Source: Mycobacterium lentiflavum (lineage in GTDB: Bacteria; Actinomycetota; Actinomycetes; Mycobacteriales; Mycobacteriaceae). From it: 64,000 nt of DNA. The position numbers and the translations under genes were made by a program. The stretch is from NCBI RefSeq assembly GCF_022374895.2, contig NZ_CP092423.2:124001-188000 (forward strand), in the 5' to 3' direction. Of the stretch, positions 1 through 64,000 are shown in pieces; positions within the stretch are counted from its first letter, which is position 1, and every line of letters starts with the position of its first letter. The notes under the pieces are model-generated. The model searched no databases. It was not told where the DNA came from and saw nothing but the letters and a program-made list of their open reading frames with translations.

Positions 1-35
1 AACCCTGCTCATCCCCACCGAGCGCTAAAACCTAG

Positions 36-249
36 TGCCTCGAGCTGGGCGGAGATTCAGCTGGCCAACCGCATTGCGATGGCATCGATGACCGCGGCCG
101 GGCCTACGGGCCCGGGGCCAGCCCGACCGACGTGATGGCTACTTCTACTCCCAACGGGACAGTGCGGAGCTGATCAACACCGAGGGCACCCACCCTCGGT
201 GCTCGGCCAGGGGTACCCGGACACCCCGGTGCTGCACTCGACAGAGCGG
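36..249 (+). pseudogene. Remnant of an Old Yellow Enzyme-type ene-reductase gene (N-terminal part)
   Basis: Translating successive frames gives consecutive pieces of the N-terminus of an FMN-dependent ene-reductase (NADH:flavin oxidoreductase / N-ethylmaleimide reductase family): EIQLANRIAMASMT from 52, GRAYGPGASPTDVM from 96, then YFYSQRDSAELIN from 140, then SVLGQGYPDTPVLHSTE from 196. Three single-base losses (near 94, 138 and 194) break the frame, and similarity stops near 249, where a full gene would continue for about 300 more codons. No intact coding frame remains. The reading is from memory of the family motif (ANRIAMAPMTR... EGT... GQGY...TPG), so the family is fairly sure but the exact edges are not. 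Confidence 0.6.
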
Positions 250-288
250 CGTGGCGGATGTCAGCTAAACGGATGCGATGTGGCGCCG

Positions 289-783
289 CTATTTAACGGC
301 CCCGGCACGTCCGCGCGGGGCGGCCGATCGGGGCGGGCGGGCACGCATGTGGTCGCGGGCCTTGCTCATCATGTCGCCGAGCCTGCGCACCTCTTGATCG
401 GACAGCGAGTCGAACAACAGCTCGCGCACGACCTCGATGTGCCCGGGCAACACCTGGGCGACGCGGGCGCGGCCCTCGTCGGTGATCTCGACGACCGTGG
501 CGCGCTGGTCCTCAGACGAGACCGCGCGAGTGATCAAACCCTGCTTCTCGAGCAGGCCGGCCTGATGGGTCAGACCCGAGCGGCTGTACACGACGCCGTC
601 GGCGAGATCGGTCATGGTGAGCGGTTGCCCGGCGTCAGCCAGCTTGGCCAGGATCTCGAACTGGACGTAGCTGAGGTCTCCGTCGTCCTGCAACTGTCGG
701 CGCACGGCATATTCAAGCAAGCTCACCGACTCCATCAGGGCGAAGTACGCCCGCAGTTGGACGGGATTCAATGAGGCGTCCAT
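289..783 (-). CDS. MarR-family transcriptional regulator
   Basis: This encodes a 164-residue winged-helix regulator. The MarR fold is evident: an N-terminal dimerisation helix, a wHTH at about residues 40-105 with recognition segment YSRSGLTHQAGLLEKQGLI, the wing signature SSEDQRATVVEITDEGR, and C-terminal dimerisation helices. The C-terminal 20 residues are a basic, proline/arginine-rich tail. The gene stands alone, 169 bp from vapC. Its start is supported by a minus-strand -10 box TACACT (796-791) 7 nt before the ATG, which would make the transcript leaderless. MarR proteins usually repress themselves or a neighbouring efflux or degradation gene; no divergent partner survives next to it, since the adjacent reductase is a remnant. 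The ligand is unknown. Confidence 0.93.
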   Translation of the reverse strand: MDASLNPVQLRAYFALMESVSLLEYAVRRQLQDDGDLSYVQFEILAKLADAGQPLTMTDLADGVVYSRSGLTHQAGLLEKQGLITRAVSSEDQRATVVEITDEGRARVAQVLPGHIEVVRELLFDSLSDQEVRRLGDMMSKARDHMRARPPRSAAPRGRAGAVK

Positions 784-790
784 ACTCCCG

Positions 791-796
791 AGTGTA
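791..796 (-). promoter_or_regulatory. -10 box of the marR gene (leaderless promoter)
   Basis: Minus-strand TACACT matches the mycobacterial TANNNT -10 consensus and ends 7 nt before the ATG at 783, so the transcript would begin at or next to the start codon. Confidence 0.4.
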
Positions 797-952
797 ATGC
801 TTCGACATCGAAGTGTGTGCGCTCTCGGCGGCGAGGCGCCCGGCCAGACTGACGCACCGAATCAGCAACGCGCGCGGCACTATTCGGAGCCAGAGACTGG
901 CTAGTCGGCGAGCTCGCGGCGGAGCCCTGACGCTGAATAGGCGTGTCAGGTG

Positions 953-1393
953 TCAGGGCATCAGCAGGGTGTCCGGGGTATCCCAGCGCACGCCATCGAA
1001 GCGTCCGAAGTCGTTGTCGTAGCTGACGATTCCGGCTCGGTGTTCGAGCGCCAACGCGGCCAAGTGCGCGTCGTTGACGAGGTTTCCGCCGGTGCCGATG
1101 TGCGACAGCAGGCCGCCGAGCTGCTGAGGATGGCGCTCGGTGGGGCCGATCACCACCGCCCCCGGGGCGCCACACCACTGTTCGACCTGACGCATTGCGT
1201 CGGCTGGGTGCAGGGGCGCGGGGAAGAGCCCGATCTTGGTGGTCAGCCGAACGAAGGCAAGCAGCGGTACCCACGCCAGGCCGACTGTGTCGGCGCCCGA
1301 GAGTGCGTTGTCGAGCCAGCGCCTACTGGCATTGTGGTGCTCGGCGGCCGAATTCACCGCATAGAGCAGCACATTGGCGTCGACGATCTTCAT
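953..1393 (-). CDS. vapC: VapC-family toxin (PIN-domain ribonuclease)
   Basis: This encodes a 146-residue PIN-domain protein, the toxin of a type II toxin-antitoxin pair. VapC toxins are Mg2+-dependent RNases that cut tRNA or rRNA and arrest translation. Acidic residues expected in the metal site are visible: Asp5 (IVDANVLLY), Asp108 (LVNDAHLAALA) and the SYDNDF segment (Asp126/Asp128). The second acidic position of the usual four-acid site is not obvious, the equivalent segment reading PLLAFVRL. The start overlaps the end of vapB by 4 bp, giving translational coupling with the antitoxin made first. The length is normal for mycobacterial VapC, and nothing indicates inactivation. Confidence 0.93.
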   Translation of the reverse strand: MKIVDANVLLYAVNSAAEHHNASRRWLDNALSGADTVGLAWVPLLAFVRLTTKIGLFPAPLHPADAMRQVEQWCGAPGAVVIGPTERHPQQLGGLLSHIGTGGNLVNDAHLAALALEHRAGIVSYDNDFGRFDGVRWDTPDTLLMP

Positions 1394-1644
1394 GCGCCGC
1401 GCCGCTGCCGGCGCAGCAACTCCTCGTCTTCGAGTTCAGCGGCCAGCTGCAACGCGCGGTCGAGGTTGACCGCGGGCACCCCGAGGTCGGCCACCGTGGT
1501 CTCGAACGGCGTCGGGGCCGGTCGGCCGTGGGCGCCGTCGCGAATAGCGTCGTTGAGCGCCTGTTTGAACGAGACGCCGCGCTCGCGCATGCGTCGCCGA
1601 ACCAGCGCGAGTGTGTCGTCGTCGAGGGTCACGGTCGTGCGCAC
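1390..1644 (-). CDS. vapB: VapB-family antitoxin (ribbon-helix-helix)
   Basis: This is an 84-residue antitoxin upstream of and overlapping vapC. The N-terminus MRTTVTLDDDTLALVRR is a typical ribbon-helix-helix DNA-binding strand and helix. The C-terminal half (FETTVADLGVPAVNLDRALQLAAELED) is the expected flexible segment that wraps the toxin. VapB neutralises VapC, and the complex usually represses the operon. The start is a GTG lying 6 nt after a minus-strand TATGCT -10 box, so the mRNA is probably leaderless. An inverted repeat directly upstream of the -10 is the likely VapB operator. Confidence 0.92.
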   Translation of the reverse strand: MRTTVTLDDDTLALVRRRMRERGVSFKQALNDAIRDGAHGRPAPTPFETTVADLGVPAVNLDRALQLAAELEDEELLRRQRRGA

Positions 1645-1650
1645 CGTGAC

Positions 1651-1675
1651 AGCATAGCATCATTACATTTGATGC
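1651..1675 (-). promoter_or_regulatory. vapBC promoter and operator
   Basis: On the minus strand TATGCT (1656-1651) is a -10 box 6 nt before the vapB GTG. Immediately upstream, GCATCA and TGATGC form a perfect 6-bp inverted repeat with a 7-bp spacer (1657-1675), placed where a bound VapBC complex would block RNA polymerase. Autoregulation is inferred from the family. Confidence 0.5.
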
Positions 1676-1850
1676 CTTGCTATCAACTCGGACTGGAACG
1701 TTGCGGCGTCTGCCGAGACATCCGAAAAGGCCTGTCCCGCTGCCGCTTCTGTTTTGTCCGGGCATTCCGGCCGGGGCGCGCCTGACTGTCGCAGGTGCGG
1801 GCGGACCGTGTGCCCCAGGCTGAATCTGAACCGGATGACAAGATGCCCGG

Positions 1851-2705
1851 ATGAGCTACCGCTGGCCGACGCTGGCCGATGTCATCGACACCCTCCACGT
1901 TGTCCGCGTTGACGACCACCACTTCGTCGCTACGCAATTGGACAACCCGGGCCATCACATTGTGGGCGGCCACATCGCCGGCCAGGCGCTGATGGCGGCG
2001 AGCCTCACTGCGCCGGGCCGCGCAGCGCACAGTGTGCATGTCTATTACGTGCGAGCCGGCGATGCGCGCAACCCGGTCGACCTGCACGTCGACGTGGCAC
2101 GCGACGGCGGCACCCTGTCCACCCGCAAGATCACAGCGCGCCAGGACGGACAGATCCTGCTCGAAGCGCTCGCGTCCTTCAACGTGCCGTTCGAGTCGCT
2201 CGACTACCAGCAGCCGATGCCCGACGTTGCCGACCCCGAATCGCTGGCCCCGATCCAGCAGCAGTTGGCGGCACATGCGGACGAGCTGGACGGTCACTGG
2301 GTCGCACCTCGGCCTTTCGAGCTGCGCTACGTCGACCCCCCGCCGCGCCTCGCTATCGACCTGGCCGAGTCGACACCGAGGCTGCGAATGTGGTGGCGCG
2401 CCAACGGATCTGTGCCGGACGATGAGGTGCTGCACAGCTGCCTGCTGACCTACCTTTCCGGCACCACAATGGTCGAGCCCGCGCTCGTCATGCGGCGGGC
2501 CACGCCGGTCAGCACTTTCAACGCCCTCATCGACCACGCACTGTGGTTTCATCGGCCGGTCGACCTGGCGGACTGGGTCCTCTCGGATCAGGTGTCGGCC
2601 AGCGGTGTCGCGGGCCGGGGGCTGACGACGTCGACGATGTACAACCGCGAGGGGCAAATGGTCTGCGTCGCAACCCAAGAGCTCTACTTTGGCCGAGGCT
2701 CCTGA
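1851..2705 (+). CDS. tesB: Acyl-CoA thioesterase II-like protein (TesB family)
   Basis: This encodes a 284-residue double-hotdog protein of the TesB/acyl-CoA thioesterase II family, which hydrolyses acyl-CoA to free fatty acid and CoA in the cytosol. The first hotdog holds the typical segment GGHIAGQALMAA...VHVYYVRAGD (about residues 38-75). The second holds DDEVLHSCLLTYLSGTTM and the late SFNALIDHALWFHRPVDLADWVL...GRGLTTSTMYNREGQMV motif containing the conserved Asp/Thr/Gln region. The length matches the family (about 285). It is a single gene between the vapBC promoter and the convergent metallo-hydrolase. The physiological substrate is unknown. Confidence 0.9.
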   Translation: MSYRWPTLADVIDTLHVVRVDDHHFVATQLDNPGHHIVGGHIAGQALMAASLTAPGRAAHSVHVYYVRAGDARNPVDLHVDVARDGGTLSTRKITARQDGQILLEALASFNVPFESLDYQQPMPDVADPESLAPIQQQLAAHADELDGHWVAPRPFELRYVDPPPRLAIDLAESTPRLRMWWRANGSVPDDEVLHSCLLTYLSGTTMVEPALVMRRATPVSTFNALIDHALWFHRPVDLADWVLSDQVSASGVAGRGLTTSTMYNREGQMVCVATQELYFGRGS

Positions 2706-2717
2706 ACACCCCGGCCG

Positions 2718-4001
2718 TTACGGCGTGCCCAGCAGATCGATACGGTGTCTGGGCACGTCACCCTGCAGCGGCACGACCCTGGCCGCCATGTCGGGATACT
2801 TTTCGAAGAATGCCACGAGACCCTGCTCGGCAGGCGACCAATCTGGCAGAGGATTGCGGGTTCGGCTCGACCGTTGCCGCTTGATCTCCCAGTCCGCCTG
2901 ACGGAGCCCATCGATGTCGGCGATCTCGTAGGTCAGGTAGATCTTGTAGTCCTCCTCCGGCCGGACGGCGTTGCGGGCCTGGCGCAGCATGTCCAGAGTT
3001 GCCCGCTCGGGGTTTCCGTGCTGTCCGTTCCCGGAGAACACGTAGCGGTCAGCCGTTATGCGCTCGAAATAGTCTGGTGTGTAATTGTTTTCACTACCGT
3101 GGTGCTGTCCCTTCAGCACATCGACGTGCAAACTATCGCCCAGTCCGACGAGCTGCATTCCCTCGAGGATCTTGTCGCCGCGGGCATCGCCAGTGAACAG
3201 GATCGTCTTCCCGCCGAATTCGGCGAGCACCACAATGCTGGACAGATTGGCCACCGACTTGTCGACATAGGCCGCCAGTGCGGCAGTCGGCGGCTTCGGA
3301 TGCTTTTTCTGTTCCTCCAACCACTTTCGGTGTGCCTCTTGTAACGCCTCGACTTCTGGCAGCATGGGGCCGATGACGTTCAACGTCAGACCGTCTCCGA
3401 TGTTGATCGCCTTGCCGCCATCTTTGGCGACGATCAACCCGCCCTCTCCATCGTTTACCTGGATCTGCAGCACCTCGGCGTTGCCGGCCAGGTCGATGCC
3501 CTGCTCGATGCCTGCGAGCACCATCAGCGCGTCGTTGAAGGTGTCGGGGTCGACCTTCGCGTCGTCGGGCACCAGGTCGACCGGGATGTCCCCGGTCAGC
3601 GATGCCGTTCCGTACCCGTTCGAGGTGGCCTTCTTCAGCTCTGCCGCGTCGTTGCCGATGATCTTGTCAAATGTGTTGTGGAACAACCTTCGTGGCTTGA
3701 CGAACCTGTTGACCGGCAGCGCCCTGAGCTCCTCCGTCAGCCGCACCAGGCCGTTGGCGTGGTCATCGTCCACGTGGCTGAGCATCACCCAGTCGAGCAC
3801 CATCGGCTCGCCGGCGGGTACGCCCTTATCGTCCCGCAGCTGCTTGAGCCGCGGTTCGAGGTGGTTGGTGTAGACGCCGCTGGGACCCCCGTCGATCAAC
3901 GCCAGCTTCTGCTTCTTGTTGGCCTTCGACCCGTATCGAAGCAGTAGGCAGTCGCCTTTCTTGGCGGGCAGGATTTCGAGACTGAAAACGGTGCTGGGCA
4001 T
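2718..4001 (-). CDS. ComEC-type metallo-beta-lactamase-fold hydrolase, third gene of the patatin/protease operon
   Basis: This encodes a 427-residue MBL-fold protein. The N-terminal strand FSLEILPAKKGDCLLLRYG is typical of ComEC/Rec2-type MBL domains. The metal motif is HVDDDHANG (His76, Asp78, Asp80, His81), followed by FTGDAR and LKGQHHGSENN, the later metal-binding Asp and His. No signal peptide or membrane helix is visible, so unlike ComEC this is a stand-alone cytosolic hydrolase, probably acting on a nucleic acid, nucleotide or other phosphoester. A 70-residue insert sits between the first motifs (LFHNTFDKIIG...). It lies 11 bp downstream of the protease gene on the same strand, with a probable RBS (GAGGTGA) before ATG 4001. 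Stand-alone enzymes of this fold occur in bacterial conflict systems; a role here is inferred from context. Confidence 0.9.
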   Translation of the reverse strand: MPSTVFSLEILPAKKGDCLLLRYGSKANKKQKLALIDGGPSGVYTNHLEPRLKQLRDDKGVPAGEPMVLDWVMLSHVDDDHANGLVRLTEELRALPVNRFVKPRRLFHNTFDKIIGNDAAELKKATSNGYGTASLTGDIPVDLVPDDAKVDPDTFNDALMVLAGIEQGIDLAGNAEVLQIQVNDGEGGLIVAKDGGKAINIGDGLTLNVIGPMLPEVEALQEAHRKWLEEQKKHPKPPTAALAAYVDKSVANLSSIVVLAEFGGKTILFTGDARGDKILEGMQLVGLGDSLHVDVLKGQHHGSENNYTPDYFERITADRYVFSGNGQHGNPERATLDMLRQARNAVRPEEDYKIYLTYEIADIDGLRQADWEIKRQRSSRTRNPLPDWSPAEQGLVAFFEKYPDMAARVVPLQGDVPRHRIDLLGTP

Positions 4002-4012
4002 CTGAATTCACC

Positions 4013-5944
4013 TCATTGACTCTGTAATGCACGAAGGACATCGAGTAAGCCGTGACCCTGAAAGTTGCGCTCGCGTCCGAGATCGGTCGCTGTCTCGCAG
4101 AGAATCCTCTTGATCTTGTCGGGACGTCCGACGAGTTCTGGATAGCGCGCCATCAGTAGCGCCGCGGCGCCGCTGACGTGGGGAGCGGCCATGCTGGTGC
4201 CGTCCAGATAGCCCCAATCATTTTCCAGCACTGGGGAATAGATGCGCTCGCCGGGAGCGACGAGGTCGGGCTTCGGTCGTCCGTCACCGGTGGGGCCACG
4301 GCTGGAGAAGTAGCTCACGCCGTAGGTGAAAGGTTTGTAGTGGTGGGTGGATCCGACCGTGATGACGCGCTCCGCATTGCCAGGGTCGGTGATGCTGAAG
4401 GCGAGGTAGTTATTGAAGGGCTGGTCGTTGACCATGATGTTCTGGTAGCCGAAGTTCCCTGCCGCCGCGACGACGACCACCCCGCTGTCGATGAGTCGTT
4501 CGGCCTCCATGCAGACCGGGGTCGCTCCGCATGCGTAATTGCGCACGTCGTGCTCGATCGACAGGCTCATGTTCACACCCTGGATCTGCATGCCGCCCGC
4601 CAACTCATTGGTGTGCCGGACAAACTGCAACGCCGCGATGACCGCCAACTCGGTGTCCTCTTTATCCGATCCGATGATGCGCAAGTCGTACAGACCGATA
4701 CCCGGGCACATGCCGGTGACGAGGTTTCCGCCCGCTTCGTCGACTCCGGCCGCGATGATGCCGGCGACATGAGTGCCGTGTTCGCTGGCCGGTGGTGGCG
4801 GGGGCGCGCCGTCGACGCCGAGTTCGAGGAACTCCGCGATGAGGTCATACCGCATCGGCTGACCGTGGTATGCGGCGGTCGCGATCTGTTTCAGCTTGCG
4901 GTCTGCGTTCGACGGGAGTGGGTTGTCTTTGCGAGCGGTCTCGATCGCCTTGAGATTGGATTTGCGAACGACGTCGTCGACATTGCTGAGGTTGACGACC
5001 TCGCGGTAATAGGTGAAGTCGTACGTCTTGTGGACCGGATGCTTCCCAAACGCGATGTGATGCGTATCGATACCGGAATCGACCACCGCCCAGGTGATCG
5101 GGGTGCAGTCGAGTTCGAACAGCCGCCGGGCCGCGTCGGCCTTCACGGTCGGCACCGACTTCATGATCGCGGTGGACGCCGGACGGTTTCGCGAGATCTG
5201 CCACACCTTCGCAGCTTTTGCCGGGGACATATCGGTGGAGATCAGATCGACCACGAGCTCGCGCAAGTCGTCGTTGCTGGTGTCGACCAACAGGCCCTGC
5301 GTTTTCTTCTGAACTTTGGCCAGCACTGGTGGCGTCAGCGGCTCGCGGTCCGTCTCCTCCGGAGGCAGCTGCACCATCAAGACCAGGGCGCACAACGCGA
5401 CGAAGCGCTCGAATGCCGTGCGCCGACTGCGGATCCCGACCGTGGGATCCTTGAAAAATTCGTCGAGGTGCTGGGGACCCTTGTTCCAGGCGTCGACCAG
5501 GAGCCGCACATCGTCGACCGTCTGAGCGATCTTGTCGGGTCCGTGTTCGCCGGCTGACTTATCCGAACTCATCCACGCGTCGATTTCGTTGCGGGTCTTC
5601 GGATCCAGCCACCACTTCGTCATCGGGATCAGCACCCGGATCACTTCGTCGAAGTACAGTCGGGCGGCTACATAATTCTGGACCGGCGCGACCCTCGGAT
5701 CGTCGTGGTGAGCGACGCCGCGGCGAATTCCTTGCAGCTGTTTGAAGATCTCGGCGGCCAGGGCATTGGCCGAACTGCCCTTGTACGATGTGATGAGCAA
5801 GTCGACCGGCTTGCTCAGATCTTGCACGTAGGCGGTCCACACATCCCCCAAGATCGGTGAGCCCTGCAGGTGTCGTCTACTCGAGCCTGCGCCAATCAGG
5901 ATGTAATCGACCAACTTTCGGGAGATTGAAGTTTCCCCGTTCAT
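4013..5944 (-). CDS. Cytosolic subtilisin-like (S8) serine protease with a long N-terminal domain
   Basis: This encodes a 643-residue protein with a complete S8 catalytic triad: Asp289 (AVVDSGIDTHH), His389 (EHGTHVAGIIAAG) and Ser584 (DGTSMAAPHVSGAAALL), plus the oxyanion Asn497 (AAAGNFG). The protease domain occupies about residues 280-640. About 280 residues precede it without signal peptide or membrane segment; they are largely helical, with MTKWWLDPKTRNEIDAW and a hydrophobic stretch FVALCALVLMVQL, and I recognise no domain in them. Mycosins, the usual mycobacterial S8 proteases, are exported and membrane-anchored; this one is not. It overlaps the patatin gene by 4 bp (ATGA) and is followed by the MBL gene. 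The N-terminal region could be a sensor or inhibitor; that is speculation. Confidence 0.95.
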   Translation of the reverse strand: MNGETSISRKLVDYILIGAGSSRRHLQGSPILGDVWTAYVQDLSKPVDLLITSYKGSSANALAAEIFKQLQGIRRGVAHHDDPRVAPVQNYVAARLYFDEVIRVLIPMTKWWLDPKTRNEIDAWMSSDKSAGEHGPDKIAQTVDDVRLLVDAWNKGPQHLDEFFKDPTVGIRSRRTAFERFVALCALVLMVQLPPEETDREPLTPPVLAKVQKKTQGLLVDTSNDDLRELVVDLISTDMSPAKAAKVWQISRNRPASTAIMKSVPTVKADAARRLFELDCTPITWAVVDSGIDTHHIAFGKHPVHKTYDFTYYREVVNLSNVDDVVRKSNLKAIETARKDNPLPSNADRKLKQIATAAYHGQPMRYDLIAEFLELGVDGAPPPPPASEHGTHVAGIIAAGVDEAGGNLVTGMCPGIGLYDLRIIGSDKEDTELAVIAALQFVRHTNELAGGMQIQGVNMSLSIEHDVRNYACGATPVCMEAERLIDSGVVVVAAAGNFGYQNIMVNDQPFNNYLAFSITDPGNAERVITVGSTHHYKPFTYGVSYFSSRGPTGDGRPKPDLVAPGERIYSPVLENDWGYLDGTSMAAPHVSGAAALLMARYPELVGRPDKIKRILCETATDLGRERNFQGHGLLDVLRALQSQ

Positions 5945-7104
5945 GTCAACGCCTCACTCGGATAGGGCAATTCGGTCTTCTCGAGATCGGTGAGTTCACC
6001 GGACATGTGGGTCCGCAGGCCGGCATCGCAGATGACGTAGCCCCAGTTGATCAGTCGCTCCTGGTCGGCGTCCGACATCGGAGCGAGCCGGGTCTTCACC
6101 TCGGCGAGTTCGCGGGTGCGATCGGGGTTGGCCGGCAGCACTGCGCCGCCGTATTTCGCGACCTGACTGCGGATGCCGATGTACATGCCCTGTCGCAGGC
6201 CGGATTTGAACGAGCCGATCACCTGGCGCTTGCGCATCGCCAGGGCTTGATTGTGGATGAGGTCGAGTACCCGAGAAGTCTGCCGCAGCGGATCGGTCGG
6301 GGGATCGTCGTCGGCGGCGACTTCGCCGCCGGCGTCACTGACGATGATTGACGTGTATCTCTTCCACGCGGTTTCCAGCCCGAGGTTGTCGTATACGCCG
6401 CCGTCGGTCACCTTGATCTCGTCGCGGAAGCCGGGCCCGGTAAGCGTGTTGCCTTGTTCGTCGATCCAGGTCTGGCCCTTGAGGTGCAGCGTGCAGGGCG
6501 ACAGCACGGGCGGAAAGGCCGACGACGCGGCGACCGCGACCGCCAGCGCTATGTCGGGATTCACGATCCGCCCGACGCGATAGTCGGCGAGATAGGGCTT
6601 GCTGAACCGCAGCAGCACCCCGGACTCCAGGTTGGTCGAATTGAAGATGAACCGTGGCGTGTCGGGTAGTTGTTGCAGGCTGGTGTCACCGAAGAGGTGC
6701 TTGCGATAGGCTGCCGCGACGCGGCCGGCGGCGGAATCGCCGAAAGGCAACATTCCTTCGAGAACCGCTTTGACGTCGACCGCGGTTTCGCTCATCTTTC
6801 GCACGGGTTTGACGATCTGTTCGTCGAAGTTGCTGGCGACTCGCCGGGTGTCCCATGTCAGCTGCGTCCAGTTCTTCGCCAGAACGCCGGCGGTGATCGA
6901 ACCGCCCGAGACGCTCGAGATGCGGTCGAGCTTCGCCAGTAGGCTAACCTCGTTGAGCCGCCAGAGCACGCCGACGTGGAAGACCATCGCCCGGTAGCCG
7001 CCGCCCGATAGGCAAAGCGCCAGACCCTTCTCCGGTTGCCGACCTCCGTCGTCCTGGGCTTGCCGGACCGGAGTGATCAACTCGTCCAACCTGGCACTGG
7101 TCAT
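5941..7104 (-). CDS. Patatin-like phospholipase, first gene of the operon
   Basis: This encodes a 387-residue patatin-domain protein, a Ser-Asp dyad lipid acyl hydrolase. The oxyanion loop is SGGGYRAM (Gly34-Arg38). The nucleophile motif reads SVSGG (Ser66), a variant in which the first Gly of GxSxG is Ser. The catalytic Asp is in TDGGVYDNLG (Asp234). There is no signal sequence, so it would act on the inner membrane from the cytosol. A C-terminal region of about 130 residues follows the patatin core. The start is backed by GGCAGGAG upstream. Patatin effectors such as CapV kill infected cells in CBASS, but no cGAS-like synthase is nearby; here it is coupled to a protease and an MBL hydrolase instead. 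Confidence 0.93.
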   Translation of the reverse strand: MTSARLDELITPVRQAQDDGGRQPEKGLALCLSGGGYRAMVFHVGVLWRLNEVSLLAKLDRISSVSGGSITAGVLAKNWTQLTWDTRRVASNFDEQIVKPVRKMSETAVDVKAVLEGMLPFGDSAAGRVAAAYRKHLFGDTSLQQLPDTPRFIFNSTNLESGVLLRFSKPYLADYRVGRIVNPDIALAVAVAASSAFPPVLSPCTLHLKGQTWIDEQGNTLTGPGFRDEIKVTDGGVYDNLGLETAWKRYTSIIVSDAGGEVAADDDPPTDPLRQTSRVLDLIHNQALAMRKRQVIGSFKSGLRQGMYIGIRSQVAKYGGAVLPANPDRTRELAEVKTRLAPMSDADQERLINWGYVICDAGLRTHMSGELTDLEKTELPYPSEALT

Positions 7105-7410
7105 TTTGGCTCCTGCCCGCGTACGACCTGCGACCTAAGGCGGAACACGCATTCCGCAGTGGCCCGAATGCCCGAGGTCAGTGACGCATTTGGTGCTGTT
7201 TGTCGGGGCAGTGATGACGCTATTGCCGATGATCGGGCGTGCGCATGCGTAGTCGACTACTCGTCGTAGGCGCGTTGTAGGGACGCGCCGAACCAAGCGA
7301 CGGATCGAGACGAGCGCATGAGCCTGCTGTTGGTTACCAGACAAGCGTGCTCACGCCACCGACTGGCCCCCGGGACTCGCCCGCAATGTCTTGCACGCTA
7401 ATTTTCCAGG
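7105..7410. other. Divergent intergenic region between the patatin operon and the GH6 gene
   Basis: No convincing gene is seen in this 306-bp stretch. It should hold the promoters of both flanking transcripts. A perfect 12-bp palindrome, GTAGTCGACTAC, lies at 7249-7260. On the plus strand TAATTT at 7399-7404 fits a -10 box 6 nt before the GTG at 7411. On the minus strand only the ribosome-binding site of the patatin gene (about 7115-7122) is clear. Confidence 0.45.
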
Positions 7411-8406
7411 GTGATCTCTTCAGCTGCTCGTGCGCTCGCACGGTGGATCCCACCCTTCCTGGCCGTCGCTGCCGTCGCCTGGCTAGGTGTTGCGCCGCAG
7501 GCCGGTCCAGCGCCGTCGGTGCGCCTGACCAGCGATGGCAACCCGTTGGCCGGGGCGCCGTTCTACGTGAACCCCACGTCGGCGGCGATGCGCGCCGCGC
7601 AAAGCGCCGACCCCCCGAGTCCCCAGTTGACTGCCATCGCCAACACGCCGCAGGCCTATTGGATCGTGCCGGGGGGTTCGGCGGGCACGGTCGGCAAGTA
7701 CGTCGGCGACGCGAATGCCGCCGGCGCCATCCCGGTGCTGTCGCTGTATGGAATCCCGCACCGCGACTGTGGCAGTTTCGCCGCCGGTGGCCTCGGGTCG
7801 GGCGCCGACTACCGAGGCTGGATCGACGGCATCGCTTCCGGCATCGGCGCCTCGCGAGTGGCCGTCATCGTCGAACCCGATGCGCTCGCCATGGCCGACT
7901 GCCTGTCGGGCGATGCGCGCCAGGAACGCTTCGACTTGATTCGCTACGCCGTCGACACGCTGACCCGGGATCCGAACGCCGCGGTCTACGTCGATGCGGG
8001 TCATCTGCGTTGGCACAGCCCGGAGGACATGGCGGGCCGGCTCAACCAGGCCGGCGTCGGCCACGCGAGGGGTTTCAGCGTCAACACCGCCAACTTCTTC
8101 ACCACCGAGGACGAAATCGGTTATGGGGAAGCGATTTCGGGGCTCACCAATGGTTCGCACTACGTGATCGACACCTCGCGCAACGGTGCCGGGCCGGCGC
8201 CGGACGCCGAGCTCAACTGGTGCAACCCCAGCGGCCGGGCACTGGGCACGCCGCCCACCGCGTCGACCGCCGGCGCGCATGCCGACGCCTACTTGTGGAT
8301 CAAACGACCGGGTGAATCCGACGGGTCATGCGGCAAAGGCGATCCGCCCGCGGGCACCTTCGTGAGCCAGTACGCCATCGATATGGCCAGCAAGGCGGGC
8401 CTGTAG
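7411..8406 (+). CDS. celA1: Secreted glycoside hydrolase family 6 protein (cellulase-like)
   Basis: This encodes a 331-residue exported protein resembling mycobacterial CelA1 (GH6, beta-1,4-glucan hydrolysis). A signal peptide covers about residues 1-28 (basic N-terminus, then FLAVAAVAWLGVAPQAG). The catalytic domain shows GH6 segments: PVLSLYGIPHRDCG, VAVIVEPDALAMADC (with the proposed acid Asp), NAAVYVDAGHLRW, FSVNTANFF, and the C-terminal DAYLWIKRPGESDG. No separate cellulose-binding module is present. The GTG start has TAATTT 6 nt upstream, consistent with a leaderless mRNA. It is a single gene; the stop is 12 bp from the convergent dehydrogenase gene. Confidence 0.88.
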   Translation: MISSAARALARWIPPFLAVAAVAWLGVAPQAGPAPSVRLTSDGNPLAGAPFYVNPTSAAMRAAQSADPPSPQLTAIANTPQAYWIVPGGSAGTVGKYVGDANAAGAIPVLSLYGIPHRDCGSFAAGGLGSGADYRGWIDGIASGIGASRVAVIVEPDALAMADCLSGDARQERFDLIRYAVDTLTRDPNAAVYVDAGHLRWHSPEDMAGRLNQAGVGHARGFSVNTANFFTTEDEIGYGEAISGLTNGSHYVIDTSRNGAGPAPDAELNWCNPSGRALGTPPTASTAGAHADAYLWIKRPGESDGSCGKGDPPAGTFVSQYAIDMASKAGL

Positions 8407-8418
8407 CCGGCCCCTGGT

Positions 8419-9447
8419 TCATAGGGTCACGACGAGTTTGGTGGCCGACACACCGGCCATGAGTCGTTGGAACGCGTCGGGAATGCGCGCGAGCCCCTCG
8501 CCCACGATGGCCGCCCGCGGCGCAGCCCGGTAGCTGCCATTGGCCAGTGCTGCGGGAAGGAAGTCGACGTAGATCCCGGGCCCAACTTCGTTGTCCTTCA
8601 ACGAACCTCCCCAGATGCCGCTGACCGACACGTCACCGTGCTGGGTGGTCGGGCTCGGCATGACGCTGGCGACGCGCTTGCTACCGCTGGTCCGGTTCGC
8701 GATCGCGATCCCGGCCTCGACCGATTGGTCCCCGATGGCCAGCGTGCCGGCCAACGGGCGGTCACCGATCCATTCGACGATCTCGTCGACGGCGCCCGGA
8801 CTGTTGTAGTCGAACGCGGCCGATGCCCCGAGTGCTCGCACGTAGTCGAAGTTGCGCGGCGAGGCGGTGGCGATGACCTCGTAGCCCCCGGCGCGGGCGA
8901 GTTGAATTGCGTTGCTGCCCACGCTCGTTGACCCTCCCCACACCAGCACGGTCTCGCGCTTGTCGACAGGAACGACACTCGGCATCGCCAACCCGAGGTG
9001 GTCCTGTTGAAAAAGACCGGTCGCCGCGGTCGAGATCCCCATCGGCAGGACGGCGGCCTGCTCGAACGGCAAGGTGTCTGGAATGGGTGAGACCACGTGC
9101 GGCCTCAGCACGACGTAGTGCTGAAACGCGCCTTCCGCAGCCCGGTTTTGCGATTGGTCGATACCCATCGCGCCTCCGACGACCCGGTCTCCGGGGGCGA
9201 ACGAGGAAACCCCTTCCCCGACCTCGACGACTTCGCCCGCGACGTCCGATCCGACGACGGCCGGGTAGGTCAACCAGGGCAGGATCTGTTGCAACCGCGG
9301 GCCGGTGATGACGTCGATAGGGTTCACCGCGACGGCGCGCACGCGGACTACGATTTCGCCCGGCGCCGGCGACGTGTAGTCGGCAGGGCCGACCTCGAAG
9401 GGACCGTCGGGTGTGCGCAGCCATAATGCCGTGTTCTGTTGATTCAC
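8419..9447 (-). CDS. Zinc-binding-type / quinone-oxidoreductase-like MDR dehydrogenase
   Basis: This encodes a 342-residue medium-chain dehydrogenase/reductase. The N-terminal GroES-like domain reads PAPGEIVVRVRAVAVNPID and YPAVVGSDVAGEVVEVGEGV. The Rossmann domain has VLVWGGSTSVGSNAIQLARAGGYEVIATASPRNFDYVRALGA. No zinc-ligand cysteines are apparent, which points to the NADPH quinone/enoyl reductase branch. I chose GTG 9447, preceded by GGAAAGG at a good distance; an ATG at 9519 is possible but would put the start inside the neighbouring operator region. It is divergent from a TetR gene with an operator between them, so it is the likely regulated target. The substrate is unknown. Confidence 0.88.
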   Translation of the reverse strand: MNQQNTALWLRTPDGPFEVGPADYTSPAPGEIVVRVRAVAVNPIDVITGPRLQQILPWLTYPAVVGSDVAGEVVEVGEGVSSFAPGDRVVGGAMGIDQSQNRAAEGAFQHYVVLRPHVVSPIPDTLPFEQAAVLPMGISTAATGLFQQDHLGLAMPSVVPVDKRETVLVWGGSTSVGSNAIQLARAGGYEVIATASPRNFDYVRALGASAAFDYNSPGAVDEIVEWIGDRPLAGTLAIGDQSVEAGIAIANRTSGSKRVASVMPSPTTQHGDVSVSGIWGGSLKDNEVGPGIYVDFLPAALANGSYRAAPRAAIVGEGLARIPDAFQRLMAGVSATKLVVTL

Positions 9448-9512
9448 AGTCGAATTCCTTTCCTCGAGGGGCGCAACGACACCGCGCGACCAACCAAAGC
9501 CGAAAGTAGTCG

Positions 9513-9541
9513 TTGACAACTAAGTAGTCAATGACTACTTT
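9513..9541 (+). promoter_or_regulatory. Divergent promoter with 19-bp TetR operator
   Basis: AAGTAGTCAATGACTACTT (9522-9540) is a perfect palindrome with a single central base. On the plus strand TTGACA (9513-9518) and TACTTT (9536-9541) are 17 bp apart, a good -35/-10 pair that the palindrome overlaps. The predicted transcript would start at the GTG at 9549. A related partial copy (AGTAGTCGTTGACAACT) lies just upstream at 9505-9521. Confidence 0.6.
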
Positions 9542-9548
9542 TAGCGAT

Positions 9549-10202
9549 GTGGCCGAGCCGAAGCCGTTCCACCACGGCAACCTGCGTGCCGTCTTGCTCG
9601 ACCAGGCGCAGGCGGTGCTGCGGAAGGGCGGCCTCGACGCCCTATCCCTGCGGGAGTTGGCGCGCGAGGCCGGCGTCAGCCATGCCGCCCCGCGCAAGCA
9701 CTTCGCCGATCGTGATGCGCTGCTGGACGCACTCGCCGAGCGCGGCTTCGACCAGCTTGCCGAACGAATCGCTGACGCGGCCGCACGAGAGCCCGACGAC
9801 TTCCGGCGCGCCCTGCACGCCGTGGCGTCGGCGTATCTCGAATTCGCTGTGGCCGAGCCCGCGCTATTGGACCTGATGTTCGCAGCCAAGGTGCACAACC
9901 CGTCCGATGCCGTCCGCAACGCGGTCGCGAATCACATGGCGGCACTGTTGCGCATCATTGCGCGCGGTGTCGACGCCGGCGCCTATGTACCCAGCGACGT
10001 CGAACGGCTGACGCTGGTGCTGTCGGCGAGTGTCCAGGGTATCGGCGGCCTGGTCACCTCGGGCCGAATCACGGAACCGCAGAGCGAGGCCCTTATCGGC
10101 GATGCGATTGCGCTGATTCTCGCGGGCGCGTCGACAGACGGCTGGCGGGCGTTCGCCGACGAGCATCCCTGGCATTTCTGGACGCATCAGGAAACACGAT
10201 GA
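9549..10202 (+). CDS. TetR/AcrR-family regulator
   Basis: This encodes a 217-residue TetR regulator. The N-terminal HTH (about residues 8-55: HHGNLRAVLLDQAQAVLRKG and GVSHAAPRKHFADRDALLDAL) is typical. The C-terminal ligand domain resembles TetR_C_33-type regulators (YLEFAVAEPALLDLMF). I prefer GTG 9549 because it lies 7 nt after the -10 box and would be a leaderless start; an ATG at 9531 is in frame but falls inside the operator and has no ribosome-binding site. It probably represses itself and the divergent MDR dehydrogenase through the 9522-9540 palindrome. Its stop overlaps the next gene by 4 bp, so the hydrolase is co-transcribed. Confidence 0.9.
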   Translation: MAEPKPFHHGNLRAVLLDQAQAVLRKGGLDALSLRELAREAGVSHAAPRKHFADRDALLDALAERGFDQLAERIADAAAREPDDFRRALHAVASAYLEFAVAEPALLDLMFAAKVHNPSDAVRNAVANHMAALLRIIARGVDAGAYVPSDVERLTLVLSASVQGIGGLVTSGRITEPQSEALIGDAIALILAGASTDGWRAFADEHPWHFWTHQETR

Positions 10203-11872
10203 CAGACAATCTGATTCGAGACGTGCCGACGCGCGGACGCTCTGCGCGAATGCGACTCGTCGATCGCGCGATGAACCGCATGCTCGGTTTGCCCCCGGCC
10301 ACGACCGACTACTCGGTGCGCAAAGATGTACCCGTGCCGATGCGCGACGGAGTCGTCCTTCGTGCCGACCACTACCTGCCGCGGACCACGACACCAGCCG
10401 GCACGCTACTGCTGCGCTGCCCGTATGGCCGCGGCGCTCCGGTGTCGTGGATATATGCCCAGCTGTATGCCCAACGCGGCTATCACGTCGTATTACAAAG
10501 TGTGCGAGGCACATTCGGCTCCGGTGGCGAATTCGAACCGGCGACGCACGAAGTCGAAGACGGGGCCGACACTGTGGCCTGGCTGCGGAACCAGCCCTGG
10601 TTCACCGGCACCTTCGCCACGCTCGGTCAGTCGTACCTGGGCTTCACCCAGTGGGCGCTGCTCGTCGACCCGCCCCCCGAACTCGTCACCGCGGTCATCA
10701 TCGTCGGACCCCACGAGTCCAAGTCGCTCATTGCCCGCAACGGCGGACTCGCCTTGAACAACGTGTTGTGGTGGTGTGCTCAGGTCGCGAATCAAGAGAT
10801 CGGCGGCCCCCCGCGAAGGACGTTGCGGCAGTTCACTTCCGAGCGTGGTGTGCGGGCGGCGGCAAACCGGCTGCCGTTGGGCCGCAGCGGACGGGACCTA
10901 CTGGGGGCGGGCGCATCGTGGTACGAAGACGCGCTGGAACACAGCGGTGTCAGCGACGAGTACTGGCGGCGCGCCGACGTCGAGGCGGCCCCGGACCGCA
11001 CGAGAATTCCGGTGCTGCTGATCGGTGGGTGGCAGGACCTCTTCCTTGGCCAGACGCTCGAGCAGTACCGGCGGCTGAAGGCCAACGGGTCAAATCCGGC
11101 GCTGCACATCGGTGCGTGGACACACCTCGAGATGTTGGGTAGGTCGGCCGGACTGATCACACGCGAGACATTGCCTTGGCTGGCGCGGCATCTCGCCGGC
11201 ACGAGTTCGGTGACGCGCAGTCCGGTGCGCATCTTCGTCACCGGCGGCCCGGGCTGGCGCGATCTACCCGACTGGCCACCCGCCAGCCGAACCCGCACGC
11301 TCTACCTCAATCCGGGTGCCGCGCTGTCGGAAGCTGCGGCCACCGACGAGTCGGCGTCACGATTCACCTACGATCCCGCCGATCCCACTCCGACGATCGG
11401 CGGTCCGCTGCTGTCGGCTTCCAACGTCGGGTATCGGGACGACACAGCATTGAGCCTCCGAGATGACGTGATCACCTTCACCACACCGCAGTTGACCCAA
11501 GACTGGGAGGTCATCGGAACGCCGTCGGTGGAACTGCAACATCGCACCGACAACCCTCATGCCGATGTCTTCGTCCGGCTCAGCGAGGTCGACTCGCGCG
11601 GTCGCTCGCGCAACGTTTCCGAGGGCTTCATACGCCGCGTCGACCAAGACCCAACCGTCCGGATCACTTTGGACGCCATCGCCCACCGCTTCCGAGCCGG
11701 GACACGGATCAGGCTGATGATCGCCGGCGGCTCGCACCCGCACTACGCCCGCAACCTCGGCACCGGGGAACCGCCACTGACCGGCTTCGCGATGAAGCCG
11801 TCACGCCACACCGTCGCGCACGCGGCGTCGCGGCTGAACCTGCCTGTCGTGCAGGCTCGGTCGCACGAGTGA
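10199..11872 (+). CDS. CocE/NonD-family (X-Pro dipeptidyl-peptidase-like, S15) hydrolase
   Basis: This encodes a 557-residue alpha/beta hydrolase with a C-terminal jelly-roll domain. The hydrolase part shows the family pattern: VPMRDGVVLRADHYLP, LLRCPYGRG, the arginine motif VVLQSVRGTFGSGGEF, the nucleophile in LGQSYLGFTQW, Asp in GGWQDLFLGQ and His in GAWTHLE. The C-terminal XPDPC_N-like part (about 350-557) has DWEVIGTPSVEL, VFVRLSEVDSRGRSRNVSEGF and RLMIAGGSHPHYARN. Members cleave esters or acyl peptides (cocaine esterase is the known example). It is translationally coupled to the TetR gene. No signal peptide is evident. Confidence 0.92.
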   Translation: MTDNLIRDVPTRGRSARMRLVDRAMNRMLGLPPATTDYSVRKDVPVPMRDGVVLRADHYLPRTTTPAGTLLLRCPYGRGAPVSWIYAQLYAQRGYHVVLQSVRGTFGSGGEFEPATHEVEDGADTVAWLRNQPWFTGTFATLGQSYLGFTQWALLVDPPPELVTAVIIVGPHESKSLIARNGGLALNNVLWWCAQVANQEIGGPPRRTLRQFTSERGVRAAANRLPLGRSGRDLLGAGASWYEDALEHSGVSDEYWRRADVEAAPDRTRIPVLLIGGWQDLFLGQTLEQYRRLKANGSNPALHIGAWTHLEMLGRSAGLITRETLPWLARHLAGTSSVTRSPVRIFVTGGPGWRDLPDWPPASRTRTLYLNPGAALSEAAATDESASRFTYDPADPTPTIGGPLLSASNVGYRDDTALSLRDDVITFTTPQLTQDWEVIGTPSVELQHRTDNPHADVFVRLSEVDSRGRSRNVSEGFIRRVDQDPTVRITLDAIAHRFRAGTRIRLMIAGGSHPHYARNLGTGEPPLTGFAMKPSRHTVAHAASRLNLPVVQARSHE

Positions 11873-12001
11873 CGCGCCCCGACGCGAACCGGGCTGGCTG
11901 CCGACGAGCGGCCGGAGGCGTTGTGCGGTAGAAAGTGCTAAACGAAAGCCCTGCCAAGCAGCGTGCGGGATTCGGCTCGCTTTGACGAGAGGCTTGATCG
12001 T

Positions 12002-12856
12002 ATGCCTGCATGGAAACGTCGCACCGCGACGAACGAAGGCAGCACGTCCGGCGCCAGCCGCAGAGTGGGCGTGGAAATCGAAGTCGAGGTGACCGAACCC
12101 GCGGTGCTGGATTTCCAGATCGCAGTCAGTCGTCAACCCGGCATCGACGTGAGTGAGTCACTGACCATCAAGCACAACGGCAAGGCCGTCGAACCGCGCG
12201 AGATCATCGGTGCGCACCAGACCCGAATTCATGTCGTGCCGGCCGACAAGGGAACGGTGACCCTGTCATACGACGCGACGGTCCTCGGCCACGCGGATCC
12301 CGACCCCGTCACCGATATTGACGCCATCACCTACTTGCGCCCGAGCAGATACGCCGAAGCCGACAAGTTCTTCGGGTTCGCCGCAACCGAATTCCAGCAG
12401 TACGGCACCTCGGTGACCCTGCTCGAGAAGGTCTCGTCGTGGGTCGGCACCCGGCTGAATTATGTTCCCGGGTCCAGTGATCCGATTGACGGGGCGGCCG
12501 ACACCTTGCTCGCGGGCGCCGGCGTGTGCCGCGACTACGCCCATCTGGTGATCGCGCTGCTGCGCGCGGTCCATGTCCCGGCAAGATTGGTCGCGGTGTA
12601 CGCGCCGGGCTGCCAACCGATGGATTTTCACGCCGTAGCCGAGGCACTGATCGACGGCGTCTGGCAGGTCGTCGACGCCACCTGCCTGGCCCCTCGCCAG
12701 TCCATGGTCCGCATCGCCACCGGCCGCGACGCCGCCGACACAGCCTTCTTGGACAACCACGGCGGCGCGATCAACTTGCAGAATATGAGCGTCACCGCGG
12801 TTGTCGACGGTGAGCTACCCAAGGACTCGGTCGAGCAACTCGTCAGCCTGGGGTAG
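12002..12856 (+). CDS. Transglutaminase-like (cysteine protease fold) family protein
   Basis: This encodes a 284-residue protein with an N-terminal beta domain (about 20-100) and a transglutaminase core. The triad is readable: Cys176 (AGVCRDYAHL), His210 (QPMDFHAVAEA) and Asp225 (WQVVDATCLAPR). Bacterial members of this type act as proteases or amidases, and none of the neighbours indicates a substrate. I used ATG 12002; a GTG near 12068 (VGVEIEVEV) is an alternative. No signal peptide is seen. It stands between a 129-bp gap and the antiporter gene. Confidence 0.88.
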   Translation: MPAWKRRTATNEGSTSGASRRVGVEIEVEVTEPAVLDFQIAVSRQPGIDVSESLTIKHNGKAVEPREIIGAHQTRIHVVPADKGTVTLSYDATVLGHADPDPVTDIDAITYLRPSRYAEADKFFGFAATEFQQYGTSVTLLEKVSSWVGTRLNYVPGSSDPIDGAADTLLAGAGVCRDYAHLVIALLRAVHVPARLVAVYAPGCQPMDFHAVAEALIDGVWQVVDATCLAPRQSMVRIATGRDAADTAFLDNHGGAINLQNMSVTAVVDGELPKDSVEQLVSLG

Positions 12857-12893
12857 GGGCGAGGAGCGGTCGCGGTCTCGCGCCGCCGGGCAT

Positions 12894-12899
12894 TAAGGT
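12894..12899 (+). promoter_or_regulatory. -10 box of the antiporter gene (leaderless)
   Basis: TAAGGT fits TANNNT and ends 6 nt before ATG 12906. Confidence 0.4.
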
Positions 12900-12905
12900 T
12901 GGTCC

Positions 12906-13985
12906 ATGCCGGACGCCGCCACGCCCGTATTCGTCCGGTCCGACCGAATCCTGTTGCTCCTCTCGGCGGTGTTCGTGCTGGCTGCGGGGTTCGCCCATTT
13001 CGGCGACTGGAACTCGGTGCTGACCTTCCTGGTCGCCGCCGCCGCGGTGGGTGTGCTCGCGGCGCTGGTCGGCCACAGCGTGGATCAGCTCGGCGACCGC
13101 TTTGGAGCCGGCGCCACCGGGGTGCTCCAGTCGGCGCTCGGCAATCTTCCAGAGCTCTTCATCTGCCTGTTCAGCCTCCAGCACGGCCTGGTCGACGTGG
13201 TCCGCGCGGCTTTGGTCGGGTCCGTCTTAGCCAATCTGCTGCTCGTGTTGGGTCTCGCATTCGTGGCCGGCGGACTACGTCACGGCACTCAGCAACTCGG
13301 ATCGCACCGTGCACGCACCGTGACGGTGTTGATGTTGCTGTCGGTCACGGCGCTGTCGATCCCATCGGTGGCGTACTGGATCCACACCCCGGCCTCCCAC
13401 CACGAGGACGCACTGTCGATCGTCGTTTCGGCGCTGTTGCTTGGACTGTTCGCCCTATCCCTACCGGCCTCGCTACGCCGGCACGACGACGAGGCCCAGC
13501 CCGCCGGAATCCACGAGCACCCGCGCTGGCCGGTCTGGCTGGCGATCGGCATGCTCGCCGGCGCCGGGGTGCTGGCGGCCTTCGTGTCGGAGTGGTTCGT
13601 CGACGCGCTGCAACCGGCCATGCACGCACTCAACATCTCCGAGGTGTTCGCAGGGCTGGTCGTCGTCGCGATCGCCGGCAACGCGGTAGAGAACTTCGTC
13701 GGCATCCAGCTTGCCGCCAAAGGACAATCCGCGTACGCCTTCTCGGTCGTTCTCAATTCGCCGCTGCAGATCTCCCTGGTGCTGGGGCCGGCGCTGGTGC
13801 TCATCTCGCAGGCCAGCGGCATGGCCGGGCTGACCCTGGTCTTCAGCCCGATGTTGGTGGTGGCGTTGCTGCTCGCCGTCATCCTCACCGCGTTCATCTC
13901 GTTCGACGGCGAATCGACGTGGCTCGAAGGCGCCACGCTCGTCGTCCTCTACGGGATCATCGCCGCAGCGTTCTGGTGGGGTTGA
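12906..13985 (+). CDS. cax: Ca2+/H+ antiporter (CaCA superfamily, CAX type)
   Basis: This encodes a 359-residue polytopic membrane protein with about 11 hydrophobic helices. The two inverted alpha-repeats that carry the cation site are clear: VLQSALGNLPELFICLFSL followed by GSVLANLLLVLGLAF in the first half, and AIAGNAVENFVGIQLAAKG followed by VVLNSPLQISLVLGPALV in the second. The Glu in each GN-P/V-E motif is the expected ion ligand. A histidine-containing acidic loop (HHEDALS, later RRHDDEAQ) separates the halves. The family exports cytosolic Ca2+ in exchange for protons. A leaderless start is indicated by the TAAGGT box. Confidence 0.92.
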   Translation: MPDAATPVFVRSDRILLLLSAVFVLAAGFAHFGDWNSVLTFLVAAAAVGVLAALVGHSVDQLGDRFGAGATGVLQSALGNLPELFICLFSLQHGLVDVVRAALVGSVLANLLLVLGLAFVAGGLRHGTQQLGSHRARTVTVLMLLSVTALSIPSVAYWIHTPASHHEDALSIVVSALLLGLFALSLPASLRRHDDEAQPAGIHEHPRWPVWLAIGMLAGAGVLAAFVSEWFVDALQPAMHALNISEVFAGLVVVAIAGNAVENFVGIQLAAKGQSAYAFSVVLNSPLQISLVLGPALVLISQASGMAGLTLVFSPMLVVALLLAVILTAFISFDGESTWLEGATLVVLYGIIAAAFWWG

Positions 13986-14047
13986 CCCGCGTCGGCTTGG
14001 CCGGTCCTCGATAGCGGCGAATCGCTGGCGCACGTAACGTCTTTGAC

Positions 14048-14368
14048 ATGAGCGTCTATGCCTTGAACCTCTTCGACATCGCCGACGCCGACGAGTACCG
14101 CGCCTACTCGCGACGGTCACCTGCCGAGGTGGCCAAACACGGCGGTCGCGTCGTTGCGCTCGGCCAGTTTCAGGAGGCGGTTCTCGGCGACATCGAACCG
14201 CGTCAGGTGCTGATCCTCGTGGAGTGGGAATCCCGGGAAGCCTTCGACAACTACTGCGCCGACCCGGAACTCGCCGATCTGCATCCGCATCGCGAGGACG
14301 GATCGGCGAAATACATCTGGCACCTGTTCGACCGTCTCGACGACCTCAGGCCGCTCCTAAGTCGATGA
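14048..14368 (+). CDS. DUF1330-type small protein
   Basis: This encodes a 106-residue protein of the dimeric alpha/beta-barrel type (DUF1330). The conserved features are YALNLFDIADADEYRAYSRRSP, GGRVVALGQF and ILVEWESREAFDNYCADPELADLHPHRE. The biochemical role of the family is not established. The -10 box TAACGT (14035-14040) lies 7 nt before the ATG, suggesting a leaderless mRNA. The last 23 bp overlap the 3' end of the convergent lipoprotein gene. Confidence 0.82.
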   Translation: MSVYALNLFDIADADEYRAYSRRSPAEVAKHGGRVVALGQFQEAVLGDIEPRQVLILVEWESREAFDNYCADPELADLHPHREDGSAKYIWHLFDRLDDLRPLLSR

Positions 14369-14747
14369 TCCGTTTCTGCACAGTCACATCCAGCGCATAG
14401 CGCCTCGCGACAGTGTGCGCATTGTCTTCCTGCACGAGTGCCACATGGACGGTGCCTGCACCCACGGCCTTATATCTGCTGGTATGGATGCCGGGCGCGG
14501 CGGGCGCTTTGGTATCCCATTGATACCGGGACCCGAGATATTGGAGGATCGCGGCATCGGGCGAGCCCTCTTCGTGCCATTGGCAATGTGACGTCGGGTA
14601 GTCGTCGGTTAAGACGATGTCGAAGATATCTCCCTTGTGGATCGTGACATGTCCGCCGTTGTCGGAATCATGTGCCGCTACGTCCGGGCTCGAGCATCCC
14701 GTAACCAGCAGCAGGCAGGCCAACGGCATTGCCAGCTTCCGGAGCAT
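14346..14747 (-). CDS. Lipoprotein with chagasin-like (I42) protease-inhibitor fold
   Basis: This encodes a 133-residue lipoprotein. A signal peptide ends in the lipobox LLVTGC. The mature part has the layout of I42 cysteine-protease inhibitors: GDIFDIVLTDDYPTSHCQWH (the NPTTG-like loop region is weak), an aromatic middle, and GIHTSRYKAVGAGTVHVAL resembling the second inhibitory loop and strand. Inhibitor activity is not certain because the loop residues are diverged. I used ATG 14747 because minus-strand TAGCGT (14760-14755) lies 7 nt upstream; a GTG at 14756 is also in frame. Confidence 0.7.
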   Translation of the reverse strand: MLRKLAMPLACLLLVTGCSSPDVAAHDSDNGGHVTIHKGDIFDIVLTDDYPTSHCQWHEEGSPDAAILQYLGSRYQWDTKAPAAPGIHTSRYKAVGAGTVHVALVQEDNAHTVARRYALDVTVQKRIIDLGAA

Positions 14748-14774
14748 GTTGACCACGCTAACGCGACCGGAGAC

Positions 14775-15602
14775 TCAGATCTTGAGATAGCCCTTGTCGG
14801 CTGGAATTTGGGCCGCGGTGACGAGCGAGGACGCATCGCTGGCAAGCCAGACCACGATGTCGGAAATCAGGTCGGGGGCAGCCAGCGAATCGGTCGGCAG
14901 TGCGCCCGGCGAGAAGCTGTGGATGTAGTGGGGGTGGTCCTGAAAGACCTGGTACATCGACAGGTCGTTGCCCATCGGGGTGTCGGTGCCGTAGGGGTGC
15001 ACCGAGTTGACGCGGATGCCGAATTCGCCGAGTTCGACCGCCAGCGAGTTGGTGAGGCCGACAACGCCGAATTTGGTTGCGCAGTAATGCCCGCAGCCCG
15101 GGACGGCCTTGATTCCCGCGGCGGAGCTGATGTTGATGATCGATCCGCCATTGCCGGCGTCGATCATTGCCGGCACCACGGACTTCATGGTGTTCCACAG
15201 CCCGGTGAGATTGGTATCGAGCGTCTCCTGCCACTGCTGGGCCGAAATCTCCCACACCCGGCCCCAATTCAGCACCCCGGCATTGGCCACGACGATGTCG
15301 AGCCGTCCGAACTGTTCGAGCGCTTTCGACACGACGCGCTGCTGGCCGGCCAGGTCGCGGACGTCGACCTCCTCGGCAAGGATCTTGCGGCCCGCACCCT
15401 CGACCAGATTGACCGTCTCGACGAGGTCTTCGGGCGTCGCCGGGGGATAGCCGTTGTGCTCGGCGACCGGCGCGCACGCGTCGATCGCGACGATGTCGGC
15501 TCCGGCCCGGGCCAACCGGAGGCAGTGTGAGCGGCCCTGTCCGCGGGCCGCTCCCGTCACGAAGGCGACCTTCCCGGCCAACGGGGTGGCGGTTTCGCTC
15601 AT
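14775..15602 (-). CDS. Mycofactocin-coupled-type SDR-family oxidoreductase
   Basis: This encodes a 275-residue short-chain dehydrogenase. Cofactor motif: VTGAARGQGRSHCLRLARAGADIVAID. The catalytic Ser (NISSAAGIKAVPG), Tyr and Lys (HYCATKFG) are all present. The GAARGQGRSH signature, the extra segment after strand 2 (NGYPPATPEDLVETV) and the C-terminal VTAAQIPADKGYLK(I) are typical of the actinobacterial SDR group thought to hold a non-exchangeable NAD and to use mycofactocin as electron carrier. The maturation genes mftA-F are not in this window. The start overlaps the upstream remnant by 4 bp. The substrate, probably an alcohol or terpenoid, is unknown. Confidence 0.9.
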   Translation of the reverse strand: MSETATPLAGKVAFVTGAARGQGRSHCLRLARAGADIVAIDACAPVAEHNGYPPATPEDLVETVNLVEGAGRKILAEEVDVRDLAGQQRVVSKALEQFGRLDIVVANAGVLNWGRVWEISAQQWQETLDTNLTGLWNTMKSVVPAMIDAGNGGSIINISSAAGIKAVPGCGHYCATKFGVVGLTNSLAVELGEFGIRVNSVHPYGTDTPMGNDLSMYQVFQDHPHYIHSFSPGALPTDSLAAPDLISDIVVWLASDASSLVTAAQIPADKGYLKI

Positions 15603-15847
15603 GCCGATAGCTCCTCTACTGGCGGCGCCGGCTGCGGCTGCGCGGCGGGTTGGGCGCAGAACTTGTAGTCCCTCAACCGCGATCGCCGACCGCCCGCTGA
15701 GTCCCATTTGTGTTGGCCGACTTCGGCATTGGCGCGCAGGTGCTGGTATCGCGTGCAGCGGGCCGCGGTGTCGCGCAACAACTTCGCCGTGGCGATCCCG
15801 CCCGGCCCGGCCCCGATGATCGCCACTTCGTAGTCGGGTTCAGCCAC
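15599..15847 (-). pseudogene. Internally deleted flavin-containing monooxygenase remnant
   Basis: An 82-codon reading frame begins like an FAD/NAD(P) monooxygenase (YEVAIIGAGPGGIATAKLLRD, a GxGxxG dinucleotide fold), then jumps after about 25 residues to a segment (HLRANAEVGQHKWDSAGG) and a tail (LRDYKFCAQPAA) that look like other parts of such an enzyme. Intact members have about 500 residues, so most of the protein is missing. It is still framed by 4-8-bp overlaps with the TetR gene upstream and the SDR downstream, which implies it was once the middle gene of that operon. It might still be translated for coupling. Confidence 0.5.
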
Positions 15848-16442
15848 AATCGGCTCCGGTCAGACCGGCGACGATGTGATCGCAGACGTACCGGCGCACG
15901 GTACGGGGATTGTCGAGATTGACCGCGATCGGGGGGATTAGCTCGAAACTGAACAGCATTCGCACGATCCATTCGCTAGCGCGTGCCGCGTCGACCGTCG
16001 GACCGACTTCTCCGTTACGCTGGGCGGCTTTGACCAAGGGCTTCCACAATTCGATCGCGCGGCGCATCAACTCGTCGCCGCCGTGGTCCAGCAGCAGAAC
16101 CAGAATGCCGCGATCCAGGCCGCGCGGCATCGATTGCGAGCGTTGACGATGCGCACAGATCAGCACCGCGACCGCCGCAGCCTGCTCGGCCAGGGTGGTC
16201 TCCTTGGCGATCTCGACGGCCATGGTGTCGATGAAACCGGCGGCCAGCTGGTTGAGCGCGGTGGCAATCGCGTTGTCACGGGTGCCCAACAAATTGTGGA
16301 CGGTGCCACGCGAAACGCCTGCCGCTTCGGCCACCGCCGTGAGGCTGAAGCGCCTGGGCCCGAGCTGGCGCAACGTGTCGGAGGCGGCGGTCAACAACGC
16401 GTTCGGCACCGGCCTGGTGTCTCGCGCGGCATCGACGGGCAC
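15840..16442 (-). CDS. TetR/AcrR-family regulator
   Basis: This encodes a 200-residue TetR regulator. HTH at about 12-60: NALLTAASDTLRQLGPRRF and AGVSRGTVHNLLGTRDNAI. The C-terminal domain is of the general TetR ligand-binding type (RGILVLLLDHGGDELMRR). The GTG start at 16442 lies 6 nt after a minus-strand TAGCGT -10 box, so the mRNA is likely leaderless. A 7-bp inverted repeat upstream is a candidate operator. It heads the operon with the monooxygenase remnant and the mycofactocin-type SDR, which it presumably controls. Confidence 0.9.
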   Translation of the reverse strand: MPVDAARDTRPVPNALLTAASDTLRQLGPRRFSLTAVAEAAGVSRGTVHNLLGTRDNAIATALNQLAAGFIDTMAVEIAKETTLAEQAAAVAVLICAHRQRSQSMPRGLDRGILVLLLDHGGDELMRRAIELWKPLVKAAQRNGEVGPTVDAARASEWIVRMLFSFELIPPIAVNLDNPRTVRRYVCDHIVAGLTGADCG

Positions 16443-16443
16443 T

Positions 16444-16468
16444 TGAACACGCTAACGATATGTGTTCA
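16444..16468. promoter_or_regulatory. Candidate operator of the 15840-16442 TetR regulator
   Basis: TGAACAC (16444-16450) and GTGTTCA (16462-16468) form a perfect inverted repeat with an 11-bp spacer. It covers the predicted minus-strand -10 box TAGCGT (16454-16449). Confidence 0.5.
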
Positions 16469-16572
16469 ATGCGGTCAACAGGGCGCCGGGACCGAAGCGC
16501 TCGAAAATCGATGGTTTGTCCAGGCATCCAGCGGGTATTTTCACGGAGCCACACTTGAGAAGGGGGCCGGAG

Positions 16573-16746
16573 ATGACGACGGTTGAGCACGGTCGTACGC
16601 GGTGTCCGCGATGCGCGGCGTTCGCTGAGTACCGGTTCCTCGAAATCGGCCACAACAAACTCAAGTACGAGGTGCGCTGCGGTAGCTGCGGCCATGTGCA
16701 CTGCGAGGTAACCCCTGTGTCGACTCCTCCCGCCACTGCCGCGTAG
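16573..16746 (+). CDS. Small zinc-ribbon protein
   Basis: This encodes a 57-residue protein with two cysteine pairs, CPRCAAF and CGSCGHVHC, 28 residues apart: a zinc ribbon. Between them lies AEYRFLEIGHNKLKYEVRC. The start at ATG 16573 is preceded by GAAGGGGGCCGGAG, a plausible ribosome-binding site. Earlier in-frame starts lie in the TetR promoter and are unlikely. Small zinc ribbons of this kind may bind nucleic acid or other proteins; I do not recognise a named family. It is divergent from the TetR gene, so it may share that operator. Confidence 0.6.
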   Translation: MTTVEHGRTRCPRCAAFAEYRFLEIGHNKLKYEVRCGSCGHVHCEVTPVSTPPATAA

Positions 16747-16761
16747 GGGCTTCTGGTCGGC

Positions 16762-17037
16762 TTGCAGGCCGATGTCAATCAGTTGACCGGCACGCCGGCG
16801 GCCGGCTGGGTCAACGTCAAGAACTTGGGCGCGGCCATCACGAGAACGTTGCAGGACCCCAACTTTCAGCAGGAGGCGTTCATCAACTACACCGCGGAAG
16901 TGTCAGGTCCGCAGGGGCCGATTCCCGTAATCGGCACGTTCAACGAGCTGCTGAACACCTCGACTCGCCAGTCGGCCTTCATCGATTTCCGGCAAAACGA
17001 CAATGCCACTACACAGGTCGACCACGAGGGCGGATAG
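16762..17037 (+). CDS. Hypothetical protein or gene fragment
   Basis: An open frame of 91 codons starts at a TTG, in the same frame as and 15 bp after the zinc-ribbon stop. The product is soluble and resembles no family I know (NVKNLGAAITRTLQDPNFQQEAF, PVIGTFNELLNTSTRQSAFIDF). No ribosome-binding site is obvious. The composition looks protein-like rather than random, so it may be the surviving 3' end of a larger decayed gene. Confidence 0.3.
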   Translation: MQADVNQLTGTPAAGWVNVKNLGAAITRTLQDPNFQQEAFINYTAEVSGPQGPIPVIGTFNELLNTSTRQSAFIDFRQNDNATTQVDHEGG

Positions 17038-17062
17038 ACGATCAATTCGATGCTTTGACAAC

Positions 17063-18394
17063 CTATTTCGCGCGCCGTCGAGCGATGATGCGGGCACCGT
17101 GGGAAGGGATGTAGACGACGTGACGCGCGCGGGCTGACTCGGGCCGGCTACGACCGGGCGTGAGACGGTAATTGAGCAGAACCTCACGAAGGATCGCGGT
17201 GGATTCCATCATCGCGAATCCGCCACCGAGACAACGGCGGACTCCGGCGCCGAACGGCAACCAGTTCCAAGCGGTGGCAGAGCCGTCGAAGAACCGTTCG
17301 GGACGGAAGACGTGCGGATCGGCGTGCTGTCCGGGATCGGATTGGACCGGGCCGATACCCGCGAACACGGTATAGCCGGCGGGGACGCGGTAACCGCCCA
17401 GTTCGATATCGTGGGTCAGTCGTCGTGCGACGGCGTAGAAGACGGGATGCAACCGCATCGACTCTTTGATCACCGCTTCGAAGTATTTGTCGTCGCCGGT
17501 GTCGACGGCCGCAATGGCCTTGTCCTGCAGCGCTTGATCATGCGCGAGGTCGTGCAGGGTCCACGACAGCGTGATGGCGGTGGTTTCGTGGCCGGCCAGC
17601 AGCAGGGTCACCATCTGGTCGCGCAGTTCGGCATCGGAGAGCCGGTCTCCGTCTACCTGGGTGGCGATCAATTGGGATAACACGTCGCCGCGGTCGGCGG
17701 TGTTGCCAGCGCTGCGGCGCTCGCGGATCTCCGCGTAGAGAGCGTCGTCGATGCGCTCCCGCAGTTGACGGAATCGCTTCCAGGGGCCGAACCGCTGCAA
17801 CTGCGGGACCACCTCGCCGGCGTACACCGCCATGGATGCGGAGACGAGTCGCGAGAACGGGACACGAAGCGCGTCGAGCTGGGGTCCCTCCTTGAGACCC
17901 AAGACCACGTGCAGCATCATCTCCAGCGTCACGGCGTTCATCCGCGGCTGCGCGGCGAACGGGGTGCCGACCGGCCACCGGCCCATTTCCCGGGCTGCCA
18001 GCTCGTTCATCATGTCCCGGTAGCCGCGCAGCGCGGCGCCGTTGAACGGTGGCACGAGCAGTTTGCGAAGCCGTTGGTGTGCAGCCTCGTCGGTGGTGAC
18101 CACGGAGCCCTCACCCATCACGTTCCGAATTCCCTGAATTCGTCCTTCGCCCGCGTGGAAGGTCGTCGGCTCGCCGCTCAGCACCGACCGATTGAGCTCA
18201 GGACTGCACACCAGGACAGAAGGACGGCCCAATACGGAGACCGCGATGACGTCGCCGTAGTGCTTGCGCAGCCACGGCGTGATGCGGTCCCGATGGGAGA
18301 ACAGTGCGGTCTGCACCAGGCCAGGCAATCGCGGGCCGGGGGGTAGCGGCAGCCGCGCGAGCCGATCGGTCGCGGCTGGCGTCGTCTGGCTCAT
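17063..18394 (-). CDS. Cytochrome P450
   Basis: This encodes a 443-residue soluble P450. I-helix: LLLAGHETTAITLSW with the acid-alcohol pair. K-helix: ESMRLHP. Heme loop: FGAGVRRCLGGGFAMME with the cysteine ligand. The N-terminus is proline-rich (LPLPPGPRLPGLVQTALF) without a membrane anchor. These enzymes insert oxygen using electrons from a ferredoxin or flavodoxin system; none is adjacent. The family and subfamily number and the substrate cannot be told here. The gene is 110 bp downstream of a TetR gene on the same strand and may be its target. Confidence 0.93.
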   Translation of the reverse strand: MSQTTPAATDRLARLPLPPGPRLPGLVQTALFSHRDRITPWLRKHYGDVIAVSVLGRPSVLVCSPELNRSVLSGEPTTFHAGEGRIQGIRNVMGEGSVVTTDEAAHQRLRKLLVPPFNGAALRGYRDMMNELAAREMGRWPVGTPFAAQPRMNAVTLEMMLHVVLGLKEGPQLDALRVPFSRLVSASMAVYAGEVVPQLQRFGPWKRFRQLRERIDDALYAEIRERRSAGNTADRGDVLSQLIATQVDGDRLSDAELRDQMVTLLLAGHETTAITLSWTLHDLAHDQALQDKAIAAVDTGDDKYFEAVIKESMRLHPVFYAVARRLTHDIELGGYRVPAGYTVFAGIGPVQSDPGQHADPHVFRPERFFDGSATAWNWLPFGAGVRRCLGGGFAMMESTAILREVLLNYRLTPGRSRPESARARHVVYIPSHGARIIARRRAK

Positions 18395-18503
18395 GTCAGC
18401 TCGCCCAAACGGTGCGGAACATCGGCGCCTCCTCGGGGCTTTCGACGCCCACTCAGCCTACCGAGCATCCGCCGGTGCGGAATCTCGAGACGACGCCGGG
18501 GTC

Positions 18504-19073
18504 TCAGTGCGGTTCGGCCAGCCTGGCCATCTCGGCGAACATGGATTCGCGCAACTCCTCGCGAGACAGATCGTGGAGTCCGGTCGCCGCTCGCACGAAC
18601 GGTTCGAACAATTGCCAGCCCAGCAGTAGGGCGATCGCGTGCGAGGCGCCGAGCCGGGCGCTCTCTTCGCTCTCGTGCTCGGGTCGAATGCCTTCGAGCA
18701 GCCGGGTGGCGGCGGGAAAGGTGGACTGCAGTTTGCCCGCCGGAAACCCGTCGAGCAGGGCACGTGCGATGACCCGTAAGTGGATGGAGGTGGCCGCCTC
18801 CGTCTCCTCCTGGGATGCCTCGCCGCCGGTCAACGTGGCCAGCTTCGCAGCCAGGTGATCGAGCACGGCAGCGACCAGTTTCTCTTTGGTCCCGAAATGA
18901 CGAAACACCAAGCCGTGGTTGACGTGGGCCCTGGCTGCGATGTCGCGAATCGACGCGGCCCCGGGCCCGCGCTCGGCGAACATCTCCGCCGCGCTGTCCA
19001 GGATCGCGGCCCTCACCTCCGCACGGCCGGTCGGAACGGGAGCCGCATCGGGGCTTGCGCCGCGTGTAGTCAT
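18504..19073 (-). CDS. TetR/AcrR-family regulator divergent from espB
   Basis: This encodes a 189-residue TetR regulator. HTH: RAAILDSAAEMFAERGPGAASIRDIAARAHVNHGLVFRHFGTKEKLV, with the recognition helix VNHGLVFRHFG. The C-terminal domain is short. ATG 19073 lies 6 nt after the minus-strand -10 box TAGTGT (19085-19080), so it is probably leaderless. A 16-bp palindrome sits between this gene and espB, 66 bp away on the other strand, making espB and the regulator itself likely targets. The P450 gene follows downstream. Confidence 0.92.
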   Translation of the reverse strand: MTTRGASPDAAPVPTGRAEVRAAILDSAAEMFAERGPGAASIRDIAARAHVNHGLVFRHFGTKEKLVAAVLDHLAAKLATLTGGEASQEETEAATSIHLRVIARALLDGFPAGKLQSTFPAATRLLEGIRPEHESEESARLGASHAIALLLGWQLFEPFVRAATGLHDLSREELRESMFAEMARLAEPH

Positions 19074-19079
19074 ATGTCT

Positions 19080-19106
19080 ACACTATCACCGTAGTCACTT
19101 GACTAC
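19080..19106. promoter_or_regulatory. TetR operator and -10 box between tetR and espB
   Basis: GTAGTCACTTGACTAC (19091-19106) is a palindrome with 7-bp arms and a 2-bp centre. The minus-strand -10 box TAGTGT is at 19085-19080. The half-site GTAGTCA is the same as in the operator at 9522-9540. Confidence 0.55.
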
Positions 19107-19138
19107 AGCCGAGCGAAACCCCGAGGGGACGATCCGCC

Positions 19139-20563
19139 ATGACACAGCCGCAGACGCTGAGCGTGGAGTACGAGGAGCTGATGGCCCGAGCCGATGAGCT
19201 GGAGGCCCCGATCCCAGGCTTGCCGACCGAAAACCCCCAGGCCCCGTGCGTCCTACCGATGGTGATCACGGCCGCCGATCAACTCGCGCTGTCTGCCGAC
19301 AACATGCGGATTTATCTGGAAGCCGGCGAACGGGAGTGGGAAGCACTGGCCGAGTCCCTGCGCAATGCCGCCAAGGCCTATGAAGAGGTCGACACGGGCG
19401 CCGCGGCCGCCCTGGACAGCGGCGACGAGTCCGTGTCGGGCGCGGCGACCGGGACCCAGATGAAAAGCATCGCCCCGCCACCGCTCACCGACACACAGAT
19501 CGCGGCAGCAGGCGAAGCAGCGCCCTTCCGTGACGTCAAAGAGGCGGCGCAGGACATCAGCGAACCCGATCAGGGCGTGGCGTTCACCGCCTTCGCCGAT
19601 GCGTGGACCGGGTATCAGCGGGCGTTGTTGGAGGCCGCGTATCGGTTCCGGCCCTTCGAATCCTGGGAGGGCGATGCGCGCTATGCGGTAGAGGCGAACT
19701 TCGACCAGCAACGAGCGTGGCTGTATCAAATGGCGGATCTGTGCGGATTGATGGCGACGCAGGCCCGCGGCATCGTGTCGACGCAGGACTGGGCCCTCCC
19801 GGAGCATCCCACGGTGCAACAGGTCGAGGACCTCGACTACCTCTGGTACCAGTGGCAGACCACCTATCCCTGGAAGATGCAGTGGTCTGACCTCAAGCCC
19901 GTGCTGGAAGAGGAGTACGTGGCACTGCAGGAGAAGTCGGAACAGGTGCTGGCCGAATACGAGCAGCGGGCCGCTTTGCCGCTGCCGCCGATCAGTCCGC
20001 CGCTGGCTCCCGCCGCCGGTGCCGTCGTACCGCCGATCGACCCCGGCGCCTACGACTTCGGCCCCGGCGCCGAAACGCCCTATCCCGAATCCCCCTACGG
20101 GGATCTCCCGCAGGCAGAGCAGCTTCCGGAGTTGGGTGGCATGCCGTCCGCCGCGACGGCCGCGCCGCCGACCGACGCGACCCTGGGCAGTGCTGCGACC
20201 GCGGTGCCGGACTCGACGAAACCGGCCGGCATGAAACCCGCGTCGTCCGGTGGCACCGGAATACCGCCGCTGCGATCGGTCCCCTCGATGCCACTGCAGG
20301 CGCCGGCCGAAGGAGGAGGGGGCCTCCGGCCGGCGCCGGCAGCACTCCCGCCCACCGCGATGGGCCGCGGGGTCCCCGGTGCGGCAGGCGCGATGGGCGC
20401 AGGCGGCATGGGCGTGCCGCCGGTGGGTGCGCAGGGCGGTCACGGACAACAGCCCGGCAAGGGCAAACGCCGCCAGGCCGACGCATCGATCTACTCCGAG
20501 AACCGCGCCTGGACCGAGGCCATCATCGGCCGGCGCCGACCGAAGGATGCTGCAGACCACTGA
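19139..20563 (+). CDS. espB: EspB-like ESX-1 secretion-associated protein
   Basis: This encodes a 474-residue protein aligning end to end, by eye, with mycobacterial EspB, a substrate of the ESX-1 type VII secretion system that is cleaved by mycosin and forms ring-shaped oligomers. The N-terminal PE/PPE-like helical domain (about 1-275) has the export motif Tyr81-x-x-x-Asp85 (AKAYEEVD) and the WxG turn at Trp176-Gly178 (FESWEGDAR). A proline/glycine/alanine-rich low-complexity part (about 276-440) follows, and the end reads YSENRAWTEAIIGRRR as in EspB. No ESX-1 gene is nearby; in M. tuberculosis espB lies at the edge of the ESX-1 locus. It is probably under control of the divergent TetR. It ends just before a strong hairpin. 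Confidence 0.9.
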   Translation: MTQPQTLSVEYEELMARADELEAPIPGLPTENPQAPCVLPMVITAADQLALSADNMRIYLEAGEREWEALAESLRNAAKAYEEVDTGAAAALDSGDESVSGAATGTQMKSIAPPPLTDTQIAAAGEAAPFRDVKEAAQDISEPDQGVAFTAFADAWTGYQRALLEAAYRFRPFESWEGDARYAVEANFDQQRAWLYQMADLCGLMATQARGIVSTQDWALPEHPTVQQVEDLDYLWYQWQTTYPWKMQWSDLKPVLEEEYVALQEKSEQVLAEYEQRAALPLPPISPPLAPAAGAVVPPIDPGAYDFGPGAETPYPESPYGDLPQAEQLPELGGMPSAATAAPPTDATLGSAATAVPDSTKPAGMKPASSGGTGIPPLRSVPSMPLQAPAEGGGGLRPAPAALPPTAMGRGVPGAAGAMGAGGMGVPPVGAQGGHGQQPGKGKRRQADASIYSENRAWTEAIIGRRRPKDAADH

Positions 20564-20571
20564 GGGAAAGA

Positions 20572-20639
20572 GAGAGCGGGCCTTCCTCAGAGGTTGTTGG
20601 TCGCGGGGTGCCAGCAACCTCCGGTGGAGGCCCGCTCTC
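20572..20639 (+). terminator. Long two-part hairpin after espB
   Basis: The outer arms GAGAGCGGGCCT (20572-20583) and AGGCCCGCTCTC (20628-20639) are perfectly complementary. The inner arms GAGGTTGTTGG (20590-20600) and CCAGCAACCTC (20611-20621) pair with one G-U. A symmetric 6+6 nt internal loop separates them and the apical loop is 10 nt. No U-tract follows. It starts 8 bp after the espB stop, so a terminator or 3'-stabilising structure is the likely role. Confidence 0.65.
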
Positions 20640-20714
20640 GTATGCTCACCGCGCTCCCAGCAAGACGACGTAACCTCGCGCAAGAAAACATGGACCCGAC
20701 GGAAGGTGGGCCAG

Positions 20715-20855
20715 TTGTCTACCGGAGTTAACCATCGATACGTGATCGTCGGCGCCGGCGCGATCGGCGACACCGTGGGCGGGGTGCTGGCCCGCGCCGG
20801 AATCTCCATGGCGGTGGTCGCGCGCGGTCGGCATGCTGGCTCATCGCCTAGCTGA
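20715..20855 (+). pseudogene. N-terminal remnant of a ketopantoate-reductase-like gene
   Basis: The reading frame gives RYVIVGAGAIGDTVGGVLA and ISMAVVARGRHA, the Rossmann start of the PanE/ApbA family (which reduces 2-ketopantoate or related substrates with NADPH), then stops after 46 codons. The rest of the usual 300-residue enzyme is absent; a SnoaL-type gene follows. The possible start is TTG 20715, without a clear ribosome-binding site. Confidence 0.5.
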
Positions 20856-20900
20856 GACCCGTCTTCGTGCACTCCCTGGTGCATCCGGCACCATGATCTG

Positions 20901-21323
20901 ATGCATCCCTTCCGCAAGGCGGTCGAGGACCGCGACGAGGCAGCCATCCAGGCTTTGCTGGCCGACAACGTGGTCTTCACCAGTCCCGTGGCGTTCAAGC
21001 CCTATGTCGGCAAGCCGATCACCGCGGCGATTCTGCGCGGCGTGCTGCGGATCTTCGAGGACTTCCGCTACGTCCGTGAGATCGCCGGCGGCGACGGCCG
21101 CGACCATGCTCTGATCTTCGAGACCGGCATTTCCGGCGTGCCAGGCGTAAAGATCACCGGATGCGACTTCCTGCATTTCGACGAGGACGGCCTGATCGAC
21201 GACTTCATGGTGATGGTGCGTCCGCTGTCCGGGGCGACCGCACTTTCCGAGGCGATGGCCGCCCAGTTCGGCCGGATCCAGGAGGAGGCCGTCCAACTGG
21301 CCGAGAAGTTTGCCACCGCTTGA
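20901..21323 (+). CDS. SnoaL/NTF2-like family protein
   Basis: This encodes a 140-residue protein with a cone-shaped alpha+beta (NTF2/SnoaL-like) fold: HPFRKAVEDRDEAAIQALLADNVVFTSPV, then GKPITAAILRGVLRIFEDFRYVREI, and strand pairs ending CDFLHFDEDGLIDDFMVMVRPLSG. The family includes small isomerases, hydrolases and binding proteins; no catalytic pair is certain. It is convergent with a second SnoaL-like gene whose stop is 8 bp away. No partner suggests a pathway. Confidence 0.8.
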   Translation: MHPFRKAVEDRDEAAIQALLADNVVFTSPVAFKPYVGKPITAAILRGVLRIFEDFRYVREIAGGDGRDHALIFETGISGVPGVKITGCDFLHFDEDGLIDDFMVMVRPLSGATALSEAMAAQFGRIQEEAVQLAEKFATA

Positions 21324-21331
21324 CAGCGGCG

Positions 21332-21847
21332 CTATTTCAGGAGCGCACCGAGGATTCCGACGCGCCCGGCGTCGGCTTCGCGGCGCAGCACCGTGGTGGC
21401 CAGGTCGAACCGCGAACCGGGAATCGTTTCGTTGACGAACGGATTTCCTGTCCACCAGGTGATGCGGCAGACCCGGTGAGTGATCCGCCAGCCGACCGGA
21501 GTGCGTACAAGCGCATCGTCGTACCAGCCACTGCCGTCCCAGAGGGGGTTGCCGTCGACCGCCTTGCGCACCAGCCGCCAGGCGCCGTTGCAGAAGCTGT
21601 GCGCGCGGTCTTGATCGACCTGGATGACATGGCTGGACATGGTGTGCTGGGTGGAATCGAAAGGGTCATGGAACGTGGCGAACTCGGACTTGAACCGCTC
21701 ACGTCCCGTCCAGCGTGACGTCGGACCGTAGTCGACATCGACGTCGTCGGCGAAGATCCGGTCGAACAGTTCCCAGCGCTGGGAATCGACGGCCAGGCCG
21801 TAGAGGTTCACCAATTGAGTAATCGCAATAACGTCGCTGGTGGTCAT
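21332..21847 (-). CDS. SnoaL-like (nuclear transport factor 2) family protein
   Basis: This encodes a 171-residue SnoaL_4-type protein (scytalone-dehydratase-like fold): DVIAITQLVNLYGLAVDSQRWELFDRIFADDVDVDYG, later TMSSHVIQVD, and GSGWYDDALVRTPVGWRITHRVCRITWWTGN. The conserved Tyr/Asp and His positions of this group are present. I chose ATG 21847, because an upstream extension would overlap the divergent oxidoreductase gene; minus-strand TACGAT lies 8 nt before it. The function may be in steroid or polyketide degradation, as for many mycobacterial paralogues; this is inference only. Confidence 0.82.
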   Translation of the reverse strand: MTTSDVIAITQLVNLYGLAVDSQRWELFDRIFADDVDVDYGPTSRWTGRERFKSEFATFHDPFDSTQHTMSSHVIQVDQDRAHSFCNGAWRLVRKAVDGNPLWDGSGWYDDALVRTPVGWRITHRVCRITWWTGNPFVNETIPGSRFDLATTVLRREADAGRVGILGALLK

Positions 21848-21878
21848 GGTGCTGGATCGTAGGCGCGGAGGGACAAGA

Positions 21879-22760
21879 ATGAAGATTCGCTTCGGGGTCG
21901 GACTGGGTGCGGACAGCACGCCTGATCAACTCGCCGGCATTGTCGATCATTTGGAGAGCAGCGGCGTCGACTCGCTGTGGTTCTCCGAACTCGTCTATGC
22001 CCCGACGGTGGATCCGATGGTCGGGATGGCCTATGCGCTCGCCCGCACCACTGAGCTGAAGGTGGGCACTTCGGTGGCAGTGCTGCCAGGACGGCATCCG
22101 GTGCTGGTGGCCAAACAACTGGCGTCGTTGGCGGCCATCGCACCCAAGCGCGTTCTTCCCGTCTTCGGTTTGCGGTCGGCGATTCCGGCCGAGCGTGAGC
22201 TGTTCGCGGTCCCGGATGGACAGCGCGCGGCGGTGTTCGATGAATCGCTGCGGGTGCTGCGCTCCGCGCTGTCCGATGATCCGGCCAGCTATCACGGCCA
22301 GTACTTCACCGTCACCGGGGCGGTGATAACGCCGAAACCTGCTCCACCACTGGACATTTGGCTGGGCGGGTCGGCGCCGGCGGCATATCGGCGGATCGGC
22401 ACCTTGGCGGATGGCTGGTTGGGCAGCTTCCTTACCCCAGCCGAGGCGCGCGCGGGCCGCGAGGCGATCGAGCGGGCCGCCGAGCAGGCCGGCCGCCAGA
22501 TTGAACCGGATCACTTCGGTATTTCATTGGGTGTCGCCGATGGCGAGTTGTCGCCGGAGTTGGTCGCGGCGGCCCGGCGGCGTCGTCCCGACGTCGATCC
22601 TGCCGACCTGATCGCCGCGGGCTGGGATCAGTTGCATCGCCAACTCGACGGCTATCTGGATGCGGGGTTGACGAAATTCGTTATTCGCCCGTCGGGTCAA
22701 GTATCGGTGGACGGCTTCGTCGATCGATTCGTCGCCGAGCTGGCGGGTCGGCAGAACTAA
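21879..22760 (+). CDS. LLM-class (luciferase-like) F420-dependent oxidoreductase
   Basis: This encodes a 293-residue TIM-barrel protein of the luciferase-like superfamily: KIRFGVGLGADSTPDQLAGIVDHLESSGVDSLWFSEL, VGTSVAVLPGRHPVLVAKQLASL, ALSDDPASYHGQYFTV and PLDIWLGGSAPAAYRRIGTLADGWLGSFLTP. Mycobacterial members mostly use coenzyme F420 rather than FMN. The start ATG 21879 has GGAGGG 8 nt upstream; an earlier in-frame ATG at 21840 lacks one. It is divergent from the SnoaL gene. The substrate is unknown. Confidence 0.88.
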   Translation: MKIRFGVGLGADSTPDQLAGIVDHLESSGVDSLWFSELVYAPTVDPMVGMAYALARTTELKVGTSVAVLPGRHPVLVAKQLASLAAIAPKRVLPVFGLRSAIPAERELFAVPDGQRAAVFDESLRVLRSALSDDPASYHGQYFTVTGAVITPKPAPPLDIWLGGSAPAAYRRIGTLADGWLGSFLTPAEARAGREAIERAAEQAGRQIEPDHFGISLGVADGELSPELVAAARRRRPDVDPADLIAAGWDQLHRQLDGYLDAGLTKFVIRPSGQVSVDGFVDRFVAELAGRQN

Positions 22761-22792
22761 GCGCCATCCGACGGGCTGATGGCCGCGATGCC

Positions 22793-22798
22793 TAGGCT
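22793..22798 (+). promoter_or_regulatory. -10 box of the NUDIX gene (leaderless)
   Basis: TAGGCT ends 6 nt before the GTG at 22805, and the gene has no ribosome-binding site. Confidence 0.45.
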
Positions 22799-22804
22799 CG
22801 AGAA

Positions 22805-23524
22805 GTGACCATCCCCTACGACGTGGCACTGCGTGACCGGATTCGCGAGCATCTCGCCAACCATGACCGGCGGGCGATGACCGATCCCACCAAGCGGCAC
22901 GCCGCGGTTGCGGTGGTGCTGGTCGATTCGGAGGTCGGGGAGGACCGGGTCGATCCGGTGTCGGTGCAGGACTGGAATGCCGGTCGCCCGATGCCGGCAG
23001 ACGACCTGGACGGCCGCATGGTCGACGTGTCGGGCGGAGCGGCATTTCTGCTGTGCCGCAGGGCTTCTCGCCTCACCTCGCACGCGGCGCAGTGGGCCCT
23101 TCCCGGTGGCCGGCTGGATGCGGGCGAGACGGCCGTGGACGCGGCATTGCGGGAACTGTGGGAAGAAGTGCGGATCGCCCTGCCCGGCTCGACGGTGTTG
23201 GGTCTGCTCGACGACTACCCGACCCGATCGGGTTACGTCATCACGCCGGTGGTGATCTGGGGCGGCGGACGGCTCGATCCCGATCCGGCTCCCGACGAGG
23301 TCGTCGCCGTGTATCGGGTGGGGCTGCACCAACTGCAACGCGATGACTCGCCGCGATTCATCACCATCAAAGAGAGCCCGCGACCGGTCGTGCAGATCCC
23401 GCTCGGAAACGACCTCATCCACGCACCGACCGGGGCGGTGTTGTTGCAGCTGCGGTGGTTGTGCCTGGAAGGACGCCACGATCCGGTGGACCACCTCGAG
23501 CAACCGGTATTCGCGTGGAAATAG
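22805..23524 (+). CDS. NUDIX hydrolase (CoA-pyrophosphatase-like)
   Basis: This encodes a 239-residue Nudix protein. The Nudix box is intact: GRLDAGETAVDAALRELWEEV, the GX5EX7REUXEE pattern that binds Mg2+. The N-terminal part (LRDRIREHLANHDRRAM) and the ASRLTSHAAQWALPGG context match bacterial CoA or nucleotide-sugar pyrophosphatases. It would hydrolyse a nucleoside diphosphate linked to another moiety; CoA is a plausible substrate but not proven. The GTG start follows a TAGGCT -10 box directly. The gene ends one base before the stop of the convergent oxidoreductase. Confidence 0.88.
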   Translation: MTIPYDVALRDRIREHLANHDRRAMTDPTKRHAAVAVVLVDSEVGEDRVDPVSVQDWNAGRPMPADDLDGRMVDVSGGAAFLLCRRASRLTSHAAQWALPGGRLDAGETAVDAALRELWEEVRIALPGSTVLGLLDDYPTRSGYVITPVVIWGGGRLDPDPAPDEVVAVYRVGLHQLQRDDSPRFITIKESPRPVVQIPLGNDLIHAPTGAVLLQLRWLCLEGRHDPVDHLEQPVFAWK

Positions 23525-24595
23525 TTATCCGACAACTTCATTGGTAGCCGACTGGGCCATCAGCGGTCGGCTGGGAATGCGCTCGCGGAGAACCGGCGCG
23601 ACGTCGGACTGAAACAGCTCCAGGCTACGACGCTGCTGGCTGGCCGTCACACCGTCGGTGTCGGCGGACAAGTGCATCACTTCGTGGCCGAGCTGCTCGT
23701 GGTAGCGACCCACCTTGTCGATAATCTGCGCGGGACTGCCCACCAATGCGGAGCTTCGTTCGACGAAATCCTCGATCGAGTCGAACACCACCGGGGCCCC
23801 AGCGCGGCGCGCGAAGGCCAGGCGCGCCTCGAACATCGGCCGGTACGCTGCCACTGCTTCCTGCGACGTTCGGGTGACGTAGAACCCCGCGGTTCCTGCG
23901 CCCACCAAGGCATCCTCGGGGTTGTGTCCGTAGAACTGCCACCGCTGCCGGTAGTGGCGCACCAGCTCGGCATAGGGCTCGACGGGATTGACGACATTGG
24001 CGGAGAAAATCGGATCACCGTGACGGGCCGCGAGGTCCACGGAGTCCTTGCTGGTGGCGCTGCCGTGCCAGATTCGTATCCGGTGCTGTAGCGGCCGGGG
24101 AAGTGCCTTGGCGTTGACGAGGGGCGGCCGGAAGGTGCCCGCCCACGTCACGTTCTCGCTCTCCCAGAGTTGGCGAAACAGCTCGTAGCCTTCGCGGTTG
24201 CGGTCCCACTGGTCCTCGGCCGTTACGCTGAACAACTGGGCTTGTGCGGCGCCGTTGCCCTTGCCGATGATCAGCTCAAGACGCCCGCCGGACAAGTTGT
24301 CGAGCGTGGAGTAATCCTCGAACGCGCGCACCGGATCGAGCAGGCTCAACGTCGTAACCCCGGTGAACAGACCGATTTTCGAGGTCCGCGCCGCGATGTT
24401 ACTCAGCACCACCGGCGGTGACGAGGAGATGAACGGATCTTCGTGGCGCTCACCGACCGCAAAGCCGTCGAAACCCAGCTCCTCGGCGAGCACCGCCTTG
24501 TCCAGGACATCGCGAAACCGATCGGCGGGGCTGCGCTGTTTGCCCGAGACCGGATCCGCGACGTGCGTGATCAGCGTTATCAGCAGAAACTTCAT
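23525..24595 (-). CDS. LLM-class flavin-dependent oxidoreductase
   Basis: This encodes a 356-residue luciferase-like TIM-barrel oxidoreductase: FRDVLDKAVLAEELGFDGFAVGERH, SSPPVVLSNIAARTSKIGLFTGVTTLSLLDPVRAFEDYSTLDNLSGGRLELIIGKG, RIRIWHGSATSKDSVDLAARHGDPIFSANV. The LSGGRLELIIGKGN segment is the flavin-site signature of the FMN-type alkanal-monooxygenase branch. No reductase partner is adjacent. The C-terminus (YHEQLGHEVMHLSAD) is typical of mycobacterial paralogues. The start codon is ATG in an AT-rich stretch (GTATATATCA). Confidence 0.88.
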   Translation of the reverse strand: MKFLLITLITHVADPVSGKQRSPADRFRDVLDKAVLAEELGFDGFAVGERHEDPFISSSPPVVLSNIAARTSKIGLFTGVTTLSLLDPVRAFEDYSTLDNLSGGRLELIIGKGNGAAQAQLFSVTAEDQWDRNREGYELFRQLWESENVTWAGTFRPPLVNAKALPRPLQHRIRIWHGSATSKDSVDLAARHGDPIFSANVVNPVEPYAELVRHYRQRWQFYGHNPEDALVGAGTAGFYVTRTSQEAVAAYRPMFEARLAFARRAGAPVVFDSIEDFVERSSALVGSPAQIIDKVGRYHEQLGHEVMHLSADTDGVTASQQRRSLELFQSDVAPVLRERIPSRPLMAQSATNEVVG

Positions 24596-24763
24596 TGATA
24601 TATACGAACCGATGGGTTCTCGACTTCATTCCATTCGGGCGGCGGTGTAAGAGCACGCCGATATGTACAGCTCGCGCACGAACGCGCAATCGATCTAGCC
24701 AGATGCCGGTCGCCGGGGGCAGACTAACGAACGACATTGCCGCTGATCGATTCAGGAGTGCCC

Positions 24764-25705
24764 GTGACGACCTATGCGTTCGACCCGGAAATTGCCGCGG
24801 TGCTTCCATACCTGCCCGACCTGCCGGGCGAAGATCCGTTGGCGATTCGGTCGGCGTTGTCGGAGATGGTTGCTCAGCTTCCGGTGCCGGACACCACCGG
24901 AGTGCGGATCGAAGATCGCGAAATCCCGGGCCGCGACGGCGATCCCGCGATTCCGATCCGCATCTACCTGCCCGAGCAGCGCAGCGCCCCGGCCGGCGTG
25001 TACAGCGTGCACGGGGGCGGGTTCGTCGCCGGAGACCTCGAAACCGAACACGGCACGAATGTCATCCTTGCCCGCGAACTCGGCGTCGCCGTGGTGTCCG
25101 TCGACTACCGGCTCGCACCCGAAACGCCGTTCCCCGGAGGCCTGGAGGACGTGTACGCCGGGCTGGTCTGGGCGGCCGAGAACGCGCACGAATTGGGCAT
25201 CGACCCGCAACGCATCGCCATCCACGGGACGAGCGCCGGAGGCGGACTCTGTGCGGCGCTGGCGCTGCTGGCTCGCGACCGCGGCGGGCCGCACATCGCA
25301 TTTCAGTTCCTTTCGGTGCCCGAACTCGATGACCGACTCGCCACGGCGAGCATGACCGACTTCACCGATACGCCGTTGTGGAACCGCCCCCGAGCGATCC
25401 TCAGCTGGGACTGTTATTTGGGCGCCGGTCGCGCCGGAACCGACGACGTGCCGATCTATGCCGCGCCGGCTCGTGCCACCGATTTGACCGGTCTGCCGCC
25501 GGCGTACGTCTCGGTTATGCACTTCGACCCACTTCGTGACGAAGGCGTCGCCTACGCGTTGGCCATGCTGGCCGCCGGCATCAGCGTCGAATTACATCTA
25601 TTCCCAGGAACTTTCCACGGTTCGATGTTGATCCAGGACGCGGCGATCTCGAAGCGCGAAGAGGCGGAGAAGATCGCGGTGTTGCGCCAAGCGCTAGCAC
25701 TGTAG
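24764..25705 (+). CDS. Alpha/beta hydrolase, hormone-sensitive-lipase (Lip) family esterase
   Basis: This encodes a 313-residue carboxylesterase of the HSL/bacterial LipN type. The oxyanion motif is HGGGFVAGDLE. The nucleophile is in HGTSAGGGL, the acid in DPLRDEG, and the histidine in GTFHGS. VSVDYRLAPETPFPGGLEDVYAGLVW is the family hallmark. It hydrolyses short or medium acyl esters. I chose GTG 24764, with AGGAG 5 nt upstream; an ATG at 24737 is in frame without a good site. It has no signal peptide and converges with the MFS gene. Confidence 0.9.
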   Translation: MTTYAFDPEIAAVLPYLPDLPGEDPLAIRSALSEMVAQLPVPDTTGVRIEDREIPGRDGDPAIPIRIYLPEQRSAPAGVYSVHGGGFVAGDLETEHGTNVILARELGVAVVSVDYRLAPETPFPGGLEDVYAGLVWAAENAHELGIDPQRIAIHGTSAGGGLCAALALLARDRGGPHIAFQFLSVPELDDRLATASMTDFTDTPLWNRPRAILSWDCYLGAGRAGTDDVPIYAAPARATDLTGLPPAYVSVMHFDPLRDEGVAYALAMLAAGISVELHLFPGTFHGSMLIQDAAISKREEAEKIAVLRQALAL

Positions 25706-25708
25706 CGG

Positions 25709-26968
25709 TCAAACAGGACGAAATTCGCTCTGCCGGTGGTTGTTTCGGCGCAGCCGCAGCGCCCGGGCGGCGGCGGTCGCCGACGCCAGCACCGCCATCA
25801 CCGTGAGGATGGTCGCAGCGGCTTTTGCGGACCCGATGGTGCTCAGCAGCATCGGCAGGCCGAAGCCGATATAACTGACCGTGTAGAACGTTCCGGTGAG
25901 GGCACCGCGCAAGTGCTGCGGCGCAGCGGCTTCCAAGTCGATCAGGCCCTCGCGGAGCAGCAGGCCCGACGCGCAGCCGAGAACCACCAGTAGCGACAAC
26001 GCCACGGCCAGCGGCATGGTCGACGGCGCTGCCGCGGTCACCGCGTAGCCGAGTGCGGCCAGCGCGGCGCCGACGGTGCCGGCCTGCGGACCCCACTGAC
26101 GTGCGCGGGCGATCAATTGAGTGGTGCCGCTGACGCCGTTGGCAATCAGCGCTGCGGTGCCCGCGGCCAGCGGGGCGGCGAGCCCGGTGTGCACGTGGGT
26201 GGGGATCGTGACGAAGGCAAGAGTCGCCGAGGAGTACACCCATGGCGACAGCGGCAGTGCCCAGCTCAACGCGCGCCCGATTTCGGGACGTGCCGACGCG
26301 GCCTGCTGCTGGTCGGACGCGGGTACCGACGCGGTCACGTCCGCGCGCTGGGCTGCCACCACCGCGACGACCGTGGCGAGCACGACCAGTGCCGCGGCGA
26401 TTGCGAACGACTGCCACAGCCCGGATTGCCCCACCGAGGCGATCACGCCGGATGCGAACGGGCCCACCGCGAAACCGGCTGTCAGAACGGCTCCGGCAAC
26501 CGCGGCGCCGGCCGGCCCCCTCATGTCCGAAGCCCATGCCGTGCACGAGCTGACCACCAGCCCGACACCGGCCCCGACCACCAGACGGCCCCCGAGCAAG
26601 ACCGGGGAATGCAGCGACAGCAGCATCGCGACGGTGCCGGCCAGCGCGGTGATCGACCCCGCCCACGCCACCGACTGGCGCCCCAGCACGTCCGATAACC
26701 GGCCGCCGATGAGCAGGCCGGGCAGCAGTCCCACCGCGTAGATTCCGAAGATCGCGTCGAGGGTGGTCCTATCGAGGTGCTGGCGATCGCTTAGCGCGGG
26801 GATCAACCCGGCGAAGTGGTTGGCCGCCCAGCCTGTTGCCAGCAGGACGACCAGCACCGAGGCGAATAACGGTGCGGATCCTCTAGATTCACCATGCTCG
26901 TCGTGTCCATGCGGTTCCACCGGCGCCGGTTGCGCCCGGCGCGGCACTGCGACATTCGACCTGCACAC
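25709..26968 (-). CDS. MFS transporter (drug/H+ antiporter-like)
   Basis: This encodes a 419-residue protein with 12 predicted membrane helices. The motif after helix 2 is GGRLSDVLGRQ, the MFS loop signature, and GGRLVVGAGVGLVVSSC lies in helix 4. The N-terminus before helix 1 is His- and charge-rich (EPHGHDEHGESRG). It starts at a GTG with GGGGAGGA upstream. The substrate is unknown; the fold is common to small-molecule exporters. It is divergent from the ABC importer with 256 bp between. Confidence 0.87.
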   Translation of the reverse strand: MCRSNVAVPRRAQPAPVEPHGHDEHGESRGSAPLFASVLVVLLATGWAANHFAGLIPALSDRQHLDRTTLDAIFGIYAVGLLPGLLIGGRLSDVLGRQSVAWAGSITALAGTVAMLLSLHSPVLLGGRLVVGAGVGLVVSSCTAWASDMRGPAGAAVAGAVLTAGFAVGPFASGVIASVGQSGLWQSFAIAAALVVLATVVAVVAAQRADVTASVPASDQQQAASARPEIGRALSWALPLSPWVYSSATLAFVTIPTHVHTGLAAPLAAGTAALIANGVSGTTQLIARARQWGPQAGTVGAALAALGYAVTAAAPSTMPLAVALSLLVVLGCASGLLLREGLIDLEAAAPQHLRGALTGTFYTVSYIGFGLPMLLSTIGSAKAAATILTVMAVLASATAAARALRLRRNNHRQSEFRPV

Positions 26969-27212
26969 GAATTCCTCCCCAGTCTCTGCACGCGGTTGAT
27001 CGACGAACTGTGTATCGCGGTGATATCGGCCACAGCGTTCTGCTTTTGAAGCGCGTCGCGAAAATTAGCGCTGCGCCTTGTCCACAGACGGCGCCGCTCG
27101 AGCGGTTATTCCGACTCGCGATACAACGACAGTTGTCAACCCGGAGACTGCCCAGCGGGGCGGGGTTTGAATCATGCCAGAAGCAAACCTGGTGGTCTGT
27201 CAAGGCGGTTCC

Positions 27213-27218
27213 TAGGCT
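27213..27218 (+). promoter_or_regulatory. -10 box of the ABC importer operon (leaderless)
   Basis: TAGGCT ends 6 nt before GTG 27225, the preferred start of the ATPase gene. Confidence 0.45.
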
Positions 27219-27224
27219 GCGCGG

Positions 27225-28013
27225 GTGATGTCGACCAATCCGGCGCCGGCCCGGGTGTCTGTTCGTGGTGTCGACCGGACGTTCGGAACGCATACCGTGC
27301 TGCACGAGGTCGACATCGAAATCGAACCGGGCGAGGTCGTCGTGCTGCTCGGCTCGTCAGGTAGCGGCAAGTCGACACTGTTGCGGCTCATCGCCGGACT
27401 CGACAGTCCGACCGGGGGACGGATCGAAATCGACGGCGAAGCGGTCCGCGGAATCGACCCACGTTGCGCGGTGGTGTTTCAGGAGCCCCGGCTGCTGCCC
27501 TGGCGATCCCTGGCCGCGAACGTAGAGTATGGTCTGCCGCCCGGCACGCCACGTGCGAAAGGCTCCGGCGCAGTTACCCACTGGCTTGAGGTCGTCGGGT
27601 TGCGCGAGTTCGGCAAACATTATCCACGGCAAGTCTCGGGCGGTATGGCGCAGCGCGCCGGCCTCGCGCGGGCCCTGGTGCGACGCCCGCGCGTCCTCTT
27701 GCTCGACGAGCCGCTGGCCGCGCTTGACGCGCTGACCCGACTGCGGATGCAGGACCTGCTCGACGCCGTGCAGCAAGAGGCGGGCACGACAACGGTGTTG
27801 GTGACCCATGATGTGGACGAGGCCGCGATCCTGGCCGACCGAGTGCTGATTCTGCGCGCGGCTCCATCGGGCGGCGCCCGTATCGCCGCGACACACGAAG
27901 TCGCAATCCCCAAGCCACGCGATCGCGGGGATCCGCGAATCACGGCGTTGCGAGAGCAATTGTTGGACGAGCTCGGCGTACCCCGACGGAGCAGTGAGGC
28001 AAAAGCATGGTGA
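27225..28013 (+). CDS. ABC transporter ATP-binding protein (nitrate/sulfonate/taurine type)
   Basis: This encodes a 262-residue ATPase. Walker A: GSSGSGKST. Q-loop: VFQEPRLLPWRSLAANVEYGL, typical of SsuB/TauB. Signature: VSGGMAQRAGLARAL. Walker B: VLLLDEPLAALDALTR. H-loop: VTHDVDEA. With the next two genes it forms a full importer: solute-binding lipoprotein and a single permease, presumably homodimeric. The genes overlap (7 bp with the binding protein). The substrate may be an alkanesulfonate, nitrate or other small organic anion; no desulfonation gene such as ssuD lies in this operon. Confidence 0.93.
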   Translation: MMSTNPAPARVSVRGVDRTFGTHTVLHEVDIEIEPGEVVVLLGSSGSGKSTLLRLIAGLDSPTGGRIEIDGEAVRGIDPRCAVVFQEPRLLPWRSLAANVEYGLPPGTPRAKGSGAVTHWLEVVGLREFGKHYPRQVSGGMAQRAGLARALVRRPRVLLLDEPLAALDALTRLRMQDLLDAVQQEAGTTTVLVTHDVDEAAILADRVLILRAAPSGGARIAATHEVAIPKPRDRGDPRITALREQLLDELGVPRRSSEAKAW

Positions 28014-28975
28014 AAAGTCGTTACCTGAGCGCGATTTCGGTGATCGCCGGCGTTATCGCGGTATCGGGCTGCGGTTCGAACGGGAGTCCTACGGCGTCGA
28101 AAGACATCCATCTGGACTACGCCTACTACAACCCGTTGAGTCTGGTGGTGCGTGACCAGCACCTGCTGGAAAACCGCGGCTACAACGTCACGTGGGTGCT
28201 GTCCGCGGGCAGCAACAAGGCCAACGAGGGGCTGCGGTCTAAAGCACTGGACATCGGCTCCACCGCCGGTTCCGCCGCATTGGTCGCTCGGGCCAACGGA
28301 ACGCCGATCAAGGTCGTCGACCTCTACGTAGGCGGTGAGTGGACGGGCCTGGTCGTCACCAAGGACTCGCCGATCAATTCGGTGGCCGACCTGAAGGGCA
28401 AAAAAGTAGCCGTGACCAAGGGCACCGACCCGTACTTCTTCCTGTTGCAATCGCTTGCCACAGGCGGACTTTCACCGAGCGACATCGAGATCGTCAACCT
28501 ACAGCATGCCGACGGCAAGACCGCGTTGGAACGCGGCAACGTTGATGCGTGGTCCGGGTTGGACCCGTTCATCGCGCAGACCATCCAGCAGCAGGGCTCG
28601 CGCTTCATATACCGCAACCCGAGTTTCAACACCTACGGCGTCTTGGACGCCCGCGAGGATTTCATCGCCGATCACCCCGACGCTGTGCAAGCGGTGGTCA
28701 ACAGCTATGAGGAGGCCCGGAAGTGGGCGAAAGCACATCCCGATCAATTGGCGGCATTGCTGGCCTCGCAGGCGAACATAGCGCTGAGCGTGGCGCAGGA
28801 GGAGCTGACCCGGACGCTGGTCGATATCGACTCGGTGCCGGGGGATCCGGTGCGCACCGTACTGGCGCGGGTGGAGCCGCTCGCGGTAGCCGATTCCGAT
28901 ATCAAGTCCGACGACGCGGGTCGCAACGCGCTGAGCACGCTGATCGAGCCGAAATACGCCCAGCAAGCGCACTGA
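28007..28975 (+). CDS. ABC transporter substrate-binding lipoprotein (SsuA/NMT1 type)
   Basis: This encodes a 322-residue periplasmic-type binding protein anchored as a lipoprotein: signal peptide followed by the lipobox AVSGC. The fold markers are those of the aliphatic sulfonate/taurine family: LDYAYYNPLSLVVRDQHLLENRGYNVTWVLSAGSNKANEGL, DIGSTAGSAALVARANGTPIKVV, SVADLKGKKVAVTKGTDPYFFL and VDAWSGLDPFIA. It captures the substrate outside the membrane for the adjacent permease. It overlaps the ATPase gene and probably the permease gene. Confidence 0.92.
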   Translation: MVKSRYLSAISVIAGVIAVSGCGSNGSPTASKDIHLDYAYYNPLSLVVRDQHLLENRGYNVTWVLSAGSNKANEGLRSKALDIGSTAGSAALVARANGTPIKVVDLYVGGEWTGLVVTKDSPINSVADLKGKKVAVTKGTDPYFFLLQSLATGGLSPSDIEIVNLQHADGKTALERGNVDAWSGLDPFIAQTIQQQGSRFIYRNPSFNTYGVLDAREDFIADHPDAVQAVVNSYEEARKWAKAHPDQLAALLASQANIALSVAQEELTRTLVDIDSVPGDPVRTVLARVEPLAVADSDIKSDDAGRNALSTLIEPKYAQQAH

Positions 28976-29745
28976 CGTCGCGGCCCGGCCGACTGGCGAA
29001 GCTGCCGCTGGCGTTAGTGGGGTTGATTGTCCCGGTGCTGCTGCTGGTGACCTGGCAGCTCGCCACCGCGGTCACGGGGTTCTTCTCGCCCAGCCAGCTC
29101 CCCGCGCCCGGTGACGTGGTGTCGGCGCTGGGCGCACTCGTCCGGCGCGGCGATCTCTGGACTCACCTGCAGGCCAGCGGTTCTCGGGTGCTGGTCGGCT
29201 ATCTCGCGGGCGCCGTCACGGGGCTCACACTGGGTTCATCGGTCGGGCTGTCGGTATTCGTGCGCCGATTGCTCGCGCCGACTGTCGCGGCGTTTCGCAC
29301 AGTGCCTTCGCTGGCATGGGTTCCGTTGCTGCTCTTATGGTTTGGCATCGACGAGACGCCGAAGATCCTGATGGTCGCCATCGGCGCATTCTTTCCCGTC
29401 TACACGACGACGGCATCGGCGCTCTCACACGTCGACTCGCAGCTGGTGGAGGTGGGACGGGCCTACGGTCGGCGCGGCGTGTCACTGCTCGCCACGGTGA
29501 TGTTGCCCGCCGCGGCACCGGAATTGGTGAATGGGCTGCGATTGGGGCTGGCCAACGCGTGGCTGTTCGTGGTCGCTGCCGAACTGATCGCGTCTTCGAA
29601 GGGCCTCGGGTTCCTGTTGCTGGACAGTCAAAACACCGGCCGCACCGACGTGATGTTGGTGGCCATCGTCCTGCTGGCCGGGCTGGGCAAATTGACCGAC
29701 AGTGCGTTGGCCGCGGTGGAGAAGCGGCTGGTGCGGCGGCGCTAG
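28972..29745 (+). CDS. ABC transporter permease (SsuC/TauC type)
   Basis: This encodes a roughly 257-residue membrane protein with about six helices. The coupling motif EVGRAYGRRGVSLLATVMLPAAAPELVNGLRLGLANAW is the EAA loop of BPD-type permeases. No ATG, GTG or TTG start fits well: the nearest upstream GTG (28723) would overlap the binding-protein gene by 253 bp, and GTG 29017 would trim the charged residues before the first helix. A CTG at 28972 overlaps the preceding TGA in a 4-bp CTGA and yields a normal N-terminus (LTSRPGRLAKLPLALVG), so I propose that start, with 29017 as the alternative. Confidence 0.85.
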   Translation: MTSRPGRLAKLPLALVGLIVPVLLLVTWQLATAVTGFFSPSQLPAPGDVVSALGALVRRGDLWTHLQASGSRVLVGYLAGAVTGLTLGSSVGLSVFVRRLLAPTVAAFRTVPSLAWVPLLLLWFGIDETPKILMVAIGAFFPVYTTTASALSHVDSQLVEVGRAYGRRGVSLLATVMLPAAAPELVNGLRLGLANAWLFVVAAELIASSKGLGFLLLDSQNTGRTDVMLVAIVLLAGLGKLTDSALAAVEKRLVRRR

Positions 29746-29749
29746 TGGG

Positions 29750-30736
29750 TTATCCGCGGCGGCGCAACACCGGTGTCACCAGCTCGCCGGTGTTCAGGTA
29801 GGTCTCGAGGTTGCGGATCGTCAGCAGCGCCATTGCCCGTCGGGTGCGGGCGGTCGCACTACCGATATGCGGGAACAACACCACGTTGTCCAGATCGTAA
29901 AGCACCGCAGGCACATTGGGCTCATCGGCGAACACGTCCAGGCCCGCTCCGCCCAGTGCGCCGGCGGCGACCAACTCCACTAGCGCGTCCTGGTCGACGA
30001 CGCTTCCACGGGCAATGTTGATCAGATAGCCCTCGGGGCCCAGCGCCTCGAGGACGGAGCGGTCGACGAGATGACGAGTCCGCTCGTCGCCCGTGGTTGC
30101 GACGACCAGCACGTCGACCGATTCGGCCAACTCGAGCGGCGACTCAGCGTAACGATATGGCGATCCGTCGATTTTGTGCCGGTTGTGATAGGCGATGGCA
30201 CAGTCGAATCCGAGCAACCGGGTAGCGATGGCCGATCCGATGCGGCCCAATCCCAAGATGCCGACCTGAAGGCCACTGACGTCTCTGGCGTACGGGAATT
30301 GTCCCTCGCTTGCCCATCGCCCCGCTCGCACGTAGCGGTCGGCGGCGCCGAAGCGGCGCAGCGTCATCAGGATCAGCCCGAGTGCGGTATCGGCAACGGT
30401 GTCCGACAGCACATCCGGAGTATTGCTTACCCCGATGCCCCGTTTCCCGGCCGCGGCCAGGTCGATCAAATCCACTCCTGCGCCATTGTTGACTATCACT
30501 TCCAGATTGGGCAGGGCGGCGATGGTTTCGGCGTCGACACCGTAGCGGCCGGAGGTCACCACCACGCGAATCTGCGCACCATGCTGCGCCAGGAACTCGG
30601 CCCGCTGCGGACCGCTTGGGAGTAAGGGAATTTCGTAGCGAGCCCCCAGCTCTCGTTCGAAGGTGGGCTCGAAGCTGTTGCCGATCCGCAGCACGTCGCT
30701 CGTCTTCTCGACCGTCACCTTTGCATCATCTCCCAA
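29750..30736 (-). CDS. D-isomer specific 2-hydroxyacid dehydrogenase
   Basis: This encodes a 328-residue NAD(P)-dependent D-2-hydroxyacid dehydrogenase or hydroxypyruvate reductase-like enzyme. The catalytic residues sit in the usual order: Arg in NIARGSVVDQDAL, Glu in FADEPNVP and His in FPHIGSAT. The NAD fold is QVGILGLGRIGSAIATRLLGFDCAIAYHNR. The substrate-domain segment is VIVNNGAGVDLIDLAAAGKRGIGVSNTPDVLSDTVADTALGL. The substrate is not evident from neighbours; its stop faces the ABC permease stop 4 bp away. Confidence 0.92.
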   Translation of the reverse strand: MGDDAKVTVEKTSDVLRIGNSFEPTFERELGARYEIPLLPSGPQRAEFLAQHGAQIRVVVTSGRYGVDAETIAALPNLEVIVNNGAGVDLIDLAAAGKRGIGVSNTPDVLSDTVADTALGLILMTLRRFGAADRYVRAGRWASEGQFPYARDVSGLQVGILGLGRIGSAIATRLLGFDCAIAYHNRHKIDGSPYRYAESPLELAESVDVLVVATTGDERTRHLVDRSVLEALGPEGYLINIARGSVVDQDALVELVAAGALGGAGLDVFADEPNVPAVLYDLDNVVLFPHIGSATARTRRAMALLTIRNLETYLNTGELVTPVLRRRG

Positions 30737-30846
30737 CTCATCCGGGTTGGCATCGCCGAATGGTCAGCACACGAGGTACGAAACGCCGTGCATGATCTTG
30801 CCCGGAATTCCGCAGTGCACGGCTGACTTAGCTGCACAATGACGCG

Positions 30847-31788
30847 ATGCGGATCGCAGATAGCGCCCATCGATTCCTGTTGGCCATCGCAGTGCTGGTC
30901 GCGTTGGTGGGATGCGGCGCCAACCACGGTGCTGCATCAGGGTCGGGCGGCGGCGGCGACTTTGCCGGTCCGATCGAGATCGGCAATGGCCGCCATCTCT
31001 ACCTCGAATGCCACGGAAGGGGCAGTCCGACAATCATTTTGGAATCCGGATACCACAACTCGTCGGATCCGTGGAATCAGTCCGAGGCGGTCGCCCCAGC
31101 GGTCGGTCCGGGTGTGCTGCCGGCACTCGCCGACGACCACCGCGTTTGCGCCTACGACCGGCCCGGCACCTTGCGCTATCCCGACCCGCCCAGCATCAGC
31201 GACCGCAGTTCACCGGTTGCGATGCCACGCACCGCTCAAGACGTTGTCCAGGATTTGCATGCCCTGCTGGCCGCCGCACATCTGCCGGGCCCCTACGTTC
31301 TGGTCGGGCATTCGCTCGGTGGGCTGTTCATCCGCCTGTACGCGCAGACCTATCCCGAACAGGTGCGGGCATGCGCGTTCGTCGACGCCTTCACCGTCGA
31401 GATTCCGAGCCTGATGGGATCGGACTGGGCCCTTTACCGCCAGCAGTTGGATCATCCGTTGCCACAGTTCGCGAACGTGGATTCGTTCGAGGTGATCGAC
31501 ATCGACAAGAGCGTCGCGCAGGTCGCGGCGGCCCCGGCCTTCCCTCCGGTGCCGACCGTCGTGCTGACGAGAACCGAGCCGTTCGCGGTTCCCGGCAGCG
31601 TTTCGGATGAGCAGAGCGCCACGCTGGAGCGGGCCTGGCGAGACGGCGCGTCAGATCTGATCGCGCTGCGTCCGCAAACCCCCCACCTGATCGCGACCGA
31701 CAGCGACCACTTCATCCAAATCCACCAGCCCGACCTGGTGGTGGCCGGTGTACGTCTGCTGGTGCAGAGGTCTGTCGAAAATCGCTGA
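30847..31788 (+). CDS. Alpha/beta-fold hydrolase, lipoprotein
   Basis: This encodes a 313-residue hydrolase with a lipoprotein signal ([14 protein letters not shown]) followed by a Gly/Ser linker. The fold shows [25 protein letters not shown], the nucleophile elbow [16 protein letters not shown], and a late [13 protein letters not shown] with the histidine. Mycobacterial relatives are cell-envelope esterases of unknown substrate. A CACAAT element lies 6 nt before the ATG. The cyclase gene follows after 26 bp and may be co-transcribed. Confidence 0.86.
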
Positions 31789-31814
31789 CGAAACACTCCG
31801 GCATACTCGGCCCA

Positions 31815-32615
31815 ATGATGGTAGTGCTGGCTGTGGTCGCGGCGGCCGAACTCGGCGGCCTGATCGCGCTCGGCGTGCTGCTCATCGTGTCCAGACGGCA
31901 GCTCAGCGGCGCACGCGCTGCGCTCGAGCGCAGCCGTCGCGGCGGTGGCCAGCGCCGACGCCGCCGCGGAGTCGCGCCCTTGGCGATCAGAACCGCGTTC
32001 AAGACGGCCGATTCACTACTGACCAAAGGCGTCGGCGCGACGGTGCGCAACTCGGTCGAAGACCTCGCCGGCTGGGCGCGGGTGGAACGGCCCGACCTTG
32101 CCCGGCTCACCGCCGACGGCGATGTGGTGATCGCGTTCTCCGACATCGAGAATTCGACCGCCCACAACGAGGCCCTGGGCGACCGGGAATGGGTCCGGGT
32201 GCTGCAACAACACAACAGGCTCATCCAGAAATTCGTCGACGACCACGGCGGTCACGTCGTGAAAAACCAGGGGGACGGCTTCATGATCGCCTTCGCCGAT
32301 CCCCGCCAGGCCGTGCTGTGCGGCATCGGTGTCCAACGCGCCCTCCTCGAAGACACCGACGGCATTCGCGTCCGGATCGGCATGCACCTCGGACCGTCGG
32401 TGCGGCGCGGCGACGACCTTTTCGGGCGCAACGTCGCGATGGCGGCCCGGGTCGCCGGACAGGCCGACGGCGGCGAGATCCTCGTCAGCGAGCCGGTGCG
32501 CGACGCGGTCGACGGCGCCCCCGATATCGAGCTCTGCGCACCGTGCGAGGCCGAATTGAAAGGCTTCCAGGGCAGCCACCACCTCTACCCGGTCTCGGTT
32601 TCCGAGACTGGTTAG
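31815..32615 (+). CDS. Class III adenylate/guanylate cyclase, membrane-anchored
   Basis: This encodes a 266-residue protein: one N-terminal membrane helix ([23 protein letters not shown]), a basic linker, and a class III cyclase catalytic domain (about 100-262). Metal-binding Asp are in [12 protein letters not shown] and [10 protein letters not shown]. The Asn-Arg transition-state pair is in [22 protein letters not shown], and a Lys (HVVKNQGD) is placed to specify ATP. It therefore probably makes cAMP as a homodimer. No sensor domain other than the membrane helix is present. It converges with eis, overlapping by 4 bp. Confidence 0.9.
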
Positions 32616-33829
32616 AAGAACGTCCCGGCATGGGGTGCCTCGGAAACGGCGAACAACCGATCGGCCACGGCCAGGGTCGCCGGATCCTCGGCCCGCGCCA
32701 GCCCCGCCATGGCCAGACTGCGCCAGGTCGTGCCGCCCAGCAGCGCCGCGCCCAGGCCCTCAATCCCGACGTGCAGATCGGCGGGACGGCTCGTGGCTTC
32801 GGCCCCATCGCCACTAATCGTGTAGCTTGCCGAATTCTTCGGCAGCAGTGGGTCGTTGACCGCGACGGTGACCGCGCCGTCGCTGGCGTAGGACCGCGCC
32901 GCCAGCGCACGTTCGGCGTCGATGACACGCAGCCATGTTTCGTCATGCACCGCGGTCACCTTGACCGCCCGGCGATCGACCAAGAGCAACGGCAGCGGAT
33001 CATCGAGCGGCAGCATCCAAAACGTCACTCGGTCAATCAGATCCAGCCCGAACAGGAAGCGCAGCAGCCCAAGGTAGGCGTCGGTGGTGGGGGCGAAGAA
33101 ATCCTCGACCACAATGGTGCGCTGCTCGCTGACAAACCACCTGTCGGTGTCGATCGGGCGGTAGCGGACGAAACCCGACTCGCTCCCGGCCTCCCCGTGC
33201 ACGGCGACATACCAAGCCCCAGAAGACAATTCGGTGCGCAGCCGCACACCCTCCCACCACACTGCGGGCCGGTCGATGGTCCCTGCCCGGGATGGGCGAT
33301 TCGCGTCGTAGATGCCAGGCAGGACTTCCCAGGCCTCGGCGGCGCCGACAAGTCGCACCGGGCCACCCGCCCCGACGCCGGGACGAAACGCCGCCCGCGC
33401 GGTCGTAATCTCCACGTTCTGAGCCAAACTCGCCACGCCGTAGCCGTAGCGCCCGTAGATCGTCGCCTCCGAGGCCCGCAATGAGGCGACCACCTCACCC
33501 CGCGCGGTGAAGTCGTCCAACTGGTGACGCATCAGGGCGCTGGCGATCCCCCGCCGGGTGAACGACGGCAGCACTCCGACGTCTGTCACGGCGGCGTGGT
33601 CGACGACGGCCCCACCGGGCAGGGTCAGCGAGCTCGTGGCGGCGTATGCGGTGCCGACCAATTGTCCAGCGTCGAACGCGCCGACCATACGCCCGGGGTC
33701 GAGCATCTTGGTGATCTGGCCGGGCGGCAGGTCCGGAATCGGCGGAAACCCCACCATTGCTACGCGAAACAGGTTTAGCGCAGCGACGAGGTCGCTCTCG
33801 CTGTCGAGAACCCGGATCTCGGTAGTCAC
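32612..33829 (-). CDS. eis: Eis-family GNAT N-acetyltransferase
   Basis: This encodes a 405-residue protein with the Eis architecture: GNAT domain, second GNAT-like domain and C-terminal sterol-carrier-like domain, ending in a phenylalanine whose carboxylate serves as the base in Eis enzymes (HAGTFF). The acetyl-CoA loop is [15 protein letters not shown] and the catalytic Tyr lies in [13 protein letters not shown]. Eis acetylates amines of aminoglycosides at several positions and host or protein lysines, and forms hexamers. It starts at a GTG; CGGAGT precedes it closely. Confidence 0.9.
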
Positions 33830-33910
33830 TCCGACATCATGGCGGGTGCGGTCAGCGCCGGATCAGTCAGCCGCCCCGTCTGCCGTGGGACGGCACCAAG
33901 AGACGCAACC

Positions 33911-34327
33911 TCACCCGATCGATGTGATCCCCGCATTGGAGATCGTGAACCCCTTGCCCGACGACACGGTGCAGGTGACTCCGTCGGGCTTCGATGAACA
34001 GCTGAAGGGACCGACGCCGGCGGTCTGGTCGTAGGCGAGGATGGGCGTGCCCTCGCCAGCGTTGCCGAGGCAGGAAACACCCTTGCAGGTGGTGACGACT
34101 CCGCCGGTGGACAGGGTCACGGACTGTTGCGGTTCGTTGGTCTGGCAATAGGACTCGTCGGGGATGCCCGGGTCGCGCTTGTAGTTGACCTCGCAGCTGA
34201 TGTTGCGCGACGGAGACAAGAACGCGCACATCGACGCCGTGCAGGCCGGGTTATCCGCGGCGGCCACCGGCATTCGGACCCAGCAGCTAACGACGAGAAA
34301 TCCGATAATCGCAACCGCACGCTTCAT
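33911..34327 (-). CDS. Secreted cysteine-rich hypothetical protein
   Basis: This encodes a 138-residue exported protein. A signal peptide (KRAVAIIGFLVVSCWVRMPVAAA) is followed by a mature part with seven or more cysteines (CTASMCAFLSPSRNISCEV, SYCQT, TTCKGVSCLG, FSCSS, VTCTV). The pattern (CxFxSPSxNIxCxV, then GPFSC and VTC) is shared by small secreted actinobacterial proteins of unknown function. Disulfide bonds are likely. It lies 10 bp after the acyl-CoA dehydrogenase stop, on the same strand, and may be part of that transcript. Confidence 0.75.
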   Translation of the reverse strand: MKRAVAIIGFLVVSCWVRMPVAAADNPACTASMCAFLSPSRNISCEVNYKRDPGIPDESYCQTNEPQQSVTLSTGGVVTTCKGVSCLGNAGEGTPILAYDQTAGVGPFSCSSKPDGVTCTVSSGKGFTISNAGITSIG

Positions 34328-34337
34328 ATCGTCAAAC

Positions 34338-35549
34338 CTAACGGATGGGCAGCCCGGTCAGCGCCCGCGAAATCACCAGGCGCTGGATCTCGCTGGTCCC
34401 CTCGAAGATGGTGAAGATCTTCGCGTCGCGGTGCATCCGCTCCACCGGGTAGTCGCGGGTGTACCCGTTGCCGCCGAGGATTTGGATGGCCTCGTCGGTG
34501 ACGTAGACCGCGGCCTCGCTCGCGACCAGCTTGGCCATCGAGCCCTCGGCGGAGTCGAAGTTCTGGTTGTTCCGGGCCATCCAGCCCGCCCGCCAGACCA
34601 ACAGGCGGGCGGCGTCGACCCGGCTCTTCATGTCGGCGAGCTTGAACGCCACCGCCTGGAACTCGCCGATCTTACGGCCGAATTGCTCACGCTGGCAGGC
34701 GTATTCGAGCGCATATTCGTAGGCGGCCCGGGCCACGCCGACAGCCATCGCGCCGACAGTCGGCCGAGTGCGCTCGAAGGTCTTCATCGCCGCCTGGCCA
34801 CCCGCCGAGGCGCCGGATTTGACCCGCGCGATCCGGGCCTCGAATTTCTCGCGGCCGCCGAGAATGCAGTCCTCGGGCAACCGGACGTTGTCGAGGACCA
34901 CCTCGGCGGTGTGCGAGGCACGGATGCCGTGCTTCTTGAATTTCTGCCCTTGCGAGAGCCCCTTGGTATCCGGCGGGATGACGAACGACACCTGGCCGCG
35001 GGTGCCCAGCTCCGGATAGACCGACGCCACCACGATGTGCACGTTGGCAATACCGCCGTTGGTTGCCCACGTCTTGGTGCCGTTGAGCACCCACTCGTTC
35101 GTCGCCTCGTCGAACCGGGCCCGGGTGCGGATGGCGCCGACGTCAGAACCCGCGTCGGGCTCCGACGAACAGAACGCACCGAGCTTGGGGTCGCCGGGGG
35201 TACCGAACATCTCGGGCAGATACTGACCGAGCTGCTCAGGAGTTCCGTTGCCCGCCAACGCCGCCGCGGCCAGGCCGGTCCCCATGATGGACAGCGCGAT
35301 GCCGGCGTCGCCCCAGAACATCTCCTCGAACGCGGTGAGGAAGCCCAGGCCGGTCGGTTCGGCGGCCTGCTGCGCGAAGAAGTCGGGGGAGTAGAGGCCC
35401 ACCTTCGCGGCCTCCTGGATCACCGGCCACGGGGTTTCCTCCCGTTCATCCCATTCGGCCGCGGCGGGGCGGATGGTTTCGGCCGCGAACTGGTGCACCC
35501 AATCGCGCACCTCGATGACGTCGTCACTCAGTTGCATCGAGAAAGTCAT
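34338..35549 (-). CDS. Acyl-CoA dehydrogenase (FadE type)
   Basis: This encodes a 403-residue FAD enzyme catalysing alpha,beta-desaturation of acyl-CoA in the cytosol. Family motifs are present: [21 protein letters not shown] (first signature), [22 protein letters not shown], and the C-terminal [42 protein letters not shown] (second signature). The catalytic Glu is likely the one in FEGTSEIQ. A TetR gene lies 37 bp upstream on the same strand, so its promoter region governs both. The substrate chain type is unknown. Confidence 0.93.
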
Positions 35550-35586
35550 GGTTTTACTCCTGGAAGAGGTTGATATGCCTGGATTT

Positions 35587-36198
35587 TCAGGGTTTTCTGG
35601 GGTTGGTGTGTTGTGCGAGGACGCTGACGGTCTGGGTGACCCAGGCTTCGAAATAGCGATCCTCGTCGACGTTGCCCGGCAAGCGTCCGGACAGCGCCTG
35701 CAGCGTCGCCGCGTGCGACAGGGAAGCGATCGCCACGGCCGCCGCGGCCTCGGGATCGGGAATGCTGGTACGGCCGGAGCGATTGGACGCGGCCAGCTCG
35801 TGGGCGAACCGTTGGTAGGCGTTGTCGGTGATGACCTGCCAGGTCTTCTCGTCGAGGTCGCCGAGCTCTTCGGGCTCGCGCAGCATGACCTTGAGCAAAT
35901 CCTCGCTTTGTCGCAGGTTGCTCCAGATCAGTTGACCGGCGGTACGCACTGCCTGCTCGACGCCGTCCGGCTGCCCGGCGTCGAACTGCTCACGCGCGGC
36001 GACGATGCTGTCGATGCGTTGGGTCACCGCCGCCTCCAGCAGTTCACGCTTGGAGGCGAAGTGCTTGTACAACGCGCCCGAGCCGGGGGCGAGGCCGGAC
36101 GCGCGCTGGATGTCGGCGACCGACGTCGCAGCGTAGCCCTTGGCGGCGAACAGCTTCAGCGCCTCCGTCAGCAGTCGGTCGCGTCCCGAATCGGCCAC
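35587..36198 (-). CDS. TetR/AcrR-family regulator of the acyl-CoA dehydrogenase operon
   Basis: This encodes a 203-residue TetR regulator: [52 protein letters not shown], then a ligand domain with a tail around [11 protein letters not shown] prefer GTG 36198 because minus-strand TACTCT (36210-36205) lies 6 nt upstream, predicting a leaderless mRNA; GTG 36219 in frame is the alternative. The near-perfect 28-bp palindrome 36196-36223 overlaps the -10 box and both starts. The gene precedes fadE on the same strand, so autorepression of both is likely, with an acyl-CoA as probable ligand (inference). Confidence 0.9.
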
Positions 36199-36223
36199 GG
36201 TGAGAGAGTACTCACTCACCGTG
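36196..36223. promoter_or_regulatory. 28-bp palindromic TetR operator
   Basis: The outer arms CACGGTGAG (36196-36204) and CTCACCGTG (36215-36223) are perfect, and the core GAGTACTC (36206-36213) is itself a palindrome; only one base pair of 28 breaks symmetry. It contains the predicted -10 box and start codons of the 35587-36198 regulator gene. Confidence 0.65.
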
Positions 36224-36300
36224 GCAATGGCAAACCGCTTTCGGTCGCATGCACCACGACGGCTACCCGGTCGAGGTGTTGATCCGGCGGCCCAAAATGT

Positions 36301-37494
36301 TCAGGCCGGTATCAGCTTGAGCGGAAGGTGTCGATGTCGGCGGATGATGTTGTTCACTGCCCAGACGGGTTGCCCGACGACCTCGATACGATCCACCCGT
36401 TCCAGCAGGGCGCGCAGAATGGCAGCGGTCTCCATCCGGGAGAGTCCCTGACCGGCGCAGGCGTGGGTTCCGTGGCCGAAACCGATGTGGCGGCCGGCAT
36501 CGCGGCGGATGTCGAAGATTTCGGGTCTGTCCCATTCGTTCTCGTCACGGTTGGCTGAGGCGTACATGACCAGAACCCGTGATCCGGCAGGTATTGGCGT
36601 GCCGGCGATCTCGGTGTCGTGGCGTACCTGGCGGGCGAACGCGCGCAGCGGCGATTCATAGCGAATCACTTCGTTGACGGCATTGGGGATGAGCCCGGGG
36701 TTCTCTTTTGCCAGCCGCCACTGATCGGAGTGTGTACCGAACAGATACAGGGCGTTGGAGATAGCGCTGATTGTCGTGTCCAGTGATGGGGCGATGTAAT
36801 CGATCATCAGTGCCGAGCAAGCGGCGTAGCTGAGCTGGCCGGCGTCGGCGGCGCAGAGCAGTTCGTGCGCCATGCTTCCGTCCAGGACGTTGCGGTGCCG
36901 CACCACACGACGGGCGAACAGCAGCATCTGCAGGCTGCGTCGAGTCGCTTTCACGGTTTGCCAATTGAGTGGGCCCAGGACGTCGAACGTGGCGCCGGCC
37001 CATTCGATCAGATGCTGACGTTGATCCCGGGGCCAGCCGACGAGATCGGGGACGATAGCGAGCGGCAGGGCTGTCGCCAGATCGGCGACAGCGTCGACGG
37101 TGCCGCGTCGTATCGCCGCGTCGACCACGGTATCCGCCATCTTTTCGATGGTTTCGCTGACGGACCGCAGTGCCCTGGGCAGCAGCCGGTGCGCAAGAAG
37201 CTTCCGCCGTTGATCGTGTTCGGTGCCGTCACTGTTGAGTGTGGTGCCGCGCGATAGTCGGTTGCTGAACGGGTTGAGCGCGACGCCGCGTCCGGAGATG
37301 AACGCCGAGTCGTTGCGCAGTGTGGCTTTGCACTCGGCGTAGCGCGGCAATGCGTAAACCCGGTGCCGGTGCAGCCGGACCACCGGGCCGGCGTCGCGCA
37401 GTCGCCGATAGTGCGGGTAGGGATCGAGAACGGCGGCGCGGCTGTAGATGTCATACCAGTAGGCGGTAGCGACATCCTTGCGCCCCTTGCTCAT
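36301..37494 (-). CDS. Cytochrome P450
   Basis: This encodes a 397-residue soluble P450. The heme loop is GFGHGTHACAGQGLSRMETA. The I-helix segment IAPSLDTTISAISNALYLF lacks the usual AGxxT but keeps a Thr pair. K-helix: NEVIRYESPLRAF. The start is ATG 37494, with GAGGAG 7 nt upstream; longer forms add a basic tail without support. No ferredoxin or ferredoxin-reductase gene is next to it. It is divergent from fda with 241 bp between. The substrate is unknown. Confidence 0.92.
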   Translation of the reverse strand: MSKGRKDVATAYWYDIYSRAAVLDPYPHYRRLRDAGPVVRLHRHRVYALPRYAECKATLRNDSAFISGRGVALNPFSNRLSRGTTLNSDGTEHDQRRKLLAHRLLPRALRSVSETIEKMADTVVDAAIRRGTVDAVADLATALPLAIVPDLVGWPRDQRQHLIEWAGATFDVLGPLNWQTVKATRRSLQMLLFARRVVRHRNVLDGSMAHELLCAADAGQLSYAACSALMIDYIAPSLDTTISAISNALYLFGTHSDQWRLAKENPGLIPNAVNEVIRYESPLRAFARQVRHDTEIAGTPIPAGSRVLVMYASANRDENEWDRPEIFDIRRDAGRHIGFGHGTHACAGQGLSRMETAAILRALLERVDRIEVVGQPVWAVNNIIRRHRHLPLKLIPA

Positions 37495-37735
37495 GGGGAA
37501 TCTCCTCGCTGCCCGGTAGGGCCGCTCCTCCGCGTGACTCGCTGAATCTGACGAAAGCGTCACATATGCCGATCGCCTCAGTCAATAGATCCTGATCAAA
37601 TCGCCGCTGTGCGGTGTACCGCCAGGAGTCGAAGTGCCTGTATGCACCGGGGGTGGCGGTGCGCAATGCTGGACCCGTGGTCGCGGGTTCGGCGCACGGG
37701 GCCCGGCCCGATCGACCAACGACGGAGGGATCGCA

Positions 37736-38623
37736 GTGAACGACGAGCAACGCAACGCGATGGCGTCGGGGCGTGGCTTTATCGCCGCGCTGGACCAAAG
37801 CGGCGGCAGTACGCCAAAAGCCTTGAAGCTGTATGGGATTGAGCAGGACGCGTACGACAACGACGAGCAGATGTTCAACCTCATCCACGAGATGCGCGAG
37901 CGCCTGATGGCCAGCCCCAGCTTTTCCGGCGACAAGATACTGGCAACGATCCTGTTCGAACAGACCATGGACCGGGCCATCAACGGCGAAGACACCGCGG
38001 CCTATCTGTGGAAGCAGAAGCACATCGTGCCGTTCGTGAAAGTCGACCAGGGCCTCAGCGATGCCGAAAACGGTGTCCAGCTGATGAAGCCGATGACCAA
38101 ACTCGATTCACTGCTGGATCGGGCCGTCGACAAGGGCATCTTCGGCACCAAGATGCGCTCGTTCATCCAAGAGCCGAACGAGGCGGGCATCAGCGCCATC
38201 GTCGACCAGCAATTCGAATACGCCGCCACGATCGCCGAGCGCGGAATGATGCCGATCGTCGAGCCCGAGGTCAGCATCAACAGCCCGGACAAGCCCAAGG
38301 CGGACGGCCTGCTGGTGGCGGCGCTGTACGCAAAACTCGACGAGCTGCCGGGTGACCGGCAGGTGATGCTCAAACTGACGTTGCCCGACGAAGACAACCT
38401 CTACGCGCCGCTGATCGACCACCCCCGGGTGCTGCGGGTGGTCGCGCTGTCCGGCGGTTACAGCCTCACCGAGAGCTGCGAGATCCTGGCCCGCAATCAC
38501 GGCCTGATCGCCAGCTTCTCGCGGGCGTTGACCGAGGGACTGACCGCCCAGCAGAGCGACGCGGAATTCGACGAGAAGCTCGGTTCGAACATCGCGGAGA
38601 TCTACGCGGCGTCGACCACCTAG
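37736..38623 (+). CDS. fda: Class I fructose-bisphosphate aldolase
   Basis: This encodes a 295-residue Schiff-base aldolase very like the 296-residue enzyme of staphylococci: GRGFIAALDQSGGSTPKALKLYG, DKILATILFEQTMDR, VPFVKVDQGLSDAENGVQLMKP, and GTKMRSFIQEPNEAGISAIVDQQFEYA, with the lysine-bearing barrel strands MLKLTLP and VVALSGGYS. It cleaves fructose 1,6-bisphosphate to dihydroxyacetone phosphate and glyceraldehyde 3-phosphate without metal. Mycobacteria normally rely on a class II enzyme, so this would be a second aldolase. The GTG start has GGAGGG 6 nt upstream. Confidence 0.94.
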   Translation: MNDEQRNAMASGRGFIAALDQSGGSTPKALKLYGIEQDAYDNDEQMFNLIHEMRERLMASPSFSGDKILATILFEQTMDRAINGEDTAAYLWKQKHIVPFVKVDQGLSDAENGVQLMKPMTKLDSLLDRAVDKGIFGTKMRSFIQEPNEAGISAIVDQQFEYAATIAERGMMPIVEPEVSINSPDKPKADGLLVAALYAKLDELPGDRQVMLKLTLPDEDNLYAPLIDHPRVLRVVALSGGYSLTESCEILARNHGLIASFSRALTEGLTAQQSDAEFDEKLGSNIAEIYAASTT

Positions 38624-38635
38624 CGGGGGCCCGGG

Positions 38636-39478
38636 TCAGCGGGCCGGCGGCGAGACCTGGATGACGCTGCCGTCGGTGCCGACCGCGATGGACCCGCTGA
38701 GCGGCCCGTCGGACGCGTGGATGCGCAGGCTCAGCGAGCCGTCCTTGCGGGACTCGATGGTCAAGGTGGTCCGGTTGGCGTCATAGATGTGCAGCGTCTG
38801 CGGTGCCTGCTGCACGACACCGAGGACAGCCTGCACGTCGAACTTGGCGAGGTCACCCACCGCCGAGTTCGGCAAAGCGGCAGGAGTGGGACCAAGGTTC
38901 ATCCAATTGCCGTCGCGGTACACCCACGTCACGACCTTGCGCGCATTGGCGGTGTCCGGACGCAGCACCACCGCTTGGTCTTGGTAGACGTTCAGCTGAT
39001 AGCCGAGCGTGTCGCCGAACTGGGTGCGCATCTGCGCCAGCAGTCCGGTCATCCCGGCGAAGCTCAGCAATTGCTGCGGCTGCGGTGTCGCACTCGGGGT
39101 GTTGCCCGCGGAGCCGATGGCCGCCGGCGAGGTGGTCAGACTCGGTGCAGACGTACCTGATGGCCGGTTCCACTGCATCACGGCGAAACCGGCGCCCAGC
39201 AGTAGGAGCACTAGGGCCGCCGCGCCCGCGATCCGGATGACCGGGCTACCGACTTTCGATGCCGGGGCCGCCGGTGCGACCGGGGTGTGCTGGATTTGCA
39301 GATCCGACATCAGCGAGTGCAATTCGCTCAGGGTGGTGGCCTTGGTTGCGGCGCTTACCCGCTGGCGGTGCTCTTCTGTCGACAGTTGGCCATCGCCGAG
39401 GGCCGCGTCGAGCGCCTGACAGGTGTTGTTGCGATCGCCGTCGGTAGCCCGGATGTTGTCGCTGACCACAGCAAACAT
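38636..39478 (-). CDS. DUF1707 domain membrane protein
   Basis: This encodes a 280-residue protein with an N-terminal DUF1707 (SHOCT-like) segment, IRATDGDRNNTCQALDAALGDGQLSTEEHRQRVSAATKATTLSELHSLMSDLQ, one membrane helix (IAGAAALVLLLLGAGFAVMQW), a Thr/Ser/Pro linker and an extracytoplasmic beta-rich domain of about 160 residues (LLAQMRTQFGDTLGYQLNVYQDQAVVLRP...). The role of the family is unknown. An in-frame GTG at 39469 lies 7 nt after a TACGAT box and could be the true, leaderless start. It faces away from the formate dehydrogenase operon. Confidence 0.82.
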   Translation of the reverse strand: MFAVVSDNIRATDGDRNNTCQALDAALGDGQLSTEEHRQRVSAATKATTLSELHSLMSDLQIQHTPVAPAAPASKVGSPVIRIAGAAALVLLLLGAGFAVMQWNRPSGTSAPSLTTSPAAIGSAGNTPSATPQPQQLLSFAGMTGLLAQMRTQFGDTLGYQLNVYQDQAVVLRPDTANARKVVTWVYRDGNWMNLGPTPAALPNSAVGDLAKFDVQAVLGVVQQAPQTLHIYDANRTTLTIESRKDGSLSLRIHASDGPLSGSIAVGTDGSVIQVSPPAR

Positions 39479-39539
39479 CGTAGGAGGCGCGCTGAAAAAT
39501 CGCGCCGGTTCCCGCCGGGTAATCGATCGCGCGGCCCAC

Positions 39540-39545
39540 TAGGCT
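39540..39545 (+). promoter_or_regulatory. -10 box of the formate dehydrogenase operon (leaderless)
   Basis: TAGGCT ends 7 nt before ATG 39553; no ribosome-binding site precedes the ATG. Confidence 0.45.
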
Positions 39546-39552
39546 TCGGGAT

Positions 39553-42500
39553 ATGGCTCCGAAGCTGCCCTCGCCGAAGATCTTTCTGGAATGGCCCGTC
39601 ATTCGTCAGCTGCGTTCGGCCGACGCGTTCGGCCGCGGGCCGGCGGTGACCTCCAGGCACACCCGGGCCCTCGCCCCGCGCACCACGACCGCCGACCGGG
39701 TGGTGCAAAGCGTATGCCCGTACTGCGCAGTCGGCTGCGGTCAAAAAGTGTTCGTCAAGGACGAGAAGGTCGTCCAGATCGAGGGCGATCCGGACTCGCC
39801 GATCTCGCGGGGACGCTTGTGCCCCAAGGGTTCGGCCAGTGAGCAGCTGGTCAATTCGCCGGGCCGCCAGATCAAAATGCTCTATCGCGCCCCGCGAGCG
39901 ACGGAGTGGCAGTCGCTGGATCTCGACACCGCCATCGACATGGTGGCCGATCGCTTCGTCGAGGCCCGCCGGCATGCCTGGCAGGATATCGACAAGAAGG
40001 GGCACCCGCTGCGGCGCACGATGAAGATCGCCGCGCTCGGCGGAGCCACACTGGACAACGAAGAGAACTACGTCATCAAGAAGCTCTTCACCGCCGCGGG
40101 CGCGATCCAGATCGAGAACCAAGCTCGTATTTGACACAGCTCCACAGTTCCCGGTCTGGGGACTTCCTTCGGGCGCGGTGGCGCCACCCAATCACTGCAA
40201 GACATGGCCAACGCCGACTGCATCATCATCCAGGGCTCCAACATGGCCGAGTGCCATCCCGTCGGCTTCCAATGGGTTGAGGAGGCAAAAGCCCGGGGCG
40301 CGAAGTTGATTCACGTCGATCCACGCTTCACCCGCACCTCGGCCGTGGCGGACAAACACATCCCGATCCGGGCGGGCTCGGATGTGGTGCTGCTCGGCGC
40401 GCTGATCAATTACGTCATCAGCAACGACAAGTGGTTCAAGGAATACGTGGTGGCCTATACCAACGCGGCCACGCTGATCAACGAAAACTACCGCGACGCA
40501 GAGGATTTGGGCGGCCTGTTCTCCGGCTATGATCCCGAGACCGGGCAGTACGACCCGTCGACGTGGGCCTATGCAGGACAGGAACAGGACGAAAGCCGCC
40601 GCGAGCACGGCGCCAGCGCCTCGGCCCGGGCCGCCGGCGATGCGCACGGCAGCGGCGGTCCGCCCTTACCGCACGCCCGCGTGCTGCGCGACGAGACCCT
40701 GCGGCATCCGCGGACGGTGTTTCAGATCGTCAAGCGGCACTATGCGCGATACACGCCGGAGATGGTGCGCGACGTCTGCGGCATCGGCGTCGGGGACTTC
40801 GACTACCTCGCACGCACGCTCGTCGCTAACTCGGGTCGGGAGCGCACCACTTGCTTCGCCTATGCCGTCGGCTGGACGCAGCACACGCTGGGGGCCCAAT
40901 TCATCCGCACCGCAACGATTCTGCAGCTGCTGCTGGGCAACGTCGGACGCCCGGGCAGCGGCATCATGGCGCTGCGCGGCCACGCCACCATCCAAGGGTC
41001 CACCGACATACCGACGTTGTTCAACTTGCTGCCCGGCTACCTGTCGATGCCGAAGGCCGGTGTGCACGACACCTTCGCTGAGTACATCGAAGCGGTCGGA
41101 CCGAAGAACCAGAAAGGTTTCTGGGCCAACGCCGACACCTACATCGTCAGCCTGCTCAAGGCATGGTGGGGCGACGCCGCCCGCGAGGACAACGACTGGG
41201 CCTACGACTACCTGCCGCGGCTGTCCGGTCCGCACGGCACGTATCAAACGGTCATGTCGATGCTTGAAGACGAGGTCGACGGGTACTTCCTGCTGGGACA
41301 GAACCCGGCCGTCGGATCGGCGCATGGCCGGATGCAGCGCATGGGTATGTCGCACCTGAAGTGGCTGGTGGTGCGCGACCTCAACCTGATCGAGTCGGCC
41401 ACCTTCTGGAAGGACGGCCCCGAGATCGCTTCCGGCGAGCTGAAAACCGAGGACATCGAGACCGAGGTGTTCTTCTTCCCGGCGGCGACGCACGTGGAAA
41501 AGGCCGGTTCCTTCACCCAGACCCAACGTCTTGTGCAGTGGCGGCATAAGGCCGTCGACCCGCCCGGCGACTGCCAGAGCGAGTTGCAGTTCTTCTTCGA
41601 GCTGGGCAAGGGAATTCGGCAGCGGCTGGCCGGATCCACCGACGAACGCGACCGGCCGCTGCTGGATCTGACCTGGGACTATCCCACCGATGAGCATGGC
41701 GAGCCCGATTCCACAGCGGTCTTGGCCGAGATCAGCGGCCGTTACCTGAGCGGACCCAAAGCCGGCCGGCCGCTATCGGGATACACCGAACTCGGTGCCG
41801 ACGGATCGACGGCATGTGGCTGCTGGATCTATTCGGGTGTGTACGCCGACGGCGTCAACCAAGCCGCCCGCCGAGCGCCGCGGGGCGGTCCGAGCCCGAG
41901 CCAGTCGGAATGGGGCTGGGCCTGGCCGGCCGATCGCCGCATCCTGTACAACCGGGCGTCGGCCGACCCGGACGGCAAACCGTGGAGCGAGCGCAAGCGC
42001 TACATCTGGTGGGACCCCGAGCAGCAGCGCTGGGTCGGTCACGACGTACCCGATTTCGTGGCCGACCGGGCGCCGGGCAGCCGCCCGGACCCAGACGTCG
42101 GCGGCCCCGACGCCCTCGCCGGCGACGACCCATTCATCATGCAGGCCGACGGCAAGGGTTGGCTGTTCGCGCCCAAGGGTGTGGTGGACGGACCGCTGCC
42201 GACACACTACGAGCCGCAAGAGTCGCCGGTGGCAAACGCGCTCTACCCGCAGCAGCAGAACCCCTCGCGAATCACCTTCCCGCGCAAGGACAATCTGAGC
42301 GCTCCGAGCGCCGGCGATCCCGGCGCCGACGTGTACCCGTACGTGTTCACCACCTACCGGCTCACCGAGCACCACACCGCCGGCGGCATGAGCCGCTGGC
42401 TGCCCTACCTCTCCGAGTTGCAACCGGAGATGTTCTGCGAGGTCTCGCCCGAGCTGGCCGCCGAACGCGGGCTCGAGCCCTACGGCTGGGCCACAATCAT

Positions 42501-42873
42501 CTCGCCGCGTGCGGCGATCGAGGCGCGGGTGCTCGTCACCGAGCGGATGACCCCGCTGCGGATCGGCGGGCATACGGTGCACCAGATCGGGTTGCCCTAT
42601 CACTGGGGTGTGGGCAGCGACGCGGTCGTGAGCGGGGACGCGGCCAACGATCTGCTGGGCGTGACACTGGATCCCAACGTGCAGATCCAGGAGTCCAAGG
42701 CCGCGTCCTGCGACATCCAGCCGGGCCGGCGGCCGCACGGCGCGAAGCTGCTGCGGTTGATCGAGGAGTATCAGTCCCGCGCGGGCGCCACCGTGGAGAC
42801 GGGCAATATCCGAGTCAGCGAAGCTGTCTGGGAGAGTATCGAGCGTGAGCAGGACGGGAAGGGAGGCCAGTGA
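39553..42873 (+). CDS. fdh: Selenocysteine-containing formate dehydrogenase, catalytic (alpha) subunit
   Basis: This encodes a 1106-residue molybdopterin enzyme if the in-frame TGA at 40132-40134 (codon 194) is read as selenocysteine; otherwise the gene would split in two. The residues around it (QARI-Sec-HSSTVPGLGTSFGRG) match the active site of FdnG/FdoG-type formate dehydrogenases, where Sec ligates Mo/W next to the catalytic His. An N-terminal [4Fe-4S] site is present (Cys55, Cys58, Cys62, Cys90: CPYCAVGCG, LCPKG). The C-terminal dinucleotide-binding domain (about 960-1090) is intact. The reaction is formate to CO2 plus two electrons, passed to the next two subunits. I see no twin-arginine signal, so the active site probably faces the cytosol. 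A 4-bp overlap joins it to the beta subunit. Confidence 0.95.
40132..40164 (+). promoter_or_regulatory. Selenocysteine UGA and SECIS-like hairpin
   Basis: UGA at 40132-40134 is followed, after 18 nt to the loop, by a 7-bp stem (AGTTCCC 40146-40152 with GGGGACT 40158-40164, one G-U) closing the loop GGTCT (40153-40157). The 18-nt distance and the GGUCU loop agree with the E. coli fdhF SECIS as I recall it; SelB binds this loop. Confidence 0.85.
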
Positions 42874-43853
42874 AGTTCAAGGGTCAGCTGACCGGACCGA
42901 GTGACCCTGCCGCCGATGCCGGTTGGGGAGATGCCAAGCCCCGCAAGGGCTTTTTCACCGACACCTCGATCTGCATCGGTTGCAAGGCGTGCGAAGTGGC
43001 GTGCAAGGAATGGAACCGCAACCCGCGCGACGGCAACCTCGAACTGCTGGGCTCGTCCTACGACAACACCGGCTCACTGGGCGCCAGCACCTGGCGGCAC
43101 GTGGCGTTCATCGAGCAGGGCCGCGACCGCATCGAGGAGGCCCGCGAATCCGGCCGCGCGTTGGTGAGCTTGGGCATGCCCGCGGTCCCCGGTGCCGCGG
43201 AGGCCCCCGCCGATTCGAAACCGCCCGACACCCCGGAGTTTCGCTGGCTGATGTCCTCCGATGTCTGCAAGCACTGCACGCATGCGGGTTGCCTCGACGT
43301 CTGCCCCACGGGCGCGTTGTTCCGCACCGAGTTCGGGACCGTGGTGGTGCAACACGACGTGTGCAACGGTTGCGGAACGTGCGTCGCGGGTTGCCCGTTC
43401 GGCGTGGTCGAGCGCCGCAGTGACGGCACGTACGCGACGCCGGTGGAACGGCCGGGCCGCCCGCAGGAGGAGTTCGTCACCGGTGTCGCCCAGAAGTGCA
43501 CGCTGTGCTACGACCGCCTGATCGAGGACCAGGTACCCGCCTGCGCCCAGACCTGTCCGACCACGTCGATCAAGTTCGGCGATCACGACGACCTGGTGGA
43601 CCGAGCGCGGCAGCGGGTGACTCAGCTGCATGCCGAAGGGCGCACTGAGGCAAGGCTTTACGGCGCCAACGAGCGCGACGGCGTCGGCGGTACCGGGTCG
43701 ATCTTCTTATTGCTCGATGAACCGGAGGTCTACGGCCTGCCGCCAGATCCGCGGGTGTGCACTGCCGACCTGCCGACGATGTTCAAGCGGGCTACGCTGG
43801 CCGCGGCCGGCATGGTCGGCGCGGCCGTGCTGGCGTTCTGGAGTAGTCGGTGA
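42870..43853 (+). CDS. Formate dehydrogenase iron-sulfur (beta) subunit
   Basis: This encodes a 327-residue ferredoxin-like electron-transfer subunit with four [4Fe-4S] cluster motifs: CIGCKACEVACKEW, CKHCTHAGCLDVCP, CNGCGTCVAGCPFGVV, and CTLCYDRLI...CAQTCPT. The C-terminus carries one membrane helix (LAAAGMVGAAVLAFW) that anchors it. It takes electrons from the selenoenzyme and hands them to the membrane subunit. GTG 42870 overlaps the alpha stop by 4 bp, and the stop overlaps the gamma gene by 4 bp. Confidence 0.95.
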   Translation: MKFKGQLTGPSDPAADAGWGDAKPRKGFFTDTSICIGCKACEVACKEWNRNPRDGNLELLGSSYDNTGSLGASTWRHVAFIEQGRDRIEEARESGRALVSLGMPAVPGAAEAPADSKPPDTPEFRWLMSSDVCKHCTHAGCLDVCPTGALFRTEFGTVVVQHDVCNGCGTCVAGCPFGVVERRSDGTYATPVERPGRPQEEFVTGVAQKCTLCYDRLIEDQVPACAQTCPTTSIKFGDHDDLVDRARQRVTQLHAEGRTEARLYGANERDGVGGTGSIFLLLDEPEVYGLPPDPRVCTADLPTMFKRATLAAAGMVGAAVLAFWSSR

Positions 43854-44947
43854 GCACCTCGGAATTCGACAGCTTTCGTCCGCCAGAACCCGAGGGGGGC
43901 AAGCGCCGCAGGAAAGGCGTGCGTGGCGCCCATCGGGGCGGCGGCAGTGGTTCCGATGGCTCGCGCGAAATGCCGATGGTCCCCGACGCCGAGTTCACCT
44001 CGTATTACGGGCGTCCGGTGGTCAAGCCCGCGCCCTGGGGACACGAAGTGGCGGCCTACCTGTTCCTGGGCGGCGTCGCCGGTGGGTCCGGCCTGCTGGC
44101 GGCCGGTGCTCAGCTCACGGGCCGAAAGAAGTTGCGCCGCAACACAAGACTGTCCGCTCTGATCGCGGTGTCACTGGGCGCGGTCGCACTGGTGAAGGAC
44201 CTCGGCCGGCCCGAGCGTTTCGTCAACATGCTGCGGACGGTCAAGCTGACCTCGCCGATGAGCATCGGTTCGTGGATCCTCAGCCTGTTCAGCGGCGGTA
44301 TCGGGATAGCCGCGGTTGCCGAGATCGATCGGATGACCGGCGAGCGAATTCCGTTGGGCCCGTTGCGGTCCGTGCTGCGCGCCGTGGAGGCACCGGCCGG
44401 CCTGGGAGCAGCGGTGCTGTCGCCCCCGCTGGCCGTCTACACCGCGGTGCTGCTCACCGACACCGCCACCCCGACGTGGAATGCCGCGTACCGAGACCTG
44501 CCGTTCGTGTTCGTCAGCTCAGCCAGCCTGGCCGCCTCGGGATTGGCGATGATCACCACACCGGTGTCCGAGGCCGGGCCCGCGCGCAAGCTGGCCGTCA
44601 TTGGTGCGGTCGGCGATCTGATCTCCGCGAGGTTCACGGAGTTCCGGATGGACCCGGTGACCAGAGAACCGCTGCACCACGGCAGGCCCGGCTGGCTGCT
44701 ACAGACCAGCGAAATACTCGCCGCTGCAGGCGGTTTGGGCGCGTTGCTCGGCGGGCACCGCCGCGATATCGCCGCGCTGTCCGGCCTGACGCTGCTGACG
44801 GCGTCGGCGATGCTGAGGTTCGGCTTCTTCGAGGCGGGCAAGGAATCGGCCCGCGACCCTCGCTACACAATGGAGCCGCAGAAGCGTCGGCTGGCGGCTC
44901 GCCGCGCGGCGGGCATCACCTCCGACTCGATCACCACCGTTGATTGA
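43850..44947 (+). CDS. nrfD: NrfD/PsrC-type membrane anchor subunit of formate dehydrogenase
   Basis: This encodes a 365-residue membrane protein with about eight to nine helices after a charged N-terminal tail of about 60 residues. Family marks include PAPWGHEVAAYLFLGGVAGGSGLLAAGAQL, KDLGRPERFVNMLRTVKLTSPMSIGSWILSLFSG and VLLTDTATPTWNAAYRDLPFVF. These subunits exchange electrons with the quinone pool without haem, unlike the cytochrome b subunit of E. coli FdnI. It ends the operon; selD converges 6 bp away. Confidence 0.92.
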   Translation: MSTSEFDSFRPPEPEGGKRRRKGVRGAHRGGGSGSDGSREMPMVPDAEFTSYYGRPVVKPAPWGHEVAAYLFLGGVAGGSGLLAAGAQLTGRKKLRRNTRLSALIAVSLGAVALVKDLGRPERFVNMLRTVKLTSPMSIGSWILSLFSGGIGIAAVAEIDRMTGERIPLGPLRSVLRAVEAPAGLGAAVLSPPLAVYTAVLLTDTATPTWNAAYRDLPFVFVSSASLAASGLAMITTPVSEAGPARKLAVIGAVGDLISARFTEFRMDPVTREPLHHGRPGWLLQTSEILAAAGGLGALLGGHRRDIAALSGLTLLTASAMLRFGFFEAGKESARDPRYTMEPQKRRLAARRAAGITSDSITTVD

Positions 44948-44953
44948 GGCCGA

Positions 44954-45937
44954 CTAGCGGACCTCGATGCCCTCGCCGGCGACGGTGTGACCGATCACCG
45001 GGTGGCCGGGTATTTCGCCCACCACGAGCAGGCCGCCCGAGGTTTGCGCGTCGGCGAGCAGCAGGAGATCATCCTCGGTCACGCCGGGGCCAAGACGCAG
45101 CTGCGGCCGCACCCAATCGAGGTTGCGCCGAGACCCGCCGGAGACGAACCCGGCACGCAGCGCCGCCCGGCCGGCATCGAGGACCGGCACCGCGGAGCGG
45201 TCGAGGACGGCACCCACCTGCGAGGCCCGGCACATCTTGTAGAGATGGCCGAGCAGCCCGAAGCCGGTCACGTCCGTGGCCGCGCGCACCCCGTTGGCCA
45301 CCGCGGCCTCGGCGGCGTCGCGGTTGAGCCGGGCCATCGTCGCGATCGCTTCCGGGAACACCTCACCGGTCTGCTTGTGCCGATTGTTGAGCAGGCCGAC
45401 CCCGAGCGGTTTGGTGAGAGTCAGCGGCAGGCCGGGTTCGGCGGCATCGTTGCGCAGCAACCGGTTCGGGTCAGCGACACCCGTCACCGCCATGCCGTAC
45501 TTCGGTTCCGGATCGTCGATGGAGTGACCACCGATTACCGGGCATCCGGCCTCCGAGGCCACCGCCAGCCCGCCGCGCAGCACCTCGGTCATCAGCTCCA
45601 GCGGCAGCACCTCGCGCGGCCAGCCAACCAGGTTGATCGCGATCACCGGGCGCCCGCCCATCGCGTAGATGTCGGAAAGCGCGTTGGCTGCGGCGATCCG
45701 ACCCCAGTCGTAGGCGTCGTCGACGACCGGGGTGAAGAAGTCCGCGGTGGACAGCACCGCGATGTCGCCGACTAACACTGCGGCGGCGTCGTCGCCGTCG
45801 TCCAGGCCGACCAGAACGTTGCCGTTGGTCTGTCCGGCCAGGCCGCGGACCGCCTCTTCCAACTCGCCGGGCGGGATCTTGCAGGCACAGCCACCGCCGT
45901 GCGCATAGCCGGTCAGTCGGGTCTGCGTCTGGGTCAT
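44954..45937 (-). CDS. selD: Selenide, water dikinase (selenophosphate synthetase)
   Basis: This encodes a 327-residue enzyme making selenophosphate, AMP and phosphate from selenide, ATP and water. The catalytic loop is GGGCACKI (Cys17, Lys20), with Cys instead of the selenocysteine seen in some SelD. ATP/Mg motifs follow: LVGLDDGDDAAAV, STADFFTPVVDDAYDWGRIAAANALSDIYAMGGRP, and GGHSIDDPEPKYGMAVTG. The last part (ATDVTGFGLLGHL, ADAQTSGGLL) is complete. The start is probably leaderless: minus-strand TAGGCT lies 6 nt upstream. It supplies the selenium donor to SelA. Confidence 0.96.
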   Translation of the reverse strand: MTQTQTRLTGYAHGGGCACKIPPGELEEAVRGLAGQTNGNVLVGLDDGDDAAAVLVGDIAVLSTADFFTPVVDDAYDWGRIAAANALSDIYAMGGRPVIAINLVGWPREVLPLELMTEVLRGGLAVASEAGCPVIGGHSIDDPEPKYGMAVTGVADPNRLLRNDAAEPGLPLTLTKPLGVGLLNNRHKQTGEVFPEAIATMARLNRDAAEAAVANGVRAATDVTGFGLLGHLYKMCRASQVGAVLDRSAVPVLDAGRAALRAGFVSGGSRRNLDWVRPQLRLGPGVTEDDLLLLADAQTSGGLLVVGEIPGHPVIGHTVAGEGIEVR

Positions 45938-45943
45938 GCCACG

Positions 45944-45949
45944 AGCCTA
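45944..45949 (-). promoter_or_regulatory. -10 box of selD (leaderless)
   Basis: Minus-strand TAGGCT (45949-45944) ends 6 nt before the selD ATG at 45937. Confidence 0.45.
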
Positions 45950-46041
45950 CGAGGAGCGGGCGGGCTCACCGTCTGCCCGCCTTGTAGCGACAACTGTCAA
46001 CGTCGCCACACTCGTTCGCTCGCGTAGGCGTCTCGGGCGTC

Positions 46042-46096
46042 GAGTGTGCGCCCACGGCGGCGACACGCCGGGTGAGGCCGCCGCACCCGCACACTG
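46042..46096 (+). repeat. 55-bp dispersed inverted-repeat element, copy A
   Basis: It begins GAGTGTGC and ends GCACACTG, so the ends are inverted repeats (7 of 8). Its interior shares GGCG-CGACACGCCG and CCG-C with copy B at 52723-52777, which lies in the other orientation and has the same length. It sits in the 309-bp gap between selD and selC; apart from this repeat and the selD promoter, I see no gene there. Confidence 0.6.
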
Positions 46097-46246
46097 AGCG
46101 CCATGACCGCACACCCGGTGCGACATCAGTCGCGCAACAGTCTGTCGCTCAGAGGCGGGCACTTCGACCCCCGCGGCCACCGTGGCAGAGGTGACCTTCG
46201 CCGACGGAGTTCTCGGCATCGGCGCTGACCACGCTAGTTTGGGCAT

Positions 46247-46342
46247 GGAGGCGTTTGGGTTCCTGGTGGTCCCCCCGGTCTTCAAAACCGGTGAGATCGA
46301 GTATCTCGGTCTGGCGGGTTCGATTCCCGTCCGCCTCCGCCA
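46247..46342 (+). tRNA. selC: tRNA-Sec (anticodon UCA)
   Basis: The 96-nt tRNA includes an encoded CCA. The acceptor pairs GGAGGCG with CGCCTCC. The anticodon stem CCGGT/ACCGG (46275-46279, 46287-46291) carries the loop CTTCAAA with anticodon TCA at 46282-46284, which reads UGA. A long variable arm (GAGAT/ATCTC, 46293-46307) and a T arm (GCGGG-TTCGATT-CCCGT, 46314-46330) follow. The acceptor plus T stems total about 13 bp, as expected for bacterial tRNA-Sec. It lies 30 bp upstream of selA and is required to decode the fdh UGA. Confidence 0.95.
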
Positions 46343-46372
46343 GCCCTGGACGCGAGCAGACCGAGGAGGCAC

Positions 46373-47692
46373 GTGACACAGGTCGACCCGCGCCGCCTGA
46401 TTCCGCGCACGGATCAACTGCTTTCGCTTCCGCCGGTACAGGAGGCGCGAAACCGGCTGGGTGAGAACGCGGTCCGGGACCTGGTGCGCGACATCCAGGA
46501 CCGGGCCCGCCGCGGCGACCTGCCGCCCGAGCAGGTGCAGGACGTGGTGCTGGCGTCGCTGGCCGCGCACCGCAACACGAAGCTGCGCCCGGTGCTCAAC
46601 GCCACCGGCGTCGTCGTGCACACCAACCTGGGCCGGGCGCCGTTGGCCGCGAGCGCGATCGAGGCACTGGTATCCGCGAGCGGCTACGTCGACGTGGAAC
46701 TCGACCTCGTGACGGGCACCCGCTCGAAGCGCGCGGTCGCCCTTCGCCAGGCGCTGCTGAATGTCTGCCCCGCCGCCGAGGACGCGCTGGTGGTCAACAA
46801 CGGCGCCGCCGCGCTGGTGCTGGCGACCACGGCGCTGGCGGCCGGCGGCGAGGTCGTGGTGAGCCGCGGCGAGCTGATCGAGATCGGTGCCGGATTCCGG
46901 CTGCCCGACCTGATCGCCTCGACCGGCGCCCGGCTGCGCGAGGTTGGGACCACCAACCGCACCCACCTGAAGGACTACGCGGACGCGATCGGGCCGCAGA
47001 CCGGATGTGTGCTCAAGGTGCACCAGAGCAATTTCCGGGTGCAGGGATTCACCTCGGCCGTCGCGGTGTCCCAGCTGCGAGAGTTGGCAGACGAGAAGTG
47101 CGTGCCCTTGGTCGTCGACCTCGGCAGCGGGCTGCTCGCGCCCGATCCATTGCTGCCCGACGAGCCCGACGCCGCCACCACGCTGGCCGAGGGCGCCGAC
47201 GTGATCACCGCCAGCGGTGACAAGCTGCTGGGCGGCCCGCAGGCGGGCATCGTGCTCGGCCGCGGCGACGTGGTCGCCCGGATGGCGCGCCATCCGCTGG
47301 CGCGCGCCGTGCGAGCCGACAAGCTCACCCTCGCCGCGCTGGAAGCGACGGTCCGGGCCGGCACCTCACCGGTGACCCAGGCCCTGCACGCCAATCCCGA
47401 ACGGCTGCGGGCGCGCGCCCAGCGTCTGGCCGATGCGGTCGGCGGGTCCGTCGTCGCGCACGACGGCCGAGTCGGTGGCGGTGGAGCCCCGGGCGTGCCG
47501 TTGCCCGGGTGGGCCGTCCGCCTGCCCGAGCCCGCGGCGGCCGCCCTGCGTGCGGGCGACCCGGCGGTGCTGCCGCGGGTACACGACGGCGCTTGCCTGC
47601 TGGATCCGCGCTGCATTCCCGAGTCCGACGACGATCGTCTGCTGCACGCGGTGCGCGCCGCGCTGGCGCGAATGTCCGAGGTGGACCGCTGA
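46373..47692 (+). CDS. selA: L-seryl-tRNA(Sec) selenium transferase
   Basis: This encodes a 439-residue PLP enzyme converting Ser-tRNA(Sec) to Sec-tRNA(Sec) with selenophosphate. The PLP lysine is Lys284 in ITASGDKLLGGPQAGI. Other family segments are LRPVLNATGVVVHTNLGRAPL, NNGAAALVLATTAL, SRGELIEIGAGFRLPDL and VGTTNRTHLKDY. The N-terminal tRNA-binding domain (about 1-70) is present. The GTG start has GAGGAGG upstream. It overlaps selB by 4 bp if selB starts at CTG 47689. Confidence 0.96.
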   Translation: MTQVDPRRLIPRTDQLLSLPPVQEARNRLGENAVRDLVRDIQDRARRGDLPPEQVQDVVLASLAAHRNTKLRPVLNATGVVVHTNLGRAPLAASAIEALVSASGYVDVELDLVTGTRSKRAVALRQALLNVCPAAEDALVVNNGAAALVLATTALAAGGEVVVSRGELIEIGAGFRLPDLIASTGARLREVGTTNRTHLKDYADAIGPQTGCVLKVHQSNFRVQGFTSAVAVSQLRELADEKCVPLVVDLGSGLLAPDPLLPDEPDAATTLAEGADVITASGDKLLGGPQAGIVLGRGDVVARMARHPLARAVRADKLTLAALEATVRAGTSPVTQALHANPERLRARAQRLADAVGGSVVAHDGRVGGGGAPGVPLPGWAVRLPEPAAAALRAGDPAVLPRVHDGACLLDPRCIPESDDDRLLHAVRAALARMSEVDR

Positions 47693-49488
47693 GCACCCAC
47701 GTCTCGAATGTCGTGGCCACCGCCGGCCACGTCGACCACGGCAAAAGCACCCTGATCCGCGCCCTGACCGGTATGGAGCCCGACCGGTGGGAGGAGGAGC
47801 GACGCCGCGGCCTGACCATCGACCTCGGCTTCGCCTGGACCACCCTGTCGTCGGGCCGCGAGGTGGCCTTTGTCGACGTGCCCGGACACCAGCGTTTCCT
47901 GGCCAACACGCTGGCCGGTCTCGGGCCCGCGCCGGTGGTCTGCTTCGCCGTGGCGGCGGACGAGGGTTGGCAGGCGCAGTCCGGCGACCACCGCGACGCG
48001 CTCGCGGCGCTGGGCATCCGGCACGGCCTGATCGTGGTGACCCGCGCCGACCGCGCGCCGGACCGGGCGACCGAGGTGCTGGCGCAGGCGCGCGGCGAGC
48101 TGGCCGGCACCGGGTTGCGGGATGCACCCGGCGTGGTCGTATCCGCGGTCGACGGGACCGGGCTGACCGAATTGCGTGCCACCCTCGACCGCGTGTTGGA
48201 GCAGCTGCCCGCGCCCGAAACCACTGCCCGGGTGCGGTTGTGGGTCGATCGCTCCTTCACGATCACCGGCGCGGGCACCGTCGTGACTGGCACGCTCACG
48301 GCCGGCACCATGGCGCGCGGCGACCGGTTGGATGTGCTCGGGGCGGACCGGCCGCAGTCGGTGGTGATCCGCGGTTTGCAGAGCCGCGGCGAGGCCTACC
48401 CGACGCTAGGGGCGATCGCCCGGGTCGCGCTGAACCTGCGCGGCGTCTCGCGCGACGTCATCCACCGGGGCAGCGCGCTGGTCACTCCCGGAGCGTGGGC
48501 GAGCACCGGCACGCTCGACGTCCGCCGCACCACCGGCGGCCCGTTGACCGAGGCAGCCGCCCGGCCCGTCGTGCACGTCGGCACCGCGGCCGTGCCCGCG
48601 CGGATGCGGCCGTTCGACGACGACCACGCCCGGCTCACGCTGGACCGGCCACTGCCGCTGGTGCTCGGCGACCGATTGGTGCTGCGCGACCCCGGCGGCC
48701 AGCGGGTCCTGGGCGGCGCCCTGGTGATCGACGCCGATCCTCCGGTGTTGCGGCGGCGCGGTGACGGAGCCCGACGGGCCGCGGCGCTGAGCGAGATGGA
48801 CGCGGCCGGCGACGTCGGCGCCGAGGTAGCCCGCCGCGGCGCGGTGCGGGAGAGTCATCTCCGCCGTCTGGGGTTCCTATCGTCCACGACACCCCAGAGC
48901 GTGCGGGTGCTCGACGGCTGGTGGGTGCACGCCGCGACGTACCAGGCCTGGCAGCAGCGTCTGCGGGCCGCGGTCGAGGAACTGCATGCGCGAGACCCGT
49001 TGGCAGAAGGGCTGTCTCGCGGTGCGGCGCGTGACCTGCTGGCCTTGCCGGACGAGTCGCTGCTCGACGCGGTCACCCGTGATGCGGGACTTGAGCAGCG
49101 GGGCGGCCACCTTCGGGTGCCCGGCGCTCGTGGCGACCTCGGACTCGCCGAAGCCGCCGTGGGCGAACTGGAAGCGCGACTGCGGGCCGAGCCCTTCCAC
49201 GCGCCGGAGGCCGACGACCTGTCGGCGTTGCAACTATCCGCCCGCGAACTGGCCGCGGCCGAGCGGGCCGGGCGGGTGCTGCGGCTGCGCGACGGCGTCG
49301 TATTGTTGCCCACCGCACCGGCTTTGGCGATGCGGGAGTTGGCCCGGCTGGAGCAGCCGTTCACCACCAGCCAAGCGCGCCAAGCCCTCAACACCACCCG
49401 GCGGGTGGCGATTCCGTTGTTGGAACACCTCGACGCGCGAGGCTGGACCCGCCGACTCGACGCCGGCCATCGCGAGGTGCTGCGTTGA
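47689..49488 (+). CDS. selB: Selenocysteine-specific elongation factor SelB
   Basis: This encodes a roughly 599-residue GTPase delivering Sec-tRNA(Sec) to UGA codons that carry a SECIS. G1 is GHVDHGKST, the switch II/G3 motif is DVPGHQRF, and G4 appears as VTRADR. The EF-Tu-like beta domains follow (FTITGAGTVVTGTLTAGTM). The C-terminal winged-helix repeats (about 400-599, VRESHLRRLGFL to RQALNTTRRVAIPLLEHLDARGWTRR) bind SECIS RNA. No standard start gives a complete first strand: GTG 47713 begins VATAGHVDHGK. CTG 47689, overlapping the selA stop in CTGA, yields LSTHVSNVVATAGHVDHGK and is preferred. Confidence 0.95.
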   Translation: MSTHVSNVVATAGHVDHGKSTLIRALTGMEPDRWEEERRRGLTIDLGFAWTTLSSGREVAFVDVPGHQRFLANTLAGLGPAPVVCFAVAADEGWQAQSGDHRDALAALGIRHGLIVVTRADRAPDRATEVLAQARGELAGTGLRDAPGVVVSAVDGTGLTELRATLDRVLEQLPAPETTARVRLWVDRSFTITGAGTVVTGTLTAGTMARGDRLDVLGADRPQSVVIRGLQSRGEAYPTLGAIARVALNLRGVSRDVIHRGSALVTPGAWASTGTLDVRRTTGGPLTEAAARPVVHVGTAAVPARMRPFDDDHARLTLDRPLPLVLGDRLVLRDPGGQRVLGGALVIDADPPVLRRRGDGARRAAALSEMDAAGDVGAEVARRGAVRESHLRRLGFLSSTTPQSVRVLDGWWVHAATYQAWQQRLRAAVEELHARDPLAEGLSRGAARDLLALPDESLLDAVTRDAGLEQRGGHLRVPGARGDLGLAEAAVGELEARLRAEPFHAPEADDLSALQLSARELAAAERAGRVLRLRDGVVLLPTAPALAMRELARLEQPFTTSQARQALNTTRRVAIPLLEHLDARGWTRRLDAGHREVLR

Positions 49489-49513
49489 ATCCCATTGTGG
49501 GGGAGCTACTTAC

Positions 49514-50461
49514 GTGATCATTGTCGTTGGTGCGGGAATATGCGGTCTCGCCGCCGCCTACGAGTTGTCCAGACGCGGAGAGTCGACGGTCGTATTCGAA
49601 CGCGGCGAGCCGTTCTCCGAACTGTCCGCGGGTCTGGCACGCATCTTCCGCATCGCTCATCAGCGCCCAGCGCTATGCCGGCTCGCCATGGCTGCCCGCG
49701 CCGGCTGGCAGCGATGGGAGAGCGAGCTCGAGGTGGGGCGGCTGCTCGGTTCCGAAGGCTTCGTCGCGGCGGCCCCACCCGAGGCGATCGCAACGGCGAT
49801 GACCGAGGCCGGCGCCGAATACTCCTGGCTCGACCGCGACCAGATCCAGGCCCGGATACCGTTCGTCACGCCGCCCTGGCCGGCCGGGATCTTCGATCCG
49901 CTCGGCGGCAGCCTGCGCATTCGCCGCGCTCTGAGCGCCTTGGCGGCCCGGGTGGAGATCAGGCGCGGCCACGTCGTTTCGCTCGGCGACGACGGCTCGG
50001 TCCGTCTCGCGGATGGCACCGTGACGCGGGGCGACCAAGTGCTGGTGTGCGTGGGAGCCCAGACGCCGGACCTGCTGGGACCGCTCGATGTCGAGCTCAC
50101 TCCGCACACTCGCTACACCTACCAGGGCGCCGACGCCACCGGTGCCGCCTGCCTGGCGGCACCCGAGGGCTACGGGCTGCCACTGGGCAGCACCGGCCAA
50201 TGGGCGTTCGGTCAGCCGATACCGGAGCCGACCGAGGTGCGCGCGCTCTTCCCGTCGCTGGTGCCGGTGGGTCAGGTGGATTGCTTCACGGTGCACGCTC
50301 CGTGGCTCGACGCGGGCGGGGATGGCTGGAAGGCGGTGCGCCGCGGCCGGGTGGTCGGCTTCGTCGGCAACAACCTGATGAAGTTCGGGCCGTTGTTCGG
50401 GGAGCTGCTCGCCGAGGCGGCTTGCGGCGAGGGGTTACCCGGCGAATTGAATCCGGTTTGA
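49514..50461 (+). CDS. FAD-dependent oxidoreductase (DAO family)
   Basis: This encodes a 315-residue flavoprotein of the D-amino-acid oxidase/sarcosine oxidase superfamily. The FAD fold is at the N-terminus (IIVVGAGICGLAAAYELSRRGESTVVFER), with ELSAGLARIFRIAHQRPALCRLA following as in MSOX-like enzymes. A C-terminal GFVGNNLMKFGPLFGELLAE resembles the closing FAD contact. It starts at a GTG with GGGGGAG upstream, 25 bp after selB, so it may ride on the sel transcript. It is short for the family (about 370-390), and the substrate is unknown. Confidence 0.82.
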   Translation: MIIVVGAGICGLAAAYELSRRGESTVVFERGEPFSELSAGLARIFRIAHQRPALCRLAMAARAGWQRWESELEVGRLLGSEGFVAAAPPEAIATAMTEAGAEYSWLDRDQIQARIPFVTPPWPAGIFDPLGGSLRIRRALSALAARVEIRRGHVVSLGDDGSVRLADGTVTRGDQVLVCVGAQTPDLLGPLDVELTPHTRYTYQGADATGAACLAAPEGYGLPLGSTGQWAFGQPIPEPTEVRALFPSLVPVGQVDCFTVHAPWLDAGGDGWKAVRRGRVVGFVGNNLMKFGPLFGELLAEAACGEGLPGELNPV

Positions 50462-50605
50462 TCGGGAGGCGTTGCGCAACAACATTTTTCAGATACTCGT
50501 TGGAACGCGTCTGGTGGTGTCACGCGGTCGAGCGGTCCGGTGAACGATCAATGGGCCATGATGGTCGCCAAGCAGTTGTAGTCCAGTAAGGGAGCCCACA
50601 GCGCG

Positions 50606-51955
50606 TTGAGAAAAATTCGACTGCCGATGCGTGTCTTGTCTTTGCGGACCATCGTCATCGTTGCGCAATTGGGCGTGATCGCTCTCGTCGTCACGCTGGG
50701 CGTATGGGTCTGGGTGGGCGTCACCAACGATCAATACAGCCAGCTCGACCGCCGCCTGGACTCGGTGAGCAGCCTCGGCGATATCAACACCTTGCTCAAC
50801 AGCGGCCACCAGAGCACTCCCGATCGGCCCATGCCGGACGGCAATCTGGTGCGCACTGCCCGCATCGGGGCCCTGACCGTGTCGGTGCCCAGCGACATCG
50901 TGTTGCCCAAACTCGCCAACGGCTACGCGAACACCACGATCAACGGCGTGCAGTACCGCGTCCGTACCTTCAACGCGGGTCCAGTATCGATTGCGCTCGC
51001 CGCGCCGCTGGCCGAGGCTCAGCATCGGATCAACGAATTGCACCTGCGGGTGTTGTTGATCTGTGCCGGTGTGATCACCGGCACCTTCCTGGTCGGCTGG
51101 GTGATCTCGTTGATCATGGTCAATCCCTTCGTGCTGCTGGCCCGGCAGGCCCGCGCCATCAATGCGCAGTCCAGCCCCGACGAGGTTCAGGTGCGCGGCG
51201 TGCGGGAGGCCGTCGAGATCGCCGAGGCGGTCGAGCAGATGCTGGACCGCATCGGCAACGAGCAGCAACGCACCAAGGCGGCGCTCGAGTCGGCTCGCGA
51301 CTTCGCCGCCGTCGCCTCGCACGAGCTGCGCACCCCGCTGACCGCGATGCGCACCAATCTCGAGGTGCTGTCCACCCTGGAACTCGCCGTCGAACAGCGC
51401 AATGAAGTCATCGGCGACGTCATCCGTACCCAGAGCCGCATCGAAGCGACGCTGACCGCGCTGGAAAGGCTGGCGCAGGGCGAGCTGACCACCGTCGACG
51501 ACTTCGTCCCGTTCGACATCACCGAACTTCTCGATCGCGCCGCGCACGACGCGCTGCGCATCTACCCCGACGTGGAGGTGTCGCTGGTACCGTCGCCCAC
51601 CGTATTGATGGTGGGATTGCCTACGGGCCTGCGGCTGGTGATCGACAATGCCATCGCCAACGCCGTCAAACACGGTGGTGCTTCGAAGATTCAACTCGCG
51701 GTGAGCAGTTCCGGTGAAGGCGTCGAAATCGCGGTCGACGACAACGGCACCGGCGTCCCCGAATCCGAACGCACCGCGGTATTCGCGCGCTTCTCCCGCG
51801 GGTCGACGGCATCGCGGTCGGGGTCCGGCCTGGGCCTGGCGCTGGTTGCGCAACAGGCAGAATTGCACGGCGGGAACGCATCCCTGCACGCTAGCCCGCT
51901 GGGCGGAACCCGGCTTCTGCTCAAGTTGGCAGGCGACGGCCGCGGCCCTGCGTGA
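50606..51955 (+). CDS. prrB: PrrB-like sensor histidine kinase (orphan)
   Basis: This encodes a 449-residue membrane kinase that follows mycobacterial PrrB closely. It has two membrane helices flanking a sensor domain (about 40-145), a HAMP linker, the His box in FAAVASHELRTPLTAMRTNLEVLSTLE, the N box in LRLVIDNAIANAVKHGGASK, and G boxes DDNGTGVPESER and GSGLGLALVAQQAELHGG. PrrB autophosphorylates and passes phosphate to the response regulator PrrA; no prrA is adjacent, so this copy is orphaned here. The TTG start has GGGAG upstream, and an in-frame ATG at 50627 is an alternative. Confidence 0.9.
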   Translation: MRKIRLPMRVLSLRTIVIVAQLGVIALVVTLGVWVWVGVTNDQYSQLDRRLDSVSSLGDINTLLNSGHQSTPDRPMPDGNLVRTARIGALTVSVPSDIVLPKLANGYANTTINGVQYRVRTFNAGPVSIALAAPLAEAQHRINELHLRVLLICAGVITGTFLVGWVISLIMVNPFVLLARQARAINAQSSPDEVQVRGVREAVEIAEAVEQMLDRIGNEQQRTKAALESARDFAAVASHELRTPLTAMRTNLEVLSTLELAVEQRNEVIGDVIRTQSRIEATLTALERLAQGELTTVDDFVPFDITELLDRAAHDALRIYPDVEVSLVPSPTVLMVGLPTGLRLVIDNAIANAVKHGGASKIQLAVSSSGEGVEIAVDDNGTGVPESERTAVFARFSRGSTASRSGSGLGLALVAQQAELHGGNASLHASPLGGTRLLLKLAGDGRGPA

Positions 51956-52055
51956 ATCAACTAACCGAAATATTGAGCACGCCAACAGGTTTAGCGCATC
52001 AGCGACCGGCAGCAGCAAGCGCGGGCGAGGCTGCGGGCTAGCGCCGAGCCTTTAC

Positions 52056-52069
52056 TTAGGGTACCCTAA
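52056..52069. promoter_or_regulatory. Palindromic operator upstream of the methyltransferase gene
   Basis: TTAGGGTACCCTAA is a perfect 14-bp palindrome 25 bp upstream of the ATG. The TTAGG/CCTAA ends recall DtxR/IdeR boxes, but the spacing is 5 bp too short for the 19-bp IdeR consensus, so the regulator is unknown. Confidence 0.5.
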
Positions 52070-52094
52070 CTTGAACGACGAGTTAGGAGGCGTG

Positions 52095-52691
52095 ATGTCG
52101 ACCTGGATGAATGCTCTGCTCCACAAGCGCCGCAACCAAGGCGCCGCTCCCTATCCCCATCAGGCGGCGTTCTTTCTCAACAATCCGGTCCGCCGGGCGC
52201 TGTCCAACCCCGCACGCAAGGTCGACAGCATAGGCCTCACCGGTTCCGAGCATGTGCTGGAAGTCGGGCCCGGCCCAGGTTTCTACAGCGTGCAGATCGC
52301 TCGTCGGCTCACCTATGGCCGGCTCGACCTGTTCGATCTTCAGCCCGAGATGCTGGACAAGGCGCGGCGGCAGCTTGAGAGTGCCGGGTTCCACGACGTC
52401 GGATTTACGACGGGTGAGGCGAGCGACGGATTTCCTTATCCCGACCACACTTTCGACGTCGCCTTCTTGGCGGCGGTGATCGGCGAGGTGCCCGACAAGC
52501 GGGCCTGCATCCGTTCCCTGGGCCGGGTGCTGAAGCCGGGAGGACAACTCGTGTTCGCCGAAGCGTTTCCCGACCCGGACCGGATGAGCGTCCGGGAGCT
52601 GCGCGATCTCGTCGAGCCCGAGAACTTCGAATTCGGGCAAGCGACCGGCAATCGATGGCACGACATCGTGCGCTTTCGCAGGGTGGCCTGA
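52095..52691 (+). CDS. SAM-dependent class I methyltransferase
   Basis: This encodes a 198-residue methyltransferase with the Rossmann-like SAM fold: motif I HVLEVGPGPGFYS, motif II LDLFDLQPEMLDKARRQLESAGF, FDVAFLAAVIGEVPDK in the strand-4 position, and LGRVLKPGGQLVFAEAFPDPDRMS. It belongs to the Methyltransf_11 type; the substrate is unknown. ATG 52095 has AGGAGG 4 nt upstream. The palindrome just upstream suggests repression by a small-molecule or metal-responsive regulator. Confidence 0.88.
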   Translation: MSTWMNALLHKRRNQGAAPYPHQAAFFLNNPVRRALSNPARKVDSIGLTGSEHVLEVGPGPGFYSVQIARRLTYGRLDLFDLQPEMLDKARRQLESAGFHDVGFTTGEASDGFPYPDHTFDVAFLAAVIGEVPDKRACIRSLGRVLKPGGQLVFAEAFPDPDRMSVRELRDLVEPENFEFGQATGNRWHDIVRFRRVA

Positions 52692-52722
52692 CATACCGCT
52701 GCTACTGTGCGACAACCGCATT

Positions 52723-52777
52723 GAGTGTGCGATTAGGACGGCTTACGTCGGCGTGTCGTCGCCCTGAATGCACACTC
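52723..52777 (-). repeat. 55-bp dispersed inverted-repeat element, copy B
   Basis: Its ends GAGTGTGC (52723-52730) and GCACACTC (52770-52777) are perfect inverted repeats. Read on the minus strand it aligns without gaps to copy A (46042-46096). It occupies the gap after the methyltransferase gene, where no gene is seen. Confidence 0.6.
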
Positions 52778-52796
52778 GACGAACGGGACCGAAGCG

Positions 52797-53174
52797 CTAC
52801 AGCGGGGCCTGGTCGGTCAGGTTGAGCATCAGGTAGGCGAGGCAGAACAAGAAGTTCAGCACCAGCAGAATCATCCCCGCGAACATCAGCGAGCGGGCGC
52901 CCTGCCGCTGGAGTTGCTTGCGTTTCGCATTGCGCTCGTCGCGCTTGATCCGGGTCGCGATGAGAGCGAAATTGACGTCCGTCATTTCTTCTTCGGAGAC
53001 CGGCATGCCCGCGAGCATCTGCTGCAGACGCACCGGACCGGTATCGACACCCACGTCCGCGAAAGACCGGCACATCCGCCGCGCCCGGCGCTGGCCGACG
53101 ATCTGATATCGCATATGCAACCGACGTGGTAGCTGCCCCTGTTCGTCACCACACGGATTCGACGCGGTCGTCAC
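52797..53174 (-). CDS. Small single-pass membrane protein (paralogue of 63773-64000)
   Basis: This encodes a 125-residue protein with a basic N-terminal half (RYQIVGQRRARRMC), an acidic joint (PVSEEEMTDVNFALIATRIKRDE) and one C-terminal membrane helix (SLMFAGMILLVLNFLFCLAYLML). I know no family for it. The C-terminal 70 residues are clearly related to the gene cut by the right edge of this window. The start may lie at the internal ATG giving MRYQIVGQ. The function is unknown. Confidence 0.6.
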   Translation of the reverse strand: MTTASNPCGDEQGQLPRRLHMRYQIVGQRRARRMCRSFADVGVDTGPVRLQQMLAGMPVSEEEMTDVNFALIATRIKRDERNAKRKQLQRQGARSLMFAGMILLVLNFLFCLAYLMLNLTDQAPL

Positions 53175-53223
53175 AAGCCGGAAGTCTAGACCCGTGGCGG
53201 CGCTTTCGGGGGGCGCTCGCCGA

Positions 53224-54594
53224 TTAAAGTGTCGACGCGAATTCGCCGGGTTCTCCTATGCCCCCGGTCATCCGATCGGATTCCGGTAGGTCGAGGTAGC
53301 GCTCGAGATTGCGGTGCATGTTGATCACCCGACGCTCCTCGCCGGAGAGCACCAGGTGGGTGAATCCGGGTTGGTGCAAGCCCCGCTGCAACCCGGGTAG
53401 CACGCGGATGTCCTGGGTGAGTACCAGGCCAGGTTCGGCTTCCCCGGCGTTCACCCGAACGTCTGTCGGCTTGTTGCGTGCGGCGCCCGGCGGCATCCGC
53501 GTCATCAAGAACATAACCAACTCACCTTGATCGGGGGTTGAGCCGGGATCGGGGCCGGGCCGCGAGCACATGATCGTCAGGTGGTCGGCGTTGGCCAGCA
53601 ACGTCATGTTCGGGAACACGTTGTACTGGTGTAGCCGGGTGATCCGGTCGGTGTCGGCCCAGTCCAGGTTCACTCCCCGGCTGGCCGCGAAACCCCGGGT
53701 GCGATCCGCGATCAGCTCCTGCACCGTCTGTCCGGGCCGGCGTTCGTCGGCGGGGAAGGGGGTGCCTTCGGCCGCGCCCATCAGCGCACCTTGGGTGTAT
53801 ACGTATGCGTCCCAAACTTCTTCGTCGCTCAAACTGCCGTCGAAGCGTGGGCTCGGCACGCCATAGGGTTGATCGGATTTACCCGTGTGCCCCCAGATCT
53901 GTTGGGGCGCATGGATGTCGTCGATGCAGCGCAGCAGTTCCGGGTGCAGGGTCTGGATGTGGTAGGTCTCGCTGTACCCGTCGGCGATCGTCTTCCAGTT
54001 TGCCTCGACGTCGACCGTGAGGGTGGCGTAGCAGCGGAAGTCTTCCAGATGACACCAGGCGATGTCGTCGGGTACCGCCTCTAGATACTCGATCAGCGGC
54101 ACCGCGTTGACGTCGAGATTGACGAAGACGAGGCCCGCCCAGCTGTCGACCTTGGCCGGAACCAGTGGGAAGTCGGACAGCTGCAGGGCGCCGAACCCCT
54201 TGCGGTTCGGCACCCGCTTGAGCGTGCCAGCCAGATCCCATGTCCAACCGTGATAGCCGCATTTGAGCTCGCGAAGCCCCGAACCCGAGCCGGTGCACAG
54301 CGAGTTGCCACGATGACGGCAGGCGTTCTGGAATGCCCGCAGCACGCCGTCGTCACCGCGGACGATCAGCACCCCGTAAGGGCCGCAGCGATATTCGAAG
54401 TAGTCGCCCGGTTCGGCGACGTGGTCGACCATGCAGGCGACCTGCCATACCTTCGGCCACATGCGCTCGATCTCGAGCTGTGCGAATGCCGGCGAGTAGT
54501 AGCGCTGCGCCGGCACCAACGTCGGGCTGTCGGGCGGGCTGCCGATCGCATCCTCGTCCCGGGTGCGTGCCGGATTGCCGGCAGCCGCGGTCAC
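53224..54594 (-). CDS. Rieske aromatic-ring-hydroxylating dioxygenase, alpha subunit
   Basis: This encodes a 456-residue non-haem iron oxygenase. The Rieske cluster has CRHRGNSLC and CGYHGWTWD (CxH, then CxxH), and the mononuclear iron site is in DGYSETYHIQTLHPE with a later Asp. It adds oxygen to an aromatic or steroid-like substrate using electrons from a reductase not found nearby. I chose GTG 54594, 11 bp after the amidohydrolase stop, with AGGGA upstream. The two genes probably form one operon, so the oxygenase and deacylase may act on the same compound. Confidence 0.92.
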   Translation of the reverse strand: MTAAAGNPARTRDEDAIGSPPDSPTLVPAQRYYSPAFAQLEIERMWPKVWQVACMVDHVAEPGDYFEYRCGPYGVLIVRGDDGVLRAFQNACRHRGNSLCTGSGSGLRELKCGYHGWTWDLAGTLKRVPNRKGFGALQLSDFPLVPAKVDSWAGLVFVNLDVNAVPLIEYLEAVPDDIAWCHLEDFRCYATLTVDVEANWKTIADGYSETYHIQTLHPELLRCIDDIHAPQQIWGHTGKSDQPYGVPSPRFDGSLSDEEVWDAYVYTQGALMGAAEGTPFPADERRPGQTVQELIADRTRGFAASRGVNLDWADTDRITRLHQYNVFPNMTLLANADHLTIMCSRPGPDPGSTPDQGELVMFLMTRMPPGAARNKPTDVRVNAGEAEPGLVLTQDIRVLPGLQRGLHQPGFTHLVLSGEERRVINMHRNLERYLDLPESDRMTGGIGEPGEFASTL

Positions 54595-54605
54595 TGACCG
54601 TGTCC

Positions 54606-56378
<1,773 letters not shown>

Positions 56379-56471
56379 GAGTGTCCTCCGAGTCTGTTCG
56401 GGGTCGCCATGGGGCTGGCTGGCCGGAGATGGTGGACACGAGACCGGGGGACGCCCGGCCTCGGCCGCCCA

Positions 56472-56494
56472 TTACGCTACGCCTCGGAGCGTAA
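56472..56494. promoter_or_regulatory. Candidate operator upstream of the amidohydrolase/oxygenase operon
   Basis: TTACGCT (56472-56478) and AGCGTAA (56488-56494) form a perfect 7-bp inverted repeat with a 9-bp spacer, 94 bp upstream of the amidohydrolase start. The rest of the 282-bp divergent gap (56379-56660) shows no gene. Confidence 0.45.
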
Positions 56495-56660
56495 ATAGTG
56501 AAGGTCTTCGCAACGGTTGAACGAAATCTTCCGCCGAGTCGTCGTCGGATTGTGCGCGTCGGGAGCCCCCCAGAGTTGCGCACCCCAACAGCCCCTGGAT
56601 TGAATTGCCTTCAGCGACTTAGTTCCACGCTGCGCGGCAGACCGGAAAGGACGGTGGGCC

Positions 56661-57791
56661 ATGGAGCCCGCTGATCGCGATCAGGAGCCGGAGAATCGGC
56701 CCGCCGAACCACAACCCAGCCAACGGCGCTCCGCCGCACTCACCCGCCGCGGCGCGTTGTTGGGGATGGGAGCGGTGGCCGGCGTCGCCGCCGTGGACGT
56801 CGGCGGATTCGCCTATGCGGGCGGGTGGCTCGGTTTTTCAGCGCCCGACGCGCTGACCCCGCCGCGCTTCGCCGATCGGTTCGAACAAGTCTTCGGCCGC
56901 CATGACGGGTTCCGGCGAAACCACGCCAAAGGGCTGAGCGCGACGGGGTCGTTTGCGAGCAACGGGGCGGGCGCGGCCGTCTGCCGGGGGACGGTCTTCC
57001 GGGCCGGAAACGTGCCGCTGATCGGTCGATTCTCGCTGGGCGGCGGGCTGCCCGACCAGAGCGACAAGCCAGACACGGTCCGTGGTCTCGGGCTGATGTT
57101 CCAGGTGCCCAACGGCCAGCAGTGGCGCACCGCGATGGTGAATTTCCCCGTGTTCACCGACCGCACGCCGGAAGGTTTTTACGAGCGGTTGCTCGCGTCC
57201 AAACCCGTTCCCGCGACGGGCAAGCCCGATCCCCAAAAGATGGCCGCGTTCCTCGATCGGCATCCCGAGACCGTTGCGGCGCTGAAGATCATCAAGCAGA
57301 CGCCCCCCAGCGTGGGGTTCGCGGACAGCGCGTTTCACGGTCTGAACGCGTTTTACTTCACCAACAGTGCCGGAGTGACCGTCCCGGTGCGCTGGTCGGC
57401 GGTTGCGCAGCAGGCCGCCCCGCCGGCTTCGTCCGGCAAGGATTACTTGTTCGACGACCTCATCCGCGCGGTCGCGCAGCGGCCGCTGACATGGAATCTC
57501 GTTCTCACGATCGGTGAACCGGGCGACCCGACTAGCGACGCCACCAAACCCTGGCCGCAGTCGCGGCGGTCGATCGACACCGGCACCATCACCATCGACG
57601 CGGTGCAGACGGAGGAGGCCGGCAACGCCCGCGACATCAATTTCGATCCGACGGTGCTGCCCGACGGCATCGCGGTGTCCGACGATCCGTTGCTGGCTGC
57701 CCGGTCGGCCGTTTACGCGCGCTCGTTCACTCGACGTGCCGAGGAACCAAAGTCGCCCAGCGAGGTCAATGTCGGCCAGGTGCGGTCATGA
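56661..57791 (+). CDS. Catalase-related peroxidase, Tat-exported (SrpA-like)
   Basis: This encodes a 376-residue haem protein. A twin-arginine signal (LTRRGALLGMGAVAGVAAV) directs it across the membrane, folded with its haem. The catalase-like core has the distal His in RNHAKGLSATGSF, an NYA-region equivalent, and the proximal ARSAVYARSFTRR whose Tyr is the haem ligand. It lacks the C-terminal domain of true catalases, and related SrpA proteins act as peroxidases. It overlaps the cytochrome b561 gene by 4 bp, which likely supplies electrons. ATG 56661 follows GGAAAGGACGG. Confidence 0.88.
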   Translation: MEPADRDQEPENRPAEPQPSQRRSAALTRRGALLGMGAVAGVAAVDVGGFAYAGGWLGFSAPDALTPPRFADRFEQVFGRHDGFRRNHAKGLSATGSFASNGAGAAVCRGTVFRAGNVPLIGRFSLGGGLPDQSDKPDTVRGLGLMFQVPNGQQWRTAMVNFPVFTDRTPEGFYERLLASKPVPATGKPDPQKMAAFLDRHPETVAALKIIKQTPPSVGFADSAFHGLNAFYFTNSAGVTVPVRWSAVAQQAAPPASSGKDYLFDDLIRAVAQRPLTWNLVLTIGEPGDPTSDATKPWPQSRRSIDTGTITIDAVQTEEAGNARDINFDPTVLPDGIAVSDDPLLAARSAVYARSFTRRAEEPKSPSEVNVGQVRS

Positions 57792-58384
57792 CCGAAGAAA
57801 CGGTCGAAACAGCCAGCACGGCGGCACGTTTCACGATCCCGTCCCGGATCCTGCATTGGGTGATGGCGCCAATGGTCATCGTGCAGTTGCTCATTGGCGT
57901 GACGATGATCGCTTCGCTGAGCTACTACCCGCTGCTGCTGGCCATTCACCGGCCATTGGGTGTGGCCATCCTGATCTTCGCGGTGGTGCGGCTGGCGAAC
58001 CGGCTCACGCACCGCCCGCCAGCGTTTTTGGCGACGATGAGCCGCGCCGAGCGCAGGATCGCGACGTGGTCGGAGTACGCGCTCTACGCGTTGCTTCTAG
58101 TACAACCGCTGATCGGATGGGCCACACTCTCGGCGGCGAGACTCCCGGTCACGATGGTAGGGCCGATCCGCCTGCCCGGCATCGCACCGCAGAACCTCGA
58201 TCTGTACGCGGTGCTACGCGAATGCCATGGGGTATTCGCCTTCCTGCTGTTCGCCGCGTTTACCGCCCACATGTGCGCGGTGCTGTTTCACACCCTGGTG
58301 TTGCGGGACGGTCTGCTCGATCGAATGGCACTGTGGCCCAGCAGGTTCCGTGCTGCGGGGGTAGACAGTCGAACCGGTTCCTGA
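57788..58384 (+). CDS. Cytochrome b561-type membrane protein
   Basis: This encodes a 198-residue di-haem membrane protein with four helices: PSRILHWVMAPMVIVQLLIGVTM, LLLAIHRPLGVAILIFAVVRL, YALYALLLVQPLIGWATL and HGVFAFLLFAAFTAHMCAVLFH. The conserved histidines in these helices would bind two b haems. It probably carries electrons from the quinone pool to the overlapping peroxidase outside the membrane. Confidence 0.88.
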   Translation: MTEETVETASTAARFTIPSRILHWVMAPMVIVQLLIGVTMIASLSYYPLLLAIHRPLGVAILIFAVVRLANRLTHRPPAFLATMSRAERRIATWSEYALYALLLVQPLIGWATLSAARLPVTMVGPIRLPGIAPQNLDLYAVLRECHGVFAFLLFAAFTAHMCAVLFHTLVLRDGLLDRMALWPSRFRAAGVDSRTGS

Positions 58385-58431
58385 GTCGAGGCGTGTCATG
58401 GCCGCACGATTCCTGGTAGCCGGCGGGATAG

Positions 58432-59160
58432 CTAATGGCCGGCCCGGCTGTTGACCGCGCTGTCGAAGGTGACCCGAACGGTGTCGGCGCGCAACCACCG
58501 CTGCGTGATCGAGACCGGCCGTAACGTGCCCTCGTCAACGTTGAGGCTTTCGATGTACCACCCCAGGCTGGACTGTGGCGCGTCGAGTTGGTCGGCGACT
58601 TCGCCTTCGAATATCTCAGTGCTGGCGTGTACCCACGCCCGTCGCGGCGACAGGCCCGCGTTGGTAAGGACTTCGTGTAGTGAGTCGTTGGCACGCATCG
58701 CCAGTGCGAGGTCGGGAACCAATGTGGCGGGCACCCATTCGATCCCCCACGCCGCGGGCAAGTCGTTGACGTAGGACAACCGCACCAGGCGATGACATGG
58801 ATCCGAGGGCAGCTGTTGCAGTTTGGCGGCGATCTCCGCGGGGGGCAGCTGCTGGATGCAGCTGCGTACGACGCTTCGCGGAGACGCGCCGGCCGCGCGC
58901 ACCGTGGCGCTCCACGAAGGCGCGCGTTCCGCATCGATCGGATAGTCGATGCGGTGAGTCGCGAAGCTTCCGGCTCCACGCACCCGGCGGATCACATTGC
59001 GGGCGGTCAGATACTGCAGCGCGGCACGCGCGGTCGAGCGGGCGACGGTGAAACGCTGGGCCACCTCGTTTTCGCTCGGGACCCGCTGCCCGTCGTTGAA
59101 TTCACGGATCTCTGCTTCCAAGATTCGGGCGATCGAGCGGTACTTCGGGTCGGCGACCAC
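58432..59160 (-). CDS. GntR-family regulator with UTRA domain (PhnF-like)
   Basis: This encodes a 242-residue regulator: winged HTH (DPKYRSIARILEAEIREFNDGQRVPSENEVAQRFTVARSTARAALQYL) and a UTRA effector domain (HRLVRLSYVNDLPAAWGIEWVPATLVPDL to the end). PhnF regulators of this type repress phosphonate genes in response to ligand. I used GTG 59160, with minus-strand TAGGGT 5 nt upstream; an ATG at 59211 is in frame. It is divergent from the phosphonate-type operon, with a 16-bp inverted repeat between. Confidence 0.9.
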   Translation of the reverse strand: MVADPKYRSIARILEAEIREFNDGQRVPSENEVAQRFTVARSTARAALQYLTARNVIRRVRGAGSFATHRIDYPIDAERAPSWSATVRAAGASPRSVVRSCIQQLPPAEIAAKLQQLPSDPCHRLVRLSYVNDLPAAWGIEWVPATLVPDLALAMRANDSLHEVLTNAGLSPRRAWVHASTEIFEGEVADQLDAPQSSLGWYIESLNVDEGTLRPVSITQRWLRADTVRVTFDSAVNSRAGH

Positions 59161-59216
59161 AGCGCACCCTAACGCCGCGCCGATTCCCCCGCTTTGCCAG
59201 AGACCTGCCATCGTCG

Positions 59217-59232
59217 AGTTGTTCGGACAACT
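59217..59232. promoter_or_regulatory. Candidate operator between the GntR gene and the phosphonate-type operon
   Basis: AGTTGT and ACAACT form a perfect inverted repeat with a 4-bp spacer. It is placed to control either direction of the 226-bp divergent gap, where no gene is seen. Confidence 0.5.
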
Positions 59233-59386
59233 GCGACGAAATCGGCTGTCAACGTTCACCTTTCGTACACCTTCGCGAAGCCGTCGCGCCAGGGCTCAGC
59301 CAGACGGTTTCAGCAACGCTCGGTGCGGCGCTCACATGCCCGGCGCCGACCTACGTGCCCAACGCTGGCGCTCAGAGGAGACGGAC

Positions 59387-60079
59387 ATGATCAGATTGGC
59401 CTGCCTGGACATGGCGGGCACCACAGTGCTCGACGACGGCGCGGTCGCCGATGCGTTTGACGCGTCTCTGTCGTCGTCAGGATTGTCTACCGGCAGCCCC
59501 GACTATCAGGCGGCCGTCCGCTACGTCCACGAGACGATGGGACAGTCGAAGATCGAGGTGTTTCGGGCCATCTTCGATGGCGACATGCAGCGCGCGGAAG
59601 CGGCCAACGCCGCGTTCGAAACGGCCTACGTCGAAGCCATCCGGAGCAACCGGGTGGCGCCCGTTGCGCAGGCCGCCGAGACCATCGAAAAGCTCCGCGG
59701 ATCGGGCTGCGCCGTGGTGCTTACCACGGGCTTTGCCCCGACCACTCGCGACCACATCATCGCGACCCTAGGGTGGGGCGACTTGATCACACATGCGTTG
59801 TCACCCGCGGATGCCGGCCGCGGACGACCCTATCCCGACATGATCCTTACGGCTTTGCTGCGCACCGGAACCGAGGCCGTCGACCAGATCGCCGTCGCCG
59901 GCGATACCACTAACGACCTGTGGGCCGGTTCGCGAGCCGGAGCGGCGATCGTGGCCGGCGTGCGGACCGGGGCACACGATGACGCCGACTTCGCGTCCGT
60001 GCCACACACCCACGTGCTCGACTCGGTCGCCGACCTGGTCGCCTGCATCGACACGCATAACCAGGCGGTGTCGCGATGA
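59387..60079 (+). CDS. Phosphonatase-like HAD-superfamily hydrolase (PhnX-like)
   Basis: This encodes a 230-residue HAD enzyme. Motif I is LDMAGTTVLDDG (Asp8), motif II VVLTTGFAPTTRD and motif IV VAGDTTNDLWAGSRAGA. The MAGTT core resembles phosphonoacetaldehyde hydrolase (WAGTT) rather than common HAD phosphatases, and it fits the PhnX-like group of phosphonate clusters. It may release phosphate from a phosphonate or a phosphorylated breakdown product. The start has AGAGGAG 6 nt upstream. The stop overlaps the transporter gene by 4 bp. Confidence 0.86.
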   Translation: MIRLACLDMAGTTVLDDGAVADAFDASLSSSGLSTGSPDYQAAVRYVHETMGQSKIEVFRAIFDGDMQRAEAANAAFETAYVEAIRSNRVAPVAQAAETIEKLRGSGCAVVLTTGFAPTTRDHIIATLGWGDLITHALSPADAGRGRPYPDMILTALLRTGTEAVDQIAVAGDTTNDLWAGSRAGAAIVAGVRTGAHDDADFASVPHTHVLDSVADLVACIDTHNQAVSR

Positions 60080-61497
60080 CGACGCTGGACCACACGGGGG
60101 TGCGTGCGCGGCTCGACGATGCGCCGGTCAGCCGGTTTCACCTGAAGGCCGCCGTTACCGCGGGCATGGGATTCTTCACCGATTCTTACGACCTCAACGT
60201 CATCGGCACGGTGACCTTATTGGTCAAGCCCGAATTTCATCTGTCGGCCGGCCAGGTCGGGGCGCTGACCAGTTCGACCCTGCTGGCGGTCGCGGTGGGC
60301 GCTGTCCTGTTCGGGCGCCTTGGTGATCTGTTGGGCCGCCGGCGGGTGTACGGGCTGGAGGCGGTGCTGATGATCGTCGGTGCACTCGCCTCGGCCTTCG
60401 CCCCGAACTTCGTCAGCCTGCTGATCGCCCGCGTCGTCCTCGGGATCGGTATCGGCGGTGACTATCCGGCTTCCGGGGTGATCATGACCGAGTACGCCAA
60501 CCGGCGAAATCGCGGTCGGCTGGTCGGATTGACCTTTCTGTTCTACGTTTTCGGACAGGTCGCGGCCTACGTGGTCGCACTGGTCGTCGTTGCTCTGGGT
60601 ACGTCGCCGGGGTTGTCCTGGCGGCTGATCGTGGGCCTCGGGGCGATCCCCTCGTTGCTGGTGCTGTGGAATCGCCGGCACATGCCGGAATCCCCGCGGT
60701 GGACCCTGGTCGTGGCCGGCGATGCCGACCGGGCGGCGCGGGACCTGAGCGTGTTCTCCGGAAGCGCGGTAGAGACAGCTGCTGTGGACCGCGCGCCGGG
60801 GTCGGTGACATTGTGGAAAGCGCTGCGTTCCCGCTCTTTTCAGCTGACCTTACTCGGCACTGCGGGTAGCTGGTTTTTCTTCAACGTCGCAGTGTACGGA
60901 AATTCGGTGAGCCAGCCGCTGCTCATCAAGAGCATTGCGCCGGACACCAGCATCGTCACCAACATGGCGATCAACGCCGCGCTGGTCGTGTGTTTCAGCT
61001 TGGTGGCCGCCCTCGTCGGCCTCGCGTTGTTGGACCGAATCGGCCGTAAACCATTGCAGATGATCGGATTCAGCCTCTCGGCGCTGTCGATGTTGTTGAT
61101 CGCCGCGATACCGGGGCTCACGTCGACGGTGACACCGTTCGCCGTGGTCTTCGGGCTGTCGCTGTTCGGCATCGCGGTGGGACCCAACTACACGACCATG
61201 CTGTTGGCCGCCGAATCGTATCCGACCGCGATCCGCAGTACCGCGCATGGGATTTCGGCCGGGACCGCGAAGGTGGGTGCCTTCCTGGGCGCCCTGATCA
61301 CTCCCGTCGCCCTGGCCCACCTGGGGCTGCGGTCGACGGTGCTGATCGCCGGTGTGTGCTTTGCGCTCGGCATCGCCGCCACGATGCTACTCGCCGAGCC
61401 CAAGGACGTCGCGCTGGATACCGTCGAAGCAACGCCACGGAAACGGCTCGCTCGCAAGCTCATTGCGCCGACGACCTCGCAACCGGTGTCGGCATGA
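60076..61497 (+). CDS. MFS transporter, PHS (phosphate:H+ symporter-like) type
   Basis: This encodes a 473-residue, 12-helix transporter. The marks are GMGFFTDSYDLNVIGTVTLLV, GRLGDLLGRRRVYG and GIGIGGDYPASGVIMTEYANRRNRG, the last typical of PHO84-like phosphate symporters, and the C-terminal RSTAHGISAGTAKVGAFLG. In this cluster it probably imports a phosphonate or organophosphate. It overlaps both neighbouring genes by 4 bp. Confidence 0.88.
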   Translation: MTTLDHTGVRARLDDAPVSRFHLKAAVTAGMGFFTDSYDLNVIGTVTLLVKPEFHLSAGQVGALTSSTLLAVAVGAVLFGRLGDLLGRRRVYGLEAVLMIVGALASAFAPNFVSLLIARVVLGIGIGGDYPASGVIMTEYANRRNRGRLVGLTFLFYVFGQVAAYVVALVVVALGTSPGLSWRLIVGLGAIPSLLVLWNRRHMPESPRWTLVVAGDADRAARDLSVFSGSAVETAAVDRAPGSVTLWKALRSRSFQLTLLGTAGSWFFFNVAVYGNSVSQPLLIKSIAPDTSIVTNMAINAALVVCFSLVAALVGLALLDRIGRKPLQMIGFSLSALSMLLIAAIPGLTSTVTPFAVVFGLSLFGIAVGPNYTTMLLAAESYPTAIRSTAHGISAGTAKVGAFLGALITPVALAHLGLRSTVLIAGVCFALGIAATMLLAEPKDVALDTVEATPRKRLARKLIAPTTSQPVSA

Positions 61498-62576
61498 CGG
61501 CGGTCAACAGCGTCGTGGCGGCACGGTATGCGCGCTGGGACGGGGTGGGGCAGCCGATCACCGTGGTGACGACCAGTGCGGCGACCGACCCCGGCCCGGG
61601 CCGGGTCCTGGTCGCGGTCGATCTGGCCACCATCTGCGGGAGTGACCTGCACACCGTGACTGGACGAAGGGATGCGCCGCATCCGGGCATCCTCGGCCAC
61701 GAACAAGTCGGCCATGTGGTGGCCATCGGTTCCGGCGGGCGTCCCCGCTATCCCAACGACGCCGAGGTGGCGATCGGAGACCGGGTCGTGTGGTCCCTCA
61801 CGGCGTCCTGCGGACGATGCCGCAATTGCGTGTGGGGCCTCGAACAGAAGTGTCTGCATCTCAAGAAGTATGGTCACGAGGCACTCGACAGCGCCTGGCC
61901 GCTCAACGGCGGCTTCGCCAGTCACTGTGTTCTGTTGCCGGGCACCACGATTGTCGAGGTACCCGATAGCGTGCCGGACGCGGTGGCCGCACCCGCATCG
62001 TGCGCTACCGCGACCGTCGCTGCAGTGTTCGACGCAGCCGAACTCGATCGGCACCGCGACCCCACCCGGATCCTGATCACCGGAGCGGGCATGCTGGGAG
62101 TCACCGCCGCAGCGATGGCCGATGCGCTCGGTGCCTGGGTTGCGGTATGCGATCCGGACCCGGTGCGGCAGGAGACGGCGTATAGCTTCGGCGCCGACCT
62201 GGTTGTGGGTGAACCCGAGGATGTGCCGCCCGTCGACGTGGCGCTGGAACTGTCGGGAAGCCCATTGGCCGTCGAAGCGTGCATCGCCAGCTTGGATGTC
62301 GGCGGCCGGGCCGTTCTTGCGGGATCGGTGGCCGCCAGTCAGCCCATATCGATCGACCCGGAGTATCTGGTGCGAAATCTCATGACAATCACCGGGGTGC
62401 ACAACTATCGTCCCCTGCATCTTCGAGCTGCCGTCGATTTCCTGGCCGCTCACCACGACCGCTATCCCTTCGCCGAGCTGGTGTCGCCGGCGGCGGATCT
62501 GGATCACCTCGACGACGCGTTGCGCAGCGCCGCGGCATCGCCGTCACTACGTCAATCCGTTTGCCCCACATGGTGA
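61494..62576 (+). CDS. Zinc alcohol dehydrogenase of phosphonate-cluster type
   Basis: This encodes a 360-residue medium-chain dehydrogenase. Catalytic-zinc motifs are ICGSDLHTVTG and ILGHEQVGHVVAIG; the structural-zinc loop is SCGRCRNCVWGLEQKC. The NAD fold is ILITGAGMLGVTAAAMADALGAWVAVCD. The SAWPLNGGFASHCVLLPGT segment is as in alcohol dehydrogenases associated with phosphonate catabolism. It likely oxidises a hydroxy-phosphonate or an alcohol formed from it. It is the middle gene of the overlapping operon. Confidence 0.88.
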   Translation: MTAVNSVVAARYARWDGVGQPITVVTTSAATDPGPGRVLVAVDLATICGSDLHTVTGRRDAPHPGILGHEQVGHVVAIGSGGRPRYPNDAEVAIGDRVVWSLTASCGRCRNCVWGLEQKCLHLKKYGHEALDSAWPLNGGFASHCVLLPGTTIVEVPDSVPDAVAAPASCATATVAAVFDAAELDRHRDPTRILITGAGMLGVTAAAMADALGAWVAVCDPDPVRQETAYSFGADLVVGEPEDVPPVDVALELSGSPLAVEACIASLDVGGRAVLAGSVAASQPISIDPEYLVRNLMTITGVHNYRPLHLRAAVDFLAAHHDRYPFAELVSPAADLDHLDDALRSAAASPSLRQSVCPTW

Positions 62577-63745
62577 TCAGTCTGCAAGCCGCCCGGGTGA
62601 TCACCGGGACCACGGAACAAGTCGACCACGACGAAGCCGTGGCGCCCCGTTGGGTGACGATCGAAGACGGCTGTATCAGTTCCGTCGACACCCAGCCGCC
62701 ACCGCACGCGTCCCGAGTCGATCTGCGACCGTTGCAGCTTTGGCCCGCGTTCACCGATCTGCACGCGGATTCGTTGCCGCGCTTCGAATCTCCTCGACCG
62801 GGGACCGCGATACCGCTCGACGCTGCGTTGGAGGATTTCGCGACAGATGCGGTCGCCCACGGCGTCGTGCGTCCCTACTTGTGCATCTCGGTGGGCGAAG
62901 GACCCGACACGGCGGACGGATATCGCCGTGCTCATTGCGTGCTGCAGACCCTGCACCGTGTCGCGGGCGAGCTCCCGGTGCCGGTGCCGGTCCATCTTCG
63001 TGTCGACGTCAGTGACCCCGAATCAGTGGACGGCACAGCCGAACTGTTGCGTCGGCACGGCCGCCGGATCGGACTGCTGTCGGTGATGGACCACACCCCC
63101 GGTCAGGGGCAATACCAAACCGAACGGGCCTGGCGTCCGGCGATGGGGACCAGGCTGTGCCTGGACGACAACGAACTCAATCGCTGGCTGGCGACGCTGC
63201 ACCGGCATGCTACCGGAACACCGTTGCGCCGCAGACAGATTGCCCGGTTCGCCGCGGCGCACAACACGGTCTTCGCCATGCACGACCCGGACAGCGAAAG
63301 CGCCGTCATCGACGCGGTCGCGATGCGGGCCGGCATTTGTGAGTTCCCCTTGACCTTGGATGCTGCCGCGGCAGCCCGCAACAACGGACTCGCCGTCGTC
63401 ATGGGCGCACCCAACGCGTGGCGCGGTTCCTCGCACTTGAGCAACCTGTCCGCGCGGGATGCCATCGAGGCCGGCGTGGTGGATGTGCTGACCTCGGACT
63501 ACCACAGCGGGTCACTGGCCCGGGCCGCCGTGGCCATCAGCGACGCGGGGGTGGCTTCCATCGACTCCGCGGTGGCGATGCTCACCACACATCCGCGCCG
63601 CGTCATCGCATCCTCGAGCCGCGACGTCGGGGGGCTGACACCGGGTCAACCCGCCGACTTGGTCGCGGTCCGCACCGAGCCCCTGGCTGCGGTGGTGGCG
63701 ACCTGGTCGTCGGGCCGGCAGGTGGGCGGTCCCGCCCTTTGGTGA
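62570..63745 (+). CDS. PhnM-like amidohydrolase
   Basis: This encodes a 391-residue metal hydrolase. The metal motif is LWPAFTDLHADSLPRFESPRP, as in PhnM where HAD replaces HxH. Later markers are VMDHTPGQGQY, FAMHDPDSES and VVMGAPNAWRGSSHLSNLSARDAIEAGVVDVLTSDYHSGSL, all PhnM-type. In the C-P lyase pathway PhnM splits ribose methylphosphonate triphosphate; no phnGHIJKL is present here, so the substrate may differ. ATG 62570 overlaps the dehydrogenase by 7 bp; GTG 62573 is an equal alternative. Confidence 0.87.
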   Translation: MVISLQAARVITGTTEQVDHDEAVAPRWVTIEDGCISSVDTQPPPHASRVDLRPLQLWPAFTDLHADSLPRFESPRPGTAIPLDAALEDFATDAVAHGVVRPYLCISVGEGPDTADGYRRAHCVLQTLHRVAGELPVPVPVHLRVDVSDPESVDGTAELLRRHGRRIGLLSVMDHTPGQGQYQTERAWRPAMGTRLCLDDNELNRWLATLHRHATGTPLRRRQIARFAAAHNTVFAMHDPDSESAVIDAVAMRAGICEFPLTLDAAAAARNNGLAVVMGAPNAWRGSSHLSNLSARDAIEAGVVDVLTSDYHSGSLARAAVAISDAGVASIDSAVAMLTTHPRRVIASSSRDVGGLTPGQPADLVAVRTEPLAAVVATWSSGRQVGGPALW

Positions 63746-63772
63746 GGTGTCCCAACGGAACACCGCGAGCGG

Positions 63773-64000
63773 TCAGTACGGCGAGGACTGTTGGGCCAGG
63801 TTCAGCAGCGCGTAGGCCGCGCACAGCAGGAAATTCAGTGCGAGCAGCGTCATGCCGGCGATCAGCAATGATCGTGCGCCCTCGCGTCTCATCTGCCGGT
63901 ACTTCGCGGTGCGGGCCGCACGGTCGAGTTCGGCCGCGATCAACGCGAATCGGACATCGGCCTCTTCACTCGCCGCACACGGTGCGCCGGCCAGCATCGC
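63773..64000 (-). CDS. Small single-pass membrane protein, cut by the right edge
   Basis: The last 76 codons of a gene continue beyond 64000. The sequence QLVRFALIA-type motif appears as SEEADVRFALIAAELDRAARTAKYRQ, then REGARSLLIAGMTLLALNFLLCAAYALLNL, a single membrane helix near the C-terminus. It is a paralogue of the 52797-53174 protein, in the same orientation, and the alignment suggests that about 50 N-terminal residues lie outside the window. The role is unknown. Confidence 0.6.
   Translation of the reverse strand, partial: AMLAGAPCAASEEADVRFALIAAELDRAARTAKYRQMRREGARSLLIAGMTLLALNFLLCAAYALLNLAQQSSPY

Follow-up and report, generated by a model that had tools for sequence, protein, structure and literature searches.

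A subtilase-MBL gene pair with exchangeable lipase partners as a candidate nuclease-protease defence operon in mycobacteria and rhizobia

Layout and distribution of the three-gene operon

The window considered here, a 64,000-nucleotide chromosomal stretch of Mycobacterium lentiflavum (contig NZ_CP092423.2, positions 124,001 to 188,000), carries three genes which, according to its open reading frame listing, form one operon on the minus strand. These encode a patatin-like phospholipase (5941..7104; 387 aa; Pfam Patatin 8.8e-19), an S8 subtilase without an export signal (4013..5944; 643 aa; Pfam Peptidase_S8 1.9e-40) and a ComEC-type enzyme of the metallo-beta-lactamase (MBL) fold (2718..4001; 427 aa), which is predicted to be a gated pro-nuclease. 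The stop of the patatin gene and the start of the subtilase gene overlap in an ATGA at 5944-5941, and the MBL gene follows after a gap of 11 bp, bearing out the arrangement described in an initial annotation of this DNA. Its statement that the catalytic residues are intact likewise holds for all three proteins: the patatin possesses the GGGYRA motif at 34, Ser66 and the DGG motif at 234 (Asp234), the subtilase D289, H389, N497 and S584, and the MBL enzyme an HVDDDH motif at 76-81, D272 and H300/H301. A simple hydropathy scan recovered no TM-like segment in any of the three (highest 19-residue Kyte-Doolittle means 1.34 to 1.64), in agreement with the claimed absence of export signals.

A contiguous block at 1830..7265, comprising a thioesterase gene and the trio, is shared with the sister species G164 (G and L numbers are our own designations of genomes and loci) at 85% DNA identity in blastn and is likely to travel as accessory DNA. 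In G164 the acyl-CoA thioesterase gene (1851-2705) accompanies the trio despite its opposite strand. Mapping of an empty site recovered only this shared block and no clean insertion; the adjoining GH6 gene is present in 33 of 61 relatives, and its surroundings lack the trio in all 4 of the close relatives inspected. The sole defence-type neighbour found near the trio in this window is a PIN gene (Pfam match 1.2e-11); the vapBC pair proposed earlier is thus supported for the PIN component, whereas the presumed antitoxin has no Pfam match. Elsewhere in the window ARAGORN predicts a selenocysteine tRNA gene (46247-46342).

When 198 genomes of the genus were sampled, subtilase matches at E 1e-30 were recovered in 34, only four of which (G000, G164, G043 and G013) encode a full-length protein with its N-terminal domain; a fifth, G144, has a fragment, and in the remaining 29 the catalytic part alone matches, at 40-55% identity. 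At E 1e-25 the MBL enzyme occurs in exactly those four genomes among the 198. In a sample of the phylum, the subtilase (E 1e-110) and the MBL enzyme (E 1e-20) are found in the same two of 346 genomes, G000 and G294. The patatin, at E 1e-60 in the genus, is present in three of the four genomes with full-length subtilases and additionally in G176, G036 and G156. This patchy occurrence in both samples indicates a rare accessory system rather than a housekeeping operon conserved across all mycobacteria. The fragment in G144 (L116, 8522-9580) is a decayed remnant of a trio-type subtilase, with no MBL matches.

The subtilase-MBL pair and its variable partners

The subtilase is distinguished by a mostly helical N-terminal domain (residues 1-280; 5105..5944, minus strand) with a QDSPILGDVW-type motif, which is conserved over 37 relatives; the catalytic residues are kept in all 37 aligned. 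The profile score of this domain separates MBL-linked from other subtilases, making it a family marker with a presumed role as sensor or regulator. A structural model of moderate confidence (mean pLDDT 70.6, poor in the catalytic region) displays the helices of this domain, to which our structural claims about it are limited, and all 50 Foldseek matches listed for the model are subtilisin-type proteases. PADLOC profiles match the protein as 'subtilase' (6e-43) and, weakly and within the catalytic domain, as IetS (8.3e-11). It is predicted to be an activating protease.

At least 80 loci were recovered when 84,980 species genomes were scanned, and the family was delimited among them by an N-terminal domain score of at least 60, below which the scores drop to 51. 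Among the matches listed, an MBL gene lies directly downstream of the subtilase in 24 of 25 loci with this domain, L055 being the sole exception; the same holds for all three additional loci from mycobacteria, giving 27 of 28, and the decayed fragment L116, which lacks an MBL gene, was excluded from this count. By comparison, none of the 71 control loci with other subtilases among the matches listed has an adjacent MBL gene, though 66 of them offer at least 1.2 kb of room. The two genes are separated by 11-13 bp at 13 of 30 loci and by 6-16 bp at 17, and the pairwise distances of the two proteins are correlated across 30 loci (r 0.81, permutation p 0.0001), a value inflated by shared ancestry. 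Among the loci listed and the genomes sampled, subtilase and MBL enzyme occur apart only in L055 and the fragment L116. At L033 the contig end cuts the MBL gene, and L051 (9989-12583) has subtilase and MBL enzyme in one shortened frame, perhaps by a deletion or an assembly join. At L059, L061 and L063-L067 members of another subtilase family are followed, after ~11-27 bp, by a gene of ~1.3-1.4 kb.

The motif residues of the MBL enzyme are kept in all 66 aligned MBL proteins. Its match to Pfam Lactamase_B (1.9e-4) falls slightly under the cut-off of that model, and PADLOC recovers stronger matches to LmuA (1.5e-41), Avs1a (7e-27) and RTasMBL (1.5e-22). The NCBIfam Avs1a model matches at 3.1e-38 (131.5 bits, where its curated cut-off is 420), BLAST within a small set gives 3.9e-20 to an annotated Avs1a, and the Avs1a alignment covers the protein end to end. 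Searches with the MBL enzyme gave no matches in phage records, and 38 pattern matches but no relatives in IMG/VR. The ComEC of the same genome was tried and rejected as an outgroup, as nothing lay above the family cut-off and the translated place L188 appeared RNase-J-like by eye.

The fold of the MBL model matches the ComEC nuclease domain and, equally well, phosphorylcholine esterase. The enzyme might act as a phospholipid head-group esterase of the Pce/CbpE type that together with the patatin attacks membrane lipids rather than DNA. We consider this distinctly improbable: the sequence profile favors ComEC (4.3e-9) over CbpE (1.8e-3), the protein is far closer to the Avs1a and LmuA models, enzymes of which type are reported to be DNases (PMC12799240), and the subtilase-MBL pair also occurs without a lipase.

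Two low-confidence insertions in the MBL model are candidate gating loops. Insertion 1 (residues 111-160; 3522..3671, minus strand; pLDDT 77, 65, 52, 59 and 69 per 10-residue block) coincides in the alignment with an Avs1a insertion, and insertion 2 (residues 214-250; 3252..3362, minus strand; pLDDT blocks of 76 and 61 over 231-250) lies in the region of the second. Both fall in the regions at which the 'gated pro-nucleases' described for AVAST and Hachiman undergo cleavage, relatives of this enzyme being reported as cleaved by their partner proteases (PMC12799240). Beside insertion 1 is a candidate cut motif, VLAG (residues 161-164; 3510..3521, minus strand), which aligns beside Ile-Ser-Ala of Avs1a, and a second candidate, ALAAY, is found at residues 241-245 (3267..3281, minus strand). 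Leu-Ala is present at 162-163 in 50 of 66 MBL proteins, at 242-243 in 49, and at both sites in 45.

The third gene was tallied at 35 pair-bearing loci (the window, L033-L054, L056, L057, L113-L115, L143-L148 and L155, with the near-duplicates L036/L037 and L045/L046 each counted singly). A lipase-type neighbor is present at 20 of these, comprising 14 patatins, 5 Tle1-like proteins and 1 LCAT-like protein. Operons of patatin, S8 subtilase and MBL enzyme occur, for example, on the Sinorhizobium meliloti plasmid NZ_CP021816.1 and in Bradyrhizobium. The patatin gene lies downstream rather than upstream in two Streptomyces and is separated by one gene in L146; the Tle1-like gene is on the opposite strand in two of its five loci (L033 and L048), and the protein of L033 apparently lacks the catalytic serine, as judged by eye. 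The non-lipase third genes code for FRG-domain proteins (2), a metallophosphoesterase (1), Septu PtuB (1), a Pycsar-type cyclase-E2-TIR set (1; 289 bp off) and a Vps62-like protein (1; under the Pfam cut-off). At the remaining 9 loci (L035, L045, L046, L047 and L049-L053), where neighbors were scanned in part and some contigs end, no partner was assigned. A downstream gene considered as a conserved fourth member was rejected, being an MFS transporter in Bradyrhizobium and unrelated to the similar-sized gene of L143. The patatin itself has no relatives in a sequence search of the PDB, and its PADLOC match to a phospholipase effector is weak (0.045); it is likely to be a membrane-attacking effector.

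Thus, the trio of the initial annotation has a conserved core, the subtilase-MBL pair, with the lipase as a frequent but swappable partner. The overlap of the patatin and subtilase genes, the occurrence of a lipase-type partner at 20 of 35 loci and the manner in which patatin distances track those of the subtilase (13 loci, r 0.87) might still suggest, in keeping with the idea of the initial annotation, that the lipase is the main target of the protease, the subtilase trimming the patatin into activity and the MBL enzyme serving as a brake or a signal-degrading enzyme. However, the constant partner is the MBL enzyme (27/28) and not the lipase (20/35), for related MBL enzymes, cleavage by the partner protease has been reported (PMC12799240), and unrelated lipase families would each require a cleavage site; this alternative is therefore unlikely.

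Exchange of the protease, defence-gene neighborhoods and a proposed mechanism

A search of plasmids with the patatin recovered 43 records, and 13 annotated loci were read, ten reached via the patatin and three (L144, L146 and L152) via their MBL enzyme. At L159, L161, L162, L167 and L168 the patatin gene adjoins two genes, one for a protein of 629-719 aa that has no annotation and the other for an MBL enzyme (divergently in L168), while at L160 a relative of this protein and an MBL enzyme are encoded ~3.6 kb from the patatin. These proteins contain an HETTH motif with EAFAD or EAIAD, which we take to be the signature type of thermolysin-like zinc proteases, and in L160 HEFTH alone; Pfam gives no clear match to the 629-719 aa protein and a weak sub-threshold M4 match to the L160 relative. 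The order recurs in the mycobacterium G176, with a patatin 62% identical to that of the window, an HEVTH protein of this family and an MBL enzyme. Hence, HExxH proteases and MBL enzymes occur beside patatins of the trio family on rhizobial plasmids and in one mycobacterium. At L152 the patatin is divergent to a Canu-like set of caspase, hypothetical protein and MBL enzyme.

Several further arrangements were observed. The Rhizobium plasmid L147 (1781-9203) has an HExxH protease and an MBL enzyme followed by an FRG-pYEATS gene, a subtilase and an MBL enzyme. At L165 (2517-7143) an MBL enzyme, an E1/JAB-like fusion (by eye) and a patatin lie in a row beside DUF1788/DUF1819 genes, presumably of the types known from BREX loci. 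In the mycobacterium G156 (L158, 5332-10232) a patatin, an 833-aa protein and an MBL enzyme 36% identical to that of L152 are encoded in a row; a caspase-like nature of the 833-aa protein was suggested by eye alone, with no match to the CHAT Pfam model and nothing among PDB sequences, and it was left uncounted. Counting against an exchange of proteases, at L163, L164 and L166 a trio-family patatin has no MBL enzyme annotated within ~6 kb.

The neighborhoods of the pair are enriched in defence genes. At 24 trio-family loci (L055 included; L036, L037, L046 and L113 omitted as near-duplicates or for size), 122 neighbors, including the lipase partners, gave matches to 59 PADLOC families at 1e-15, as against one family for 122 neighbors of 24 other-subtilase loci; these figures count families rather than proteins, as a single protein may match many. 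Of ten proteins considered individually, all but one belonging to the 122, one was identified as Septu PtuB, three as Thoeris ThsB, two as AbiE and one as an AAA protein, and three had no match. Among the plasmid loci, a Pycsar-type set adjoins the subtilase pair at L143, a SIR2-family gene adjoins it at L147, and a Shedu gene is found next to a more distant S8-MBL pair (L149). The metalloprotease version adjoins CBASS cyclase genes on L159 and L162 and DUF1837-helicase genes, which we assume to represent Hachiman, in L161 and L162.

These associations bear on two further alternatives. Since the thioesterase gene co-travels in the sister species, the genes could be ordinary accessory functions of lipid and protein turnover brought together by chance; the strict linkage of the pair across phyla, as against 0 of 71 control subtilases among the matches listed, the plasmid carriage and the defence neighbors make this very unlikely. 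The Pfam name of one alternative partner, T6SS Tle1-like, and the fact that Tle1 and patatin also serve as lipase effectors of the T6SS could point to toxins that are secreted or delivered by contact rather than to a phage defence inside the cell, which we regard as extremely improbable given that export-like segments are absent from the three window proteins and that the annotation of the six plasmid stretches carrying the pair includes no secretion-system gene.

The conflict role put forward in the initial annotation is supported by the patchy distribution, the strict subtilase-MBL linkage, the defence neighbors relative to the control, the plasmid carriage and the relation to Avs1a and LmuA. 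The mechanism suggested there is to be revised, in that the best-supported substrate of the protease is the MBL enzyme, a predicted gated nuclease, and not the lipase. With a probability of roughly 0.55, we propose that the operon is an abortive-infection defence system combining a subtilase-unmasked ComEC-like nuclease with a patatin-type phospholipase acting on the membrane. A phage signal would be sensed, perhaps via the N-terminal domain of the subtilase. Two loops would until then mask the active site of the predicted nuclease, and the subtilase would cut next to both insertions, possibly at VLAG and ALAAY, whereupon the freed MBL enzyme could degrade DNA. The lipase would act in parallel, probably as a second killing arm on the membrane, and may or may not be controlled by the protease as well. 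The observations behind this proposal are the intact catalytic motifs, the near-invariable subtilase-MBL linkage, the swapping of lipases and of proteases beside the same patatin family, the defence-gene neighbors, the match of the MBL model to ComEC and the location of the two insertions in the insertion regions of Avs1a.

More tentatively, the exchange of proteases may define a plug-in suicide module, with a lipase arm against the membrane and a masked nuclease arm against the genome, in which the protease slot would take unrelated enzymes (a serine subtilase, an HExxH metalloprotease or, on one plasmid, a caspase), set what is sensed and release both killers. If true, the protease of such a cascade could be replaced by one of an unrelated catalytic class, with the two killing enzymes retained.

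Comparison with known systems

The closest parallels are AVAST type 1 (Avs1a/Avs1b) and the Hachiman HamMAB system, which have in common with this operon a ComEC-like MBL enzyme with two insertions and an adjacent protease gene (Tuck et al. 2025, PMC12799240). The protease here is a free-standing S8 subtilase encoded upstream, whereas in those systems it is a trypsin domain fused to STAND or HamA and encoded downstream (PMC12799240); moreover, the present operon has an additional lipase gene and neither a STAND nor a helicase gene. Having only a patatin, an S8 peptidase and an MBL enzyme, it lacks the trypsin-like protease-STAND ATPase (Avs1b) of AVAST type 1. Canu (CanABC, with a caspase-activated nuclease; PMC12799240) likewise encodes its protease separately, ahead of the MBL gene, but here a serine subtilase replaces the caspase and a lipase replaces CanB. 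An account of proposed conflict systems combining several peptidases with NucA-like endonucleases, some with an S8 domain, also links S8 peptidases to a nuclease, albeit with a NucA-type endonuclease and trypsin paralogues where this operon has the MBL enzyme, and its main text does not mention metallo-beta-lactamase, MBL, patatin, lipase or DUF2235 (PMC7159879).

Lamassu systems with an MBL-type LmuA share the MBL profile (1.5e-41), and their SMC-like LmuB gene is absent from the three-gene operon, the flanking reading frames having been scanned in part. The patatin effector of CBASS, which we take to be CapV, is similarly a patatin phospholipase in a defence setting, although the PADLOC match is just 0.045 and, as remarked in the initial annotation, no CD-NTase cyclase is encoded by the three genes. 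IetAS, an ATPase with an S8 protease, offers an anti-phage S8 peptidase with a weak match (8.3e-11), and in this operon its partner ATPase IetA is lacking and an MBL enzyme is present instead. Since the defining part of each of these systems is missing here, the operon is not a member of AVAST type 1, Canu, Lamassu, CBASS or IetAS.

The operon nevertheless looks to be built like the nuclease-protease pairs, as its MBL enzyme is homologous to the Avs1a/HamM/LmuA type and paired with a protease gene in 27 of 28 intact loci among the matches listed and the mycobacterial loci. The main text describing such pairs does not name a subtilase (PMC12799240), and the trio was not found in the literature searched, though it could have been described in a preprint, in a paper behind a subscription or in the supplement of PMC12799240, where a subtilase clade may be listed. 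On the best reading, what is new here is a subtilase version of the nuclease-protease defence pair, the pairing principle itself being already known. If this is true, mycobacteria and rhizobia would gain a named defence operon, whose subtilase and MBL enzyme are both recognized by the PADLOC copy used only via models built for other systems, and whose patatin is scarcely recognized (0.045). The proteolytic unmasking of a nuclease would then involve subtilisins and metalloproteases in addition to trypsin and caspase, and would be coupled to lipases.
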